The notes below the pieces were generated by a model. The model was given only the letters and a program-made list of their open reading frames with translations. It ran no database searches and was not told the origin of the DNA. DNA of 64,000 bases from Alkalibacillus almallahensis. Lineage in GTDB: Bacteria; Bacillota; Bacilli; Bacillales; Alkalibacillaceae. Shown here one piece after another: positions 1 through 64,000 of this stretch. A program made the translations under genes and the position numbers. Numbering within the stretch: the stretch's first letter is position 1; every line of letters starts with the position of its first letter. The stretch spans positions 62,001-126,000 of the forward strand of contig NZ_JAASRU010000005.1 of assembly GCF_011761495.1 (NCBI RefSeq), read 5' to 3'.

Positions 1-514
1 TATCAATATCCCTTACAAAAACAGTTATATAGCCTAAAACAAAGCCTACAGCCATTAAAAACAAAATGGTTATAAGTACTATTAATGGGAGGTAAATAAC
101 TTCCCATCCAGGAATTGTTCCGTTTATAAGTAAAAATCCTGCTACAACAATTAATCCGAACATAAAGTTAAATGTTTGGGAAACTGTAAATGATAAGGGG
201 AAAATTGACTTTGGTAAATATACTTGATTAATAATTGAACTATATCGTAATATCGATTTAGCAGAACTATTAATACTAGAACTAATCCATCGCCATACCA
301 CAAGGCCAATAACTAGATACACTGCATAGTTTTCTCCACCTCTCCCAAGTACTATGACAATTAGGAAGTAATAAACCACAACGCTTAACAATGGATCTAA
401 TAACCACCAAAAATAACCTAAAAAGCTATTTCTATGTTCTGCTTTCAACCCTGACTTAACTAAGTAAAATAATAAGTCCTTTCTTTTTACGATTTCATCT
501 ATATAATTTTTCAT
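1..514 (-). CDS. ABC-2 type polysaccharide/teichoic acid exporter permease (3' part outside window)
   Basis: This is the N-terminal 171 codons of an inner-membrane permease that continues past the left edge. I translated it from the ATG at 512-514. It starts MKNYIDEIVKRKDLLFYLVK and continues with an amphipathic segment, the motif NSFLGYFWWLLDPL, and several hydrophobic helices (for example VVVYYFLIVIVLG). NSFLGYFWWLLDPLL is typical of TagG/RfbA/KpsM permeases, which with a separate ATPase export lipid-linked glycans such as teichoic acids or O-antigen-like chains. It follows three glycosyltransferase genes on the same strand, with 21 nt after the nearest, so it is probably the last-acting part of that cluster. 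The ATPase partner should lie just outside the window. The substrate cannot be told from the sequence. Confidence 0.85.
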   Translation of the reverse strand, partial: MKNYIDEIVKRKDLLFYLVKSGLKAEHRNSFLGYFWWLLDPLLSVVVYYFLIVIVLGRGGENYAVYLVIGLVVWRWISSSINSSAKSILRYSSIINQVYLPKSIFPLSFTVSQTFNFMFGLIVVAGFLLINGTIPGWEVIYLPLIVLITILFLMAVGFVLGYITVFVRDID

Positions 515-535
515 TTAACATGACACCGCCTATAT

Positions 536-1333
536 TTATCTTTCGTTAATCTTCATTTTTGACTTTAGCGCATTATGCAATCCATGGAATGTATAATGTA
601 AGAAGTAATAAGAGCTTATCAAAAGATTTTTCTTTTCAATTTGCCTGTATACATACCATTGCCCTTTAGCAGCCTTAAATTTATTGCTAGATACAGTATT
701 CTGTCCAAGTCTATACTTTGCTAAAATTTCGGGTAATCCATAGGCACGATAACCTTTTCGTGTGATTGTTAACCAAAGAGCATAATCTTGTCTTCGTCTA
801 ATATTTTTCATTTCAATATTGTCGATCTTTTGTCTATCTAGCATTACAGTTAAACAACCTATAATACAGTGCTTCATAAGATCATGATACCCGACTGACT
901 TTGGCGTTTTAGATATATTATTCGTTAGAGTCCCATCTAACCTCATCCGTTGATATTTTGTAAAGGAGAATGCTAAATCATTTTTTTCCATGAATGCTAG
1001 TTGTTTTTCAAGTTTTTCAGGGTACCAAAGATCGTCACTATCTAAAAATGCTAAATACCTTCCGTTAGCATTTCGAATCGACTTATTTCTTGCAACTGCA
1101 GCTCCACTATTTTCATCCAACTCATATAGCTTAATCCTCGAATCAATCATTTGATACTGTTTAATAATATCAACCGTGCTATCACTTGAGCAATCATCTA
1201 CAATTACCATTTCCCAATTACTAAAAGATTGTTTGATAACAGATTCTATTGTCTCAGCTATAAATTGTTCGGAGTTATATGTGGGTGTAATAACTGAAAC
1301 TATTGGTGTTTTCTCCTTGTTTTCTGTGAGCAT
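536..1333 (-). CDS. Family 2 glycosyltransferase (GT-A fold)
   Basis: A cytoplasmic sugar transferase of about 265 residues. The N-terminus has the GT2 nucleotide-binding pattern VSVITPTYNSEQFIAETI, then VDDCSSDST, and the metal-binding DSDD motif in AFLDSDDLWYPEKL near residue 95. This is diagnostic of GT2 enzymes that add sugars from NDP donors to polysaccharide or teichoic acid intermediates. I chose the ATG at 1333 rather than the GTG at 1342 because an AGGTGAT ribosome site lies 4 nt upstream of the ATG. It begins 12 nt after the preceding GT4 gene stops, so the two are probably co-transcribed. The acceptor and sugar are unknown. Confidence 0.88.
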   Translation of the reverse strand: MLTENKEKTPIVSVITPTYNSEQFIAETIESVIKQSFSNWEMVIVDDCSSDSTVDIIKQYQMIDSRIKLYELDENSGAAVARNKSIRNANGRYLAFLDSDDLWYPEKLEKQLAFMEKNDLAFSFTKYQRMRLDGTLTNNISKTPKSVGYHDLMKHCIIGCLTVMLDRQKIDNIEMKNIRRRQDYALWLTITRKGYRAYGLPEILAKYRLGQNTVSSNKFKAAKGQWYVYRQIEKKNLLISSYYFLHYTFHGLHNALKSKMKINER

Positions 1334-1345
1334 TAATATCACCTA

Positions 1346-2470
1346 TTATTGGGTTTTCGTCCAATCATCGTACAATTCCACTAAACGATTTGCTTGTGAT
1401 TGCCAGTTCAATTCACTAATTACAGCCTTTTTTCCATTCAGGCCCATTTCATGAACTTTTGACGGATTACTTACTAGATAATCGATTGTGTCTCTTATTT
1501 CATCATCATCATAAGGGTCAACAGCAATTCCACATTGATGCTTATTGACGAATTCTTTCCATGCACTGAAATTTGAACAAATAATCGGAATGCCTGCGTT
1601 CATATATTCAAAAAACTTTGTTAGTTCTTTCTTCTGATAATGATCCGTTGGAGGAAAAATAGCTAATCCAGCCAACCAATTTCTACTCAAATACTGCCTA
1701 TCAATTTCTTCTTTTTCAATGAACTTATTAATCCCAGTAATATGAATTCTTTCTTTAGTATCCCCTGCTATTCTATAAATTTCTTCAGCAAACTTTAATG
1801 GACATTTTCCAACAAAATGAACTCCTATTTCAGAATGCAAATCAGGAATTTTTGCGTGGATTTGTGCCCCACGTTGGATATCAACATTACCAGTATATAG
1901 CAATCGCTTTTCGATTGGCTTATCCTTACGCTGATGTTCAATATATTGTTGATTCACAGTTGGATAATTAAGAATCCATTTGCCTTTGGGATAAATGTTT
2001 TGATAATATTTTTCAGCAAGTATAAATTCAAATCCTTTGGTGAATATTTTTTCAATTGATCTAAAGCTATACTTAATAATCTTTTTCACAAACTTATTAA
2101 GATAATCTTTCTTAACAAGACTTGTTAAAAAGTCTTCATGAACATCATATACCACAGTATTATTACGTCTTTTCAAAAGTCTAGCTACAAAAATTAACTC
2201 TGGATCATGAAAATGATACACATCAGCTTTTAATTTTTTTGCTTTTTTATAAACTTCAATTGAACCTAGAATCATTCTCTTTAATTTACTTGAATAATGT
2301 TTAATAGGTACATGAGGTACTAAGATGTCTTCGTTTTCACCGGTACTTGGTGCCAAAAGAACAACATCATAACCAGATTCGTACAATGATTTGCATTCTT
2401 TATGGTAAATTCTCGGATCAAACGGATGGTGTACCGTCGTCATATGTACGACTTTTTTATTAGATCTCAT
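1346..2470 (-). CDS. Family 4 glycosyltransferase
   Basis: A 374-residue protein with the two-Rossmann GT-B layout. The N-terminus KVVHMTTVHHPFDPRIYHKE is typical of GT4 enzymes of capsule and glycan clusters. A DVYHFHDPEL segment follows, and the C-terminal donor-binding region includes ELTKFFEYMNAGIPIICSNF. It probably transfers a sugar from a nucleotide donor to a lipid-linked glycan at the inner face of the membrane. The ATG at 2470 is preceded by AAAGGA. The gene starts 6 nt after the upstream GT4 stop, so its ribosome site lies inside that gene's 3' end, a sign of tight coupling. Donor and linkage cannot be assigned. Confidence 0.85.
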   Translation of the reverse strand: MRSNKKVVHMTTVHHPFDPRIYHKECKSLYESGYDVVLLAPSTGENEDILVPHVPIKHYSSKLKRMILGSIEVYKKAKKLKADVYHFHDPELIFVARLLKRRNNTVVYDVHEDFLTSLVKKDYLNKFVKKIIKYSFRSIEKIFTKGFEFILAEKYYQNIYPKGKWILNYPTVNQQYIEHQRKDKPIEKRLLYTGNVDIQRGAQIHAKIPDLHSEIGVHFVGKCPLKFAEEIYRIAGDTKERIHITGINKFIEKEEIDRQYLSRNWLAGLAIFPPTDHYQKKELTKFFEYMNAGIPIICSNFSAWKEFVNKHQCGIAVDPYDDDEIRDTIDYLVSNPSKVHEMGLNGKKAVISELNWQSQANRLVELYDDWTKTQ

Positions 2471-2475
2471 TTTAA

Positions 2476-3606
2476 TTATCCTTTATTTCTCTGAATAGTT
2501 TTTAAAAAAACAGTTTCATATTGTTTAACTATTTTAACGGCTTCAAACTCTTTAGATCTTAACTTTCCATTTTCAGAAAGACTTTTAAGACTTTCATCAT
2601 TTAAATTTAGAGCTTTGTTCATTCCATCAGCAAGATCGTTTTCGTCACCTACATTTACTAGTATTCCGTAATTACCGTTATCTAAAACCTCTGAAACTCC
2701 AGGTTCTGCATTAGTTGAAACTATAGGTAATCCAGCTGTTAAGGCTTCTGCAAGAACATGGCCGAACCCCTCTCTTTCAGAAGAAAGTACGAAAACGTCC
2801 GACACTCGAAAAAATGGATAGGGATTTTTTTGAAAGCCTAAAAAATTAACTTTTTCTTCAATATTTAAATGCTGTGTTAAGATTTTTAGATCATTTTCTA
2901 GAGGCCCTTCTCCTAAAAGTAACAACCTTACGTTAGCTTTCCCACTAACTTTAGCAAATGCTCTTAATAAAGTTTTGTGGTCTTTATCATCAACTAAACG
3001 ACCTGCAGAAATGAATTTAAATTCTTCGGTTTCAACCAGCATATTGTGATCATCCGGTAATTTATCAAGCATCATCTCTCGAATTTGCTTAATGTCTATT
3101 GGATTATAAATCACATCAATCTTATTTTTCGATAAGTTATATTTATTCACTAAGTTAGTTTTAACTCCCTCAGAGAGTGCAATTACACGAACTGAAAATT
3201 TATAGAAAAGACCATAAATTTTTAACTTTAAATTCTCACTTCTTGTTCCGCCTAGTAAAGCTGCCTCTCTCACAATATTACGAGCATTTGTGAATGACAA
3301 AAGTCTTGCCAGGATAGCAATTATATTATAATTAGGTATAGTACTAAAAACAATATCTGATTTACTTTCCTTAATGATCTTGGCTAAGGGGATAATAGAC
3401 TTTCTTAAACGTTTAGTATCCAATTTAATAAATTTAATATCATCACTTAAATAAGGTTCATAACTCCCATCATAATTGCATGTAACTAAAATAGGTCTAA
3501 ACTTATTTCGATCAATGTTATTTAATATATTCAAAAAGGTTCTTCCTGCACCGCCTGAACCAAGGTAATAAATAAAAAAGACAATGGTAATTCTTTTATC
3601 CATCAT
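2476..3606 (-). CDS. Family 4 glycosyltransferase
   Basis: A 376-residue GT-B enzyme and the first gene of the glycan cluster in the direction of transcription. The N-terminal loop YYLGSGGAGRTFLNI matches the glycine-rich acceptor-side loop of GT4 enzymes. The C-terminal half carries FVLSSEREGFGHVLAEALTAG, which contains the E-x7-E donor-binding motif. A ribosome site (AAGGAAG) precedes the ATG at 3606. A second in-frame ATG follows immediately, so the start is uncertain by one codon. Together with the downstream GT4, GT2 and ABC permease it forms a probable envelope-polysaccharide operon. Base composition is clearly richer in A+T than the housekeeping genes further right. Confidence 0.86.
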   Translation of the reverse strand: MMDKRITIVFFIYYLGSGGAGRTFLNILNNIDRNKFRPILVTCNYDGSYEPYLSDDIKFIKLDTKRLRKSIIPLAKIIKESKSDIVFSTIPNYNIIAILARLLSFTNARNIVREAALLGGTRSENLKLKIYGLFYKFSVRVIALSEGVKTNLVNKYNLSKNKIDVIYNPIDIKQIREMMLDKLPDDHNMLVETEEFKFISAGRLVDDKDHKTLLRAFAKVSGKANVRLLLLGEGPLENDLKILTQHLNIEEKVNFLGFQKNPYPFFRVSDVFVLSSEREGFGHVLAEALTAGLPIVSTNAEPGVSEVLDNGNYGILVNVGDENDLADGMNKALNLNDESLKSLSENGKLRSKEFEAVKIVKQYETVFLKTIQRNKG

Positions 3607-3701
3607 ACTACTTCCTTTATATTTCGAATTATACTTGTAAATTATAACATATTGGTATACTTGAAAATATTCTACTTAATACTCACTTATTATAAACACA
3701 T

Positions 3702-3741
3702 AAATTGCCTGAGTATAATTAGTATGGTACCCAGGCAATTT
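3702..3741 (-). terminator. Stem-loop after the M14 peptidase gene
   Basis: A 10-bp perfect inverted repeat (AAATTGCCTG at 3702-3711, CAGGCAATTT at 3732-3741) follows the M14 peptidase stop by 25 nt. The U-run after the stem on the minus strand is weak (TTTATGTGTTTA). It is probably a terminator separating the peptidase gene from the glycosyltransferase operon. Confidence 0.6.
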
Positions 3742-3766
3742 AACTATTACATTTATGATTCTTTTG

Positions 3767-6700
3767 TTACCTATTCAAAGCTTCTTTTGCAAGGTAAAGG
3801 CCTACTGACCTATTTTCATTCCAAATTGATGGCCAATAACTTAATGGCACAGGCTCTCCATAAGTATAAGGGGAAATTTCTATTGTCATTCCTGGTAGGT
3901 TTTTATCTTCCACAAACCAGTCTTTATACCCTCCACCACTAGGGTTCGGTGTAGGATCTACTGGTTCATAACCCGTTATTGTGCCAACATTAGAAGCTAT
4001 TTGTTCATCTCTATAGAAAGTAGACGATGGATTATTGTAATGCCAATAAATAATCTCACCAGATGAATGATAAGCTACAGTAGTCATAAAATCATGCGAA
4101 TTAGTGAAGTCAGCTAATGCTTTTGTTTCAGGTTCACTCAAAGGCTTATATCCTTTATATCTTTCTGATGAAGGTGTGCCAGAATTATCCCTTATGTTTT
4201 CCCAACCAGCTGGATATTGTCTATTTAGATCTACACCTCTAACATTTGCTTTCCAACTAGTGAAATCTCTGCTACCATTATTCAATTCTATAACTTTACT
4301 TGGGTTACTTGCAGAATAAGCACCTTCTTGTACTAGCATAACGCCATCAGGGTTTACCATTGGTACGAACCATATTGAGACATTATTTAAAAGCCCTCTC
4401 ACGTCATACCCATCTACATTTTGATTCAATTCGTAAGATTCAGCATAAACATCCATCATTTCCATTAGAACATTTGTCGTCATATGTTCCCTAGCATGGT
4501 GTGAGCCATTAAGAAAAATTTCTTTGTCACCATGCCCTAATTTAACAGCATATAAATTTCTTCTATCTACTGATTGACCTATAATCTCTGTTTTAACTAA
4601 ATCTGGATACGTATTTTCTAGAAGAGTAATATCGTTTGCCATTTCTGAATAAGAATATTCCCCACTACTATTTATTATATCACCAATAGGGTGAATTCTA
4701 TCACTGTTTTCAGCAAGAGAAAGTTTATCTCGAACTTCTTCTTTTAAGGAATTATTTACATGCTTCAAATTTAAAATCTTGTTATAACGATTTATAGCTG
4801 TATCAAATTGCCCGGTTTGATGTTTTTCTTGAGCCCATGCATATAAATTCTTAGCATTACTATTCATTAATCTTTTGATTTCTTCATTTCTAGGATGAAT
4901 TTTTATTCCATTTTCAAGATAATTCAATCTAGTTGAAGCTTTTACCGAATTTTCTACTTTAGTAATGGTATCTGATACCGAATCAATAACTTTACCTTGT
5001 TCAGATAATTGAAGTTTAAATTCTGCTTCAGCTTTAATTTTCGAAGAAACAGTATAACTCTTTATCACCTTTTCATAACGTTTCTTTGCTACTTCGATAC
5101 GCCCAGATTGATGTTGACTAGTTGCCCAATCTAACAATGTAATCTGGCTATCTTGTAGAACCTCTTGCAATCTTTTACTCTCTGGGTATAATGTGTATCC
5201 TTCGTTAGCAATTTCTAGATGTTCTGATGCTATACCCGAATTTTCTATTAGTGATATGAAGTACTTTTCTTCAGGTAACTTTTGATTATCCTTAGCATAT
5301 TCAAGTTTGTTTTCAGCTTCTGATTTTACTAACTCGGAAACTATTGGACTATCAAGAACCTTTTCATATCTATTTCTGGCTGTTTCAATCTTTCCTTCTT
5401 GATGTTGATCTGTGGCCCAATCCAATAAATTAGATTGACTAGTTTCTAATATTTGATTCACTACCTCACTCTTTGGATATAAGACATACGCCTCTATAGC
5501 TATTTCTAACTGTTGAGATGCTATGTTAGTGTCATTAAAATCCTTTTCAAAATCTTGAACTGTTGGCAGTATTTCTCCATTTTGGGCATATTCTAATTTC
5601 TTCGTGGTTTCTTTTTCAGTCTCTTCACTTAAAACAGGAGCATCAAGAATTGTCTCATAACGATTTCTCGCTGTTTCGATGTCTCCTTCTTGGTGTTGAC
5701 CTGTGGCCCAATTTAATAGATTTCTTGATGCTTGAATAACGCCCTCTTCGAAACGGTCATCTTCAGAATACAATTCGTAACCTGTCGAATATAATTCTAG
5801 CATTCGTGATGCTGTTTTTGAATTCTTCGCTAAATTATACTGTTGATCTGGTGTTCTTTGGTCTTGGGATGCATAATTTAAATGATGGTTAACTTTGTCC
5901 TTTAATTCATTACTTACTGATGTAATACCTAAAATACGTTCGTAACGGTTAACCGCCGTCTTATATTCAGTAGCTTCTTGTTGGCTCTTAGCCCATTCAA
6001 ACAAAGAGGATGCGCTATCTTCCAGACGTTCTATTATATCAGTGTTATTTGGATATATCTGTTGAGCCTCTTCATACAATTCGACTAATGATGATGCTTT
6101 TCTTAGCGTGTCAGCTTGCTTTTTAAAATCCTGAATTGTCGGTAGCGTTTCTTGAGCTTTAGCATATTCTAATTTCTTCGTGGTTTCTATTTCAATCTCT
6201 TCACTTAAAACTGGCGCCTCAAGAATTGTCTCATAACGATTTCTTGCTGTTTCAATGTCTCCTTCTTGGTGTTGACCTGTGGCCCAATTTAATAGATTTC
6301 TTGATGCTTGAATAACGCCCTCTTCGAAACGGTCATCTTCAGAATACAATCCGTAACCTGTCGTATATAATTCCAGCATTCGCGATGCTGTTCTTGAGTT
6401 CTTCGCTAAGTTATATTGTTGGTCTGGTGTTCTTTGATCTTGGGATGCATAATTTAAATGATGATTAACTTTTTTCTTTAATTCATCACTTACTGATGTA
6501 ATACCTAAAATACGTTCGTAACGGTTAACCGCCGTCTTATATTCAGTAGCTTCTTGTTGGCTTTTAGCCCATTCAAACAAAGAGGATGCGCTATCTTCCA
6601 GACGTTCTATTATATCAGTGTTATTTGGATATATCTGTTGAGCCTCTTCATACAATTCGACTAATAATGATGCTTTTCTTAGCGTGTCAGCTTGCTTTTT

Positions 6701-7414
6701 AAAATCCTGAATTGTCGGTAGCGTTTCTTGAGCTTTAGCATACTCTAATTTCTTCGTGGTTTCTTTTTCAATCTCTTCACTTAAAACAGGCGCCTCAAGA
6801 ATTGTATCATAACGATTTCTCGCTGTTTCAATATCTCCTTCTTGATGTTGACCTGTGGCCCAATTAAGCAATAATTTAGCAGATCTATGTACACCTTCAA
6901 TAATTTGATCATTTTCAGGGTATTGCTTATAAGCCTCAATATAGGATGCTAACATCCCGGAAGCTGTTCTTTTGGAATCAGCAAGCTCTATCCATTCATC
7001 TACAGATTTCTGAGATTCATTTTTTTCAGTATTTGAGTCTGTGACTTCACCTTGTTTGTTCGATTCTGTATGCTCTTCTTGCAAATTAGAGGAAGTGCTA
7101 TTGTCCTGTTTACTGGAATTTTCATTTTCTTCTTGTGTATTTGATTCTGTGTTATCATTCTGGTCCTTCGTATCTTCTGTTGTTTCCTCTCCACTTGATT
7201 CTGTGCTATCATTCTGGATTTGCGGATCTTTTGTTGCTTCTTCTCCACTTGATTCCGTGTTATCATTCTGGGTTTGCGGATCTTCTGTTGCTTCATCTCC
7301 ACTTAATTCCGTGTTATCATTCTGGGTTTGCGGATCTTCTGTTGCTTCTTGTGCTTGAATTTCAAAAGTAAAAAACAAACTTAATACAATAATACAAACA
7401 AATAATTTTTTCAA
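3767..7414 (-). CDS. Secreted zinc carboxypeptidase (M14) with long repeat region
   Basis: A 1215-residue exported protein. Residues 1-22 are a signal peptide (MKKLFVCIIVLSLFFTFEIQ, cleavage after an AQA-like site). Residues 22-140 are an acidic low-complexity stretch built from 18-residue units containing ATEDPQTQNDNTE. Residues 140-890 are helical repeats with the recurring pattern WA..H..G....A..RY..IL. The C-terminal 310 residues are an M14 domain: zinc motif HAREH near residue 972, the YHSSGE histidine, and the catalytic glutamate in TIEISPYT near residue 1178. The catalytic set is complete, so activity is likely; peptidoglycan stem peptides or environmental peptides are possible substrates. 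Translation starts at TTG, seven bases after AAAGGAG. A block of about 195 residues is repeated almost exactly in the middle, which indicates recent internal duplication. Confidence 0.85.
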   Translation of the reverse strand: MKKLFVCIIVLSLFFTFEIQAQEATEDPQTQNDNTELSGDEATEDPQTQNDNTESSGEEATKDPQIQNDSTESSGEETTEDTKDQNDNTESNTQEENENSSKQDNSTSSNLQEEHTESNKQGEVTDSNTEKNESQKSVDEWIELADSKRTASGMLASYIEAYKQYPENDQIIEGVHRSAKLLLNWATGQHQEGDIETARNRYDTILEAPVLSEEIEKETTKKLEYAKAQETLPTIQDFKKQADTLRKASLLVELYEEAQQIYPNNTDIIERLEDSASSLFEWAKSQQEATEYKTAVNRYERILGITSVSDELKKKVNHHLNYASQDQRTPDQQYNLAKNSRTASRMLELYTTGYGLYSEDDRFEEGVIQASRNLLNWATGQHQEGDIETARNRYETILEAPVLSEEIEIETTKKLEYAKAQETLPTIQDFKKQADTLRKASSLVELYEEAQQIYPNNTDIIERLEDSASSLFEWAKSQQEATEYKTAVNRYERILGITSVSNELKDKVNHHLNYASQDQRTPDQQYNLAKNSKTASRMLELYSTGYELYSEDDRFEEGVIQASRNLLNWATGQHQEGDIETARNRYETILDAPVLSEETEKETTKKLEYAQNGEILPTVQDFEKDFNDTNIASQQLEIAIEAYVLYPKSEVVNQILETSQSNLLDWATDQHQEGKIETARNRYEKVLDSPIVSELVKSEAENKLEYAKDNQKLPEEKYFISLIENSGIASEHLEIANEGYTLYPESKRLQEVLQDSQITLLDWATSQHQSGRIEVAKKRYEKVIKSYTVSSKIKAEAEFKLQLSEQGKVIDSVSDTITKVENSVKASTRLNYLENGIKIHPRNEEIKRLMNSNAKNLYAWAQEKHQTGQFDTAINRYNKILNLKHVNNSLKEEVRDKLSLAENSDRIHPIGDIINSSGEYSYSEMANDITLLENTYPDLVKTEIIGQSVDRRNLYAVKLGHGDKEIFLNGSHHAREHMTTNVLMEMMDVYAESYELNQNVDGYDVRGLLNNVSIWFVPMVNPDGVMLVQEGAYSASNPSKVIELNNGSRDFTSWKANVRGVDLNRQYPAGWENIRDNSGTPSSERYKGYKPLSEPETKALADFTNSHDFMTTVAYHSSGEIIYWHYNNPSSTFYRDEQIASNVGTITGYEPVDPTPNPSGGGYKDWFVEDKNLPGMTIEISPYTYGEPVPLSYWPSIWNENRSVGLYLAKEALNR
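5600..6850 (-). repeat. Internal tandem duplication within the M14 peptidase gene
   Basis: The coding block starting LLNWATGQHQEGDIETARNR and running through the EYKTAVNRYERILG and RTPDQQYNLAKNS segments occurs twice in nearly identical form, with a third partial copy. The period is about 195 codons (about 585 bp). Differences are mostly single residues such as NSR/NSK and TTGYG/STGYE. The near-identity at DNA level points to recent duplication or gene conversion. Confidence 0.8.
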
Positions 7415-7517
7415 CTAAATTCTCCTTTATAACTAAAGTTTATCAAATTATCAATAATAGATTAATAGTACATTTTCAACATTAAACACATATACTTAAG
7501 CATTTCAAAAACAAAAT

Positions 7518-8381
7518 TTACTCTACTACCCTTTCCATAAACTTCAACAAATCATCACGTATATCTTCACGTTCTAATGACATTTCAATCATCGTTTTTA
7601 GATACCCTTTAATTTCACCTACATCATAACGACGTCCCTCGAAATCATAGGCAAAAACAGATTGGTTTTCATTCAAACGTTGTATTGCATCTGTTAATTG
7701 AATTTCATTGCCAGCTCCAATTTCTTGATCATCTAGGTAATCCATGATTTCAGGGTTCAGAATATAACGTCCCATAATGGCTAGATTTGATGGCTCCTCA
7801 CCTAATACAGGTTTTTCAACGAACTGGTTCACTTTATATAAACGACCATCTTGATCAGTCGGGTCGATAATACCATAACGATTTGTTTCACCATAGGGCA
7901 CTGTTTGCACCCCAATCACCGATTTACCAGTTGCTTCGTATTGATTAATAAGTTGTTTCAATCCTGGTGTCTCAGCTCTCACAATGTCATCACCTAACAG
8001 AACTGCAAATGGGTCATCACCGATAAATTTACGTGCACACCAAACAGCATGCCCAAGTCCGTTCGGTTCCTTTTGGCGAATGTAATGGATATCTACATTT
8101 GATGATTCTTTGACTTTTTCAAGTAGATCGTATTTTTCCTTCTTCTCTAAGGTTTCTTCCAATTCTAATGATTGATCAAAGTGGTCCTCAATTGCACGTT
8201 TTCCTTTTCCAGTCACGATAATAATATCTTCAATTCCTGATTCTATGGCTTCTTCCACAATATATTGAATCGTTGGTTTATCCACTATCGGTAACATTTC
8301 CTTTGGTAATGCCTTGGTCGCGGGTAAAAAGCGCGTCCCCAAACCTGCCGCTGGTATAATCGCTTTCTTTACTTGCGTCAA
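7518..8381 (-). CDS. galU: UTP--glucose-1-phosphate uridylyltransferase
   Basis: A 287-residue enzyme making UDP-glucose from UTP and glucose-1-phosphate, the glucosyl donor for teichoic acid glucosylation, glycolipids and exopolysaccharide. The N-terminal nucleotide-binding loop [19 protein letters not shown], then [29 protein letters not shown] and FVEKP, are the hallmarks of the GalU/GtaB family, and the length is normal. It starts at TTG (8381) with GGAGG seven bases upstream. It lies 40 nt after the LCP gene and is probably co-transcribed with it from the ECF-type promoter near 9481, which ties precursor supply to wall-polymer attachment. It is called gtaB in B. subtilis. Confidence 0.95.
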
Positions 8382-8421
8382 GTATAGTCCTCCTTAGCTA
8401 TCTTTAATAGATATCTTTAAG

Positions 8422-9360
8422 TTAATTCGCATCGATATGTTGTTGTACAGCTTTTCGAACACGCGATCGTTCTTCTTCTGACACAATATAATACCAAATG
8501 TCATCAATCATTTCGCCTCGACCACTTATGTCTTCGTGGACTGTCTCATCTCTTGTGCCACGGTATTTGGTAAAGGTTTGACGCATTTCATTCATTTGCA
8601 TATTCGTTTTAACATTATCGCCAACTGCATTTAATAAATCATCAATTTTAGTAAATGATTCAAAAGACATCGCCTGTTTGACCATAGAATTAATAACTTC
8701 CTGTTGACGGTCATTTCTCCCCAAGTCACCTTCAGGGTCTTTCTTTCTCATACGAGCATAAGCTAACGCTCTTTCACCATTCAAGTGCAGTTCACCTTGA
8801 TCGAATTGGTGATTGTCTTGGGTGAAAGCAAAATCATTATTCACTGTCACCCCACCTAGAGCATCAACTCCATCTTTTAAGCCTTCCATATTCACTCTTG
8901 CATAAAAATGAACTGTCGTATCTAAAAAGTTTTCAACGGTTTTTACAGAAAGGTCTGAACCGCCAAATGCATAAGCGTGATTAATTTTATCCATGCCTCG
9001 TCCTGGGATTTCGACACGGGTATCTCGAGGGATACTCAACATCATCATTTCATTCGTTTGAGGGTTCAAGGAGGCAAAGATCATGGTGTCAGAACGCCCA
9101 GAATCATTATTACGCTCATCTACGCCCAATAAGAGAACATTAATTGTTTCCTCTGCTTCCAACCTTTTTTTGACCTCTTCTTCTTTTTCTTGATCGTCGT
9201 CCAAGGGTTCATACATGGTTGTAACAGTATCATCTACTTGTTTATATAGGTAGGCACCATACACACCAACGGCCAACACCATTAGACCTAATATAATTAG
9301 TGTTGGTTTGATCCATTTTCTCTTCTTACGATTTTGTTTGCGTTCCACACGACTCGCCAT
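8422..9360 (-). CDS. tagU: LCP (LytR-CpsA-Psr) family wall-polymer ligase
   Basis: A 312-residue membrane-anchored enzyme. A basic N-terminus (ERKQNRKKRKW) is followed by one transmembrane helix and an extracellular LCP domain. The domain shows NVLLLGVDERNNDSGRSDTM, LSIPRDTRVEIPG and ALAYARMRKKDPEGDLGRNDRQ, the arginine- and aspartate-rich motifs that bind polyprenyl pyrophosphate. LCP proteins transfer teichoic acids or other glycans from lipid carrier to peptidoglycan. The ATG at 9360 is favoured over the GTG at 9366 by spacing from AAAGGTGA. Which of the B. subtilis paralogues (TagT, TagU, TagV) it matches is not certain; the symbol follows the common annotation for this type. Confidence 0.88.
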   Translation of the reverse strand: MASRVERKQNRKKRKWIKPTLIILGLMVLAVGVYGAYLYKQVDDTVTTMYEPLDDDQEKEEEVKKRLEAEETINVLLLGVDERNNDSGRSDTMIFASLNPQTNEMMMLSIPRDTRVEIPGRGMDKINHAYAFGGSDLSVKTVENFLDTTVHFYARVNMEGLKDGVDALGGVTVNNDFAFTQDNHQFDQGELHLNGERALAYARMRKKDPEGDLGRNDRQQEVINSMVKQAMSFESFTKIDDLLNAVGDNVKTNMQMNEMRQTFTKYRGTRDETVHEDISGRGEMIDDIWYYIVSEEERSRVRKAVQQHIDAN

Positions 9361-9459
9361 GTACACTCACCTTTCGTTATTTGCTCTTATTAAATTATAC
9401 TATAAAATAAGACAGTTTAATATTGTCATTCCATGTATTTTCATGGTAACTACTTATCA

Positions 9460-9486
9460 GACGAAATAGAAGCTTAATGTGTTTCA
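9460..9486 (-). promoter_or_regulatory. ECF-sigma (SigM/W/X-type) promoter upstream of the LCP gene
   Basis: On the minus strand TGAAAC (9481-9486) is followed after 17 nt by CGTC (9460-9463), about 100 nt before the LCP start codon. TGAAAC-N16/17-CGTC is the consensus of extracytoplasmic-function sigma factors of the SigM, SigW and SigX group, which in B. subtilis control LCP genes. The match is exact; the specific sigma factor is inferred. Confidence 0.6.
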
Positions 9487-9647
9487 TCTATAAAGAATAT
9501 CAAATTAAAATTTCTACACGGACTCTGTCAAACAAAGTATATTATTCACTTAGAGGTTTACTTGCAAATTAACCTGATTTCAACATCTTTTAACTAATCT
9601 CACATCGAACTATTTGATAATACTCTCTTTCCTTTGTAACCTATAAA

Positions 9648-9684
9648 AAACGCGCTGCCTCATTGTGGACAGCGCATTTTTTAT
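9648..9684 (-). terminator. Intrinsic terminator of the RND efflux operon
   Basis: GCGCTG (9652-9657) and CAGCGC (9670-9675) form a GC-rich stem with an oligo-U tract on the minus strand, 36 nt after the permease stop codon. The rest of the 359-nt gap (9361-9719) holds the ECF promoter of the LCP gene and otherwise shows no gene. Confidence 0.75.
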
Positions 9685-9719
9685 ATTTTAAATTCAACTT
9701 TTCAAAACAATAACTTCGT

Positions 9720-12700
9720 TTATTCCTTCTTACGGCGTTTCGTAAATTTAGCCGATAAGTCGTCGAATAACGTGTAGACGACTGGAATTAAGAGTAGCGT
9801 AAAGAGCATCGAGACGGTTAGGCCGAAGATGATAACCACAGCGAGTGGTTGTTGGGCTTCTGCACCTTGACCGAGTCCGATTGAGAGCGGGATCATACCG
9901 AGCACGGTCGTCAGTGTCGTCATTAGGATCGGACGAAGGCGGTTTGCGCCGGCTTCGAGTACCGCTTCAAAGCGCTCTATACCTTTCTCTCGTAATATAT
10001 TAATATAGTCGACCAGCACGATCGCATTGTTCACGACAATACCGGCGAGCATGATAACCCCGATAAAGGCTGGGATACTGAACGGTAAACCGGTGATAAA
10101 TAAACCGCCGATAATACCGACAACTGTCGCTGGTAACGAGAACATGATCGTGAATGGATGCAAGAAGTTCTCGAACTGGACAGCCATGACAGCGTAAACT
10201 AAGAAAATCGAGAAGATGAGCGCAACAGCTAAGTCACCAAATGCGTCTTGCATATCTTGCGCTTCACCGCCCATGGAATAGTCATAACCATCTGGCATTT
10301 CTAGATTTGAAAGTTCTGCTTCAATATCACTTGTCACGCTTCCTAAGTCACGGTCGATTACATCACTTGTGACGTTAATTTGGCGCTCTTGGTTTTGACG
10401 CGTTAACGTCGTTGGCCCTTGGACTTGTTCTAGTTCAGCAATGTCTTGAAGCGTCAATTGGGCTCCAGTTGGTGCTTGAATCGTCATATTCCGAATGTCC
10501 TCAATTGAATCACGACTATCTTCAGGTGTCATGATACGAACATCTAATTCGTCACCACCACTTCTAAATTGAGTGGCAACTTGCCCCATCATTTCTGACC
10601 GGAGTTGGCCCATCACTTGTTGCTGGGTGAGGCCATATTCGCTTGCAACATTTTCATTTAGCGTGATTTGCATTTCCGGACGACTTTCTTCGGCTGATGT
10701 TGTTGGGTTGTGAACACCGTCTACCTCTGACATGATATTCACGAACTGATCGCCTAGTTGCTGTAGCGTATCATAGTCATCGCCCGTGATTTGAATTTGA
10801 ACAGGATTGCCTCCACTAATGCTAGCGCCCATCGCGCTAACAGTAATATCAGCACCTGCAATGTCTTCTGTTGCGTCGTTCCAATCTTGCATCACTTGTT
10901 GTGTCGTTCGATCGCGTTCACCTGATGGGATTAATTGGACCATGTAGGAAGCTGTATTATTCGCACCTCCCATGCCCATACCACCAGTAGCGCCACCACC
11001 GCCACCAACTGTGACGAAGTTGGATTCAATCACGTCTTGATCTTGATCTAAAATGTTATTTACACGATCAACGACCTGGTTCGTTGTATCAAAATTTGTG
11101 CCACTTGGTGTTTCTACTGAAATCTCAATTTGGCCTTGGTCGGCTTCAGGAATAAAGGCCGCGCCAAGTTGTGGGATAAGTAGTAAACTACCAATTATGA
11201 TCGCGAGCGTTCCAAAAATCGTCGTCTTACGGAAGCGTAGCACTCTACGTAACGCTTTTTGATAAATACTTGCAACGCCATCTAAGAATCGGTCAAACCA
11301 GTAACGACGTCCACCTTGATCAACGGCTTTCGTCAGTAATTTCGACGAGAGCATCGGGATCAAGGTCACGGAAGCTGCGAGGGACGCAATGAGCGCAAAC
11401 GCTACCGTTAAGGCGAGCGGCGTAAAAATTGATGATGCAATACCTTCAACAAAGACTATTGGTAAAAAGACCACTAAAGTCGTCGTCGTTGAAGCTACAA
11501 CCGCAGGCGCGATTTCCGATGCACCGAGCCGGGCCGCTTCCTTAATCGGGTAGCCCCTCTCCCTGTAGGTGTAAATATGCTCCAGTATAACAATCGAGGA
11601 GTCGACCATCATACCAATTCCGAGCGCGAGTCCACCCATCGTTAAGATGTTCACCGTTTCTCCGGAGAAGTACATGAGTGAGAAAGCGGTAATCACCGCA
11701 ATTGGAATCGATAAACCAATAACTAGCGTCGCACGGAAACTCTTCAGGAATAATAAGAGAATCATTACCGCAAACGCTGCCCCGATGATAATATTTTGGA
11801 AAACAGAGTCAATCGACTGGCGAATGAATTCAGCCGTGTCGAAAACGACACTGACATCGACTGCTTCAGGTAGATTCGTTCGCACATCATCTAATGAGGC
11901 TCTAACTTCGTCTGAAACGGAAACCGTATTCGCATCTGTCTGTTTTAAAATACTTGTCACGACAGCTTGATCACCATTCACGAGTGTGCGCTGGTTTTGG
12001 TCCGTCGTGGTTCGTTCAACAGTGGCGACATCTGATAACTGTAGGAAATCACCTTCGCCTGTTTGAATCAAGGTTTCACGGATTTCTTCAATTGATCCAT
12101 AATCACCTGGCATTCGTAACTGTAATTCTTGCGTGCCACGGTCCACGACGCCAAGTGAAGCCGACTGATTGGCCGATTGGACGCCTTGCATCACATCTTG
12201 TGTCGTTAAGCCAAATTGACTGAGTCGCGCATCATCTAAAACGACCTGCACTTCTTCAGATTGACCGCCTTCAATGTTGACAGAGCCAACGCCTGATTGT
12301 CGACTTAAGAGTGGTTCGACTTCATTTTCAGCTAGATCATTAAGTGTCGCTTGGTCAGATCCTGTTAGACCTACCCACATAACGGGCAATTGTTGGGGAT
12401 CAAAACGAAGCACGCTTGGGTCATTCGCGCTGTCAGGTAAAAAGCCACGAACTTGATCGACCGACTCACGGACATCTAGCATGGCCTGGTCCAGGTCGGT
12501 ATCCATCGAGAATTGAATCATCACCATTGATGATCCTTGTTGGGATTGAGCTTGAATGGTTTCGACCCCTTCAATCGTGCCGACAGAGTCTTCCACTGGT
12601 TTCGTTACGAGTTCTTCGACTTCTTGAGGAGCCGCATCGTCATAAGATGTCGCAACCACTGCGATTGGTAATTCAATATCCGGGTAAAGATCAACGGGTA

Positions 12701-12794
12701 AACTCCGGAATGAAATGAAGCCCATCGCTAAAATCGCCAAGACGATCATAATGACGCCGACTGGTCGTTTAATCGATGTATTCACTAATCGCAT
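9720..12794 (-). CDS. swrC: RND family efflux permease (SwrC/AcrB-like)
   Basis: A 1024-residue transporter with the duplicated RND layout: an N-terminal helix (SIKRPVGVIMIVLAILAMGF), a large extracytoplasmic loop, helices 2-6 including GIGMMVDSSIVILEHIY with the proton-relay aspartate, then a second loop and helices 8-12 including AGIVVNNAIVLVDYIN. A glycine-rich insert (VGGGGGATGGMGMGG) sits in the second loop. Gram-positive relatives of this size export surfactin-type lipopeptides, antimicrobials or lipids. It begins 3 nt after the adaptor gene, with GAGGAGG eight bases before ATG. The operon tetR-adaptor-permease suggests induction by a toxic ligand. The symbol is given by similarity to B. 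subtilis SwrC; the substrate is unknown. Confidence 0.88.
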   Translation of the reverse strand: MRLVNTSIKRPVGVIMIVLAILAMGFISFRSLPVDLYPDIELPIAVVATSYDDAAPQEVEELVTKPVEDSVGTIEGVETIQAQSQQGSSMVMIQFSMDTDLDQAMLDVRESVDQVRGFLPDSANDPSVLRFDPQQLPVMWVGLTGSDQATLNDLAENEVEPLLSRQSGVGSVNIEGGQSEEVQVVLDDARLSQFGLTTQDVMQGVQSANQSASLGVVDRGTQELQLRMPGDYGSIEEIRETLIQTGEGDFLQLSDVATVERTTTDQNQRTLVNGDQAVVTSILKQTDANTVSVSDEVRASLDDVRTNLPEAVDVSVVFDTAEFIRQSIDSVFQNIIIGAAFAVMILLLFLKSFRATLVIGLSIPIAVITAFSLMYFSGETVNILTMGGLALGIGMMVDSSIVILEHIYTYRERGYPIKEAARLGASEIAPAVVASTTTTLVVFLPIVFVEGIASSIFTPLALTVAFALIASLAASVTLIPMLSSKLLTKAVDQGGRRYWFDRFLDGVASIYQKALRRVLRFRKTTIFGTLAIIIGSLLLIPQLGAAFIPEADQGQIEISVETPSGTNFDTTNQVVDRVNNILDQDQDVIESNFVTVGGGGGATGGMGMGGANNTASYMVQLIPSGERDRTTQQVMQDWNDATEDIAGADITVSAMGASISGGNPVQIQITGDDYDTLQQLGDQFVNIMSEVDGVHNPTTSAEESRPEMQITLNENVASEYGLTQQQVMGQLRSEMMGQVATQFRSGGDELDVRIMTPEDSRDSIEDIRNMTIQAPTGAQLTLQDIAELEQVQGPTTLTRQNQERQINVTSDVIDRDLGSVTSDIEAELSNLEMPDGYDYSMGGEAQDMQDAFGDLAVALIFSIFLVYAVMAVQFENFLHPFTIMFSLPATVVGIIGGLFITGLPFSIPAFIGVIMLAGIVVNNAIVLVDYINILREKGIERFEAVLEAGANRLRPILMTTLTTVLGMIPLSIGLGQGAEAQQPLAVVIIFGLTVSMLFTLLLIPVVYTLFDDLSAKFTKRRKKE

Positions 12795-12797
12795 ACG

Positions 12798-13664
12798 TTA
12801 TTCCTCCTCAACGACACGAACATTCGAGCCATCTTCAATCGTTAATTGACCACTTGAAATGACCGCATCGTCTGCTGCGAGTTGTTCATCTTCTACTTCA
12901 ATCGCTGTTTCGGCGGATTGTTTTTGAATAATTGAAACGTTAACTTCTTTTGCTTGCCCATCTTCCATGATAAAGACAAATGATTGGCCACTGCGCTCAA
13001 TCACCGCTTCAGTCGGTACAATTAAAGCATTTTCCGCTACGACATGATCGAGTTGAATTTGGCCAGTTAAACCTGATGGAATCGTGTCATCGGGTTGGTC
13101 AGCTTCTGCTTCGACATTAAACATGCCGTTATCACTTGTGCTGCTCGCTACATATGTGATTTCTGCTTCACCTGTAGCATCAGCTTGTGACACGTCATAA
13201 GTCACCGTGTCGCCTTCAGAGAAAAGATTGCGGTTTGATTGTGTGACCTGGAATTGGAAAATCATCGGGTCACGGTCGATCACCATTCCTGCAGGTTCTT
13301 CTGTTGTTAACATGTCACCTTCTGCATAATTAAAATTTGTTAATAAACCGTCCATTGGCGCTACTAACTCTAGTAAGCCACGTTGTGTTTGGTATTCTAA
13401 TAACACATCGTCTTCTTCCACTGTTTCCCCGCGCTCTGCCATGACTTCTTCAACTTCACCAGCAGCTTGAGCCATGACTGGCGATTGGTCATTCGGCATA
13501 ACACGCGCTGAGAACGAACGGGTTTCTGTGAAATCTTCTTGTTTCACTGCCACCGTTTCAACTGGCGTTTCTGTTTCAACATCTTCTTCTTCATCTTGGC
13601 TTTCGCCACTACATGCCGCTAACACCATTAGAGCTGCGACAAGCATAATCATCCATTTTTTCAT
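12798..13664 (-). CDS. RND efflux adaptor lipoprotein (HlyD/MFP type)
   Basis: A 288-residue lipoprotein. The signal peptide ends in the lipobox VLAAC, giving a lipid-anchored cysteine on the outer face of the membrane. The mature part has a short acidic linker, a biotinyl-lipoyl-like hairpin (VMAQAAGEVEEVMAERGETVEEDDVLLEY ... LVAPMDGLLTNFNYAEGD) and a C-terminal beta-barrel and membrane-proximal region (GLTGQIQLDHVVAENALIVPTEAVI). This is the periplasmic-adaptor architecture that in Gram-positives works beside an RND pump without an outer-membrane channel. The ATG at 13664 fits an AGAGGTG ribosome site; a GTG 9 nt upstream is too close to it. It sits between tetR (11 nt) and the permease (3 nt). 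Confidence 0.85.
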   Translation of the reverse strand: MKKWMIMLVAALMVLAACSGESQDEEEDVETETPVETVAVKQEDFTETRSFSARVMPNDQSPVMAQAAGEVEEVMAERGETVEEDDVLLEYQTQRGLLELVAPMDGLLTNFNYAEGDMLTTEEPAGMVIDRDPMIFQFQVTQSNRNLFSEGDTVTYDVSQADATGEAEITYVASSTSDNGMFNVEAEADQPDDTIPSGLTGQIQLDHVVAENALIVPTEAVIERSGQSFVFIMEDGQAKEVNVSIIQKQSAETAIEVEDEQLAADDAVISSGQLTIEDGSNVRVVEEE

Positions 13665-13675
13665 ATTGAACACCT

Positions 13676-14506
13676 CTATCCCTTTCGTTTCTCTCGTAGT
13701 TCTTGAATATCATCACGAATCGCGTCGTATTGTTCTAAATTAATTAATAGCGAATCAATGACGACTGATTCTGGTTCTGGTTTGTTTAATTCATTTTCGA
13801 TGGCTGTTAAAACACGTGACGCTTCTGGCCGGTCTTTTGGATCAAGGTTTAAAATGTATTGCCGAACCGTTGCGACCAGTAGCGATTCGTCAGTTAAAAA
13901 CTGCGGTGTCTGCTTGATCGGTGTTGGCTCCCCTTCACTAATAACATCTTGGCAAATTTTATAGATCCGTTTCGTCAAATAGTGCGGGAGTTGATTAAGA
14001 TCAATCGCATTTTCGTCAATAAGTAACCAATTCATATAACTATGAATTAATCCGTCCGTCATGACAACAACATCGTATAAATACGGTTTAATGGCTTCAC
14101 CTTGAATGGCTTGAATATTTTGTTCGAGCCAGTAATAATGCTGCTGTTTCACCTCTGTCATGAACCATTCCATATCCCGGTCAATCGGAACTTGTTCTTT
14201 CAGGACCATTTGAATCAGCGCTTTATGACTCAGCAAAAAGTGAAACACAACGTCCAATTGGTATGTAAAGGAATCCATTGCATTCGAAGCTTGCCTTGTT
14301 TCCTCAGCCATAGCTTCCTCAATTTGCGTATAATAATAATCATAAATCGCACGTAATAAATCATTTTTGGATGTGAAATAATTATAAAACGAGCCTTTCG
14401 CGACCTGCGCCTCATCAACAATCTGCTGAACAGACGTCTCATGGAAGCCTCGTTCTGCGAATAAATCAATACTCGCTTCAATAATCATCCGCTTCTTCTC
14501 TTGCAT
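13676..14506 (-). CDS. TetR family regulator of the efflux operon
   Basis: A 276-residue one-component regulator. Residues 1-60 form the TetR helix-turn-helix domain (MIIEASIDLFAERGFHETSV, IVDEAQVAKGSFYNYFTSKNDLL). The rest is a long all-helical ligand and dimer domain, which is somewhat longer than usual at its C-terminus (ends ELREKRKG). It is the first gene of the efflux operon and probably represses it. I chose the ATG at 14506, six bases after AAGGGATG; the open frame continues upstream to a GTG that would include the operator-like sequence at 14531-14544. The ligand is unknown but should relate to the pump substrate. Confidence 0.87.
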   Translation of the reverse strand: MQEKKRMIIEASIDLFAERGFHETSVQQIVDEAQVAKGSFYNYFTSKNDLLRAIYDYYYTQIEEAMAEETRQASNAMDSFTYQLDVVFHFLLSHKALIQMVLKEQVPIDRDMEWFMTEVKQQHYYWLEQNIQAIQGEAIKPYLYDVVVMTDGLIHSYMNWLLIDENAIDLNQLPHYLTKRIYKICQDVISEGEPTPIKQTPQFLTDESLLVATVRQYILNLDPKDRPEASRVLTAIENELNKPEPESVVIDSLLINLEQYDAIRDDIQELREKRKG

Positions 14507-14530
14507 GCTATCATCCCTTTTACTATAGAA

Positions 14531-14544
14531 TGACCAGTCAGTCA
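14531..14544 (-). promoter_or_regulatory. Candidate TetR operator
   Basis: TGACCAGTCAGTCA lies 25-38 nt upstream of the tetR start codon. On the minus strand it reads TGACTGACTGGTCA, with TGAC/GTCA ends and an internal tandem GACTG. Operators of this type are common ahead of self-regulating tetR-efflux operons in Firmicutes. Binding is inferred from position only. Confidence 0.5.
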
Positions 14545-14658
14545 CTTCTTCACTTTATCAAATACATGTTGTGGAAACAAGACTAAAGTCTTGATTATAT
14601 TATGACAATTGTATGAGAGTTATTGTTTGGGATGAAGTTCTTTTAATTCAGTGGATGT

Positions 14659-14880
14659 GCGCTCAATTAATTGGGGTAGCGCTCATTTATTTTGTGAATC
14701 GGCCAATTAATTGGGAGAGCGCACATTTATAATGCGAGTCGCTCGTTTAATTTGGATGGCGCTCATTTATGATGTGAGTCGCTCTTTTATTTCCGAGAAC
14801 GCTCTTTTATGATGTGAGTCGCTCTTTTATTTCCGAGAACGCCCATTTTTGCCGGAACTCGATCTTTTATTTCGACCTAC
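14659..14880. repeat. Intergenic tandem array, family III (GCGCTCWTTTAT core), about 11 units
   Basis: About eleven imperfect units of 18-22 bp, best seen at 14750-14850 where GCTCTTTTATTTCCGAGAAC and GCTCTTTTATGATGTGAGTC alternate. Each unit begins GCGCTC or GCTC followed by an A/T-rich core and a variable end. Several units contain a short inverted repeat (CTCA...TGAG or CTC...GAG). The array occupies most of the gap between the comK terminator and the tetR promoter. No credible coding sequence is present. Confidence 0.85.
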
Positions 14881-14911
14881 TCTATTCATAAAAGTATCAA
14901 CAATTAAAAAA

Positions 14912-14937
14912 GCAGCGGTTGCCAGGCAATCCGCTGC
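14912..14937 (-). terminator. Intrinsic terminator of comK
   Basis: GCAGCGG-TTGCC pairs with GGCAA-t-CCGCTGC (14912-14937) with an oligo-U tract (TTTTTTAATTG) on the minus strand, about 50 nt after the comK stop. Confidence 0.85.
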
Positions 14938-14990
14938 AATTCTTATTATTGTTATCGTCCTTCGTTTAGTTTTGTAGCAATACTATTAAT

Positions 14991-15479
14991 TTAACTTATA
15001 TCATCTTTTTTGTTGAAATATCCAATTAGTGATCCAGCATGCTGCATTTGTTTCTTATAAGTTGAGACTGTGATTTCTAAATCAACTTCTTTACGATTTG
15101 TTAAGACGATTGTTTTGAAAAAATCACCTTTTGCGCTAGGTTTGATGTCGAGGGCGTATTGGTATGAAAACCAATCGCATCGATCACGTTGCTTCATAGT
15201 GGTGGGCATAAAAATGCTGTGACTATTGATTTCAATTGGAATTGGAAGTTTCGTCTTACTCCGGAGCACATCTGCTACCGCTTTTTTACGTCCATCGTAG
15301 GTTGTTATACCTTTGCGTTTACACGATTCATCTAGGATTTCCTCGGGTGTTTGTTGGCATAAGTATTCGGTATGACGTTCGTAAATCCAACTTTTATAAG
15401 TCGACTCTCCGAAATGTTTTATAACCATAGTATTTTCAGTGATAATGTAATTATTCAATTTTCTGATATTTTTCATCAT
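14991..15479 (-). CDS. comK: Competence transcription factor ComK
   Basis: A 162-residue protein recognised as ComK, the minor-groove DNA-binding activator of competence (DNA uptake) genes. The conserved middle is present: PIPIEINSHSIFMPTTMKQR, then RCDWFSYQYALDI, matching the ComK pattern of a proline-isoleucine strand, FxxPT and C.W.S. An upstream RKKAVADVLRSKTK segment corresponds to the ComK basic stretch. Normal ComK length is about 150-190 residues. The ATG at 15479 follows AAGGGA by six bases; an ATG 15 nt upstream overlaps the ribosome site. The gene stands alone, next to the RND operon and divergent from yjfB. Two imperfect AT-boxes (AAAA-N4-TTTA and AAAA-N7-TTTT) lie upstream and could serve autoregulation. 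Confidence 0.85.
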   Translation of the reverse strand: MMKNIRKLNNYIITENTMVIKHFGESTYKSWIYERHTEYLCQQTPEEILDESCKRKGITTYDGRKKAVADVLRSKTKLPIPIEINSHSIFMPTTMKQRDRCDWFSYQYALDIKPSAKGDFFKTIVLTNRKEVDLEITVSTYKKQMQHAGSLIGYFNKKDDIS

Positions 15480-15588
15480 GCTTGTTCCCTTCATGGTTTA
15501 ATTTAGACTCATTAAGCAAAAAACGATAACAAATGGTGAAAACAACTTTATATTACTATACTAATTCAAAAAGTGGAACTTTTCGACT

Positions 15589-15625
15589 AAAGTTGTCAAA
15601 ATAAAACAATTATTTTGTCGACTTT
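15589..15625. promoter_or_regulatory. Long inverted repeat between comK and yjfB
   Basis: Two 16-bp arms (15589-15604 and 15610-15625), complementary at 14 of 16 positions, are separated by 5 nt. The element abuts the SigD-type -35 of yjfB and lies about 110 nt upstream of comK. It could be an operator acting on both divergent genes, or a hairpin in a long comK leader. Nothing identifies the binding protein. Confidence 0.5.
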
Positions 15626-15650
15626 AAGTTTTCTACAAATTGTCCGATAT
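15625..15650 (+). promoter_or_regulatory. SigD-type (flagellar) promoter of yjfB
   Basis: TAAG (15625-15628), a 14-nt spacer, then tCCGATAT (15643-15650) closely match the SigD consensus TAAA-N15-GCCGATAT. The start of yjfB lies 28 nt downstream, preceded by GAGGTGAG. This puts the gene in the motility/chemotaxis regulon. Confidence 0.8.
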
Positions 15651-15677
15651 TATATATAAGAAATGTGAGGTGAGTTT

Positions 15678-15863
15678 ATGGATGTAGCTGGAGCATCAAT
15701 TGCGATGAGTACGATGCAAGCAAAACAACAATTTGACGTTGGATTGGCTAGTAAAATGAAAGACCAGATGGAACAACAAGGTGAAGCGTTCAACAAGCTG
15801 GTTGAGTCAAGCCAAGTCCCTTCTCACCCTAATTTAGGTCAAAGTATTGACTTAAAAGGTTAA
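15678..15863 (+). CDS. yjfB: YjfB family putative motility protein
   Basis: A 61-residue protein beginning MDVAGASIAMSTMQAKQQFD, which matches the small YjfB family of Firmicutes (short soluble proteins associated with the SigD regulon; molecular role unknown). It has no signal peptide or membrane helix and is predicted mostly helical with a KMKDQMEQQGEAFNKLVE stretch. The family assignment is supported by the consensus SigD-type promoter immediately upstream. GAGGTGAG precedes the ATG. A bidirectional terminator follows 8 nt after the stop, so it is a monocistronic gene, and it is one of only two plus-strand genes in the window. Confidence 0.8.
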   Translation: MDVAGASIAMSTMQAKQQFDVGLASKMKDQMEQQGEAFNKLVESSQVPSHPNLGQSIDLKG

Positions 15864-15871
15864 TGAAGAAG

Positions 15872-15903
15872 AAAAGGTCCGAAGCATTAGCTTCGGACCT
15901 TTT
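15872..15903. terminator. Bidirectional terminator between yjfB and the lipoprotein gene
   Basis: A 14-bp perfect stem (AAAAGGTCCGAAGC / GCTTCGGACCTTTT) with an ATTA loop has A-tract and T-tract on both sides, and lies between convergent genes. Confidence 0.9.
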
Positions 15904-15906
15904 CGT

Positions 15907-16212
15907 TTATTCTTCTTCGTTTTCTCCATCCATCTCATCTTGCATCTGGTCAGATTCACCTTGTCCACCATTTTGGTTCTCCTCACCAGTTCCGCTTCCA
16001 CTGCCATTGCCGTTGCCACTTCCGTCGCCATTTTCACCTTCTTGTTTATTTTGATCCTTATTCTCGTCATCATTTTCGCCTTCTTGCTGCATGTCTGACT
16101 CTTCTTCAGGGGCATCTGTGCCACCATTTTGTTCATCTTCTGAATTACCACACCCTGTGAATAGAGAAATCGACATGATACAAACCAATAATAACTTCCA
16201 TTGTTTTTCCAT
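15907..16212 (-). CDS. Small acidic lipoprotein
   Basis: A 101-residue protein. A signal peptide of 20 residues (KQWKLLLVCIMSISLFTGC) ends in a lipobox with the cysteine at about residue 20. The mature part is low complexity and strongly acidic: runs of Glu, Asp, Gln, Asn and a Gly/Asn/Ser segment (NGNGSGSG), ending DGENEEE. The protein is therefore anchored outside the membrane and probably unfolded. I recognise no functional domain. The ATG at 16212 is placed by GGGAGG seven bases upstream. It stands alone between two terminators. The composition resembles linker or spacer regions of halophile surface proteins, but no function is claimed. Confidence 0.7.
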   Translation of the reverse strand: MEKQWKLLLVCIMSISLFTGCGNSEDEQNGGTDAPEEESDMQQEGENDDENKDQNKQEGENGDGSGNGNGSGSGTGEENQNGGQGESDQMQDEMDGENEEE

Positions 16213-16297
16213 ACATAAACCTCCCATAAACATTTTAAGGGTAGTATGTGTAAACGATAGGAAATTATTTATAAAATAAGGATTTTTGTTGAATTAA

Positions 16298-16324
16298 AAA
16301 CCACCATGCTCATCATGGTGGTTT
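16298..16324 (-). terminator. Intrinsic terminator after fabZ
   Basis: A perfect 11-bp stem, AAACCACCATG / CATGGTGGTTT, with a 5-nt loop lies 12 nt beyond the fabZ stop and is followed by an A/T tract on the minus strand. Confidence 0.85.
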
Positions 16325-16336
16325 AAGTCGTTATAA

Positions 16337-16777
16337 TTATGAGTCCTCTTCTGGGTCGACAATCGCAAACATAATTTCAGCTTCACATGCGACTTCACCG
16401 TCAACTGATGCGACAGCTTTTCCTTTTCCGACTGGGCCTTTCAACTTCACAAGATCAACTTCCAATTTCAGCGTATCACCTGGTTTAACTTGGCGCTTGA
16501 AACGGCATTTGTCGATGCCTGTAAACATACCAAGTTTACCTTGGTTTTGCTCAAGATTTAAAATTGCAACAGCACCGACTTGAGCTAACGCTTCAACGAC
16601 TAAGACACCTGGCATGACCATGTAATTCGGGAAATGCCCTTGGAAAAATGGCTCATTTGCAGTCACATTTTTATACCCGACAGCTCGTTCGCCCTCAGAC
16701 AATTCAGTAACTTGATCGACTAATAAAAAAGGATAACGATGCGGGAGAATACGTTTAATTTGTTCGATATCTAACAT
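16337..16777 (-). CDS. fabZ: 3-hydroxyacyl-[acyl-carrier-protein] dehydratase FabZ
   Basis: A 146-residue hotdog-fold enzyme that dehydrates 3-hydroxyacyl-ACP in the fatty acid elongation cycle. It begins [21 protein letters not shown] and has the active-site histidine in [22 protein letters not shown], whose helix carries the catalytic glutamate. The length is typical. It is last in the mbl-flhO-flhP-epuA-fabZ run, starts 13 nt after the EpuA-like gene, and ends at a terminator. The same position relative to flhP is seen in B. subtilis. Confidence 0.96.
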
Positions 16778-16789
16778 AATGGCCTCCTC

Positions 16790-17173
16790 TTACTTACCAC
16801 GAATGTAATCATACATGTTTTGCCATAAATCTGGATCTAATACGCTACTTGGGTCTTCACCTTCACCAACAACCCCGTAACCTACTACTAGACCTAAAAT
16901 GGCAGCAACAATCGCTAAGATAATCACGAGTAAAAAGCGGACCCAAACAGGCAAGTAACGTATACGACCTTTACGTTTCTTCTTGTTTTTCTTTTTTTCC
17001 TCTTTGGCTGCTTTGCGTTGTGATTTTTCTTGATTATTCGATTGATCATCTGTTTTAGCCGTTTGGTCTTCTTTCATATGCTGATCTTCATTCGTCTGTT
17101 TAGGTTTAGGATTATACTTTTTAGTCCCTTTGATTTGCCTGGACTGTTGTTGATCTTTTTCTTCCGAAGCCAT
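16790..17173 (-). CDS. EpuA-like membrane protein (often annotated 'RNA polymerase subunit beta')
   Basis: A 127-residue protein with a long charged, lysine- and glutamine-rich N-terminal part (residues 1-70, ending KEEKKKNKKKRKG). One transmembrane helix follows (RFLLVIILAIVAAILGLVVGYGV), then a short extracellular tail, DPDLWQNMYDYIRGK. The RIRYLPVWVRFLL...GYGVVGEG pattern matches the EpuA family of small Firmicute membrane proteins. Databases sometimes call them RNA polymerase beta subunit, which the sequence does not support. Role unknown; a link to cell-surface or flagellar function is only suggested by its neighbours. It starts 22 nt after flhP. Confidence 0.72.
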   Translation of the reverse strand: MASEEKDQQQSRQIKGTKKYNPKPKQTNEDQHMKEDQTAKTDDQSNNQEKSQRKAAKEEKKKNKKKRKGRIRYLPVWVRFLLVIILAIVAAILGLVVGYGVVGEGEDPSSVLDPDLWQNMYDYIRGK

Positions 17174-17194
17174 AAGCCTACCTCAATTCTCACT

Positions 17195-18019
17195 CTATCT
17201 CATATTACTAATCGAACTCATCATTTGATCACCAATCGTCAATGACTTGGCGTTAAATTGATAAGCTCGCTGCGCTTCAAGCATTTGCGTCATTTCCTGA
17301 CCCATGTTGACATTCGATGATTCTAAAGAACGGGTCATCAAGTTCGCCTCATCTGGTGCGACACCTGCGACGACATCTTCAATCGGTTGGCCAAGTTCTG
17401 CTTCATTAATGGAAAATGAGTTCTCATCAACAGGTTCTAAAATGCGTGAATTAGCAATATCGACCACTTCAATTGTGTCTTCTACTGCTGTTTCACCACC
17501 ACGTGTGACTTCAACTTCACCATTTTCATTAATTGAAACATCGTCAAAACCACCATCGAGAACGACGGCACCATCTTCACCATTCGCAGGGTAACCTGCA
17601 TTTGTCGTTAACATCATATCACCGTTTTCTTGTTCAGACAAATAAAAATTACCCGCGCGTGTGAAGCGTTCTTCTACCCCGCCTTCTTCACCTGGTCCAT
17701 TAATAACGAAAAAGCGGTTATCGTTTTGAATCGCAACGTCTAGTGCTCGCCCAGTTTCTTGAGCAGAACTTGAATCCATGTTCATATTAATATTGCCTAG
17801 ACCTGCACCAGACCCAACGCGTATGCCATCTGGTGTTAAACGAGGTGAATCAGCGTCGTGACCCGCAACATTATCCACTTGGTTATGTAAGAGTGATGAA
17901 AATTCGGCTTGGCGTGCTTTGTAACCGGTATTGTCCATGTTAGCTAAGTTATTCGATGTTAAATCGATTCGTTGTTGCAGCTGATTCATTGTTGATGCTG
18001 CATTATACATATTACGCAT
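17195..18019 (-). CDS. flhP: Flagellar hook-basal body protein FlhP (FlgG/FlgF family)
   Basis: A 274-residue rod/hook protein. The N-terminus has the basal-body rod motif LTSNNLANMDNTGYKARQAEF. The C-terminus has VNMGQEMTQMLEAQRAYQFN, the conserved coiled-coil end of FlgG/FlgF proteins, and the middle is the variable beta domain. These proteins polymerise into the distal flagellar rod outside the membrane. In B. subtilis flhO and flhP lie downstream of mbl in exactly this order, and both are needed to complete the rod. The first ATG (18019) is kept although GAGGAGG is 11 nt away; a second ATG is 9 nt further in. Confidence 0.9.
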   Translation of the reverse strand: MRNMYNAASTMNQLQQRIDLTSNNLANMDNTGYKARQAEFSSLLHNQVDNVAGHDADSPRLTPDGIRVGSGAGLGNINMNMDSSSAQETGRALDVAIQNDNRFFVINGPGEEGGVEERFTRAGNFYLSEQENGDMMLTTNAGYPANGEDGAVVLDGGFDDVSINENGEVEVTRGGETAVEDTIEVVDIANSRILEPVDENSFSINEAELGQPIEDVVAGVAPDEANLMTRSLESSNVNMGQEMTQMLEAQRAYQFNAKSLTIGDQMMSSISNMR

Positions 18020-18046
18020 GGTTTAAAACGCCTCCTCTACTGGCGA

Positions 18047-18868
18047 TTAGCGTAAACGACCAATCTGGTTCGCTGCTAATTCCATACTTGTGTCAAATGT
18101 CTTCACGACTTGTTGGTTCATATCAAACATGCGGTGAGCGCGTGTCATATCTGCCATCACTTGTTGCTCATCCACATTCGATTCTTCTAAATGGTTTTGT
18201 TGAATTTGAAAGCCAACACCATCAGCAGCACGTGCGTCCACAGCTGCTACATCTCCTTCATTCGCAAAAAGATTGTCGCCTTCTTTCACAAAATCATTCG
18301 TATTTTCATGATAAGCCATACCAATCAACGTGTTATCAAACGGTGAAATCACTTCACCATCTTCTGTTACCTCGAATTGATCCGTTCCCGTTTGAATGGT
18401 ATCGCCGTCTTCATCTAAGACATAATGACCTTGGTTCGTCGTCAAAAAGCCTTCCCCATCAACTGTAAAATTGCCGTTCCGTGTAAAACGGACATCGCCA
18501 TCCTCGTTTTGGACTTCAAAAAAGACTGAGCCGTTCTCATCTGGCATATCGCCATTTTGAATCGCTAAATCCGTTGATAGGCCTGTCTGACGGATATCAC
18601 CTTGCGTCTGTAGTGGGACATCTTCTTGCATATAAACGCCAGAGTTAATCGTACCAACTGTATTTTGAAACGGAAGTTGTAAGCCGTTTTCAGTCGGAAC
18701 ATCACGAGATTCTACATTTTGGATTAGCATTTCTGGAAACGCTCGAAATGTTGAACGGTCTTGTTTGAACCCAGGTGTTAAAGCGTTTGACATATTATTA
18801 CTGAGTGAATCTTGATGACGTTGGTTAGCCATCATACCAGCTCCGGCTGCATTAAACCCTCTTAGCAT
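18047..18868 (-). CDS. flhO: Flagellar hook-basal body protein FlhO
   Basis: A 273-residue paralogue of FlhP. It begins MLRGFNAAGAGMMANQRHQD with the rod motif SLSNNMSNALTPGFKQDRST and ends ADMTRAHRMFDMNQQVVKTFDTSMELAANQIG, the usual FlgF/G termini. It is a structural rod component of the flagellum. AGAGGAGG lies six bases before the ATG. It sits 33 nt downstream of mbl and 27 nt upstream of flhP, so the three are probably co-transcribed. Many Asp and Glu residues in the central domain are consistent with a salt-tolerant lifestyle, though this is only an impression. Confidence 0.9.
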   Translation of the reverse strand: MLRGFNAAGAGMMANQRHQDSLSNNMSNALTPGFKQDRSTFRAFPEMLIQNVESRDVPTENGLQLPFQNTVGTINSGVYMQEDVPLQTQGDIRQTGLSTDLAIQNGDMPDENGSVFFEVQNEDGDVRFTRNGNFTVDGEGFLTTNQGHYVLDEDGDTIQTGTDQFEVTEDGEVISPFDNTLIGMAYHENTNDFVKEGDNLFANEGDVAAVDARAADGVGFQIQQNHLEESNVDEQQVMADMTRAHRMFDMNQQVVKTFDTSMELAANQIGRLR

Positions 18869-18901
18869 GGTGTTCCTCCTCTAAGAAAATCTTGATTAAG
18901 A

Positions 18902-19903
18902 TTAAACAATTTTGTCTTTCGGTAACTTATCAATATTCTCAAGCATAATGCCTGTTCCTTGTGCGACACAGTTCATTGGTTCTTCCGCAATAAAGACAGG
19001 AACTTTCAATTCTTCTGCAAGCAGTTGATCAATACCGTCTGTAAGCGCACCGCCACCTGTAATAATGACACCGCGGTCAATAATATCAGCTGATAATTCT
19101 GGTGGAGTTGTTTCGAGAACGGTTTTCGTTGCTTGTACGATCATCGAAACTGACTCTCGTAATGCCTCTTCGATTTCTTCAGAATGTACCGTAATGGTTC
19201 TCGGTAAGCCTGAAACTAAGTCACGTCCACGAATGTCTAAGGATTCATTACGATTACCTGGGAAAACCGTGCCAACATTGATCTTAATATCTTCAGCTGT
19301 TCGGTCACCGATTAATAATTTATATTTGCGTTTGATATACTGCAAAATTTCGTGGTCAAATGTGTCACCAGCCATCTTAATCGACTGGGATGTGACAATA
19401 TCACCCATACTGAGGACTGCAACATCCGTCGTACCGCCACCGATATCGACGACCATATTTCCGCTTGGTTGGAAAATATCCATACCAGAGCCTACTGCCG
19501 CAACTTTCGGTTCTTCTTCTAAGTAGATCTTCTTACCGCCTGATTTCTCAGCCGCTTCTTTGATCGCTTTTTGTTCGACTTTTGTTATGTTTGTTGGGCA
19601 GCATACTAAAATGCGCGGTTTTGAAAACATGCCACGTACATTAATTTTTTCAATAAAATGGCGTAACATCGCTTCAGTCACGTCAAAGTCAGCGATCACA
19701 CCATCTTTAAGTGGACGAATAGCCTCAATATTTCCTGGTGTACGACCGACCATTTTGCGCGCTTCATCGCCGACTTCTAAGACTTTGCCCGTGTTTTTAT
19801 CCATTGCAACAACAGATGGCTCGTCTAACACAATCCCTTTACCTTTAACATGAATCAATACGTTCGCCGTTCCTAAGTCAATCCCGATATCTCTTGCAAA
19901 CAT
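18902..19903 (-). CDS. mbl: Rod-shape-determining actin homologue Mbl
   Basis: A 333-residue MreB-family protein that forms membrane-associated filaments guiding lateral wall synthesis. It starts MFARDIGIDLGTANVLIHVK with the phosphate-1 loop of the actin fold, then VVDIGGGTTDVAVLS (phosphate 2) and ITGGGALTDGIDQLL (adenosine region). The ATG at 19903 is preceded by GAGG. The longer frame upstream is not supported because it would pass through the ribosome site. Its position next to flhO and downstream of the spoIIID neighbourhood identifies it as mbl rather than mreB or mreBH. Confidence 0.95.
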   Translation of the reverse strand: MFARDIGIDLGTANVLIHVKGKGIVLDEPSVVAMDKNTGKVLEVGDEARKMVGRTPGNIEAIRPLKDGVIADFDVTEAMLRHFIEKINVRGMFSKPRILVCCPTNITKVEQKAIKEAAEKSGGKKIYLEEEPKVAAVGSGMDIFQPSGNMVVDIGGGTTDVAVLSMGDIVTSQSIKMAGDTFDHEILQYIKRKYKLLIGDRTAEDIKINVGTVFPGNRNESLDIRGRDLVSGLPRTITVHSEEIEEALRESVSMIVQATKTVLETTPPELSADIIDRGVIITGGGALTDGIDQLLAEELKVPVFIAEEPMNCVAQGTGIMLENIDKLPKDKIV

Positions 19904-20040
19904 GTAACCTCGCTCCCCCTGCTTTTTTCCTATATATTCACGTTTTATATACATTAATTCTATTCTATCATTTTATCACTATTTTCCTATCATGTCATGC
20001 CCTTTTTCGTATCATTGTGACAATTTACTATATGATAAAA

Positions 20041-20072
20041 ACAAGAGCACCTGCCGTAGCAAGTGCTCTTGT
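20041..20072. terminator. Terminator between the acyl-CoA dehydrogenase gene and mbl
   Basis: A 10-bp perfect stem, ACAAGAGCAC / GTGCTCTTGT, with T-runs on either side. It lies beyond the repeat array, so the acyl-CoA dehydrogenase mRNA would carry the whole array in its 3' UTR. From here to mbl (19904-20040) I see only A/T-rich sequence that must hold the mbl promoter. Confidence 0.85.
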
Positions 20073-20086
20073 TTTTGATTGAGGTG

Positions 20087-20254
20087 TTTCGCCGTATGTG
20101 GTTCTGATTTCGCCGTATGAGTACTGTTTTTCGCTGTATGAAGCAGAAAAATCGCTGTATCTGTGTTGTTTTTCGCTGTATAATGTGGGGTTTTCGCTGT
20201 ATTCGGGTGATTGATCGCCGTATCATGAAGCGATTTCGCTGTATCATTCACCAA
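20087..20254. repeat. Intergenic tandem array, family I (TTTCGCTGTAT core), 8 x 21 bp
   Basis: Eight consecutive units of exactly 21 bp start at 20087, 20108, 20129, 20150, 20171, 20192, 20213 and 20234. Each begins TTTCGCYGTAT (two have AAT/GAT in place of TTT) followed by 10 variable bases. The last unit overlaps the final codons and stop of the acyl-CoA dehydrogenase gene. Because 21 is a multiple of 3, the minus strand reads as an open frame with DTAK-like heptads, which is a by-product of the period. Confidence 0.92.
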
Positions 20255-21890
20255 CAATCGTCTCAAAATGACGTAAATGGAGATCCGTCACGTCCTCAGG
20301 CTGGAACGTGTTATGCACATAAACTTCCGCAACAGCTAGGCTACGCGCATCGTCCACTGCTTCAAGCGCGACCACTGCTTCATAAATCCGTGTCATGTCG
20401 TCTGTTATTTGCTTCGGATATTTAAGCATCAGGGATTCATCTCTCTCTGCCAGCGTTCCGAGTTTAGCTCGAAGCTGCTCTACTGCATTAACGACAGGTT
20501 CGGCAATCTCTGCGACTTTACCTGTCATAGCAGTTAATCGTTCACTCATTTCTCTCAAAAATGCCTCGTGCACACGGTATTTTTTCATTAACCGCAAAAC
20601 TTCTAAACCTAAAATATTCGCTGTTCCTTCCCAAACAGTTAACACTTGGGCATCGCGCAGTAATCTTGGTGTGACAAAGTCTTCTATATAGCCGTTTCCG
20701 CCGTGCATCTCAATCGCTTCATGAGCAAAAGCAATTGATTGGTCAGCGGTTTCTTTTTTCAATAAAGCGATATACAGACGGAGCATCGCTTGGTCATGTT
20801 CACTCGGCTCACATCCTTTCGGCATCACTCGGTCGAATAATTGAATCATTTCGAATGACGCACGCATCTCGACTTCCCATTTCACCGCTAGATTCACGAG
20901 GGTTTCTTGGACCATTGGATAATCGACGAGTCGACCGCCAAACGCTTCTCGGGAAAAAGCGTAATCCCGCGCTTCACGGTATGCACGGCGCATAATCCCG
21001 AGCGATGCTACCGTATTACAAACACGCGATAGATTAAGGGCTTCCATCATATATTTGAAACCTTGCGAAGCATCGCCGACCAGGTAAGCCGTCACCCCGT
21101 CGAATTCCACTTCCGCTGATGGTACCGCGCGCACGCCGAGTTTGTCTTTTAAGCGACGCACAGATAGCTGCCCCGCTTCACGATTTTCTTCCCAAGGCAC
21201 ACAGAACAAACTTAATCCCTTCGTCCCAGATTCAGCGCCTTCAATTCGGGCGAGCACCATGGCCACGCCACACATGCCGGCATTACTAGCAAAATATTTT
21301 TCACCGGTAATTCGATAATGATCACCTTCTTGAACCGCTTCAACGACATTCGCGCCAACATCTGATCCACCTTGGCGTTCGGTTAAAAAAGTCGCTCCCT
21401 CGTAAAGTTCTGTGTCGCCTGTTGCAAGCACATGCGGTAGAAAGCGCTCGCGGACGTGATCATCGGCGTAATGATCAAGTAAATATGCGGTCGCTTGGGT
21501 TAAGGTGACTGGACAATAAAACCCAGGTTCGGACTGAGATAATAAATAGCCTTGCGCAAAGGAATAGGCGTAATTTCCTGGTTGACCCAGTTCAGGAATC
21601 GGTTTATGCACGTAACCGACGATCCCAGTTCGGTACGTTTCGTCAACGGTTTGCTTGTAGCCTTCATTCACCCAAATACGACTGACGTCATTGCCCCATT
21701 TGTCGTACTTGATTAATTGTGGCTGACCCGTTCGATCGGTATGGGCTGCACGTTCGTCAATGTCGGTCGCCACACGCTCTCCGAATTCTGTTAGCGCTTG
21801 GTCCGCGTATTGATACAAGTTTTCTGGTAGTTGTTCTCGTAAAATCGATTGTATGACAGAGTCGTCATGGTAGAAATTCGGTTCGGTCAT
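20244..21890 (-). CDS. Acyl-CoA dehydrogenase, AidB-like subfamily
   Basis: A 548-residue flavoprotein, longer than the usual 380-residue acyl-CoA dehydrogenases. It resembles the AidB-like class, with an extra N-terminal helical part. Visible motifs are ATFLTERQGGSDVGANVVEA (FAD-binding region), IEMHGGNGYIEDFVTPRLLRD, and VWEGTANILGLEVLR containing the catalytic-base glutamate. It should be an FAD-dependent acyl-CoA oxidising enzyme; the chain length is not predictable. The ATG overlaps the stop of the upstream ligase by 4 nt (ATGA). With the ligase and a MerR regulator it makes a probable fatty- or branched-acid degradation operon inserted between spoIIID and mbl. The 3' end runs into the 21-bp repeat array. 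Confidence 0.88.
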   Translation of the reverse strand: MTEPNFYHDDSVIQSILREQLPENLYQYADQALTEFGERVATDIDERAAHTDRTGQPQLIKYDKWGNDVSRIWVNEGYKQTVDETYRTGIVGYVHKPIPELGQPGNYAYSFAQGYLLSQSEPGFYCPVTLTQATAYLLDHYADDHVRERFLPHVLATGDTELYEGATFLTERQGGSDVGANVVEAVQEGDHYRITGEKYFASNAGMCGVAMVLARIEGAESGTKGLSLFCVPWEENREAGQLSVRRLKDKLGVRAVPSAEVEFDGVTAYLVGDASQGFKYMMEALNLSRVCNTVASLGIMRRAYREARDYAFSREAFGGRLVDYPMVQETLVNLAVKWEVEMRASFEMIQLFDRVMPKGCEPSEHDQAMLRLYIALLKKETADQSIAFAHEAIEMHGGNGYIEDFVTPRLLRDAQVLTVWEGTANILGLEVLRLMKKYRVHEAFLREMSERLTAMTGKVAEIAEPVVNAVEQLRAKLGTLAERDESLMLKYPKQITDDMTRIYEAVVALEAVDDARSLAVAEVYVHNTFQPEDVTDLHLRHFETIVGE

Positions 21891-23401
21891 GATGTCGAAA
21901 CCTCCTCACGTAATTGTTGTCGGAGTAATTTACCTGTCGCATTTCGAGGCACTGCATCAACCACTTGATAGAGTTTTGGAATTTTGTAGCTTGCGAGTTG
22001 ATCTTGGAGAAATTCGGTTAAGCTCATTTCAATCGCTGGATCATCCTCCGTCGTTACCACAAATGCTTTCACCGTTTCGCCCCATTCAGCATGTGGCACG
22101 CCAATCACTGCGACATCATCGACATTCGGATGCTGCATGATTACCTTTTCAATTTCAGTTGGGAAAACGTTCACGCCACCTGAGATGATCACGTCTTTCT
22201 TACGGTCGATCACCCAGAAATAGCCGTCCTCATCTTGCATGCCAATATCACCTGTATAAAGCCAGCCATCAACGAGCGTTTCAGCTGTTTTCTCAGGGGC
22301 TTTATAATAAGCTTGCATCGTTCCTTCTCCTCGCAAAATGATCTCGCCTGGCTCACCTCTCTGAACGTCTTGACCATTTTCATCAACTAAACGAATCTCG
22401 CAATTTAACGCTGCGCGCGAGCCAATACTTCCAGCTTTCTCATCATGTTCTTCAGGTAATAATAATGTGCCATTCGGTCCCGCTTCAGTTAAGCCATAAA
22501 CACACATGAGCCGGTCGGTATCAAACGCCTTTTGCACGAATCGTACTTCATTTGCTCCAAGAGGCGCCCCGCCGTAGACCCAGTATTCCATCGAGGATAA
22601 ATCGTACTGGCTCACTTCTGGATGTTTCGCTGTCATCAGATAAGCCACGGGCGCACCAAAGAAATGCGTCACCTTCTCTTGTGATACCATTTGCAGAAGT
22701 AAATCTGGCGTGAAAGTCGGCGCTAAGACATGCGTCGCCCCAACATATAAACCAGCCGCCATAAACAAATGCAAAGGCGCTGAGTGACTGAGTGGCATCA
22801 TGTGAAGTACGCGACTGTCTTTATTCATCGGCATCTCGATACAAATCATTGTCGCGACTGTTAAAATGCTACGATGCGTAAACACAACCCCTTTTGGATT
22901 CCCTGTAGTACCTGAAGTGTATAAAATCGACGCTTGATCATCCTCAGTCGCATCACAAGTTACTGGCGTTGGGTCGCCTTCTAATAATTCGGCAAAACTC
23001 ATCCATTTACCGTGTGCATCACCCGTTTTAATCCACGTTAACGAATTCTCATCCGCAAGACCTTTCGCTTCATCAAACAATAATTCATGCGTCGCAAAAT
23101 ACGTCGCTTCACTATGGTCGATAATATACTGCATCTCGGGCTGGGTGAGTTTGGCGTTAATCGGGATGACAATACCCTTTAAACGAATGACTGCGATGTA
23201 TAGCATCATAAATTCAGGAACATTCGGCATGTGAATGATTAATTTGTCACCTGGTTGAAATCCTAATTGCGTTAATTTGTTCGCAATGGCATTCACCGAA
23301 TCATCCCACTGCTTATAAGAAAAACGAGATTGTTGCGCAACTAAAGCCTCATGCTCGGGAAATTTACGTGCTTGATGGGCCAATAATTCAGATAGATTCA
23401 T
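21887..23401 (-). CDS. Acyl-CoA synthetase (class I adenylate-forming)
   Basis: A 504-residue ATP-dependent ligase that activates a carboxylic acid to its CoA thioester through an acyl-AMP. The P-loop-like motif ILYTSGTTGNPKGVVFTHRS, the YGLTEAGPNGT motif, GWLYTGDIGMQDEDGYFWVIDRKKD and the C-terminal lysine in VPRNATGKLLRQ (catalytic for adenylation) are all present. It is most like medium/long-chain or aromatic acyl-CoA ligases; the substrate is not readable. The ATG at 23401 overlaps the merR stop, with GGAGGATG upstream. It supplies substrate for the dehydrogenase encoded next. Confidence 0.9.
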   Translation of the reverse strand: MNLSELLAHQARKFPEHEALVAQQSRFSYKQWDDSVNAIANKLTQLGFQPGDKLIIHMPNVPEFMMLYIAVIRLKGIVIPINAKLTQPEMQYIIDHSEATYFATHELLFDEAKGLADENSLTWIKTGDAHGKWMSFAELLEGDPTPVTCDATEDDQASILYTSGTTGNPKGVVFTHRSILTVATMICIEMPMNKDSRVLHMMPLSHSAPLHLFMAAGLYVGATHVLAPTFTPDLLLQMVSQEKVTHFFGAPVAYLMTAKHPEVSQYDLSSMEYWVYGGAPLGANEVRFVQKAFDTDRLMCVYGLTEAGPNGTLLLPEEHDEKAGSIGSRAALNCEIRLVDENGQDVQRGEPGEIILRGEGTMQAYYKAPEKTAETLVDGWLYTGDIGMQDEDGYFWVIDRKKDVIISGGVNVFPTEIEKVIMQHPNVDDVAVIGVPHAEWGETVKAFVVTTEDDPAIEMSLTEFLQDQLASYKIPKLYQVVDAVPRNATGKLLRQQLREEVSTS

Positions 23402-23787
23402 GATTCATCCTCCTCCAATTGATTTAATTCGTCGTAAAACACTTGCATCAAGGATTCCATTTCGCCTTTCATCGCTTGCAGTTCATGAATTCGTTGGTCG
23501 ACTTCACTAATCTTCCCCTCGCCATATTCGATCGTGCGTCTTAACTGTTCACGTCCAGTCGGATCTTCGTCGAATAAGAGCACCATTTCTTTGATTTCAT
23601 CTAGATTGAAACCATATTTCTTACCACGAAATATGAGCTGTAGCTGGGTCACTTCTTTTTTCGTGAATTGACGGTAGCCACTGTCATTCCGTTCTGGTTT
23701 CAGCAGGCCGATTTCTTCATAATAGCGAATCGTTCTAGTTGTGACATTAAAATAGTTAGCGAGTTCCGAGATCGAATAGCGAGTCAT
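23398..23787 (-). CDS. MerR family regulator of the acyl-CoA operon
   Basis: A 129-residue regulator. Residues 1-70 are a MerR winged helix-turn-helix (YSISELANYFNVTTRTIRYYEEIGLLKPERNDSGYRQF). A dimerisation coiled coil follows (residues 80-125). There is no cysteine cluster, so it is not a metal sensor; small MerR proteins of this kind next to acyl-CoA dehydrogenases and ligases (LiuR-like) respond to acyl-CoA intermediates. It is the first gene of the operon and overlaps the ligase start by 4 nt. Its promoter has the unusual 19-nt spacer that MerR proteins need for activation (see 23828-23858), so it probably regulates its own operon. Confidence 0.88.
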   Translation of the reverse strand: MTRYSISELANYFNVTTRTIRYYEEIGLLKPERNDSGYRQFTKKEVTQLQLIFRGKKYGFNLDEIKEMVLLFDEDPTGREQLRRTIEYGEGKISEVDQRIHELQAMKGEMESLMQVFYDELNQLEEDES

Positions 23788-23827
23788 GTTTACCCTCCTT
23801 TTATTTTCAAAATATTCTTATATTTAA

Positions 23828-23858
23828 AGTTTAACATTGACGTTAACGTGAAGTTCAA
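23828..23858 (-). promoter_or_regulatory. MerR-type promoter with 19-bp spacer and palindromic operator
   Basis: On the minus strand TTGAAC (23853-23858) is separated from TAAACT (23828-23833) by exactly 19 nt. The spacer contains the near-perfect palindrome TTGACGTTAACGTGAA (23837-23852, plus-strand reading, one mismatched pair). An overlong spacer with a centred palindrome is the classic MerR activator arrangement. It lies about 40 nt upstream of the merR start. Confidence 0.75.
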
Positions 23859-23900
23859 TCATTTTTCTAAAACAAGTTGTCCTAACATGACACATAAAAC

Positions 23901-23930
23901 GAGCCTGCCTCGTCTAACTATGGCAGGCTC
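23901..23930 (-). terminator. Intrinsic terminator of spoIIID
   Basis: GAGCCTGCC (23901-23909) pairs with GGCAGGCTC (23922-23930), 6 nt after the spoIIID stop, followed by GTTTTATG on the minus strand. Confidence 0.85.
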
Positions 23931-23936
23931 AAGAAA

Positions 23937-24194
23937 CTAGACGCTACTTTTCTCGCTGTACTTCTTTTTCGTCGCTTCACCACCTCGCAAATGTCTAATC
24001 GACTTATGGTAATGCAACACGTATTCAACTTCTTTGGCTAGGACGGGATTAATCGTAGGTAAACGCTCAGTCAGATCTTTATGGACGGTGCTCTTTGACA
24101 CGCCAAATGACTTCGCGATAACTCGGACCGTTTGACGTGTTTCCAATAAATGCTCAGCGATCTTGATTGTTCGTTCTTTGATGTAATCATGCAC
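23937..24194 (-). CDS. spoIIID: Sporulation mother-cell regulator SpoIIID
   Basis: An 85-residue DNA-binding protein that represses or activates mother-cell genes between the SigE and SigK stages. The sequence HDYIKERTIKIAEHLLETRQ, then TVRVIAKSFGVSKSTVHKDL (helix-turn-helix), TERLPTINPVLAKEVEYVL and HKSIRHLRGGEATKKKY, is nearly identical to the B. subtilis protein. It starts at GTG (24194), eight bases after GGAGG, as in B. subtilis. A SigE-type promoter lies upstream. In B. subtilis spoIIID is close to mbl; here an acyl-CoA operon of about 3.5 kb is interposed. Confidence 0.97.
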   Translation of the reverse strand: MHDYIKERTIKIAEHLLETRQTVRVIAKSFGVSKSTVHKDLTERLPTINPVLAKEVEYVLHYHKSIRHLRGGEATKKKYSEKSSV

Positions 24195-24239
24195 ATCACT
24201 CGCCTCCTGAGGTGTTGACACTTAAGGTGTTGATGGTAC

Positions 24240-24268
24240 ATTTTATTCACGGATTTGTGTGATTATGC
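24240..24268 (-). promoter_or_regulatory. SigE-type promoter of spoIIID
   Basis: GCATAAT (24262-24268), a 14-nt spacer, then AATAAAAT (24240-24247) on the minus strand resemble the SigE consensus (GCATATT-like -35, CATACAAT-like -10). It lies about 46 nt upstream of the GTG start, which suits the known SigE control of spoIIID. Confidence 0.6.
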
Positions 24269-24296
24269 TAATGGGTGGAAGTTGGATGTTTATCAG

Positions 24297-24464
24297 TTTC
24301 GCTGTATCAGGGACTGGTTTCGCTGTATAAGCGAGAAGTTTCGCTGTATCGAGCACTGATTTCGCTGTATCGGGCACTGATTTCGCTGTATAAGCGAGAG
24401 ATTTCGCTGTATCGGGCACTAATTTCGCTGTATGAGTGAGAGGTTTCGCTGTATCCGGCAAAAT
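24297..24464. repeat. Intergenic tandem array, family I (TTTCGCTGTAT core), 8 x 21 bp
   Basis: Eight units of exactly 21 bp start at 24297 and end at 24464. Every unit carries the invariant 11-mer TTTCGCTGTAT followed by 10 variable bases. The variable parts fall into two types, about CGGGCACTGA and AAGCGAGAGA, in roughly alternating order; the AAGCGA type makes TCGCT-gtata-AGCGA hairpins. It lies between the spoIIQ terminator and the spoIIID promoter. It matches the array at 20087 in core, orientation, period and unit number. Confidence 0.95.
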
Positions 24465-24520
24465 ATTCAATCATTCAAACGCGGTCGCACTTTCTTAGTA
24501 GATTGCCAGTTAAACAAGAA

Positions 24521-24544
24521 AAAGCCCCGCATTCGCAGGGCTTT
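24521..24544 (-). terminator. Intrinsic terminator of spoIIQ
   Basis: AAAGCCCCGC (24521-24530) pairs with GCAGGGCTTT (24535-24544) with one mismatch and a 4-nt loop, followed by an U-rich tract on the minus strand, just after the spoIIQ stop. Confidence 0.8.
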
Positions 24545-24552
24545 CTCTTCCA

Positions 24553-25230
24553 TTATTTGAATTGTGGATTAACGGGTTCACCGTTTTCGAGTAGTCGGAA
24601 GTGGACTTTTGTCACGTCTTCATCAGAATAAACATTTGATCCTGAATGACCAATGACTTCACCTTGAGTAACGTCAGCGCCTTCTTCTACTGAGACTTCT
24701 GAAAGACTTGCGTAGAATGTTGAGCGTTCTTCGTCGTGTTCGATCTCAATTGTTTGGCCGAGAAGTTCGTCCTCTTCAACTGAGACGACGGTTCCGCTTA
24801 GAGCTGCGATCACGTCAAATGATTCATTGTTTTGAGATGTAATGTCAACGCCTTGGCTTTGGTAGTACTGATTATTGTAAAAAATGAGCGCGTCTTCTTG
24901 TTCTTCTGCTGAAGCCTCTGTGTCGTAGAATGGTGTCATGACTTCTACATCGTCACCAAGTAACACTGGCATGACAAGATCTTCTGATTCTGCTACAACT
25001 GGTTCAGCCGCTTCATCGCCACCTTGTGCTTCTTGATTTTCTAAATCATTTTGCTCGACACTCCAGTTGAACTCATCGTCTCGTTCAGCTTCGTCATTAC
25101 CGACAAATTGAAACGTGAGTACACCTGCTAAAACAACCGCGACGAGCGTGACGTACAAGGTCGGGTAAAACCAGCGTTGACGTGTGAGTTTCTTCCACTT
25201 CGACTCACGGAACATGTTTCTTTCCTTCAT
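24553..25230 (-). CDS. spoIIQ: Forespore engulfment protein SpoIIQ
   Basis: A 225-residue forespore membrane protein whose extracellular domain pairs with SpoIIIAH across the engulfment space. A short cytoplasmic N-terminus (WKKLTRQRWFYPT) is followed by one transmembrane helix (LYVTLVAVVLAGVLTFQFVG), an acidic linker, and a LytM/M23-like domain (FDVIAALSGTVVSVEED ... VTQGEVIGHSGSNV ... VHFRLLENGEPVNP). The HxxxD zinc ligands of active M23 peptidases are absent, so the domain is a binding module rather than an enzyme, as in the B. subtilis protein. The ATG at 25230 is set by GAGGTG six bases upstream. A SigF-type promoter precedes it. Confidence 0.92.
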   Translation of the reverse strand: MKERNMFRESKWKKLTRQRWFYPTLYVTLVAVVLAGVLTFQFVGNDEAERDDEFNWSVEQNDLENQEAQGGDEAAEPVVAESEDLVMPVLLGDDVEVMTPFYDTEASAEEQEDALIFYNNQYYQSQGVDITSQNNESFDVIAALSGTVVSVEEDELLGQTIEIEHDEERSTFYASLSEVSVEEGADVTQGEVIGHSGSNVYSDEDVTKVHFRLLENGEPVNPQFK

Positions 25231-25248
25231 TTTCATCACCTCAGCAAC

Positions 25249-25278
25249 CATTCTGACCGGAAAAGGTGATGAATATAC
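25249..25278 (-). promoter_or_regulatory. SigF-type promoter of spoIIQ
   Basis: GTATA (25274-25278), a 15-nt spacer, then GGTCAGAATG (25249-25258) on the minus strand fit the forespore sigma consensus GYWTA-N15-GGNRANANTW at most positions. The gene start is 18 nt further on. Confidence 0.7.
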
Positions 25279-25297
25279 CTGTTAAATGAAAAATTTT

Positions 25298-26278
25298 CTA
25301 TTTTGTGGCGACAAATGTTTGTAACGGTTCAACAGAAACATCCTGATAGTAATGATGAACAATGTCTTTATAAGTAGAGCCTTCTTTTGCCATACCGTTC
25401 GCACCGTATTGACTCATGCCAACCCCGTGACCGTATCCATTTGTTTTAAAGATGATGTGCTCAGCTGTTGTTTCTACTTTGAAATCGTTTGATCGTAAAC
25501 CTAATTGTTCTCGCACTTCGCGACCTGAGAATGTTTCATTGTTAATCATAACGGTATCTACTCGACCACTTTCTGTCCGAGTGAGATTCGATATATTTAA
25601 TATAGATTGTTGTAAACCTAATTTTTGAGCGACTTCAGCATGGGTAAGAATCGCTTGATCATTAAACACAGGAGAAGCTTCATCCCATGGACTTGAAACA
25701 CTCTTTAAATAAGGGATTTCATTTTGCCAATAATCTTCTGCATTTTCGGTAAAGCCGTTACTTGTCGAAAAGAATGCAGCGGTAATGGGTTCGCCATCAT
25801 AAGTAATGATTTCGCCTTCTGTTGCTTGAACGGCTGATTCTATCTTTTGCATGTGGTCTGAATAATCAACGCCCCACATGTCACGTAATTCTTTTTCAGA
25901 ATGGAAGACTTGATCATCGACCGTATCTTTAACATGAAAAGCTTGGTCAGATTCAGTGTGCGCCATCTTATTGGCAATATAAGTTCTCGCAGCTAGCGCT
26001 TGGGCTTTTAAAGCTTCCATTTCGAACTCTGCAGGAATTTCTGAAGCGACTACTTGCGTCACGTATTGTTCTAGCGGGAGTTCTTCAATTTGTTCTGATT
26101 CGGTACGCTTAATTTTTACCGTAACGCTCTTCTCATTTTCTTGGGATTGTTCATTAGTGTCGTTTGACGGCGGTGCGGCTTCGGTTGGCGTATCATGAAA
26201 AGGTAACACAATCATTGTCGGAACCATTACAATGACAGCAACTAGGATCATAGCAATCATCATGCTTTGTTTTTGCAA
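25298..26278 (-). CDS. spoIID: Stage II sporulation protein D (lytic transglycosylase)
   Basis: A 326-residue membrane-anchored enzyme of the mother cell that cleaves peptidoglycan glycan strands during engulfment. An N-terminal signal anchor (MMIAMILVAVIVMVPTMIVL) precedes the SpoIID domain: LEQYVTQVVASEIPAEFEME with the catalytic glutamate, then LKAQALAARTYI, and the C-terminal zinc/chitobiose region YGHGVGMSQYGANGMAKEG. Translation starts at TTG (26278), eight bases after GGAGG; an ATG in another frame lies between. It is separated from murAA by the murAA terminator, so it has its own promoter. I could not see a clear SigE match. Confidence 0.95.
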   Translation of the reverse strand: MQKQSMMIAMILVAVIVMVPTMIVLPFHDTPTEAAPPSNDTNEQSQENEKSVTVKIKRTESEQIEELPLEQYVTQVVASEIPAEFEMEALKAQALAARTYIANKMAHTESDQAFHVKDTVDDQVFHSEKELRDMWGVDYSDHMQKIESAVQATEGEIITYDGEPITAAFFSTSNGFTENAEDYWQNEIPYLKSVSSPWDEASPVFNDQAILTHAEVAQKLGLQQSILNISNLTRTESGRVDTVMINNETFSGREVREQLGLRSNDFKVETTAEHIIFKTNGYGHGVGMSQYGANGMAKEGSTYKDIVHHYYQDVSVEPLQTFVATK

Positions 26279-26349
26279 CCATATAACCTCCTTTAATTAC
26301 GGGCTCTATCATTAGCCTATTCAATTAAGGAGGTTACTAGAACACAAAA

Positions 26350-26375
26350 AAGAAGGACTCACGTGAGCCCTTCTT
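26350..26375 (-). terminator. Intrinsic terminator of murAA
   Basis: AAGAAGGACTCAC / GTGAGCCCTTCTT forms a 13-bp stem (one mismatched pair) 26 nt after the murAA stop. Confidence 0.85.
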
Positions 26376-26401
26376 AAATCAATCGACTATAATATAATAG
26401 A

Positions 26402-27700
26402 TTAGTTCGACTGTACCATAGTATCTTCATTCATAACGAATGGATCATTCACACGTTCAATGTCAGCACCTAATCCTTGAAGTTTTTCAACGAATTCAAC
26501 ATAACCACGGTCTAGATGTTGAAGTTCTGTTACCGTCGTATGGCCGTCTGCAATCAACCCTGCTAGGATAAGAGAGGCAGCTGCACGAAGGTCGGTAGCT
26601 GATACTTCAGCACCCTGTAGATGAGTCGGACCATCTACAATTGCGCTTCGTCCTTCAATTTTCGCATTAGCACTCATGCGTCTAAATTCTTCAACATGCA
26701 TGAAGCGATTTTCGAAAACTGTCTCTGAAATGACACTCGTACCATGAGCACGCATTGTTAATGTCATAAGTTGCGCTTGTAAATCTGTTGGAAAGCCTGG
26801 ATATGGCATTGTCTTAATATCAATTGGTTTTAATAACTCAGTCCCAATGACGCGCACTGAGTTATCAAACTCTTCAATCTGAACGCCCATTTCTTTCATT
26901 TTAGCAATTAAAGAACGTAAATGAGCTGGAATCGCACCTTCAACGATGATATCACCATTTGTAATTGCACCAGCAACCATAAATGTACCTGCTTCAATAC
27001 GGTCAGGAATGATGTTGTGTGTAATGCCTGTTAACTTTTCAACACCTTCAATTTTAATCGTTTCAGTACCTGCACCGATCACTTTACCGCCCATTTTATT
27101 AATAAAATTAGCTAGGTCTACAATTTCTGGTTCGCGTGCACAGTTTTCCATGACCGTCGTACCTTCAGCTAAGGCTGCTGCCATCATAAGATTTTCAGTA
27201 GCACCAACGCTTGGAAAATCTAAATAAATACGAGCACCTTGTAAACGATTTGATGAGAAAGCTTCAACGTAACCATTACCTACTTCTACGTTAGCACCCA
27301 TAGCTTCGAGCCCTTTTAAGTGTTGATCAATCGGACGAGAACCAATCGCACAACCACCAGGCATCGCGACTTTTGCGTGACCATAGCGTGCTAGTAAAGG
27401 TCCTAATACAAGGACTGAAGCTCGCATTTTTCTAACATATTCAAACGGTGTGACCGTTTTGAGATCTTGTTCAGCATCAATATATAATGTACGATCATCA
27501 CGTTCTACATCAACGTTCATGTATCGTAAAACTTCACCAATTGTATCTACATCCGCTAAAGGCGGAACATCTTCAAGTACTGTTTTCCCTTCACTTGCCA
27601 TTATACTTGCTGTAATTACAGGTAATACTGCGTTTTTAGCACCTTCTACTTTTACTGCGCCATTTAGACGATTACCTCCAGATACGATGATTTTATCCAA
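26402..27700 (-). CDS. murAA: UDP-N-acetylglucosamine 1-carboxyvinyltransferase MurAA
   Basis: A 432-residue cytoplasmic enzyme catalysing the first committed step of peptidoglycan synthesis, transfer of enolpyruvate from PEP to UDP-GlcNAc. It starts [20 protein letters not shown] with the conserved KNAVLP lysine, and has the PEP-binding cysteine in [17 protein letters not shown] (the fosfomycin target). It ends within the usual inside-out alpha/beta barrel length. It sits between spoIID and ywmB as in B. subtilis, which separates it from the second copy at 52827. The AGGGAAAG ribosome site precedes the ATG. ywmB ends 35 nt upstream, so they may be co-transcribed. Confidence 0.96.
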
Positions 27701-27735
27701 TATCTTTCCCTCCGTGTCGATAGTCCGTATATTAT

Positions 27736-28386
27736 TTAATATTCAATTATGAGGATTGGTGTGCCGATTGTAACTGTATTTTTTCGGTCGTCCTCTTCGC
27801 GAATCGCTAACTGAATATTAATATGCTCTTTTTCATGTGGTATACGTTGTTGTAAATTAGGTGTGTAACCACTTACTACAGTCAATAATTCTTCGTGCAT
27901 TTGCGTTTTTAAATCTACTTCAAAATCTTGAATAACTTCTTCTAAAAACAAATTCTTATCGAGTTTACTATCAAATGAAGCTTGAAAGAAAGTGAAATGA
28001 GTCCCATTTTCGCGAAAAAGTGATAAATTTCTTTTTTCCAACAATTGTTGTACATCTTCATGAATCTTTTGATTCCATTTTGATGTTTCAACTTGATAGA
28101 TTAATTGACTACGTTTAGGTGATATTTCAACCATTGATAACGATTCGTCAATTATAGAACGTTTATGGTGGTCATTACCCTGGATTTGATCTTTTAAGAC
28201 ATTTTTATATGAATTTAGTTCTTTTTTACTAGAAACCAATTTCATTGTTAAGCCAAAAGTAGTTTGTTCTGATTCCCAATCTGTTACATAGTTTGATAGA
28301 TTTGATACATCAAGTTGAGCATCAGAATAACCTTCTGTTGGCGTTGTCATTAAAACAAATGTCATTAATACTAAAATAAATCGCAT
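27736..28386 (-). CDS. ywmB: YwmB family exported protein
   Basis: A 216-residue protein with a cleavable signal peptide ([21 protein letters not shown]). The mature domain matches the YwmB family by position and by features such as [22 protein letters not shown] near the N-terminus and [27 protein letters not shown] in the second half. The fold of this family is related to TATA-binding protein, and its role is unknown although it is conserved among spore formers. The ATG at 28386 is preferred to the TTG two codons earlier. It lies between ywzB and murAA, the standard Bacillus order. Confidence 0.82.
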
Positions 28387-28445
28387 GGACAATTCCCCCT
28401 ATTATCTTAAGGGTTGTCCATGCTGCTCCTTTTTAAACGTTAATA

Positions 28446-28679
28446 TTATAGTAAATATGGTAAACGTTGTGACCAATTAATAAAGTCTAAAAAGAAGTTA
28501 CTGACGGTGGTACCTAATGCAATTGATAATAAAATCCATAGTAATTTGCTTTCGATTTCTTTATTCTTTTTGAATAAAGCTTGGATATTGATCGCTTCAA
28601 GTGCTTTCCAAGCTAATATAATAAAAATAATGTGTGAAGTGATGCCAATTAACGCATCAATACCTTGCTCCATTAACAT
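28446..28679 (-). CDS. ywzB: DUF1146 membrane protein YwzB
   Basis: A 77-residue protein with two transmembrane helices (ALIGITSHIIFIILAWKALEAI and LLWILLSIALGTTVSNFFLDFI) joined by a charged loop (FKKNKEIESK). It ends with an aromatic tail. This matches the small DUF1146/YwzB family found immediately downstream of the atp operon in Bacillaceae; function is unknown. GAGGTG lies seven bases before the ATG. A possible SigA promoter with an internal perfect palindrome lies upstream (28720-28748). Confidence 0.85.
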   Translation of the reverse strand: MLMEQGIDALIGITSHIIFIILAWKALEAINIQALFKKNKEIESKLLWILLSIALGTTVSNFFLDFINWSQRLPYLL

Positions 28680-28719
28680 TATAACACCTCTTCAAGTTTT
28701 TTCGTAGGTAATTTTCGAC

Positions 28720-28748
28720 ATTTATATGTATTTCCCGGGAAATTTCAA
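28720..28748 (-). promoter_or_regulatory. Candidate ywzB promoter with 14-bp perfect palindrome in the spacer
   Basis: TTGAAA (28743-28748), a 17-nt spacer and ATAAAT (28720-28725) on the minus strand suit a SigA promoter. The spacer contains the perfect palindrome ATTTCCCGGGAAAT (28730-28743), a strong operator-like sequence in an A/T-rich region. The cognate regulator is unknown. Confidence 0.5.
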
Positions 28749-28870
28749 AGGGATATTCCGAATAAATAGCATACAATGTCATATTTTCTCATATTATGAT
28801 GTGTTTGGCTAGTGTTGAGGCTCTTCCTTTTTAAAATGAATACACGGCTGATATTGAACAATTAGCTCGC

Positions 28871-29017
28871 TATATTTAACAGTTCAACTCAATTGTTAAA
28901 TAATCCTGTTAGATTGTTAGACAATCCCACTCGATTGTTAAACATTCCCGCTAGTTTGTTTAACAATACCTATAGAATGTTAAACAATTCGTCCGGATTG
29001 TTTAACATTTTCACTGA
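28871..29017. repeat. Intergenic tandem array, family II (ATTGTTWAACAAT core), about 7 x 21 bp
   Basis: Six clear 21-bp units start at 28892, 28913, 28934, 28955, 28976 and 28997. A more degenerate unit starts at 28871, and traces lie further left. The consensus is ATTGTTWAACAATnCnnnnnG. The core is itself an inverted repeat (ATTGTT/AACAAT). The array fills the space between the atp operon terminator and the ywzB promoter. The stretch 28749-28870 shows nothing else identifiable. Confidence 0.92.
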
Positions 29018-29027
29018 TGTAGAGGCA

Positions 29028-29060
29028 AAAAAAGATCTGACCAGCTGGGTCAGATCTTTT

Positions 29061-29062
<2 letters not shown>
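29028..29062 (-). terminator. Terminator of the atp operon
   Basis: A perfect 13-bp stem AAAAGATCTGACC / GGTCAGATCTTTT with a 5-nt loop overlaps the atpC stop codon and is followed by an oligo-U run on the minus strand. Confidence 0.93.
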
Positions 29063-29507
<445 letters not shown>

Positions 29508-29518
29508 TTAAAGTCCCA

Positions 29519-31819
<2,301 letters not shown>

Positions 31820-31850
31820 TCACCACCTTTATTTAGAGACTTGCTCCTTA

Positions 31851-34458
<2,608 letters not shown>

Positions 34459-34479
34459 CTAATCATTCATTTAAGGCTT

Positions 34480-34591
34480 AAAAGGAAAAACGTCTCCAAC
34501 CGCAATTATGCGAAAGTTCGGTTTCCTTTTAGTCATCTTGTTACAACCTAACATAAAGGAATGGCGAAGCTTCAAAGATCACTTCGCCATT
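34480..34591 (-). other. Two RNA hairpins in the atpE-atpF intercistronic gap
   Basis: A perfect 10-bp stem AATGGCGAAG / CTTCGCCATT (34560-34591) lies shortly after the atpE stop, without a U-run. A second pairing, AAAAGGAAA (34480-34488) with TTTCCTTTT (34522-34530), encloses a small CGAA-AG-TTCG hairpin. Lack of a U tract argues against termination. Such stems could stabilise the atpE segment, whose product is needed in about ten copies per enzyme. Confidence 0.6.
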
Positions 34592-34618
34592 ATGTCAATG
34601 TCATGCAATAAAGACTTA

Positions 34619-34858
<240 letters not shown>

Positions 34859-34877
34859 TTAGTATTATTTTATAATG

Positions 34878-35987
<1,110 letters not shown>

Positions 35988-35991
<4 letters not shown>

Positions 35992-36203
35992 GATGTGTCG
36001 TCTCCTAAATACTGATTAGCTAGCTTGATCGTGCCATAGACACCTGCGGCTAAGCCAATGAACAACCCGATAATTAAAAAAAGAGGGCTTGTCTGAGTGA
36101 CGCTATCAAGCCATCGCCCTGCAAAGATCCCCACGATAGTTGATCCGGACAAATGACTGAGAATAACGGTTGTGATGGCCATCCCTTTCACGGGGTACTT
36201 CAT
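35988..36203 (-). CDS. AtpZ/AtpI family small membrane protein
   Basis: A 71-residue protein with two hydrophobic helices (MAITTVILSHLSGSTIVGIFAG and LFLIIGLFIGLAAGVYGTIKL) joined by a WLDSVTQTSP loop. This is the hairpin layout of AtpZ, which in alkaliphilic Bacillus is encoded just before atpI and is tied to c-ring assembly and magnesium transport. It is first in the operon and overlaps atpI by 4 nt. The ribosome site is weak (AGGTTACGC before the ATG). B. subtilis lacks a gene at this place. Confidence 0.75.
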
Positions 36204-36262
36204 AAGCGTAACCTACCAATCACATAAAATCAGACAACGATATGTTGAATTAGACCTATTCA

Positions 36263-36307
36263 TTTAAGACGAGTTGTCTAACATTCGTTAGCATTTTTCG
36301 TCTTTAA
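36263..36307 (-). other. Hairpin in the atp operon 5' leader
   Basis: TTTAAGACGA (36263-36272) pairs with TCGTCTTTAA (36298-36307), and an inner CTAAC/GTTAG pair (36278-36282, 36287-36291) closes a small loop. It sits in the about 120-nt untranslated leader between the promoter at 36331-36359 and the AtpZ-like gene. There is no U tract, so a stability or translation role is more likely than termination. Confidence 0.5.
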
Positions 36308-36330
36308 GCCTAATCATTCCACACTAGATT

Positions 36331-36359
36331 AGCATACAATAGCACCTTTTATAAGTCAA
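36331..36359 (-). promoter_or_regulatory. SigA promoter of the atp operon
   Basis: TTGACT (36354-36359), a 17-nt spacer and TATGCT (36331-36336) on the minus strand form a strong housekeeping promoter about 130 nt upstream of the first atp gene and just downstream of the protease gene. Confidence 0.75.
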
Positions 36360-36405
36360 TTGATATTAAGGCGAAAATAGTTCGTTTTTTTGACATTCTT
36401 GTGAC

Positions 36406-38514
36406 TTATGGTCGATGAAATTCTAATCTTTGATTGTAGGTTTGTTCATTGTCTGTTGCTTGGATCATGACATAGTATAATCCGCTCGACCACTGGGATA
36501 TGTCAACTTTTTGTTCATGTTTTCCTGAGGATACATCTGACTGTTCTGTAATGGTTTGAGCGTGAGTGAATGATGAATCATACACATCGATTGAAAGGGC
36601 TTTCAAAGAATCAGCTACATAATAGGTTAACATGGCTTTATCTTCGGTGAAAGGTTCAACAGCTATCTCTGCATTGATTCGAGGAAAATCTGCAGACCCG
36701 CCGACAATTAAATAGGGCAAATTGACTGTCTCACTATCCAATTTTAATGAAAGATAGCCTTCATGAACACCCTTCATCTTGAATTTTTTGTGAAAATGCG
36801 CTTGAATCGGGAAAGTTTTTTCTGAATGAGCTGGAATTGTTGTTGAAAGTGGGATCTCCCAATTGACCTGTTCATGGCGCTTTGGAATATTCCAAGTGAC
36901 ATCTAGTGGTTCCCCGCCCGTATTATGAACGGTAATAGACTGCGTTTTTGATGGCTGATCAGCTTGGTGATAACCAAATTGAAGTTTTTTCGATTCGATG
37001 TAATAAGTTGACTCAAATAACGATTGTACATCTAACCACCCACTGCCTGCTTCGCTTGGGCGACTATTTTGGCTGAACGGATTCGCATGTGATAAAAGTT
37101 GTTGTTTTAATTCTTCCGGCGTTGCATTCGGCTGAGTTTGTTTCAAGAGAGCTAATACGCCTGTCACATAAGGCGCAGCCATGCTTGTCCCTTGAAAGTT
37201 GGCGTAACCACCTGGAATTGTGCTCATAACATTGACGCCTGGAGCTAATAGATCTGGTTTAATCGTCCAATCACTTGTCACAGGTCCACGTGCGCTAAAT
37301 TCAGCAATCCCGTCTTTAATGGCTTGAGTTGATGTTTCGATCCATGTTTCGTGTTCCCGAAGTTGTTCTGCTTCTTCACGCGTGATAACAATGACTGGGA
37401 GTGTGGTTGGCGTCACCGACCAATCATTCGGATCTTCTTTCGTTACAATGATTAACGCTTCTGCTTTGGTTTGAACGGCATCGGTGATGAGTTTAGTATA
37501 GGATCTGTCTTTTTTGGTTGTCATTAAAATTTTCCCTCGTAGATTAGCGGAGCCGCTTGCTTCCGTTTTATATTGATAAGGAAAGCGTTCATCTATCGGC
37601 CATGTTCCACTTTGCGGCATTTGTCTAACTGGTATGGTTTTACGTCCAAAGATCTCAATCATCGCTCGTGATTGATCGGTATAACCTGCACCAACGGTTA
37701 TCGCTTTTTGAGCCGTAGCGGGTGTCGTAACAGTCCAATCCTCTGGCCCATTATTGCCTGATGCAACAACGATTAAATGACCTAAATCAAATGCTTGATT
37801 AACAGCTTTTGAAAGAGGCGTATCAGGTGAATTGATGTTCGTTCCAAGTGATAAATTAATAATATCCATATCATCTTTCACTGCTTGTTCAAGAGCTGCT
37901 AACACATGAGCCGAGGTTCCGACACCACCTGGTCCAAGCGCCCGATAACCATAAATCGATGCATGAGGGGCAACCCCTTTCATATCACCGTTAGCTGCGA
38001 TAATCCCTGCTACATGCGTTCCATGATTGGTTGGCATGCCGTCTTTTGCCGTTGATTCCATGGGGTCCTCGTCAAAATCAATGACATCGAACCCCCCTTG
38101 ATACTGGGCGCTCAAATCAGGATGGGTATAATCAATTCCTGTGTCGATCACTCCGACTTTGATGCCTTCTCCAGTCGCATCAGTCGATTCAACTTGGTAA
38201 TTAGGAAGATCATTGGGGAGTGATTGGGTTTGATTTTGAATAGCGGGCGAATCATAGGATTGTGCGCGATTATAATCATTCACCCATGACTCTTGGTGAA
38301 GGTCTTTAATATCGTCTTGGGCGCCTTTAATCGCTACGGCTTGTAGCAATGTATCGTATGTATAAAGCACCTCAAGAAAAGGATAATCTTGCTTAACCTT
38401 CTCGGTTATTTGTTCGGGGTCACCATCTATTTCGACAATCCACGTCATGTCTTCAGCTGAAACGGTTGATGTTGTTATAATGATTGTTAGTGTGAGAGCA
38501 AATAAAAAACGCAT
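36406..38514 (-). CDS. Secreted subtilisin-family serine protease (Vpr-like, S8)
   Basis: A 702-residue exported protease. Residues 1-20 are a signal peptide (ends TVSA). Residues 20-90 are an inhibitor-I9-type propeptide. The catalytic triad is intact: Asp124 in GVIDTGIDYTHPDL, His164 in NHGTHVAG and Ser444 in QGTSMAAPYV, with the oxyanion asparagine in ASGNNGP. A protease-associated (PA) insert lies at about 310-400 between the His and Ser blocks, and the C-terminal 200 residues look like beta domains. This architecture matches the Vpr minor extracellular protease, though it is shorter. It probably acts in extracellular protein degradation. It lies between upp and the atp operon, which are adjacent in B. 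subtilis, so it looks inserted here. Confidence 0.87.
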   Translation of the reverse strand: MRFLFALTLTIIITTSTVSAEDMTWIVEIDGDPEQITEKVKQDYPFLEVLYTYDTLLQAVAIKGAQDDIKDLHQESWVNDYNRAQSYDSPAIQNQTQSLPNDLPNYQVESTDATGEGIKVGVIDTGIDYTHPDLSAQYQGGFDVIDFDEDPMESTAKDGMPTNHGTHVAGIIAANGDMKGVAPHASIYGYRALGPGGVGTSAHVLAALEQAVKDDMDIINLSLGTNINSPDTPLSKAVNQAFDLGHLIVVASGNNGPEDWTVTTPATAQKAITVGAGYTDQSRAMIEIFGRKTIPVRQMPQSGTWPIDERFPYQYKTEASGSANLRGKILMTTKKDRSYTKLITDAVQTKAEALIIVTKEDPNDWSVTPTTLPVIVITREEAEQLREHETWIETSTQAIKDGIAEFSARGPVTSDWTIKPDLLAPGVNVMSTIPGGYANFQGTSMAAPYVTGVLALLKQTQPNATPEELKQQLLSHANPFSQNSRPSEAGSGWLDVQSLFESTYYIESKKLQFGYHQADQPSKTQSITVHNTGGEPLDVTWNIPKRHEQVNWEIPLSTTIPAHSEKTFPIQAHFHKKFKMKGVHEGYLSLKLDSETVNLPYLIVGGSADFPRINAEIAVEPFTEDKAMLTYYVADSLKALSIDVYDSSFTHAQTITEQSDVSSGKHEQKVDISQWSSGLYYVMIQATDNEQTYNQRLEFHRP

Positions 38515-38621
38515 ACGACCACTCCTTCGCTTGTTAGGGTTAGCGAAAGATGATGGGGTTATGCGCCAACTTGAAATGGGAAATGCGTTTTTTAGTGAAG
38601 TATATTAGGGCCAAAATTCAT

Positions 38622-38768
38622 GTTATTTCACAATCGCCGCACATTGTTTCATAATCTTGTGGGATTGTTAAACACTTCAGCGAGATTGTGAAATAATCCC
38701 GGCAGAATGTTTAACAAAGTTGAGCGTTTGTTTAACAATCGTGCGAGAATGTAAAAAACGACAGCGCA
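38622..38768. repeat. Intergenic tandem array, family II (ATTGTTWAACAAT core), 7 x 21 bp
   Basis: Seven 21-bp units start at 38622, 38643, 38664, 38685, 38706, 38727 and 38748. The consensus is ATTGTTTMAYAATCnnGnnnG, with TTTAACAA and TTTCATAA/TTTCACAA variants of the core. The last unit runs into the upp terminator. The array occupies the gap upstream of the protease gene. Confidence 0.92.
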
Positions 38769-38782
38769 GTGGCTGTCGTTTT
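38755..38782 (-). terminator. Intrinsic terminator of upp
   Basis: A perfect 11-bp stem AAAACGACAGC / GCTGTCGTTTT, loop 6 nt, just after the upp stop and merging with the last repeat unit. Confidence 0.9.
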
Positions 38783-38786
38783 GTCT

Positions 38787-39416
38787 TTATTTCGTTCCAA
38801 ACAAGCGATCTCCAGCGTCGCCTAAGCCTGGAATAATATAACCTTTTTCACTTAGTTTTTCATCTAAGCCAGCGACATAAATATCAATATCAGGATGGGC
38901 CTCTTGTACGGCTTCAACCCCTTCAGGCGCTGCGATTAGGCACATTAAACGAATATGCGTCGCACCACGTTTTTTAAGGGAATGAATCGCTTCGATCGCT
39001 GAGCCACCTGTTGCTAGCATTGGGTCTGTCACAATCAGTTCACGTTCATGAATATCAGATGGTAACTTAATATAATATTCAACTGGTTTCAGTGTCTCGG
39101 GATCGCGGTATAAGCCGACGTGGCCAATCTTAGCGGCTGGGATCAAATCAACAATACCATCGACCATGCCTAAGCCAGCGCGGAGGATCGGGATAATCCC
39201 AACTTTTTTACCAGCTAGGACGTTCGATTTTGAGGTGGCGACAGGGGTTTCGACTTCAACTTCTTCAAGCGGTAATTCGCGTGTAATTTCAAACATCATC
39301 AGTGCAGACACTTCATCGACAAGCTCACGGAAAGCTTTTGTGCCTGTTTCTTTATCACGGATGAAGGTTAACTTATGCTGAATCAATGGATGGTCAAATA
39401 CGTAAACTTTACCCAA
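38787..39416 (-). CDS. upp: Uracil phosphoribosyltransferase
   Basis: A 209-residue pyrimidine salvage enzyme converting uracil and PRPP to UMP. It begins [20 protein letters not shown], a highly conserved start, with the PRPP-binding loop [16 protein letters not shown] and the uracil-binding tail [17 protein letters not shown]. Start is TTG (39416), nine bases after AAAGGAG, which gives the standard 209-residue length; the TTG at 39425 touches the ribosome site. It lies downstream of glyA as in B. subtilis, each with its own terminator. Confidence 0.97.
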
Positions 39417-39489
39417 AACAAACAACTCCTTTAAACAATATCTCTTGAATTTTACCTAAAACTGACGAATGTTGCAATGTGCACACAGA

Positions 39490-39518
39490 AAAAAGTGGCG
39501 AGAATTTCTCACCACTTT
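39490..39518 (-). terminator. Intrinsic terminator of glyA
   Basis: AAAAGTGGCGAGAA pairs with TTTCTCACCACTTTT (one mismatch), 5 nt after the glyA stop, followed by an U-run on the minus strand. Confidence 0.85.
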
Positions 39519-39522
39519 TAGA

Positions 39523-40770
39523 TTATGAATACATCGGAAAACGATCAGCTAGTTTTTGAACACGCGCTTTAGCTTCTTCTAATTTCGCTTCATCTTCATG
39601 ATTATTTAATGTGAAGGCAATGATTGATGCAATCTCATCCATTTCTTCTTCGCCAAATCCGCGTGTAGTGACAGCAGCTGTTCCAATACGAACGCCACTT
39701 GTGACAAACGGGCTTTCTGGGTCGAATGGAATCGTGTTCTTATTCGTCGTGACGCCAATTTCATCCAACGCCGCTTCTGCCACTTTACCTGTTAAGTTAA
39801 GCGGACGAACGTCTAGTAATAATAGATGGTTATCTGTACCGTCAGAAACTAAGCGAATACCTTCTTGTTTTAAAGCTTCACCAAGGCGTTTCGCGTTGTT
39901 AATAATTTGCTTAGAATAGTCTTTAAAAGATGGGTCAAGCGCTTCTTTGAAGGCTACCCCTTTTGCTGCAATAATATGCATGAGTGGTCCACCTTGCATA
40001 CCGGGGAACACATTGCTATCAATCTTCTTCTTGAAGTCTTCTTGGCATAAAATTAAGCCACCACGAGGACCGCGTAATGTTTTATGCGTGGTTGATGTCA
40101 CAAAATGAGCGTATGGTACTGGGCTTTGATGCAGTCCTGCTGCAACTAAGCCAGCGATATGAGCCATGTCGACGAGTAAGTATGCACCGACTTCATCAGC
40201 GATTTCACGGAATTTTTTGAAGTCAATTTCGCGTGGATAAGCTGATGCACCAGCGACAATCATGTTCGGCTCCACTTCTTTCGCCTTGTCTAACAGTGCG
40301 TCATAATCGATCGTTTCACTGTTTTCATCAACGCCATAGTCAACGACATTATACAGTTTACCACTGAAGTTTACAGGGCTTCCGTGTGTAAGGTGACCGC
40401 CGTGGTTTAAATTCATGCCTAAAATCGTATCGCCTGGTTTTAGTGCGGCAAAATAAACAGCCATATTCGCCTGAGCACCAGAATGCGGCTGGACGTTGGC
40501 GTGATCAGCACCGAATAATTCTTTGGCACGGTCTCGAGCTAGGTCTTCCGCAATATCAACGTATTCACAGCCACCATAATAACGGCGATGCGGGTAACCT
40601 TCAGCATATTTGTTCGTTAAAACAGATCCGGCCGCTTCCATTACCGCTTCAGAGACAAAGTTTTCGGACGCGATTAATTCAATTTTGTCGTGCTGACGGT
40701 TCTTCTCCTGGTTAATCGCCTTAAGCATGTCTGGGTCTACTTCGTTTAACTGATTGTGTAAATGTGTCAT
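39523..40770 (-). CDS. glyA: Serine hydroxymethyltransferase
   Basis: A 415-residue PLP enzyme interconverting serine and glycine with transfer of a one-carbon unit to tetrahydrofolate. Conserved blocks are [45 protein letters not shown] and [15 protein letters not shown], whose lysine binds PLP. The length is normal. The ATG at 40770 follows AAGGAGG. A TGTCAGCAAT/ATTGCTGACA hairpin (40796-40817) lies between ywlG and glyA. Confidence 0.98.
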
Positions 40771-40795
40771 GAGTAAAGCCTCCTTATGTATATAA

Positions 40796-40817
40796 TGTCA
40801 GCAATTGATTGCTGACA
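40796..40817 (-). other. Hairpin between ywlG and glyA
   Basis: A perfect 10-bp inverted repeat with a 2-nt centre, 4 nt after the ywlG stop. The following sequence on the minus strand is A/T-rich but lacks a proper U-run, so it may be a weak terminator of ywlG or a hairpin at the head of the glyA transcript. Confidence 0.5.
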
Positions 40818-40821
40818 TAGA

Positions 40822-41367
40822 TTACGTGTGATAGATGGCGCGTTCACCGCCGATTAATTTCGGCCGCGTATAAGCGTAGGTCACATGTGCGTCGCCAAGT
40901 GTTTTAATCGGAAATCTAATCGGGACAGCGACAGGTTTTAAATGCATGCCGATCAATGTGTCCCCGATGTCCATGCCTAGGTCAGCTTGGATCGATTCGA
41001 TTAAAACGGGCTCGTCCATATGGTGATAAGCATAAGTTGCCATGGAACCTCCTGCCTTCGCATGAGGAACGGCACTAACTTGCGGAATCCCAAGCGTTTG
41101 TTGCAGCGATCGCTCTAATACAATCGCACGGTTTAGATGCTCACAGCATTGAAACACAACGTGAACACCCGTATCTTGTTGAAACGCTTTCAGTTCTTTA
41201 TACAAAATTTCAGCGAAGTCTGTGCTTCCAGCTGATCCGATTGCTTCGCCTTTAATCTCACTGGTCGAACAACCGATGATCATGATTTTGCCAGGCCTAA
41301 CTGTATAGGATTGTCGCCATGCATCCATCACCGATTTGACGTCGGATTTAAACGTCTCTAAAGACAT
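40822..41367 (-). CDS. ywlG: TIGR01440/UPF0340 family protein YwlG
   Basis: A 181-residue protein of the conserved UPF0340 family. Visible features are IMIIGCSTSEIKGEAIGSAGS, VFQCCEHLNRAIVLERSL, PHAKAGGSMATYAY and DIGDTLIGMHLKPVAVPIR. The family is conserved among Firmicutes but its biochemical role is not established. GGAGGGA lies eight bases before the ATG. It is the gene between rpiB (ywlF) and glyA in the canonical order, although here a 538-nt gap with a GC-rich repeat element separates it from rpiB. Confidence 0.9.
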   Translation of the reverse strand: MSLETFKSDVKSVMDAWRQSYTVRPGKIMIIGCSTSEIKGEAIGSAGSTDFAEILYKELKAFQQDTGVHVVFQCCEHLNRAIVLERSLQQTLGIPQVSAVPHAKAGGSMATYAYHHMDEPVLIESIQADLGMDIGDTLIGMHLKPVAVPIRFPIKTLGDAHVTYAYTRPKLIGGERAIYHT

Positions 41368-41577
41368 GCGAATCCCTCCTCACCTGAGCACTCTTCTACT
41401 TCAAAGTATAACAAAAAATTCTGAATAGGTATATGTTTTTTATTCGACTAAGTTAGCCATACGTTTATTAGATTTTTGCTGGAATTTCTGAGGCTGAAAC
41501 AAAAAATAATAATGCAAAGTGAAACCCAAATAATATAATTAAAAAATCGTTCGAGTTTTCTGCTTGAATGACGCTCC

Positions 41578-41746
41578 ATCAAAACACTTCGCTTGGTTCT
41601 ACGTGACATAAGCTCAACATCGGCTCTGCTGAGGCAATCGCCGTGTTTCCTTTACCGGGGCACGGCTCGAGCCTCCTCAGCCCAAAGGCGGGGATTGCGG
41701 GGTCTCGAGACGCGTGCTGTTCCCGCAGGCGTCTACGTGTTTTGAT
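41578..41746. repeat. GC-rich MITE-like intergenic element, copy 1
   Basis: A 169-bp element far richer in G+C than its surroundings. It is bounded by a perfect 10-bp inverted repeat, ATCAAAACAC (41578-41587) and GTGTTTTGAT (41737-41746). It contains GGGCACGGCTCGAGCCTCC (from 41658) and TTGCGGGGTCTCGAGACG (from 41695), which recur in copy 2 at 51566-51754. No ORF is present. Similar GC-rich structured repeats are common between genes in Bacillaceae, from memory. The rest of the gap (41368-41577, 41747-41865) shows no gene. Confidence 0.75.
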
Positions 41747-41865
41747 TCCGCTTCATAAGTAGTTAACTGATATGATTTTGAAACATTCGTCTTTTGCACA
41801 ATTGAATATCCTTTTGTCCCATCCTAATAATTAAACTGACTAATTTAATAACTTCACAGCAGAAA

Positions 41866-41896
41866 AAACCGAAGCACCCCTCAGAGCACCTCGGTC
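41866..41896 (-). terminator. Intrinsic terminator of rpiB
   Basis: On the minus strand ACCGAGGTGC...GTGCTTCGGT followed by TTTTTTC forms a stem with oligo-U tail about 10 nt after the rpiB stop. Confidence 0.75.
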
Positions 41897-41905
41897 ATCA
41901 ATCCA

Positions 41906-42346
41906 TTATTGGTTTTCGTACGCCATCATTTTTTCAACACGATTCGCATGACGCCCGCCTTCATAGGATTCTGACAAGAAAGTCGTGACGATTTCGCGTG
42001 CTAGGCCTGGACCAATGACGCGTTCACCCATCGCAAGAATATTAGCGTCATTATGTTGACGGGTCGCTTTTGCGCTAAAGACGTCGTGAACAAGGGCACA
42101 GCGCGCCCCTTTTACTTTGTTGGCTGAAATGGACATGCCAATGCCTGTCCCACAAATGACGATGCCGAAATCAAATTCGCCACTTGCTACGCGCTCAGCT
42201 GCTGGGATCCCGTAATCAGGGTAATCAACGGACCCTTCGCAGTCGCAACCTATATCTTCAAATTCAATATTCATTTCTTCTAATAGATTTGCAATGTCTT
42301 CACGTAAGTTTTGACCGCCGTGGTCTGATGCTAAAATAACTCTCAT
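41906..42346 (-). CDS. rpiB: Ribose-5-phosphate isomerase B
   Basis: A 146-residue RpiB/LacAB-type isomerase converting ribose-5-phosphate and ribulose-5-phosphate. It begins MRVILASDHGGQNLREDI with the catalytic-site ASDHGG motif, and has the substrate cysteine in IVICGTGIGMSISANKVKGARCALVHD and an HNDANILAMGERVIG block. The length is standard. Its ATG overlaps the ywlE stop by 4 nt. Known as ywlF in B. subtilis. Confidence 0.96.
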   Translation of the reverse strand: MRVILASDHGGQNLREDIANLLEEMNIEFEDIGCDCEGSVDYPDYGIPAAERVASGEFDFGIVICGTGIGMSISANKVKGARCALVHDVFSAKATRQHNDANILAMGERVIGPGLAREIVTTFLSESYEGGRHANRVEKMMAYENQ

Positions 42347-42783
42347 GCTTCTTCCTCCATTTTCTGTGCTAATAAATCAATATAGTACTCTAATTGTTCG
42401 CGTGTGTTTTCATATGTTTCAGTATCAAGCCCAATTGGATCAGCAATATCATGTTCAGGCTCATCGAGGAATTCTTTTAACGTAAACACTTTATCATCAA
42501 AGCTCGTGTATTCTAGTTTTAACGCTTCTTTATGTTGGCTTGTCATGGTTAAAACTAGATCAGCCCAACTTAATAATTCACGGGTAACAGGCTGTGAGAT
42601 ATGATCTTGAATCATGCCTCTTCCTTCCATTGCTTCGATTGCTTTGTCGTTGGCGTGTTGACCATGTGGTGCCATCATGCCGGCTGATTGCACATCAATT
42701 TCTGGATATTTCTCTTTCATAATTGCCTCAGCCATTGGACTGCGACACGTGTTGCCTGTACAAACAAATAATACACGATGCAA
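42343..42783 (-). CDS. ywlE: Low-molecular-weight protein arginine phosphatase YwlE
   Basis: A 146-residue phosphatase with the P-loop VLFVCTGNTCRSPMAEA at the N-terminus and the general-acid aspartate in the C-terminal part (IADPIGLDTETYENTREQLEY). The threonine in CTGNTCRS is the residue that sets arginine-phosphate specificity in YwlE, which opposes the McsB protein arginine kinase in stress response and protein degradation. Start is TTG (42783) after GGGGGGAA; upstream in-frame codons are poorly conserved. It is coupled to rpiB by a 4-nt overlap. Confidence 0.93.
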   Translation of the reverse strand: MHRVLFVCTGNTCRSPMAEAIMKEKYPEIDVQSAGMMAPHGQHANDKAIEAMEGRGMIQDHISQPVTRELLSWADLVLTMTSQHKEALKLEYTSFDDKVFTLKEFLDEPEHDIADPIGLDTETYENTREQLEYYIDLLAQKMEEEA

Positions 42784-42855
42784 CGCGCTTCCCCCCTGAC
42801 TCCTACTTTTCATCCATTTCTATTCTACTTGAAAAAGCGCGCCTTGTCATGTCAT

Positions 42856-43401
42856 TTACCACACCATCTGTAAACCTAACACCGTCAACACAAGCCCACC
42901 GAATGCTTCAGAATAAACGCCAAACCATTTCCGACTATGACGAGCCAACATTAAGCCTAACCAACTTAACATCATACTCACGAGGCCAAACATGACCGCA
43001 ATCACAAAAACATGTGCACCAATCATGCCAATCGAAACGCCTACTGAAAAGCTATCTAAACTAACTGTAAAAGCAAGTACCATTAAGCCAAAAACAGATA
43101 AAGGCCTGTTCACATCATGTTGCCAAAACGTCGAGATCACCATTTGGATACCAATCGCTACTAGCAACCAACCGCCAATGAGTTGAGCCATTTGACCAAA
43201 CTGTTCTGATAAAAATTCACCAAATCCAATGCCAGCTAAGGGCATCATGACATGAAATGCCCCAACAAGTACGATAAAGTATAGCCACCATCTTAATCGT
43301 CGGTGGGTCATGCCAACAGTTAAACTGACGGAAAATGCGTCCATCCCGATTGCAAAAGCTATTAACACATAAGGAACGACACTCTCATAAAAAAACATCA
43401 C
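42856..43401 (-). CDS. mntP: Manganese efflux pump MntP
   Basis: A 181-residue membrane protein with six helices arranged as two halves, each with a conserved acidic motif: GMDAFSVSLTVGM in helix 1 and SLDSFSVGVSIGM in helix 4. This is the MntP pattern, exporting Mn(II) to prevent toxicity. The start is either GTG at 43401 (eight bases after GGAGG) or the adjacent ATG at 43398. It lies between ywlC and ywlE as in B. subtilis (ywlD). I do not see a yybP-type manganese riboswitch upstream. Confidence 0.93.
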   Translation of the reverse strand: MMFFYESVVPYVLIAFAIGMDAFSVSLTVGMTHRRLRWWLYFIVLVGAFHVMMPLAGIGFGEFLSEQFGQMAQLIGGWLLVAIGIQMVISTFWQHDVNRPLSVFGLMVLAFTVSLDSFSVGVSIGMIGAHVFVIAVMFGLVSMMLSWLGLMLARHSRKWFGVYSEAFGGLVLTVLGLQMVW

Positions 43402-43481
43402 ACGCGAGTCCTCCTAAACGTCGAGCATTCTAGTTTAATCTATGCTCGTCCGTTTCTGTTTAGAAGAACGCGTATGATGAA

Positions 43482-44504
43482 TCATTCAATTGTTTCGCTC
43501 GCTGCTTTTTCCAGACGATTCATTAAAGCTTCGCCGATTCCATCTTTCGGGAATGCTTCAGCCAGAATAACCTCATAATCTGAGTCATCAATCTGACGTA
43601 GACGGTCATATAAATGACGCGTGATGGCTAGTAAATCCTCTTGTGAACCAAGTCTATAGACGTGATCTTGATCCAATTCCGTCGCGCGCTCATCACTCAC
43701 CATAAAGCCAACTCGATTGCCTTCTTGTTGTAAGTCATGCGCCACTTGTTTCATGCGTTCAGTTCCACCATTTACAATCCAAATCGGACAATCAGGTGCG
43801 TAATGTTTATATTTCATCCCCGGAGAACGTGGTGCATCATCCTCTGCTTGTAAAGACGGTGCTAGATTAACAGGACCGATTACAGCTTCAATTTCCGTTT
43901 GTGTGACGCCACCTGGCCGCAAAATCATCGGCGGATCAAGTGTCATGTCTATAACTGTTGATTCAACACCCACGCCCGTCGTTCCACCATCTAATACGCC
44001 ATGAATTTTTCCGCCTAAATCATGCAAAACATGGTCAGCCGCTGTTGGGCTCGGTTTCCCTGAACGATTGGCACTAGGCGCTGCAACAGGTATGTTCGCA
44101 GCTTGAAGCAACGCCAAAGCAACGGGGTGATCCGGCATACGAAACCCTACTGTCGTCAAACCTGCTGTTACGTTTTCTGCAAGTTTTGATCTAGCAGGTA
44201 AAATAAGCGTTAAAGGCCCTGGCCAAAACGCATTGATTAAGGCTTGGGCATCCTTTGATACGTCCGTTACATAATCATATATCAAATCGCTCGAACCAAC
44301 ATGCGCTATGAGCGGATTATCAGCTGGGCGACCTTTTGCTTGAAAGATTTGCGAAACAGCATGATCATTCGTCGCATCTGCTCCTAAGCCGTAAACCGTT
44401 TCAGTCGGAAAAGCTATCGTTTCACCTTGTTTTAAACGCTCAGCCGCTTCTTGGATCGCCTGATTATTAAGTTCCTCATGACTTGTCCAATGTTTCGTTT
44501 CCAT
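43482..44504 (-). CDS. ywlC: L-threonylcarbamoyladenylate synthase (Sua5/YwlC type)
   Basis: A 340-residue enzyme for the t6A modification of tRNAs decoding ANN codons; it makes threonylcarbamoyl-AMP from threonine, bicarbonate and ATP. The N-terminal YrdC domain (residues 10-210) has GETIAFPTETVYGLGADATND, IFQAKGRPADNPL and VAAPSANRSGKPSPT. A linker containing SPGMKYKHYAPDCPIW leads to the C-terminal Sua5 Rossmann domain. The two-domain form is the one usual in Bacilli. AAGGAGT precedes the ATG. Confidence 0.95.
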   Translation of the reverse strand: METKHWTSHEELNNQAIQEAAERLKQGETIAFPTETVYGLGADATNDHAVSQIFQAKGRPADNPLIAHVGSSDLIYDYVTDVSKDAQALINAFWPGPLTLILPARSKLAENVTAGLTTVGFRMPDHPVALALLQAANIPVAAPSANRSGKPSPTAADHVLHDLGGKIHGVLDGGTTGVGVESTVIDMTLDPPMILRPGGVTQTEIEAVIGPVNLAPSLQAEDDAPRSPGMKYKHYAPDCPIWIVNGGTERMKQVAHDLQQEGNRVGFMVSDERATELDQDHVYRLGSQEDLLAITRHLYDRLRQIDDSDYEVILAEAFPKDGIGEALMNRLEKAASETIE

Positions 44505-44573
44505 CGTCGTACTCCTTTTCTCTCGTCCATCGCTAATTTATATTATGGAAGGAAAACGACGAAAGTGCAATCG

Positions 44574-44990
44574 TCATGATGTGGTTTGAACGTTTAAAGA
44601 TTTTACATACCAATAGCCTTGCTGATCTTTGTTTTCAACAGGCGCCTCTTCTGATGGTTTAAATTGATTCATTTCGAGTAACACTTGCTTACTCGGATCA
44701 TCGAGATGCGTGTATAAATTATGGAAGTTCGCTTTGACAGCGTAATCCCCAATCCATTCAAACATCATTAACATAAGCGCAGGATTAGAGCCACCTTTTA
44801 CCCACAGGCGTCTCAACCATGCATCTTTTTGACTAACAGGGTCCAATACGAAGAAAGCGATCGCCTCATCGTCAATCAACGTTAGATAACCGTAATCCCA
44901 TTCCCATTGGTGGACCGGCTTTTGTTCCTCCGTAAAAAAATGATTTAACACGTCTTCAGATACATCCTGAATCGGTTCTATTGTCAACAT
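44574..44990 (-). CDS. Small GNAT-like protein at the ywlB position
   Basis: A 138-residue protein of unknown activity. The order of hydrophobic strands and the VKGGSNPALMLMMFEWIGDYA helix suggest an acetyltransferase (GNAT) fold, but the acetyl-CoA binding Q/RxxGxG/A motif is not clear. It may be degenerate or a distant relative of YwlB, which occupies this place between spoIIR and ywlC in B. subtilis. Tryptophan-rich segments (HQWEWDYGYL, QQGYWYVKSL) mark both ends. The ATG at 44990 has GGAGG about eight bases upstream. Function is not assigned. Confidence 0.65.
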   Translation of the reverse strand: MLTIEPIQDVSEDVLNHFFTEEQKPVHQWEWDYGYLTLIDDEAIAFFVLDPVSQKDAWLRRLWVKGGSNPALMLMMFEWIGDYAVKANFHNLYTHLDDPSKQVLLEMNQFKPSEEAPVENKDQQGYWYVKSLNVQTTS

Positions 44991-45047
44991 TTAGAACGCC
45001 TCCTTGCCTTTTTCTATTAAGCTATGAGACGTTCTCACAATTTATGC

Positions 45048-45644
45048 TTAATTAAATAGATTCTTGAGCCATTCCCAGATGAAAAAGGTGGTTTCCCGTT
45101 CCTCTTCTTTTTCTGACTCAGCCTCTTTTTGCTTAGATCCCGTATCTTCATCATGCTCTAAAACTGCGCCACCATCAGAAAACTCTACAAAGCATAACGG
45201 CGGAAATAAAACACACCACCAATTGTCACCTTCACCTTCTCCAAGCGTGATTAAAATGGCTTCGTATTCACCTGCAGGATAAACAAAACGGTCGTAAACT
45301 TTATCCGGAAACATCACCTCTCCAAATTCTACTGAAACGGAATCTTCTGTATTTTGATCTACAATCGCTTCGATTTCTGGCAAGTTTTGTTTAATCGTTG
45401 CTCGCGCCTTATCTATTGATGTTAGTGTTTCAACCCACTCCGTAATTTGTTCACTGACCTCATCTCGAATTTGGCGTTTCTCTGCTTGATCCTTTTCACT
45501 ATTTGAATCCGCTAAAATCCGAAGTCTAATCGCTTCATCTGGAATCACCACAAAATCAGATTCCTCTTCTTCATCAGCCACTGTATCTACCAAAAAAACC
45601 GGCATTAATATAAGTCCAATTAATACTAAAATAACAACTCGCAT
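45048..45644 (-). CDS. spoIIR: Sporulation signalling protein SpoIIR
   Basis: A 198-residue secreted protein made in the forespore that triggers SpoIIGA to process pro-SigE. The signal peptide MRVVILVLIGLILMPVFLVD is followed by the conserved IPDEAIRLRILADSNSEKDQ, then a central helix, PAGEYEAILITLGEGEGDNWWCVLFPPLCFV (the most conserved SpoIIR block), and an acidic tail. The ATG at 45644 is used; a GTG six bases upstream is an alternative. A SigF-type promoter is visible upstream, as expected for this gene. Confidence 0.93.
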   Translation of the reverse strand: MRVVILVLIGLILMPVFLVDTVADEEEESDFVVIPDEAIRLRILADSNSEKDQAEKRQIRDEVSEQITEWVETLTSIDKARATIKQNLPEIEAIVDQNTEDSVSVEFGEVMFPDKVYDRFVYPAGEYEAILITLGEGEGDNWWCVLFPPLCFVEFSDGGAVLEHDEDTGSKQKEAESEKEEERETTFFIWEWLKNLFN

Positions 45645-45678
45645 CCCCACTCAACCCTTTCTCGTAATCTTGTAATCT

Positions 45679-45708
45679 CATCATTTCCGAGATTTCATGC
45701 AGATATAC
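45679..45708 (-). promoter_or_regulatory. SigF-type promoter of spoIIR
   Basis: GTATA (45704-45708), a 15-nt spacer and GGAAATGATG (45679-45688) on the minus strand match the SigF consensus GYWTA-N15-GGNRANANTW at most positions, about 35 nt upstream of the start codon. The same -35 and spacer length are seen at spoIIQ in this window. Confidence 0.75.
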
Positions 45709-45757
45709 ATCTAGATTTATGATAGAATGATTGAAATTGATTAGGGTGATTGAGTCG

Positions 45758-45990
45758 GGCGCACATATTGGGGTCTGAGTCGCACATTTAATAGTCGAGG
45801 GCGCTCTTTTATTTTTGAAGTCGCCCAATTATTTCAAAAAGCGCTCTTTTATTTGATTAAAGACACTATTATTTCAAAGGGCACTCATTTATTTTGTTAG
45901 GCGCACTATTCTGGAAGGAAATTACTCATTTATTTTCATTGCCACACAATTAATTGAAATCGCGCTCAATAACATCAATCATTACACCGC
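45758..45990. repeat. Intergenic tandem array, family III (CGCTCTTTTATTT core), about 11-12 units
   Basis: Degenerate units of 19-22 bp with cores such as CGCTCTTTTATTTTTGAAGTC, CGCTCTTTTATTTGATTAAAG, CACTCATTTATTTTGTTAGGC and interleaved GCCCAATTATTTCAAAAAG types. Same family as 14659-14880, including the alternation of two unit types. It fills the gap between the divergent spoIIR and acetyltransferase genes, upstream of both coding regions. Confidence 0.82.
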
Positions 45991-46029
45991 CCAAAATAGT
46001 CATCTCATATTATTAAAGGAGGAGTTTCA

Positions 46030-46575
46030 ATGTTTACATACACAATCGATGATGAACTTTATTTAAAATTGGTCGATGATAGCGACTTGGGGGAACTTTT
46101 TGCTTTAACCGATAACAATCGTGAACATTTGCGGGAGTGGTTGGCTTGGGTTGATCAAACAACTAAACCTGAGGATACAGCACAGTATATTAAAGCCTCG
46201 AAGCAGCTTTATGCCGACAGCAAAGGAATGAATGCAATCATCGTATTCCGAGGTCGTATCGCTGGCGTCGTCGGTTATAATTTATTGGATTGGAAAAATG
46301 GCGTCGCGCATATCGGCTACTGGTTAGCTGAGTCATATCAAGGCTTCGGCATTATGACGAAAGCGACATCTACCTTAATGGCCCACGCATTTGACCAACT
46401 TAATATGAACAAAGTGGAGATTCGGGCAGCAAGTGGGAACACGAAAAGTCGCGCAATCCCTGAGCGACTTGGCTTTACAGAAGAAGGAACAATCCGCGCT
46501 GCCGAACGCTTAAGCAGCGGTGTCGTTGACCATACAATCTACGGCATGCTCCAAGATGAATGGCTCACCAGTTAA
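46030..46575 (+). CDS. RimJ/RimL-type GNAT acetyltransferase
   Basis: A 181-residue N-acetyltransferase of the ribosomal-protein-serine family (YdaF-like). It begins MFTYTIDDELYLKLVDDSD, and shows the REWLAWVD segment, the motif-B strand AHIGYWLAESYQGFGIMTKA with the acetyl-CoA phosphate loop, and NMNKVEIRAASGNTKSRAIPERLGF at the C-terminal side. Substrates of this family include ribosomal proteins, spermidine or small amines; the target here is unknown. It has a strong AAAGGAGGAG ribosome site. One of only two plus-strand genes, it is convergent with prmC, and its stop codon directly abuts a 21-bp repeat array. Confidence 0.87.
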   Translation: MFTYTIDDELYLKLVDDSDLGELFALTDNNREHLREWLAWVDQTTKPEDTAQYIKASKQLYADSKGMNAIIVFRGRIAGVVGYNLLDWKNGVAHIGYWLAESYQGFGIMTKATSTLMAHAFDQLNMNKVEIRAASGNTKSRAIPERLGFTEEGTIRAAERLSSGVVDHTIYGMLQDEWLTS

Positions 46576-46722
46576 TTTGTTTAACAATGCGTGGAGATTG
46601 TTTAACAATTGAGTGAGATTATTTCACAATTGAGCTGGATTGTTTCATAAACGAACAAGATTGTCTCACAATCGAGAAGAATTGTTTCATAATTGAACAG
46701 GATTGTCTCATAAAATAAGAGA
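46576..46722. repeat. Intergenic tandem array, family II (ATTGTTTMACAAT core), 7 x 21 bp
   Basis: Seven units of exactly 21 bp start at 46576, 46597, 46618, 46639, 46660, 46681 and 46702. The core varies between ATTGTTTAACAAT and ATTGTYTCAYAAT. The first base follows the acetyltransferase stop codon directly, and the last unit runs into the shared terminator. The array would therefore be in the 3' UTR of the plus-strand transcript. Confidence 0.93.
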
Positions 46723-46760
46723 GCGCGTTCCTTTTCAAATAGGGAACGCGCTCTCTTATT
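46714..46760. terminator. Bidirectional terminator between the acetyltransferase gene and prmC
   Basis: An 18-bp perfect stem, AATAAGAGAGCGCGTTCC / GGAACGCGCTCTCTTATT, with a 10-nt loop serves both convergent genes; its right arm overlaps the prmC stop codon. Confidence 0.9.
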
Positions 46761-47601
46761 AATTCCATAAAACAATACGGTCTTTACCATTTATATCTTG
46801 TATGACTCGAACGTCTGCGGCAGAGTCATAGGATTGAATCAATGCAGGGACGCTCTCACCTTGATCGTAGCCAATTTCAAAGGCAATCAGCTTCGGCCTA
46901 ACATCAAGTTGCATAACTTGCTTCACGATTGTGTCATAAGCAGCGAGTCCATTCATTTCAGCAAATAAGGCTTCAGCTGGATCATGGAGCGAGACAGTTT
47001 CCGATAATGAATCGCGTTCAGCATGCGGGATATAAGGTGGATTCGATACGATGATATCAGGCGTAGCTCCCTCATCCAACACAGGTTTCAAAAAATCGCC
47101 TGACGTCCACAAAACATCTCGCTGTAGTCGCTCACCATTTGAACGCGCTACAGCCAATGCGTCTTCTGACAAATCCGTTCCGATCACCGTTGCGTCTTTC
47201 AATCGACCTTTTAACGAAAGAGCGATAATCCCACTTCCTGTGCCGACATCAACGATCACCTCACCGCCGTTCACTTCATTTAGAACAGCCAAAACTAACT
47301 CTTCTGTTTCTGGACGGGGAATCAAGACACGCTCATCTACATAAAACGTATCATCAAAAAAGTCCACTTCATTCGTAAAATGTTCAACTGGTTTTCCTGT
47401 TACAGCATGATCATGAATCCAAGTGGCAAACGTGTTAGCCACATCTTGATCTAGCACATCACGCCCCATTGCTAGCCACTGACTTTGACTAACACCCAAC
47501 AAATACCGCAACAACAATTCACCAACACGCGGTTCGCGGTCATGTTGCTCTAAAAAAGAAGAAGCCCAGTTTCGGGCTTCTTGCACCGTGTTAAACGTCA
47601 T
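46759..47601 (-). CDS. prmC: Release factor glutamine methyltransferase
   Basis: A 280-residue SAM-dependent enzyme that methylates the glutamine of the GGQ motif in release factors RF1 and RF2. An N-terminal helical domain (residues 1-75) precedes the Rossmann methyltransferase domain with VIVDVGTGSGIIALSLKGRL and the substrate-binding NPPY motif in DIIVSNPPYIPHAERD. The ATG at 47601 is immediately after the prfA stop (TAATATG), with GGTGA as ribosome site, so the two genes are translationally linked. Its substrate is the product of the adjacent prfA. Confidence 0.95.
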   Translation of the reverse strand: MTFNTVQEARNWASSFLEQHDREPRVGELLLRYLLGVSQSQWLAMGRDVLDQDVANTFATWIHDHAVTGKPVEHFTNEVDFFDDTFYVDERVLIPRPETEELVLAVLNEVNGGEVIVDVGTGSGIIALSLKGRLKDATVIGTDLSEDALAVARSNGERLQRDVLWTSGDFLKPVLDEGATPDIIVSNPPYIPHAERDSLSETVSLHDPAEALFAEMNGLAAYDTIVKQVMQLDVRPKLIAFEIGYDQGESVPALIQSYDSAADVRVIQDINGKDRIVLWN

Positions 47602-47602
47602 A

Positions 47603-48673
47603 TTACTCACCAAGTTCTTCTAATTTCTCTGTTTGTTCTTGAATGAGAAGGGAATCGATAATTTCATCGATTTTACCTTCCATCACTTGATCTAACTTAT
47701 TAATCGTTAAGTTAATGCGATGGTCTGTGACACGGTTTTGTGGGTAATTGTACGTACGGATGCGTTCTGAACGGTCACCTGTACCGACCGCTGATTTGCG
47801 GTTTTCATCATATTCTTCTTGCGCTTTTGCTTGTTCCATCTCATAAATACGGGCACGAAGAACTTTCATGGCTTTTTCTTTGTTTTTAATTTGTGATTTT
47901 TCGTCCTGACATGACACGACAACACCAGTCGGCTCATGTGTTAAACGGACAGCTGACATCGTCGTATTAACACTTTGACCACCTGGGCCACTTGAAGTAA
48001 ACGTGTCGACGCGAATATCATTATCCTGAATATTTACTTCAACTTCTTCTGCTTCTGGTAAAACAGCGACAGTTGATGTTGACGTATGAATCCGACCGCC
48101 AGATTCCGTATCAGGAACACGTTGAACGCGGTGAGCACCGTTTTCAAATTTGAAACGAGAAAATGCTCCTGTTCCATTAATCATAAAAATAATTTCCTTA
48201 AAGCCGCCAACTTCGGCTTCGTGCGATTCGATCACTTCAATGCGCCAACCTTGTGATTCCGCATAACGTGAATACAAGCGGTACAAGTCGCCTGCAAATA
48301 AAGCGGCCTCATCACCACCAGCAGCACCACGGATTTCCATGATGACGTTCTTATCATCGTTTGGATCTTTCGGAATCAATAAGAACTTAAGCTCTTCTTC
48401 CATTGGTTCTACTTGTGGTTCTAATTCTTCTAATTCTTCTTTTGCCATATCAATGACATCTTTATCTGATTCTTCTGAGATCATTGTTTTCGCATCTGTG
48501 ATTTGTTGTTGAAGATCTTTATATTCGCGATATTTCTCAACGACTGGTTGAATATCAGCTTGTTCTTTTGAATATTTACGTAACTTATTAGAATCGTTAA
48601 TAACTTCAGGATCCATCAATAAATCCGTCAGCTGGTTATAACGATCCTCCATATGTTGTAATTTTTCGAGCAT
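47603..48673 (-). CDS. prfA: Peptide chain release factor 1
   Basis: A 356-residue factor that recognises UAA and UAG stop codons. The catalytic GGQ is in [20 protein letters not shown]. The tripeptide anticodon region is in the preceding domain. The N-terminal coiled coil begins [19 protein letters not shown] and domain 3 ends with a KLEELGE tail. The length is typical for RF1. It is followed by prmC, whose product methylates this GGQ glutamine. Confidence 0.97.
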
Positions 48674-48771
48674 ACGACGTCCACCTCTAACATTTCGTTA
48701 ATTATTCCACATTATATCATACCATAGAATATGAAAAAATTTCGTCCATTACACCGTTTTTCGAATAACAA

Positions 48772-48815
48772 TTGAAAACCAGTCGAGATTACGGTCAATC
48801 AAGACTGGTTTTCAA
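48772..48815 (-). terminator. Intrinsic terminator of tdk
   Basis: A perfect 13-bp stem TTGAAAACCAGTC / GACTGGTTTTCAA with an 18-nt loop, about 10 nt after the tdk stop. Confidence 0.85.
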
Positions 48816-48824
48816 ACATCGGAT

Positions 48825-49451
48825 TTAATTTTGTGACGAGCGAGCTTTAAGTTGATCGTTGGCTGAACGTGGGTGATTCGGCACTTCGTGATGATGACGA
48901 CAACGAGGCTCGTACGATTCAGATGCACCGACTAAAATAACTGGATCATCATAGGAAGCAGGTTTGCCATCAATTAAGCGTTGTGTCCGACTGGCTGGTG
49001 AACCACAGTAAGGGCAAATCGCATTTAATTTCGTGACGTTTTCTGCCATCGAAAGAAGTTGCGGTAAGGCACCAAATGGTTCGCCGCGGAAATCTTGATC
49101 TAATCCAGCCACAATGACACGTACACCTTGATCAGCTAAGTACTGAGCGACTTCAATCACTTGATCGTCAAAGAATTGAACTTCATCGATCCCGACCATA
49201 TCCACATTGTCGTCAATATTATCGTAAATATCTTGGACATCATCAATTGGGCGAGCGATAATCGAATTGCCGTTATGAGAAACGATGGATTCTTCCTCAT
49301 AGCGATTATCGATTGCTGGTTTAAATACGCGTACATTTAAATTGCCGTATGTTGCTCGGCGCACGCGGCGGATTAACTCTTCTGATTTACCAGAAAACAT
49401 ACTGCCACAAATGACTTCAAGCCAGCCACTGTGTTTCATTACATACATCAT
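48825..49451 (-). CDS. tdk: Thymidine kinase
   Basis: A 208-residue type II thymidine kinase phosphorylating thymidine to TMP in salvage. The Walker A motif [18 protein letters not shown] is near the N-terminus. The IDEVQFFDD motif and lasso-domain zinc ligands ([15 protein letters not shown] and EPRCRHHH) are present. Four start methionines are close together; ATG 49451 is kept, with AGGTGCG upstream. A SigA-like promoter (49467-49494) precedes it. Gene order rpmE-tdk-prfA is as in B. subtilis. Confidence 0.95.
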
Positions 49452-49466
49452 GATTTTCGCACCTCA

Positions 49467-49494
49467 TTTATACAAACTTTTACATTTTTCGCAA
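49467..49494 (-). promoter_or_regulatory. Candidate SigA promoter of tdk
   Basis: TTGCGA (49489-49494), a 16-nt spacer and TATAAA (49467-49472) on the minus strand lie 16 nt upstream of the start codon, which would make a very short leader. Confidence 0.5.
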
Positions 49495-49572
49495 GATGGT
49501 GATTAAAAAGGGCGGCCAACCTTGTCGCTGACTGCCGAATTATGATTGCTATTTCACTAATAAAAATAAAAA

Positions 49573-49661
49573 AGCTGACCGTCTTAGCTAAATGACCACA
49601 CGGTGAAATAAGGTTTGTTAGATCATCTCGTATGGTGTTTAGCTGAAAGATACGGTCAGCT
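49573..49661 (-). other. Large structured element ending in a U-run between rpmE2 and tdk
   Basis: On the minus strand three nested helices can form: AGCTGACCGT/ACGGTCAGCT (10 bp, outer), AGCTAAA/TTTAGCT (7 bp) and ACCATACG/CGTGTGGT (8 bp with one G-U), around a 26-nt apical loop. TTTTTTATTTTT follows the outer stem, so it can act as the rpmE2 terminator. It is far larger than the other terminators here, and the 5' outer arm overlaps an AAAGGAG sequence. It could be a structured 3' UTR, a small RNA, or a terminator carrying an old insertion. Confidence 0.6.
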
Positions 49662-49682
49662 CCTTTAATTGAATCTTCGTTA

Positions 49683-49928
49683 TTATGACATGTTGTATTT
49701 CTTCTTGAAACGGTCTACACGGCCACCAACTTTGTCGGCTTTTTGCTTACCAGTGTAGAACGGATGGGAAGCTGAACTGATTTCAACACGAATTAATGGG
49801 TACTCATTACCGTCTTCCCATTCAATCGTTTCATCAGATTCTAGTGTCGAACCACTTAGAAATTTGAAATCAGAGCTTGTATCTAAAAATACAACCTGAC
49901 GATATTCCGGATGGATATCTTGTCTCAT
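49683..49928 (-). CDS. rpmE2: Ribosomal protein L31, type B (zinc-independent)
   Basis: An 81-residue large-subunit ribosomal protein. It begins [20 protein letters not shown] and continues [21 protein letters not shown], then [20 protein letters not shown] with the conserved HPFYTG, ending [14 protein letters not shown]. The CxxC zinc ligands of type A L31 are absent, so this is the C-minus form (YtiA type in B. subtilis, used under zinc limitation). Here it occupies the place after rho where B. subtilis has the zinc form. The ATG at 49928 is fixed by AGAAGGAG eight bases upstream. Confidence 0.95.
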
Positions 49929-50066
49929 GCTTAACACTCCTTCTTGCCCTGAATCCTGTGGAAACAGAGTTGATTAAAACCGTTCGTTAACCGATTGTTA
50001 ACTTCCAAGTCATACAGAGTGATTATATCAACTCAAGTTTTAGATTGCAAGGTCCGCAATCAATTC

Positions 50067-51341
50067 TTATTGTTTACCTTTCATTTCATCGTCCATAATT
50101 TTGAAGAATTCATCGTTATCCTTCGAGTTACGTAGACGACGCAAGAAGCGGTCTAAGAAATCATGTTGATCTTGCATCGTTTTTCGAATCGCCCATGTCT
50201 TATCAAGATGTTCTTTTGATAAGAGAAGCTCTTCTTTACGAGTACCTGACTTAAGCACATCAATCGCTGGGAAGATGCGGCGTTCAGCCATGCGGCGATC
50301 AAGATGTAATTCCATATTGCCTGTTCCTTTAAACTCTTCATAAATGACGTCATCCATGCGTGAGCCTGTATCGACTAAGGCTGTTGCTAGTACTGTCAAG
50401 CTACCACCTTCTTCGATATTACGGGCCGCACCAAAGAAACGCTTCGGACGGTGGAATGAAGCTGGGTCGATACCACCAGATAACGTCCGTCCACTTGGTG
50501 GAATCACTAAGTTATACGCACGAGCTAAGCGTGTAATACTGTCCATTAAAATAATCACGTCTTGTTTATGCTCGACTAAACGCATCGCGCGGTCTAACAC
50601 AAGCTCGGACACTTTAATATGATTTTCAGGCACTTCATCGAACGTCGAACTAACGACATCGACGTCTTCAGCTACTGACCGTTCAATATCCGTCACTTCT
50701 TCTGGTCGTTCATCTATTAGCAAGATAATTAATTTTGAGTCGGGATGATTTTGTTTAATGCTATTAGCTGCTTGTTTTAAAATCATTGTCTTCCCGGCTT
50801 TAGGTGGCGCAACAATGAGTCCACGTTGGCCAAAACCAACAGGCGCCATCATGTCCATAATTCGGGTAGCTAAAACATTTGATTTTGTCTCGAGATTCAT
50901 TTTACGATCTGGATATAAAGCGGTTAAGCCTGGAAAGTGAATCCGTTCTTTGGCACTTTCAGGATTGTCCCCATTAACCGCATCGACATGCAGTAGACCA
51001 AAGTAACGTTCATTTTCTTTCGGCGGACGAGCTTTACCAGAAACTAGATCACCATTTCTTAAATCAAAACGGCGAATTTGTGAAGCGGAGATATAAATGT
51101 CTTCTGGGCTTGGCGCATAGTTAATTGGACGTAAGAAACCAAAGCCTTCTGACTGGATAATCTCTAAGACGCCGTCAACAAACAGTTTACCGTCTTGTTC
51201 CGTTTGCGCTTTTAGAATCGCAAAAATTAATTCCTTTTTGTTCAGTTTCGCATAATAAGAAACGCCAAATTCACGAGCTAGCTCGTACAGTTCTTTTAAA
51301 TTCTTCGTTTCTAATTGTGCGATTGTCATTTGATTTGACAC
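50067..51341 (-). CDS. rho: Transcription termination factor Rho
   Basis: A 424-residue hexameric RNA helicase. The N-terminal helical part ([20 protein letters not shown]) is followed by the primary RNA-binding domain with the RNP-like [21 protein letters not shown]. The ATPase domain has Walker [16 protein letters not shown] and the Q/R-loop region [24 protein letters not shown]. The start is GTG 51341 or the ATG four codons later; ribosome sites are weak for both. It lies upstream of rpmE2 in the usual order. Confidence 0.96.
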
Positions 51342-51565
51342 AAAAACACCACACTTTTATGAAATTTTATTCGTTTATATATTGGAAATAAGTTTGTTTG
51401 GGTTGTCAATTCTATGTGAGAAGAAATAGTTATATGAGGTATAACTGTTATATTGTATCGTGTTTTTACGTTTTAGGCAAGGTGTTCAGTTGGTGTAAAA
51501 GGGAAGTCTGCATGTAGTACTGCAGACTTCAAATATTCATAGCTTTTCTAATGACCGTTGTCGAT

Positions 51566-51754
51566 ATTGTGATTCGCTTTCGGTGGACGCTTTCCGCGGG
51601 CACGGCTCGAGCCTCCTCGGCCTAAAAGCGTGGCCTGCGGGGTCTCGAGACACGTGCTTTTCCTGTGACGGCCCGGACGGCCTAATGTCGACGTTGGTCA
51701 CAGGACGTGACCGCACTTAGTCGACCAGGAGTCGCCACCTTCGCTTCTCACAAT
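51566..51754. repeat. GC-rich MITE-like intergenic element, copy 2
   Basis: A 189-bp GC-rich element in the 477-nt gap between glpX and rho. ATTGTGA (51566-51572) and TCACAAT (51748-51754) mark inverted ends. It shares GGGCACGGCTCGAGCCTCC (from 51598) and TGCGGGGTCTCGAGAC (from 51636) with copy 1 at 41578, in the same order and spacing. It has an additional segment at about 51662-51727 that is not present in copy 1, including CACAGGACGTGACC. Apart from this, 51342-51565 and 51755-51818 show no gene. Confidence 0.75.
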
Positions 51755-51818
51755 TCAACAACTATGAGCTTTAACTAATACGTCAAATCAACGCTCAGTT
51801 ATAACAATTCTATATTCA

Positions 51819-52787
51819 CTAATCTTTCATCACTAAATCTGGTTTCTTAGCTAGGCTGTGAGTGCCGTCGATGAAGCGGACTGTGCCTGATTTGGCGCGC
51901 ATAACTACGGTTTCTGTTGTGGCTTTATCGCCTTTGAATTGCACACCTTGTAAGAGTTCTCCGTCTGTAATGCCCGTTGCAGCGAAAATAGCATCCTCGC
52001 CACCGCATAGGTCTTTCATCGTTAAGATACGGTTCACGTCTTCAATGCCCATACCTCGGCAACGTTCTGTTTGTTCATCATCAACTGGTTTTAAACGGCC
52101 TTGAATTTCGCCACCTAAACACATTAAGCCAATCGCTGATAACACGCCTTCTGGTGCACCGCCTGTTCCCATTAGCATGTCCACACCTGTATGGTCAAAG
52201 GCAGCGTTAATAGATGCTGCTACGTCACCGTCAGGAATTAATTTAATACGTGCACCTGCTTCACGAATTTCTTGAATGAGTTGATCATGACGTGGTCGGT
52301 TCAAGACAACGACAACCACATCTTCTACGTCTTTTCCTTTAGCATCAGCGACAGCTTTCAAGTTATCAGCTGTTGAAGCGTTTAAGTCGACTTTTCCAAC
52401 AGCTTCAGGACCGACTGCGATTTTCTCCATATACATGTCCGGTGCATGAAGTAATTCGCCACGGTCAGCAATGCCTACAACGCACAATGCATTCCAAGTA
52501 CCAAGTGCAACAATATTCGTTCCCTCAACAGGATCAACAGCAATGTCTACTTCGGGTCCTTGGCCTTGGCCCACTTCTTCCCCTATGTATAGCATCGGTG
52601 CTTCGTCTTTTTCCCCTTCGCCGATCACGACAGTCCCTTGCATCGGTACCGTATCGAAGACTGTTCGCATCGCTTCTGTTGCAGCGCCATCAGCTTCTTC
52701 TTTCTCACCTCGTCCCATCCATCGAGCAGACGCTAGCGCAGCCGCTTCAGTCACACGAACAACTTCCATCGATAAACTTCTTTCCAT
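51819..52787 (-). CDS. glpX: Fructose-1,6-bisphosphatase class II
   Basis: A 322-residue gluconeogenic phosphatase removing the C1 phosphate of fructose-1,6-bisphosphate. Lithium-sensitive phosphatase motifs are visible: [21 protein letters not shown] (metal-binding acidic residues), [16 protein letters not shown], and [20 protein letters not shown]. It starts [20 protein letters not shown], the family's conserved N-terminus. AGGGGAG precedes the ATG. It follows murAB by 39 nt, the ywjI position of B. subtilis. Confidence 0.96.
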
Positions 52788-52826
52788 GGTTATGACTCCC
52801 CTTTTTATAATGCTCTAGTCAGTGCT

Positions 52827-54113
52827 TTACGCATTTTGGAATAACTTTTTATCTTCTTCAGACATTTGCTCGCGCCATACAACAGCTCCGAGACTTTTTA
52901 GTTTTTCTGTAATTTGGTCGTAACCTCTCTCAATATGATCAAGGCCTACGACTTCTGTGACGCCATCTGCCATTAATCCGGCAATGACTAAGGCCGCACC
53001 AGCGCGCAAATCACTCGCTTTAACTTTCGCGCCTTCAAGCGGAGATTGTCCAGATATCACAGCAGAATTGCTTTCAACTTTGATATTTGCATTCATCCGT
53101 CTCAATTCATCGATGTGCTTAAACCGTGCTTGATAAATCGTGTCGGTCACAATACTCGTTCCATGTGCCTGAGTTAATAACGATGTGAAAGGTTGTTGCA
53201 AATCCGTCGGGAAACCTGGGTAGACGAGTGTTTTAATATCGACACTATTTAACTTACGGTTACCACGGACAACAAGATAATCTGCTCCTTCTTCGATTTC
53301 TACGCCCATTTCACGTAACTTAGCCGTTAACGATTCGAGGTGAGTCGGAATCACGTTATCCACGGTTACTTCTTCACCTTTTGAAGCGGCCAAAATCGTA
53401 TACGTCCCCGCTTCAATCCGGTCTGGGATAATCGTGTGTTGGCATCCTTTTAACTCATCGACGCCTTCAATTCGAATCACATCTGTCCCAGCACCTTTAA
53501 TATTGGCACCCATACTATTTAATAACGTTGCCACGTCAATAATTTCTGGTTCTTTGGCTGCATTTTCGATCGTCGTCTTCCCTTTTGCTCTAACGGCCGC
53601 CAGCATAATATTAATCGTGGCACCAACACTGACAACGTCTAAATATATTTTCGCACCAATTAATTCATCAGCTTGTAAATAAATAGCGCCTTGTTCGTTG
53701 GTGACTTGAGCACCTAAAGCTTCGAAACCTTTAATATGCTGATCAATCGGACGTGGGCCTAAATTGCAACCTCCAGGCAAACCAATCACAGCCTTCTTAA
53801 AACGGCCGAGCATTGCACCCATAAAATAATACGAGGCACGTAGCTTTTTCACACGTCCGTTTGGTAAAGGCATTGAGACCATATGTGACGGATCAATCGT
53901 GATATCCTCACCGTTTTGTTCCACGTCACCGCCGATATCGCGTAATAATTCTTTTAATATTTGAATGTCGGAAATATTCGGAAGGCCTTCAATGGTGACC
54001 TCAGATTCAGCTAAAATAGTCGCTGGTAACAAAGCTACAGCACTATTTTTAGCCCCGCTAACCCGCACTTCACCGTTTAATTGATGGCCGCCTTCAATAA
54101 GCAATTTATCCAT
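52827..54113 (-). CDS. murAB: UDP-N-acetylglucosamine 1-carboxyvinyltransferase, second copy
   Basis: A 428-residue MurA paralogue of the gene at 26402. It carries [22 protein letters not shown], the [10 protein letters not shown] lysine region and the PEP-binding cysteine in [17 protein letters not shown], so it should be active and fosfomycin-sensitive. Many low-GC Gram-positives have two MurA enzymes; this one is named by its position between fsa and glpX (murAB, also murZ, in B. subtilis). It starts 64 nt after the fsa stop, so co-transcription with fsa is possible. Confidence 0.95.
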
Positions 54114-54177
54114 ATGCCATGCTCCTTATTAGGTTCGTTCATCCTTTAACTGTTAGCGTACCCTAGCTGAACGCGAA

Positions 54178-54825
54178 TTATTTATTCGCTTCTTCCCAAT
54201 CGTTCAAGAATTTTTCAATGCCTTGGTCAGTTAATGGATGTTTAACTAGTTGTTGAATGACTTTAAATGGAACTGTTGCAATATGCGCGCCATTAATCGC
54301 TGCTTCTGAAACGTGCATCGAATGGCGTACGCTTGCTGCGATAATCTCTGTATCAATACCATGTGTATCAAAAATCGTTGCGATCTCGTTAATTAAATGG
54401 AGGCCATTTTGCCCCATATCATCCAAGCGCCCTAAGAAAGGTGACACATAAGTTGCGCCTGCACGTGCAGCAAGTAATGCTTGGTTCGCTGAGAAGACGA
54501 GTGTCACGTTAGTTTTGACACCTTTGTCTGTCAATGCTTTACACGCTTTTAAGCCTTCTAATGTCATTGGTAATTTCACCGTAATATTTGGTGCAATTTT
54601 AACTAGTTCTTCTGCTTCTTTTAGCATACCTTTTGCGTCTTCCGAAATGACTTCAGCACTGACAGATCCTTCTGTTACTTCTTGCGTGATTTCTTTTAAT
54701 CGGTCGTGAAAAGACACGCCTTCCTTCGCAACAAGTGAAGGGTTTGTTGTGACACCTGATAATATGCCTAATGCATTTGCTTCTTTAATTTCATCTAAAT
54801 TTGCTGTATCAATAAAAAATTTCAT
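54178..54825 (-). CDS. fsa: Transaldolase-like protein (Fsa/TalC type)
   Basis: A 215-residue class I aldolase of the small transaldolase/fructose-6-phosphate aldolase family. It begins [20 protein letters not shown], then [13 protein letters not shown], the Schiff-base lysine in [19 protein letters not shown], and [16 protein letters not shown]. In Bacilli this protein acts as the pentose-phosphate transaldolase (ywjH/tal). GGAGACGG lies before the ATG at 54825. The only plausible promoter is about 190 nt upstream, at 55019-55047. The transcript must therefore pass the small ORF and the hairpin at 54866-54892, which suggests attenuation. Confidence 0.95.
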
Positions 54826-54865
54826 GTTAATCCGTCTCCTTTAAATGTCTGTTGATACACGAAAA

Positions 54866-54892
54866 GGCTAACCCAGTCGCGCTGAGTCAGCC
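54866..54892 (-). terminator. Terminator-like hairpin in the fsa leader
   Basis: GGCTGACTCAG / CTGGGTTAGCC (11 pairs, two of them G-U) with a CGCGA loop, followed by CUUUUCG on the minus strand. It begins 8 nt after the leader ORF stop and ends 41 nt before fsa. No promoter fits in the remaining space, so fsa expression needs read-through. Confidence 0.65.
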
Positions 54893-54899
54893 AATTTCA

Positions 54900-54974
54900 T
54901 CACATGTCTATCGTCAGAAAACCGTCTACATCTACTCGTGAGTTGTGACTAACCTTAGATAATAGTGTGGACAC
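54900..54974 (-). CDS. 24-codon leader ORF upstream of fsa
   Basis: GTG (54972-54974) follows a full ribosome site, GGGGAGG (54983-54989), with optimal 8-nt spacing. The ORF encodes 24 residues starting MSTLLSKVSHNSRV and ending FLTIDM, then TGA. It resembles no protein I know and has no membrane helix. The 8 nt between ribosome site and start (GACGGTTT on the plus strand, 54975-54982) pair perfectly with AAACCGTC inside the ORF (54919-54926), so mRNA folding could occlude its start. A terminator-like hairpin follows its stop. It may be a regulatory leader peptide for fsa or an independent small protein. Confidence 0.55.
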   Translation of the reverse strand: MSTLLSKVSHNSRVDVDGFLTIDM

Positions 54975-55018
54975 GACGGTTTCCTCCCCTAATGTTATTC
55001 TATATCTATTCTCTTACT

Positions 55019-55047
55019 AGAATACCAAGTGTGTCGATTTTTCGCAA
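55019..55047 (-). promoter_or_regulatory. SigA-type promoter for the leader ORF and fsa
   Basis: TTGCGA (55042-55047), a 17-nt spacer and TATTCT (55019-55024) on the minus strand lie right after the spo0F stop. Transcription would start near 55012, about 185 nt before fsa. Confidence 0.6.
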
Positions 55048-55068
55048 CATTACTCCAGGGCTTTTTAG

Positions 55069-55428
55069 TTATTTTAAAAAATAATGCACGACTTGTGAAA
55101 CATCTTCTAGTGTGAACGGCTTTTCCAATATGTCTTCGTAAGACACGTCCGTTTCCTGTTCTATTTGGCTTTTACCCATGCCCGTCATTAAGACAGCAGG
55201 TGCTGTTTCACCTTCATCTCGAAGTTTTGCAATAAATTGATCACCTTTCATATAAGGCAATAAATAATCAACAAAATAAAGGTCTGTCCGAGTATTTTTC
55301 ATCGCATCTAAAGCTTCGGAACAGTTTGTAAACTGTTTAACCTCTAGCCCTTCTTGTTTTAAAAAAGCCGCCATTAATGTTGCGATTGATTCTTCATCAT
55401 CTACGACAACAGCTTGATACTTTCCCAT
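55069..55428 (-). CDS. spo0F: Single-domain response regulator Spo0F (divergent)
   Basis: A 119-residue receiver domain without an output domain, expected to relay phosphate from sporulation kinases to Spo0B and Spo0A. The acidic pair is in VVVDDEESI, the phosphorylated aspartate in DLYFVDYLLPYMKGDQF near residue 54, the threonine in AVLMTGMG and the lysine in ILEKPFTLED. The gene order spo0F-(fbaA)-fsa-murAB supports the name, but the sequence differs more from B. subtilis Spo0F than its neighbours do from theirs (for example LLPYMKG for KIPGMDG). Either it is a fast-evolving orthologue or a replacement receiver protein. AGGTG lies five bases before the ATG. Confidence 0.75.
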   Translation of the reverse strand: MGKYQAVVVDDEESIATLMAAFLKQEGLEVKQFTNCSEALDAMKNTRTDLYFVDYLLPYMKGDQFIAKLRDEGETAPAVLMTGMGKSQIEQETDVSYEDILEKPFTLEDVSQVVHYFLK

Positions 55429-55522
55429 ACCATCACCTGTTTCCAGTTCAATTTCTTCAACTTCACTTTACATGATTAAAACAGGAAAATCAATCCATTT
55501 CACAATTTTATACACAATTGGC

Positions 55523-57154
<1,632 letters not shown>

Positions 57155-57200
57155 TTAATGAATTGGAGTTTAGTTTCAAATTCGTCTATAAAAAACAAAA

Positions 57201-57290
57201 AAAGCTCCCGAAACCAATATTCGGGAGCTTTAATCACGTTTTTTTAGAGAGCCCACATAGAATAATACGCCTGAACCAAGGGAAAGTCAA
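57201..57290 (-). promoter_or_regulatory. CTP-responsive pyrG promoter and attenuator
   Basis: The promoter is TTGACT (57285-57290), 17 nt, TATTAT (57262-57267). Seven nt on, the transcript would start at GGGCTC (57254 down to 57249). The terminator AAAGCTCCCGAA...TTCGGGAGCTTT (57201-57232) with a long U-run follows, before pyrG. In B. subtilis pyrG starts with the same GGGCUC. At low CTP, RNA polymerase adds extra G residues at the start, and these pair with the CUCCC of the terminator stem to prevent termination. All the required parts are present here. Confidence 0.88.
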
Positions 57291-57297
57291 GCATACT

Positions 57298-57774
57298 TTA
57301 TAAGTCTTCTTCCTCGTCACCTTTATCTAGGTTCTTCTCGAGATCATCGACTTCATCTTCAAACGGCTCCTCTGCTTCTGGTTCTTCTCCAGTTGTATCA
57401 ACATCGTCTTCAAGCAGGGTTTCATCTTCAGCTGCTGGTTCTTCTGCTTTATCTTTTTTCTTTTTCTTCTGCTTCTTCTTCGGTTTTTCCTCAGCAACAA
57501 ACGCATCTTCAACCGTTTGATCAAATGGATACCAATGCTTTAAGCCCCATAGATTGGAACCAACTGATAAGAAACGACCGTCAATATTAAGATCGGTATA
57601 AAATTGAGAAATGTATAGTTCTTTTTCCTTCTGACTGAACTCTTTCGCTTCAGCAACAAGCTGGTACATATCTTGGAAATTTCTCGCTTGATTCTCACCA
57701 TGCATGATTTCATAAGCAATATCAATCATCGACATTTCTTGAACTTCTTCTTGTGTATACTTTTCTAAGCTCAC
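57298..57774 (-). CDS. rpoE: DNA-directed RNA polymerase subunit delta
   Basis: A 158-residue RNA polymerase accessory subunit specific to Firmicutes that promotes polymerase recycling and changes open-complex stability. The N-terminal HARE-HTH domain shows YTQEEVQEMSMIDIAYEIMH and LYISQFYTDLNIDGRFLSVG, then SNLWGLKHWYPFDQTVED. A lysine-rich patch (KPKKKQKKKKKDK) leads to the usual disordered acidic tail. The GTG at 57774 is eight bases after AAAGGAG. The pyrG promoter begins at its stop codon. Adjacent pyrG is the normal Bacillus order. Confidence 0.95.
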   Translation of the reverse strand: MSLEKYTQEEVQEMSMIDIAYEIMHGENQARNFQDMYQLVAEAKEFSQKEKELYISQFYTDLNIDGRFLSVGSNLWGLKHWYPFDQTVEDAFVAEEKPKKKQKKKKKDKAEEPAAEDETLLEDDVDTTGEEPEAEEPFEDEVDDLEKNLDKGDEEEDL

Positions 57775-57904
57775 AACCAGCACTCCTTTATCCAGTTAGC
57801 AGTAACTTTAGCTACTTTCCTAGTTTACAGAATATCATATATCATCGTCAATTCAAGAACAAATTATAATGATTGATATGGAGGAGTAGCTTTGGAGACT
57901 TTTC

Positions 57905-58080
57905 GGCGCTCGCCGTTATATTTCGGCGAACGCTGAAATATTTGCTGAGGCGCCGATATATTCTAGAGGGCGCCGTTATTTCTGAGATGGCGCCGATAAA
58001 ATTTTGAAGGCGCCGTTACCGCTTATTTATCGGCGCTATCATATACGAAGACGCTTATATACCAAAAATATCGGCGACTC
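57905..58080. repeat. Intergenic tandem array, family IV (GGCGCCGTTATWT core), about 8 x 20 bp
   Basis: Units of about 20 bp such as GGCGCCGATATATTCTAGAG, GGCGCCGTTATTTCTGAGAT and GGCGCCGATAAAATTTTGAA. The core GGCGCCG(T/A)TAT contains the palindrome GGCGCC four times; outer units are more degenerate (CGGCGCTATCATATACGAAG). It lies between the icmF terminator and rpoE. The remaining sequence at 57775-57904 must contain the rpoE promoter. Confidence 0.88.
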
Positions 58081-58143
58081 ACTCATCCTTACTCACAATT
58101 TAAACTCACTGATACCCACGCAAAATCTCCAATAAATAAAAAA

Positions 58144-58176
58144 TCGTAGGATTCGACCCCAGATCGAATCCCACGA
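58144..58176 (-). terminator. Terminator of the icmF operon
   Basis: TCGTaGGATTCGA pairs with TCGAATCCcACGA around a short loop, 16 nt after the icmF stop, followed by an U-rich run on the minus strand. Confidence 0.8.
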
Positions 58177-58191
58177 CTTAGTTAAAAGCTT

Positions 58192-61100
58192 TTACATATT
58201 ACGGCGATATTGGCCACCGACTTCGTATAGCGCATTGGTAATTTGGCCAAGGCTAGCAACTTTGACGGTATCCATTAGTTCCGCAAAAATATTGCCGCCT
58301 GATGCTGCCACTTCTTTTAAGCGCGCTAAAGCCACTTCAGCTTCCGCAGCATTTCGTGCTTGGAAATCGCGTAAGTTCTGGATTTGTCCTTGTTTCTCTT
58401 CTTGCGATGCACGAGCGACTTCCATTGAGTTGATGTCATCTTCAGATGGCGGGTTCGGATTCTGGTACGTGTTCACACCAACAATCGGTAATTCTCCTGA
58501 GTGCTTCTTACCTTCATAATAAAGCGACTCTTCTTGAATTTTACCGCGTTGATATTGACGTTCCATCGCACCTAGCACGCCACCACGTTCATTTAAACTT
58601 TCGAATTCAGCTAACACAGCTTCTTCCACAAGATCCGTTAATTCTTCTAAAACAAACGCACCTTGCAGGGAGTTTTCCGTCTTCGTTAAGCCGAATTCTT
58701 TATTAATAATCATCTGAATCGCCATCGCACGTCGAACAGATTCTTCTGTCGGCGTCGTGATCGCTTCGTCATATGCGTTCGTATGAAGCGAGTTTGTATT
58801 ATCTTGAATCGCGAGTAACGCCTGAAGCGTCGTACGAATATCGTTAAAGTCGACTTCTTGCGCATGCAGGGAACGGCCTGACGTTTGAATATGGTACTTC
58901 AATTTCTGACTGCGATCGTCGGCGCCGTATTTGTCACGCATTGCGACCGCCCAAATTCGGCGAGCAACTCGACCAATCACGGTATACTCTGGATCCAACC
59001 CATTCGAGAAGAAGAACGATAAGTTCGGCGCGAATTTATTAATATCCATACCACGACTTAAGTAATATTCAACGTACGTAAAGCCATTCGCCAACGTAAA
59101 GGCAAGCTGACTAATCGGATTCGCACCCGCTTCAGCAATATGATACCCCGAGATCGACACAGAATAATAGTTCTTCACATCCTGCTCAATAAAGTACTCT
59201 TGAATGTCACCCATCATACGCAGGGCAAACTCAGTTGAGAAGATGCATGTATTTTGACCTTGATCTTCTTTCAAAATATCAGCCTGAACCGTTCCGCGTA
59301 CCACCGAAATCGTTTCTGACTTCAATCGCTCATGTTCATCTGCGCTTGGCTCACGACCATTTTCATCTTTAAATTTATCAAGCTGTTGATCAACCGCGGC
59401 ATTAAAGAACATCGCTAAAATAATTGGCGCCGGCCCGTTAATCGTCATCGAAACAGACGTCTTCGGATCACTTAAATCAAAGCCATCATACAGTTTCTTC
59501 ATATCTTCAACGGTACAAATACTGACGCCTGACTCGCCGACTTTACCATAAATATCTGGACGCTCATCTGGGTCTTCACCGTATAACGTAACCGAGTCGA
59601 ACGCTGTACTCAAGCGTTTGGCTGGTTCATTCTCGGATAAATAGTGGAACCGACGATTCGTTCGTTCTGGCGTTCCTTCCCCAGCAAATTGACGCGTCGG
59701 ATCTTCTCCGCGACGCTTGAACGGGAACACACCGGCTGTATAAGGGAAATAGCCTGGTAGATTCTCAAGCATCATAAACTCTAAGCGGTCGCCCCAGTCT
59801 TGATAACTCGGTAGCGCCACTTTCGGAATCTTTATACCTGACAGACTTTCTGTATTCATCTCGACTTTAAATTCCTTACCGCGCACTTCATAACTCATTT
59901 CATCTTTAGAATACGTGTCCTGGAATTGGTCGTAATCAGCTAATTTCTGTGTACTTTCTAAATCTAATTGCTGTTCATAATCGGCAATCAGCTGATCAAG
60001 CGCATCGACTTCGTGACCCGCGAGTTCATCTTTCGTGCCCTTCAACTGATAAACTTTACTCGCAATCTCGCTTTGACGACGTGCATGGTCTTTATAGCCA
60101 CGAACCGTCTCGGCAATATCACGTAAATATTGGCGTCGTTCAGGCGGGATAATTAAGTTTTGCTTCTCAGCAATTTTCACACTGGTATCAAACGGGACTT
60201 CTACATTCCAATCATAACGCTCATTTAGCGTTTCGACCATCGCAGCAAATAAAGTATTTGTCCCCGCATCGTTAAACTGGCTCGCAATCGTTCCGAAAAC
60301 AGGGAATGTCGCGTGATCTTCATGGAACAACATATGACTACGCTCATACTGTTTACGGACTTGTTTAAGTGCATCATCAGAGCCTTTTTGTTCAAATTTA
60401 TTAATGACAATAAAGTCTGCAAAATCGATCATGTCGATCTTTTCAAGCTGTGAAGGCGCACCGAATTCGGCGGTCATCACATACATGGACAAGTCCGTGA
60501 TTTCAGTAATTTCTGCGTCACCCTGACCAATTCCGCTCGTTTCAATGATAATAAAATCAAAATGCGCCGCTTTCGTCACGTTAATCGCATCCGTAATCGC
60601 TTTTGACAATTCGCTCTTAGAGTCACGTGTTGCCAGTGAACGCATGTACACACGCGAATCAAAAATCGCATTCATGCGAATTCGGTCACCAAGCAAAGCG
60701 CCGCCTGTCTTCTTCTTCGTCGGGTCAACTGAAATAACCGCAATCTTCTTATCAGGGACTTCATTTAAAAAGCGACGAATTAACTCATCGGTTAAGGAAC
60801 TTTTACCAGCGCCACCCGTTCCGGTAATCCCCATAACAGGCACGTTTGAACCGTCAATCGCTAGCAATCGGTCCAACTCTTCACTTGAAACTGAACCATT
60901 TTCCACATGCGTGATTAAGCGAGCAACCGCTTGATTGTCGCCATCCTTCGCCGCTTTAGCGTCCGCTTCTAATTCAATAGGCGTCGGGTGATCGCACTCT
61001 TCTAACATCGTGTTAATCATCCCTTGAAGCCCTGTTTCACGACCATCTTCAGGTGAAAAGATGCGCGCAACCCCATAGTCATGAAGCTCTTTAATTTCAC

Positions 61101-61422
61101 GCGGCAAAATAACACCGCCACCACCACCGTAGACTTGGATGTGGCTTGCACCTTTTTCATTTAATAAGTCGACCATGTATTTAAAGTATTCGACATGGCC
61201 TCCCTGATAAGACGAAATCGCGATTCCTTGTGCGTCTTCTTGAATCGCGGCATTAACCACTGCTTCAACCGAGCGATTATGGCCTAGATGAATAACCTCT
61301 GCACCACTCGCTTGTAAAATTCGTCGCATAATATTAATCGATGCATCGTGACCATCGAATAAACTTGATGCCGTCACAAACCTTACAGGATTCTTGACTT
61401 GATATGCTTCCACTTGCTGCAT
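58192..61422 (-). CDS. icmF: Fused isobutyryl-CoA mutase IcmF
   Basis: A 1076-residue B12-dependent mutase interconverting isobutyryl-CoA and n-butyryl-CoA, with its chaperone GTPase built in. Residues 10-140 form the cobalamin-binding domain ([20 protein letters not shown], whose histidine coordinates cobalt). Residues 190-430 form the G domain (Walker [37 protein letters not shown], base motif NKFEQKG). Residues 540-1076 form the substrate barrel ([20 protein letters not shown], then TISINGPAP-like [15 protein letters not shown] and [20 protein letters not shown]). The phenylalanines after TAGV are typical of IcmF rather than methylmalonyl-CoA mutase. It is last in an operon with acyl-CoA dehydrogenase, meaB and tetR, suggesting valine or branched-chain acid breakdown. 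Confidence 0.94.
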
Positions 61423-62063
61423 TATGACACGCCTCCTTGCTTTTGATTATAAGCTTCATACGACAATTGGTTCGTTAACCATTTAAATTGAAGATTCGTA
61501 TAATCCTCTAATGTAAATGTTTTTTGTAGCGTCCAACGACGAAAGCCCCACATCTGTCCTTGAATAAAAATGTTATTCGCCATTAACACAATGTCTTGAT
61601 CACTTAAAACTGACGCATAATTATTGGTTAAAATCTGTTCAAACAAGTGCATCATTTCGATTTCTTTATTCAAAACATAATCTTGTGCTTCTTTTGGTAA
61701 CGCTTTTAATTCTTGATATAAAATCAACACTTCATCTTGTAAATCATCCATGACATGGAAATACGACTTCACCGCTTGATAAAGCGCATCTTCTGACGTC
61801 TCATTGGTATCAATGACTGCGTCCATGCGCGACTTCACTTCATCGTAAATCGCATCACAGACGAGAAAAAGGACGTCTTCTTTCGTCCGAATATATTCAT
61901 AAAGCGTCCCAATACTAAAACCAGCTGCTTTAGCGATCTCCCGCGTCGTTGCGCGGTGAAACCCTTTATCTTTAAAAAGCGTCACCGCACCTTTCTGCAG
62001 TTGAGCTCGCCGTTTTTGAATCAGTGTTTCATCCTTAATGGAGGAACTAATTTCTTTAACCAT
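61422..62063 (-). CDS. TetR family regulator (FadR-like) of the icmF operon
   Basis: A 213-residue TetR protein. The N-terminal helix-turn-helix is [41 protein letters not shown]. The C-terminal ligand domain (residues 75-210) is helical. Regulators of this type in acyl-CoA operons usually bind acyl-CoA esters and repress degradation genes. It lies inside the operon: its ATG (62063) overlaps the end of meaB and its stop overlaps the icmF start (TAATG), so it is made together with the enzymes it probably controls. Confidence 0.88.
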
Positions 62064-62997
62064 CACCTGCCCCCTTCCACACTCTAAGCCATTGATCGGC
62101 TAGTTGATAAGGGTCTGTTACACTGTTTAATTCTTGTATTAAACTTTCATCTTTTTCGATCATTTGAATCACATCTTTATAGACAGCATCATGTATTAAG
62201 TCGTAAACTTCATGCTTCAATTGTTCTTGGCGTTTCTGGATGCCTGCTTCTGAGTTTAGTAAATGATCCCTGTGCTGCTCGAAAGCTCGGACCATTTTAT
62301 CAAAACCTTTAGGCTCATTCGTCGAAACAGCTTCGATGACGCGTGGTTCAAATTGTTCGTAACCGACCATATGAATCATGTCATACAGCTGATTTTTCAA
62401 TTGACGAACACCTGGTAGATCAGCTTTGTTAATAATAAATAAATCGGCAATTTCCATAATGCCTGCTTTAAACACTTGCATGACATCGCCAGAGTTAGGC
62501 GTCAGCACAACCGCCGTCGTATCGACTACTTTCATGATATCGAGTTCTGACTGGCCAACGCCGACTGTTTCAACAAAAATATAATCAAACCCGTAGGCAT
62601 CACACGCTCGGATCGCGTCTTTGGTTGCACGCGCTAAACCACCGAGGCTCCCACGTGTTGCCATACTTCGAATAAACACGTTCTCATCCGTGAAATGTTT
62701 ATGCATCCGCACGCGGTCGCCGAGAAGCGCACCACCGCTAAAGGGACTCGTCGGATCAACGGCGATAATCGCAACTGTTTTGCCTTGCTCACGTAAATGG
62801 GTCACAAGATGATCAAGCAGCGAGCTTTTCCCAGCACCAGGTGAGCCCGTGATCCCGACGTAATGCGAGCCTTGCTTACGTTGATTGATCGCACTTAAGA
62901 GCGCCAATTTCTCCGGGTGATCATTTTCCACCATGGTAATCGCTCGGGCTAATGCCCTCTGATCTTGTTTTGCGATTCGTTCCGCCAGTTGCTCCAT
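62056..62997 (-). CDS. meaB: G-protein chaperone MeaB (ArgK family)
   Basis: A 313-residue GTPase that protects and reloads adenosylcobalamin-dependent acyl-CoA mutases. Motifs are Walker [53 protein letters not shown] and the base motif INKAD. The C-terminal dimerisation arm ends [11 protein letters not shown]. The ATG at 62997 is five bases after AAGGAAGGA. A stand-alone MeaB next to icmF, which has its own fused G domain, is redundant unless another mutase (methylmalonyl-CoA mutase) exists elsewhere. Confidence 0.94.
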   Translation of the reverse strand: MEQLAERIAKQDQRALARAITMVENDHPEKLALLSAINQRKQGSHYVGITGSPGAGKSSLLDHLVTHLREQGKTVAIIAVDPTSPFSGGALLGDRVRMHKHFTDENVFIRSMATRGSLGGLARATKDAIRACDAYGFDYIFVETVGVGQSELDIMKVVDTTAVVLTPNSGDVMQVFKAGIMEIADLFIINKADLPGVRQLKNQLYDMIHMVGYEQFEPRVIEAVSTNEPKGFDKMVRAFEQHRDHLLNSEAGIQKRQEQLKHEVYDLIHDAVYKDVIQMIEKDESLIQELNSVTDPYQLADQWLRVWKGAGDG

Positions 62998-63019
62998 ACG
63001 AGTCCTTCCTTTCAATCAA

Positions 63020-64000
63020 TTAGTCTTTCGTGACCATGCGGCCAACGACGAGACGTTGAATTTCTTGTGTACCTTCATAAATTTGCGTGATTTTCGCATC
63101 GCGCATATAACGTTCAACCGGATAATCTTTCGTGTAACCATAGCCACCGTACACTTGCACCGCTTCTACGGTGACGTTCATGGCTGTATCACCAGCAAAC
63201 AATTTCGCCATTGCGGATTCTTTTTGATACGAAAGACCTTCTGATTCGTTATAAGCCGCTTGATAGGTTAATAGACGAGAAGCTTCGATATTTGTTGCCA
63301 TATCAGCAAGCTTAAACGAGATGCCTTGATTTTTCGCAATCGGTTTACCGAACTGTTCGCGCTCTTTCGCGTAATCCGTCGCTTTATCAAGCGCACCTTG
63401 AGCAATCCCGACCGCTTGAGCTGCGATACCATTACGACCACCATCTAATGTTGTCATCGCAATCTTGAAGCCGTCACCTTCATCACCTAGCATATTTTCT
63501 TTTGGAATACGGCAATTTTCGAAAATCAGTTCAGTCGTTGGTGATGAACGAATCCCGAGTTTTTCTTCTTTTTTACCAAAACTGAAGCCTTCTGTTCCTT
63601 TTTCAACGATAAACGCGGAAATGCCTTTATGTTTCGCATCCATGTCTGTCTTCGCAAACACAACATAAATATCAGCGACACCGCCGTTGGTGATCCATAC
63701 TTTAGAACCGTTAAGCACGTATTCATCGCCATCAAGTTTCGCCGTTGTCTTCATGGATGACACATCACTACCTGCGCCAGGCTCTGATAAAGCATACGCA
63801 CCTAAGGCTTCACCCGTTGCTAGACGCTGCAGGAAGTTTTGCTTTTGTTCTTCATTTCCGTATGTGTAGATTGGCCAGCTCGCTAGTGAAATGTGTGCTG
63901 ATAGAGTCACGCCAGTGGATGCACAAACGCGTGATAGTTCTTCAACAGCTATCGCATAACTGACGAAATCTGAGCCGATACCGCCGTATTCTTCTGGCCA
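63020..64000 (-). CDS. Acyl-CoA dehydrogenase (5' end outside window)
   Basis: The last 326 codons of a short/branched-chain acyl-CoA dehydrogenase; the reading frame stays open to the right edge (…[20 protein letters not shown]). Conserved blocks are [19 protein letters not shown] (FAD and substrate loop), [40 protein letters not shown] and the catalytic glutamate in [14 protein letters not shown]. It is first of the visible operon genes, 22 nt ahead of meaB. With icmF it fits oxidation of isobutyryl- or butyryl-CoA, but chain preference is inferred from context. Confidence 0.92.

Follow-up and report, generated by a model that had tools for sequence, protein, structure and literature searches.

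The spoIIID gene of Alkalibacillus almallahensis and the three genes beside it lie between two tandem arrays of 21-bp units, which raises the question of whether the two arrays act as a pair on the segment that they enclose or belong to something more general. The window, by which we refer to the whole stretch of 64,000 nucleotides that was analyzed, contains the following features at this locus:

18902 to 19954, minus strand: mbl (MreB_Mbl)
20087 to 20254, plus strand: family I array 1, 8 units of 21 bp with the core WWTCGCYGTAT, in the gap between ACAD and mbl
20244 to 21890, minus strand: acyl-CoA dehydrogenase (ACAD) with AidB_N and Acyl-CoA_dh domains
21887 to 23401, minus strand: AMP-binding enzyme, acyl-CoA ligase-like
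23398 to 23787, minus strand: MerR-family regulator
23937 to 24221, minus strand: spoIIID
24297 to 24464, plus strand: family I array 2, 8 units of 21 bp, in the gap between spoIIQ and spoIIID
24553 to 25251, minus strand: M23 peptidase, which we take to be spoIIQ from the gene order

A re-scan recovered the two arrays of 8 units at the positions and on the strand given in the initial annotation, with all steps between the units being 21 bp. The additional claim that they share the same core held in full for array 2, in which 8 of 8 units contained the exact core, but for only 4 of 8 units in array 1, which also contained TTTCGCCGTAT in 2 units and AATCGCTGTAT and GATCGCCGTAT in 1 unit each. 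With at most 1 mismatch, the motif TTTCGCTGTAT was identified 14 times in the window, every time within one of the two family I arrays, as compared to a mean of 1.77 and a maximum of 5 in 100 shuffled windows. Array 1 extends into the ACAD gene, its final unit overlapping with the stop codon (20244 to 20246). The spacers in array 1 were random, with a mean pairwise identity of 0.29. Array 2 contained higher-order repeats of 42 and 63 bp and its spacers were related, with an identity of 0.48, and this array has therefore grown in part by duplication.

It had been suggested in the initial annotation that the arrays bracket the segment from spoIIID to ACAD and, as direct repeats, could mobilize or delete it. 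The segment is indeed flanked by two arrays of the same orientation and with the same core, yet the merR-ligase-ACAD genes were located, in whole or in part, between spoIIID and mbl in seven relatives (G001, G002, G003, G006, G008, G011, and G020), in none of which the family I core was found in a two-unit search with at most 1 mismatch. The segment was also kept in A. salilacus, yet the core upstream of spoIIID was ATACCATCGAGTT and the arrays on the two sides were unlike each other. Furthermore, the genome-wide search for the core, which had been proposed as a test that could refute mobility, identified 14 family I arrays in A. almallahensis (G000), that is, the pair in the window and 12 arrays at other sites. 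These results speak against a mobile bracketed segment, which we rejected on the basis of the synteny and consider hardly credible. Nothing that was seen marks the two family I arrays as a special pair. The data instead make the pair part of a large set of similar arrays between the genes of this bacterial family, and point to candidate binding sites rather than a mobile segment.

The window itself contained six further arrays of similar build with cores other than that of family I, and none of the arrays in the window had a match in Rfam:

14660 to 14879, plus strand: family III array, core CGCNCWNTTATT, 20 bp, 11 units (about 3 units in the A. salilacus counterpart)
28892 to 29017, no strand assigned: family II array, palindromic core GATTGTYWRACAATC, 21 bp, 6 units
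38622 to 38747, no strand assigned: family II array, 6 units
45781 to 45962, plus strand: family III array, 20 bp, 9 units
46576 to 46722, no strand assigned: family II array, 7 units
57909 to 58028, plus strand: family V array, core GGCGCCGWTAT, 20 bp, 5 units found

A de novo scan of intergenic regions showed that the period was 20 or 21 bp in 140 of 171 arrays, in a set that included some regions twice (L043 and L129 for Filobacillus, L045 and L126 for A. aidingensis) as well as loci from G000 and G005 that had been chosen around arrays. These two periods were far more common than any other in the range of 14 to 30 bp. Arrays within long open frames were excluded by rule (62; 96 in all such frames, 34 with a period of 21 and 5 with a period of 20). 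Because families with a 20-bp period exist and the arrays are intergenic, the possibility of a coding repeat was rejected. In most arrays, the units had only a core of 8 to 13 bp in common. Filobacillus arrays and those of families I and II usually comprised 5 to 8 units, or about 105 to 170 bp, and those of G018 up to 21 units. The core sequence varied from genus to genus and, at the site upstream of spoIIID, also differed in sister species; several loci in each genome carried one and the same core.

The spacing was nearly exact within families. Among steps of 12 to 34 bp, 112 of 117 were 21 bp in Filobacillus, as were 61 of 63 in family I and 82 of 84 in family II (both strands counted), and steps of 20 bp accounted for 14 of 15 in family III and 49 of 55 in G018. 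We counted it against a binding platform that the spacing was mixed in G002 and G003 (10 steps of 20 bp and 9 of 21 bp) and to some extent also in G008 (34 of 21 bp and 4 of 20 bp). The spacers in Filobacillus (177 units in 32 arrays) were no more alike within arrays (0.277) or between adjacent units (0.279) than between arrays (0.286) or than expected (0.290). The corresponding values for the 9 family I arrays outside the MITE-like element described below were 0.334, 0.316, 0.298, and 0.313. The spacers in G018 were related, with an identity of 0.469 within arrays against an expected 0.354, indicating that the arrays were partly made by duplication, which also counts against the platform.

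To what extent the cores are preserved was estimated from 20 pairs of orthologous arrays in G000 and A. salilacus. The key core positions had changed at 5 of 477 sites (1.0%), as compared to 104 of 869 (12.0%) in the spacers and 543 of 5,985 (9.1%) in the flanks, which means that they changed about 11 times less than the spacers. The key positions were picked from G000, an ascertainment reckoned to lower the rate by about half at most, and 1.0% is far below half of 9% to 12%. Core positions of lower information had changed at nearly the flank rate (77 of 892, 8.6%), which was counted against the platform, as were two family I arrays omitted for a divergence above 0.30 (window 20087 and L031 13083, with values of 0.32 and 0.49). 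Also omitted were L183, L032 5188, and L186 16533, which had no ortholog to compare, and window 24296, the ortholog of which was odd. This test, which uses more pairs and sorts the positions by information, supersedes a cruder comparison of core and spacer. There, family I gave p = 9e-16, although the units did not correspond one to one in 2 of 3 alignments, and no difference reached significance for families II, III, and V, again to the disadvantage of the platform. Judged from these comparisons, the core and the helical phase look selected, with mixed steps of 20 and 21 bp in G002 and G003. The earlier proposal that the core is under selection and not simply a product of recent slippage was thus supported by the rates of 1.0% and 12.0%, and by adjacent spacers being unrelated in most arrays.

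The same data bear on whether the arrays are neutral minisatellites, formed by slippage or unequal exchange in tolerant intergenic DNA with the core as a residual similarity. Sister species differed by exact gains and losses of single units. The number of units shifted by whole units, 10 of the 17 family II pairs having gaps that were exactly 21 bp long, and 2 of 10 extra units nearly matched a neighbor (18 of 21); the related spacers in array 24297 and in G018 fit as well. However, adjacent units were otherwise not more alike than unrelated ones, the spacers of most arrays were as unlike as random DNA around a fixed core and spacing, and the slow key positions and the dominance of periods 20 and 21 strain this explanation, which we regard as unlikely. 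The idea that the arrays are selfish satellites or mobile elements with no host function, moved by a transposase or residing in MITEs, seems rather improbable. In its favor, a MITE-like element with inverted ends enclosed 5 of the 14 family I arrays, three of its copies were 94% to 98% identical across 212 to 302 bp, and the arrays in G018 were locally clustered. The element holds the Rfam Bacillaceae-1 RNA (RF01690), yet other copies lacked a family I array, as did the copy of one such element in A. salilacus, and MITE flanks were absent from 9 of the 14 arrays, including both in the window. Moreover, in A. salilacus 8 of 8 sites in the window still had an array or the remnant of one, so site turnover is slow. 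A viral, plasmid, or phage origin was rejected, since no viral contig matched the two-unit patterns tried, which covered the cores of families I and II, and array 2 had no match in a plasmid and phage search.

The position of the arrays at gene ends could suggest elements of the 3′ UTR that act in the RNA by Rho loading, RNA stability, or attenuation. Stop codons closely precede many arrays. In favor of the platform, 16 of 31 arrays in G000 were located in convergent gaps, as compared to 34 of 172 gaps of at least 150 bp at the same loci. An automatic context call placed 36 of 140 pooled arrays between divergent ORFs, which was counted against the platform, although many of these came from two loci, L134 and L138, in which the ORF cut-off may exclude short genes. 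In a terminator scan run without a shuffle control, the array came before the terminator at 15 of 38 gene ends in G000 (no terminator at 3), so that the array there may be transcribed, another point against the platform. In Filobacillus, the same scan placed the terminator before the array at 22 of 27 ends and after it at 0 (none at 5); a scan with other limits listed neither an ACAD nor a spoIIQ terminator. The polarity relative to tandem genes was consistent within a family, yet opposite between families, being sense in 17 of 20 cases in Filobacillus and antisense in 7 of 8 in family I. With most Filobacillus arrays past the terminators, a palindromic core in family II and a weak C-over-G bias in the transcript sense (positive in 41 of 65), for which Rho utilization was rejected, a role in RNA is very improbable.

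Centromere-like or polar-anchoring sites that serve chromosome segregation or sporulation and whose motif evolves fast are possible, if doubtful. In the closed genome of G018, the listed ATTRAKC arrays were concentrated at 2.31 to 2.41 Mb, with dnaA at 2.702 Mb, and formed a domain of about 100 kb around spoIIQ-mbl, 300 to 390 kb from dnaA; de novo sampling found arrays in 2 of 2 segments inside this domain and in 0 of 18 elsewhere. This resembles the RacA protein of B. subtilis, which binds ram sites that are dense near the origin, as stated in PMC6593407. Against it, the non-MITE arrays in G000 (36 contigs) were spread over nine contigs. The ram site is a GC-rich inverted repeat, whereas the arrays have many cores that are mostly direct repeats. 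With NF009646, presumably the RacA model, a profile search of 11 genomes left 10 without a match and gave a weak match in G018 that did not reach the cut-off; the B. subtilis control gave a match that did not reach it either, which makes the test weak. The family I cores were on the lagging strand, as marked by GC skew, in 11 of 14 arrays in G000, and strict replication polarity as a general rule was rejected since the orientation flips inside one Filobacillus contig and both strands are used in G018. With low confidence, we put forward the broader idea of fast-evolving centromere-like satellites, in which many Bacillaceae would mark one origin-side domain with two-turn-phased arrays of a species- or genus-specific core that co-evolves with a candidate DNA-binding anchor or organizer, and in which the motif may change wholly while position, phase, and build persist.

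The arrays share traits with several known systems. Plasmid iterons are Rep-binding direct repeats of about 20 to 22 bp, and like them the arrays are tandem direct repeats that share a conserved core and recur at about two helical turns; however, they are chromosomal and present at many loci per genome, the flanks are spoIIID, mbl, spoIIQ, and ACAD, and the six named flanking proteins did not include the product of a rep gene. Like the arrays, REP/BIME and similar 3′ intergenic repeats follow genes and often occupy convergent gaps; the arrays differ in their cores, which are non-palindromic in most families, in their phase of 20 to 21 bp, and in their random spacers. CRISPR repeats of 23 to 47 bp have spacers of similar length and share the combination of a constant repeat and a unique spacer, whereas the core is here about 11 bp and the spacer about 10 bp. 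The main text of PMC5217627 presents a search for spaced motif pairs by constant spacing and variable spacer, with duplications removed, a logic that matches the build of the arrays, but "Bacill" and "tandem" are absent from that text and this class does not seem to be described there. No description of such arrays was found in searches of the open-licence PubMed Central literature, judged by titles and abstract openings.

On sequence evidence, we consider it rather probable that the arrays are candidate protein-binding platforms that act at the DNA level and are phased by two helical turns, and the initial idea of binding platforms fits these findings. The conserved core, the random spacers in most arrays, the near-exact spacing, and the slow key positions point in this direction, as do the recurrence of the same core at several loci, the intergenic sites, and the concentration at spoIIQ-mbl in the closed relative. 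Each unit would provide one candidate site of 8 to 13 bp for a sequence-specific DNA-binding protein, the distance of 20 or 21 bp would place the copies of the protein on one face of the helix, and several bound copies, usually 5 to 8, would act together. We infer that a protein binds the arrays, with one factor per core and a specificity that changes fast between species. A first guess at the purpose is local organization or anchoring of the chromosome in the spoIIQ-mbl region.

Many arrays in these Bacillaceae keep a motif and its helical phase while the DNA in between is free to vary, the signature expected of a protein-binding platform, and this signature recurs with many unlike cores across related genomes. 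If the platform reading is true, the arrays would expose one or several new DNA-binding factors of fast-changing specificity, perhaps with an effect on a chromosomal domain, and would represent a bacterial parallel to the rapidly evolving satellites of centromeres.

The two arrays, the other array families and the element ends in the genome of Alkalibacillus almallahensis are listed below.

20087-20254, + strand: array 1, 8 units of family I (core WWTCGCYGTAT), 21 bp period
24297-24464, + strand: array 2, 8 units of family I, 21 bp period
Family II: palindromic core GATTGTYWRACAATC, 21 bp period
Family III: core CGCNCWNTTATT, 20 bp period
Family V: core GGCGCCGWTAT, 20 bp period
MITE-like element: inverted ends, GTTGTTGATATTGTGA...TCACAATTCAACAAC

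The coordinates, strand, unit number and spacing of 21 bp at every step proposed in the initial annotation were all confirmed. Both arrays carried the family I core, as had been claimed, but array 1 was less uniform than described, with the exact core in 4 of its 8 units. With 1 mismatch allowed, the core occurred 14 times in the 64 kb, each time within array 1 or 2, as compared to 1.77 expected occurrences and a maximum of 5 in 100 shuffles of the window. The last unit of array 1 overlapped the stop codon of the acyl-CoA dehydrogenase gene. The window contained 8 arrays when all families were counted; it was also noted that a tandem repeat of 3.9 copies of a 54 bp unit (90% matches) was located at 7141-7348.

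The genome (2.71 Mb in 36 contigs) probably belongs to Alkalibacillus, since the dehydrogenase was 93% identical to its counterpart in A. salilacus (G005). It contained 92 family I units in 14 arrays, and the two-unit family I pattern (1 mismatch or fewer) was matched among 60 genomes only here and in A. salilacus, a member of the same genus. The suggestion that the arrays bracket and mobilize the spoIIID-merR-ligase-dehydrogenase segment was not borne out. The merR, ligase and dehydrogenase genes were all located between spoIIID and mbl in G001, G002, G005, G008 and G020, and some of them in G003, G006 (Filobacillus) and G011; among these relatives, the two-unit family I pattern (1 mismatch or fewer) was identified in A. 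salilacus only. The segment has long been present in this bacterial family and was not introduced by the arrays. The gap between the dehydrogenase gene and mbl contained arrays with other cores in G001, G002, G006, G008 and G020, which indicates that the array site recurs while the core changes. We also observed acyl-CoA operons in L124 (G003), L129 (G006) and L131 (G011) that contained the dehydrogenase gene but lacked individual other genes, either the ligase gene or both this gene and merR, and 4 ATATGNNCCC arrays recurring about every 195 bp in the spoIIID-merR gap of G008 (L134:4079-4807).

The MITE-like element enclosed 5 family I arrays out of 14 (L033, L036, L038, L039 and L035 at 8114), and 3 of its array-bearing copies were 94% to 98% identical across 212 to 302 bp, array included. 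In A. salilacus, the L035 element retained its ends and the array was absent. No such ends were present in the flanks of arrays 1 and 2. Two further copies, one at 51555-51764 in the window and one in L038, contained the Rfam Bacillaceae-1 RNA, at 51669-51736 in the window copy, which shares its ends with the array-carrying element; because of this enclosure, the Bacillaceae-1 "sRNA" may be a component of a mobile element. A tandem pair of SAM riboswitches was located near an array locus on contig C7 (L033:7310-7622).

Information content in the 59 family I units outside the MITE-like element was 1.75 to 2.0 bits at positions 3 to 6 and 8 to 11 and at most 0.13 bits at positions 14 to 19, and spacer identity was 0.334 within and 0.298 between arrays, with 0.313 expected from composition. 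The cleanest case was Filobacillus (177 units, 32 arrays), with spacer identities of 0.277 within arrays, 0.279 for adjacent units, 0.286 between arrays and 0.290 expected, and a spacing of exactly 21 bp in 112 of the 117 steps of 12 to 34 bp. For 140 de novo arrays pooled, a list that includes some coding repeats and regions counted twice, spacer identity was 0.285 versus 0.280, the former value being pushed down by the selection of core columns per array. Slippage is not expected to leave random spacers with little length drift. Exceptions were array 24297 (spacer identity 0.48) and the G018 arrays (0.469 within versus 0.354 expected), and, for spacing, G002 and G003, which mixed 20-bp (10) and 21-bp (9) steps.

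All 8 array sites of the window were occupied in A. salilacus, that at 14660 by a remnant of about 3 units, and 7 of the 8 retained the same core; the site upstream of spoIIID contained ATACCATCGAGTT instead of family I. In 20 array pairs aligning at less than 30% divergence (17 family II, 1 family I and 2 family III), substitutions were found at 5 of 477 key core positions, 77 of 892 other core positions, 104 of 869 spacer positions and 543 of 5,985 flanking positions (key core versus spacers, p = 2.9e-15). Gaps of exactly 21 bp, representing gain or loss of whole units, were present in 10 of the 17 family II pairs, and the extra units matched their neighbors at a mean of 13.2 of 21 positions, about the level from core sharing alone, with the exception of 2 units identical at 18 of 21. 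The spoIIQ-spoIIID gap was where two A. salilacus contigs terminated (L123 end, L120 start), both close to a stretch of ATACCATCGAGTT-type array, and we infer from the gene order that they adjoin.

Among 31 A. almallahensis arrays with both neighboring genes called, MITE-borne arrays included, 16 were convergent, 13 tandem and 2 divergent, as compared to 34, 108 and 30 reference gaps of at least 150 bp in the same loci. The Filobacillus arrays, 33 at 20 sites and hence not independent, were convergent in 10 cases, tandem in 20, divergent in none and at locus edges in 3. Contrary to a general placement rule, 36 of 140 arrays were called divergent in the pooled automatic analysis, for which we suspect missed short genes. 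In scans without shuffle control, terminators were located before the array at 22, after it at 0 and absent at 5 of 27 gene ends in Filobacillus, and at 20, 15 and 3 of 38 in A. almallahensis. Arrays of one family showed a consistent polarity relative to tandem genes, with 17 of 20 in the sense direction in Filobacillus and 7 of 8 in the antisense direction in family I, but this polarity varied from family to family; G018 had arrays on both strands.

A de novo scan for five-unit arrays of period 14 to 30 covered the window plus 113 loci at thresholds exceeding every shuffle. It identified 171 arrays outside long open frames, with periods of 21 (108), 20 (32) and all others (31), and 96 within such frames (34 of period 21, 5 of period 20). 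Densities of 20/21-bp arrays per 100 kb were 13.3 and 10.4 in the A. almallahensis and A. salilacus loci, both largely selected around arrays, 24.7 in family loci selected by spoIIQ and 2.8 in other Bacillales loci; contig starts from another 20 genomes of the order (299 kb in total) had none, and 100 kb of E. coli yielded 1. A separate class with a 52-53 bp period was observed in several Bacillaceae (L045:1479-3722 and L126:12318-12744 in A. aidingensis; L050:8101-8661; L083:1-354 and 13124-13568).

In the closed 3.33 Mb genome of G018 (dnaA at 2,702,486), ATTRAKC had 183 matches; among the matches listed, which covered all but about 16 on one strand, positions ranged from 2.31 to 2.41 Mb except for single sites at 0.325, 1.986 and 2.015 Mb; two other genomes of its genus had 3 and 4 scattered matches. 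De novo, 20/21-bp arrays were found in 2 of 2 sampled 20-kb segments inside this domain, which includes spoIIQ-spoIIID-mbl, and in 0 of 18 elsewhere. An array and its linker together made up a higher-order repeat of about 263 bp in G018 (L138:4851-6142, L215, L216), resembling satellite DNA. Across six other genomes, the 75 kb examined at spoIIQ-mbl contained 17 arrays versus 13 in 400 kb elsewhere; the enrichment was not clear in G010 (2 in 12.5 kb versus 7 in 80 kb), G015 (1 versus 1 in 20 kb) and G021 (0 versus 1 in 60 kb). In A. almallahensis, families I to III occurred on at least 9 contigs, plus 3 with MITE-borne arrays only, so that the array region is wider than in G018; among the matches listed (100 of 106 in one case), none was located on contigs C1, C2, C8 and C13 (0.86 Mb), which bear spoVD, polA, spoIVA and secY.

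No description of such arrays was found in open-licence PubMed Central by titles and abstract starts. A search with a RacA model gave no clear match, the positive control being likewise weak. A protein that binds cooperatively along one face of the DNA would most simply account for a core and phase that stay constant next to spacers that vary freely; we infer both the binding and its consequences. Since the arrays cluster in a domain, a first guess is that they may serve in chromosome organization or anchoring.
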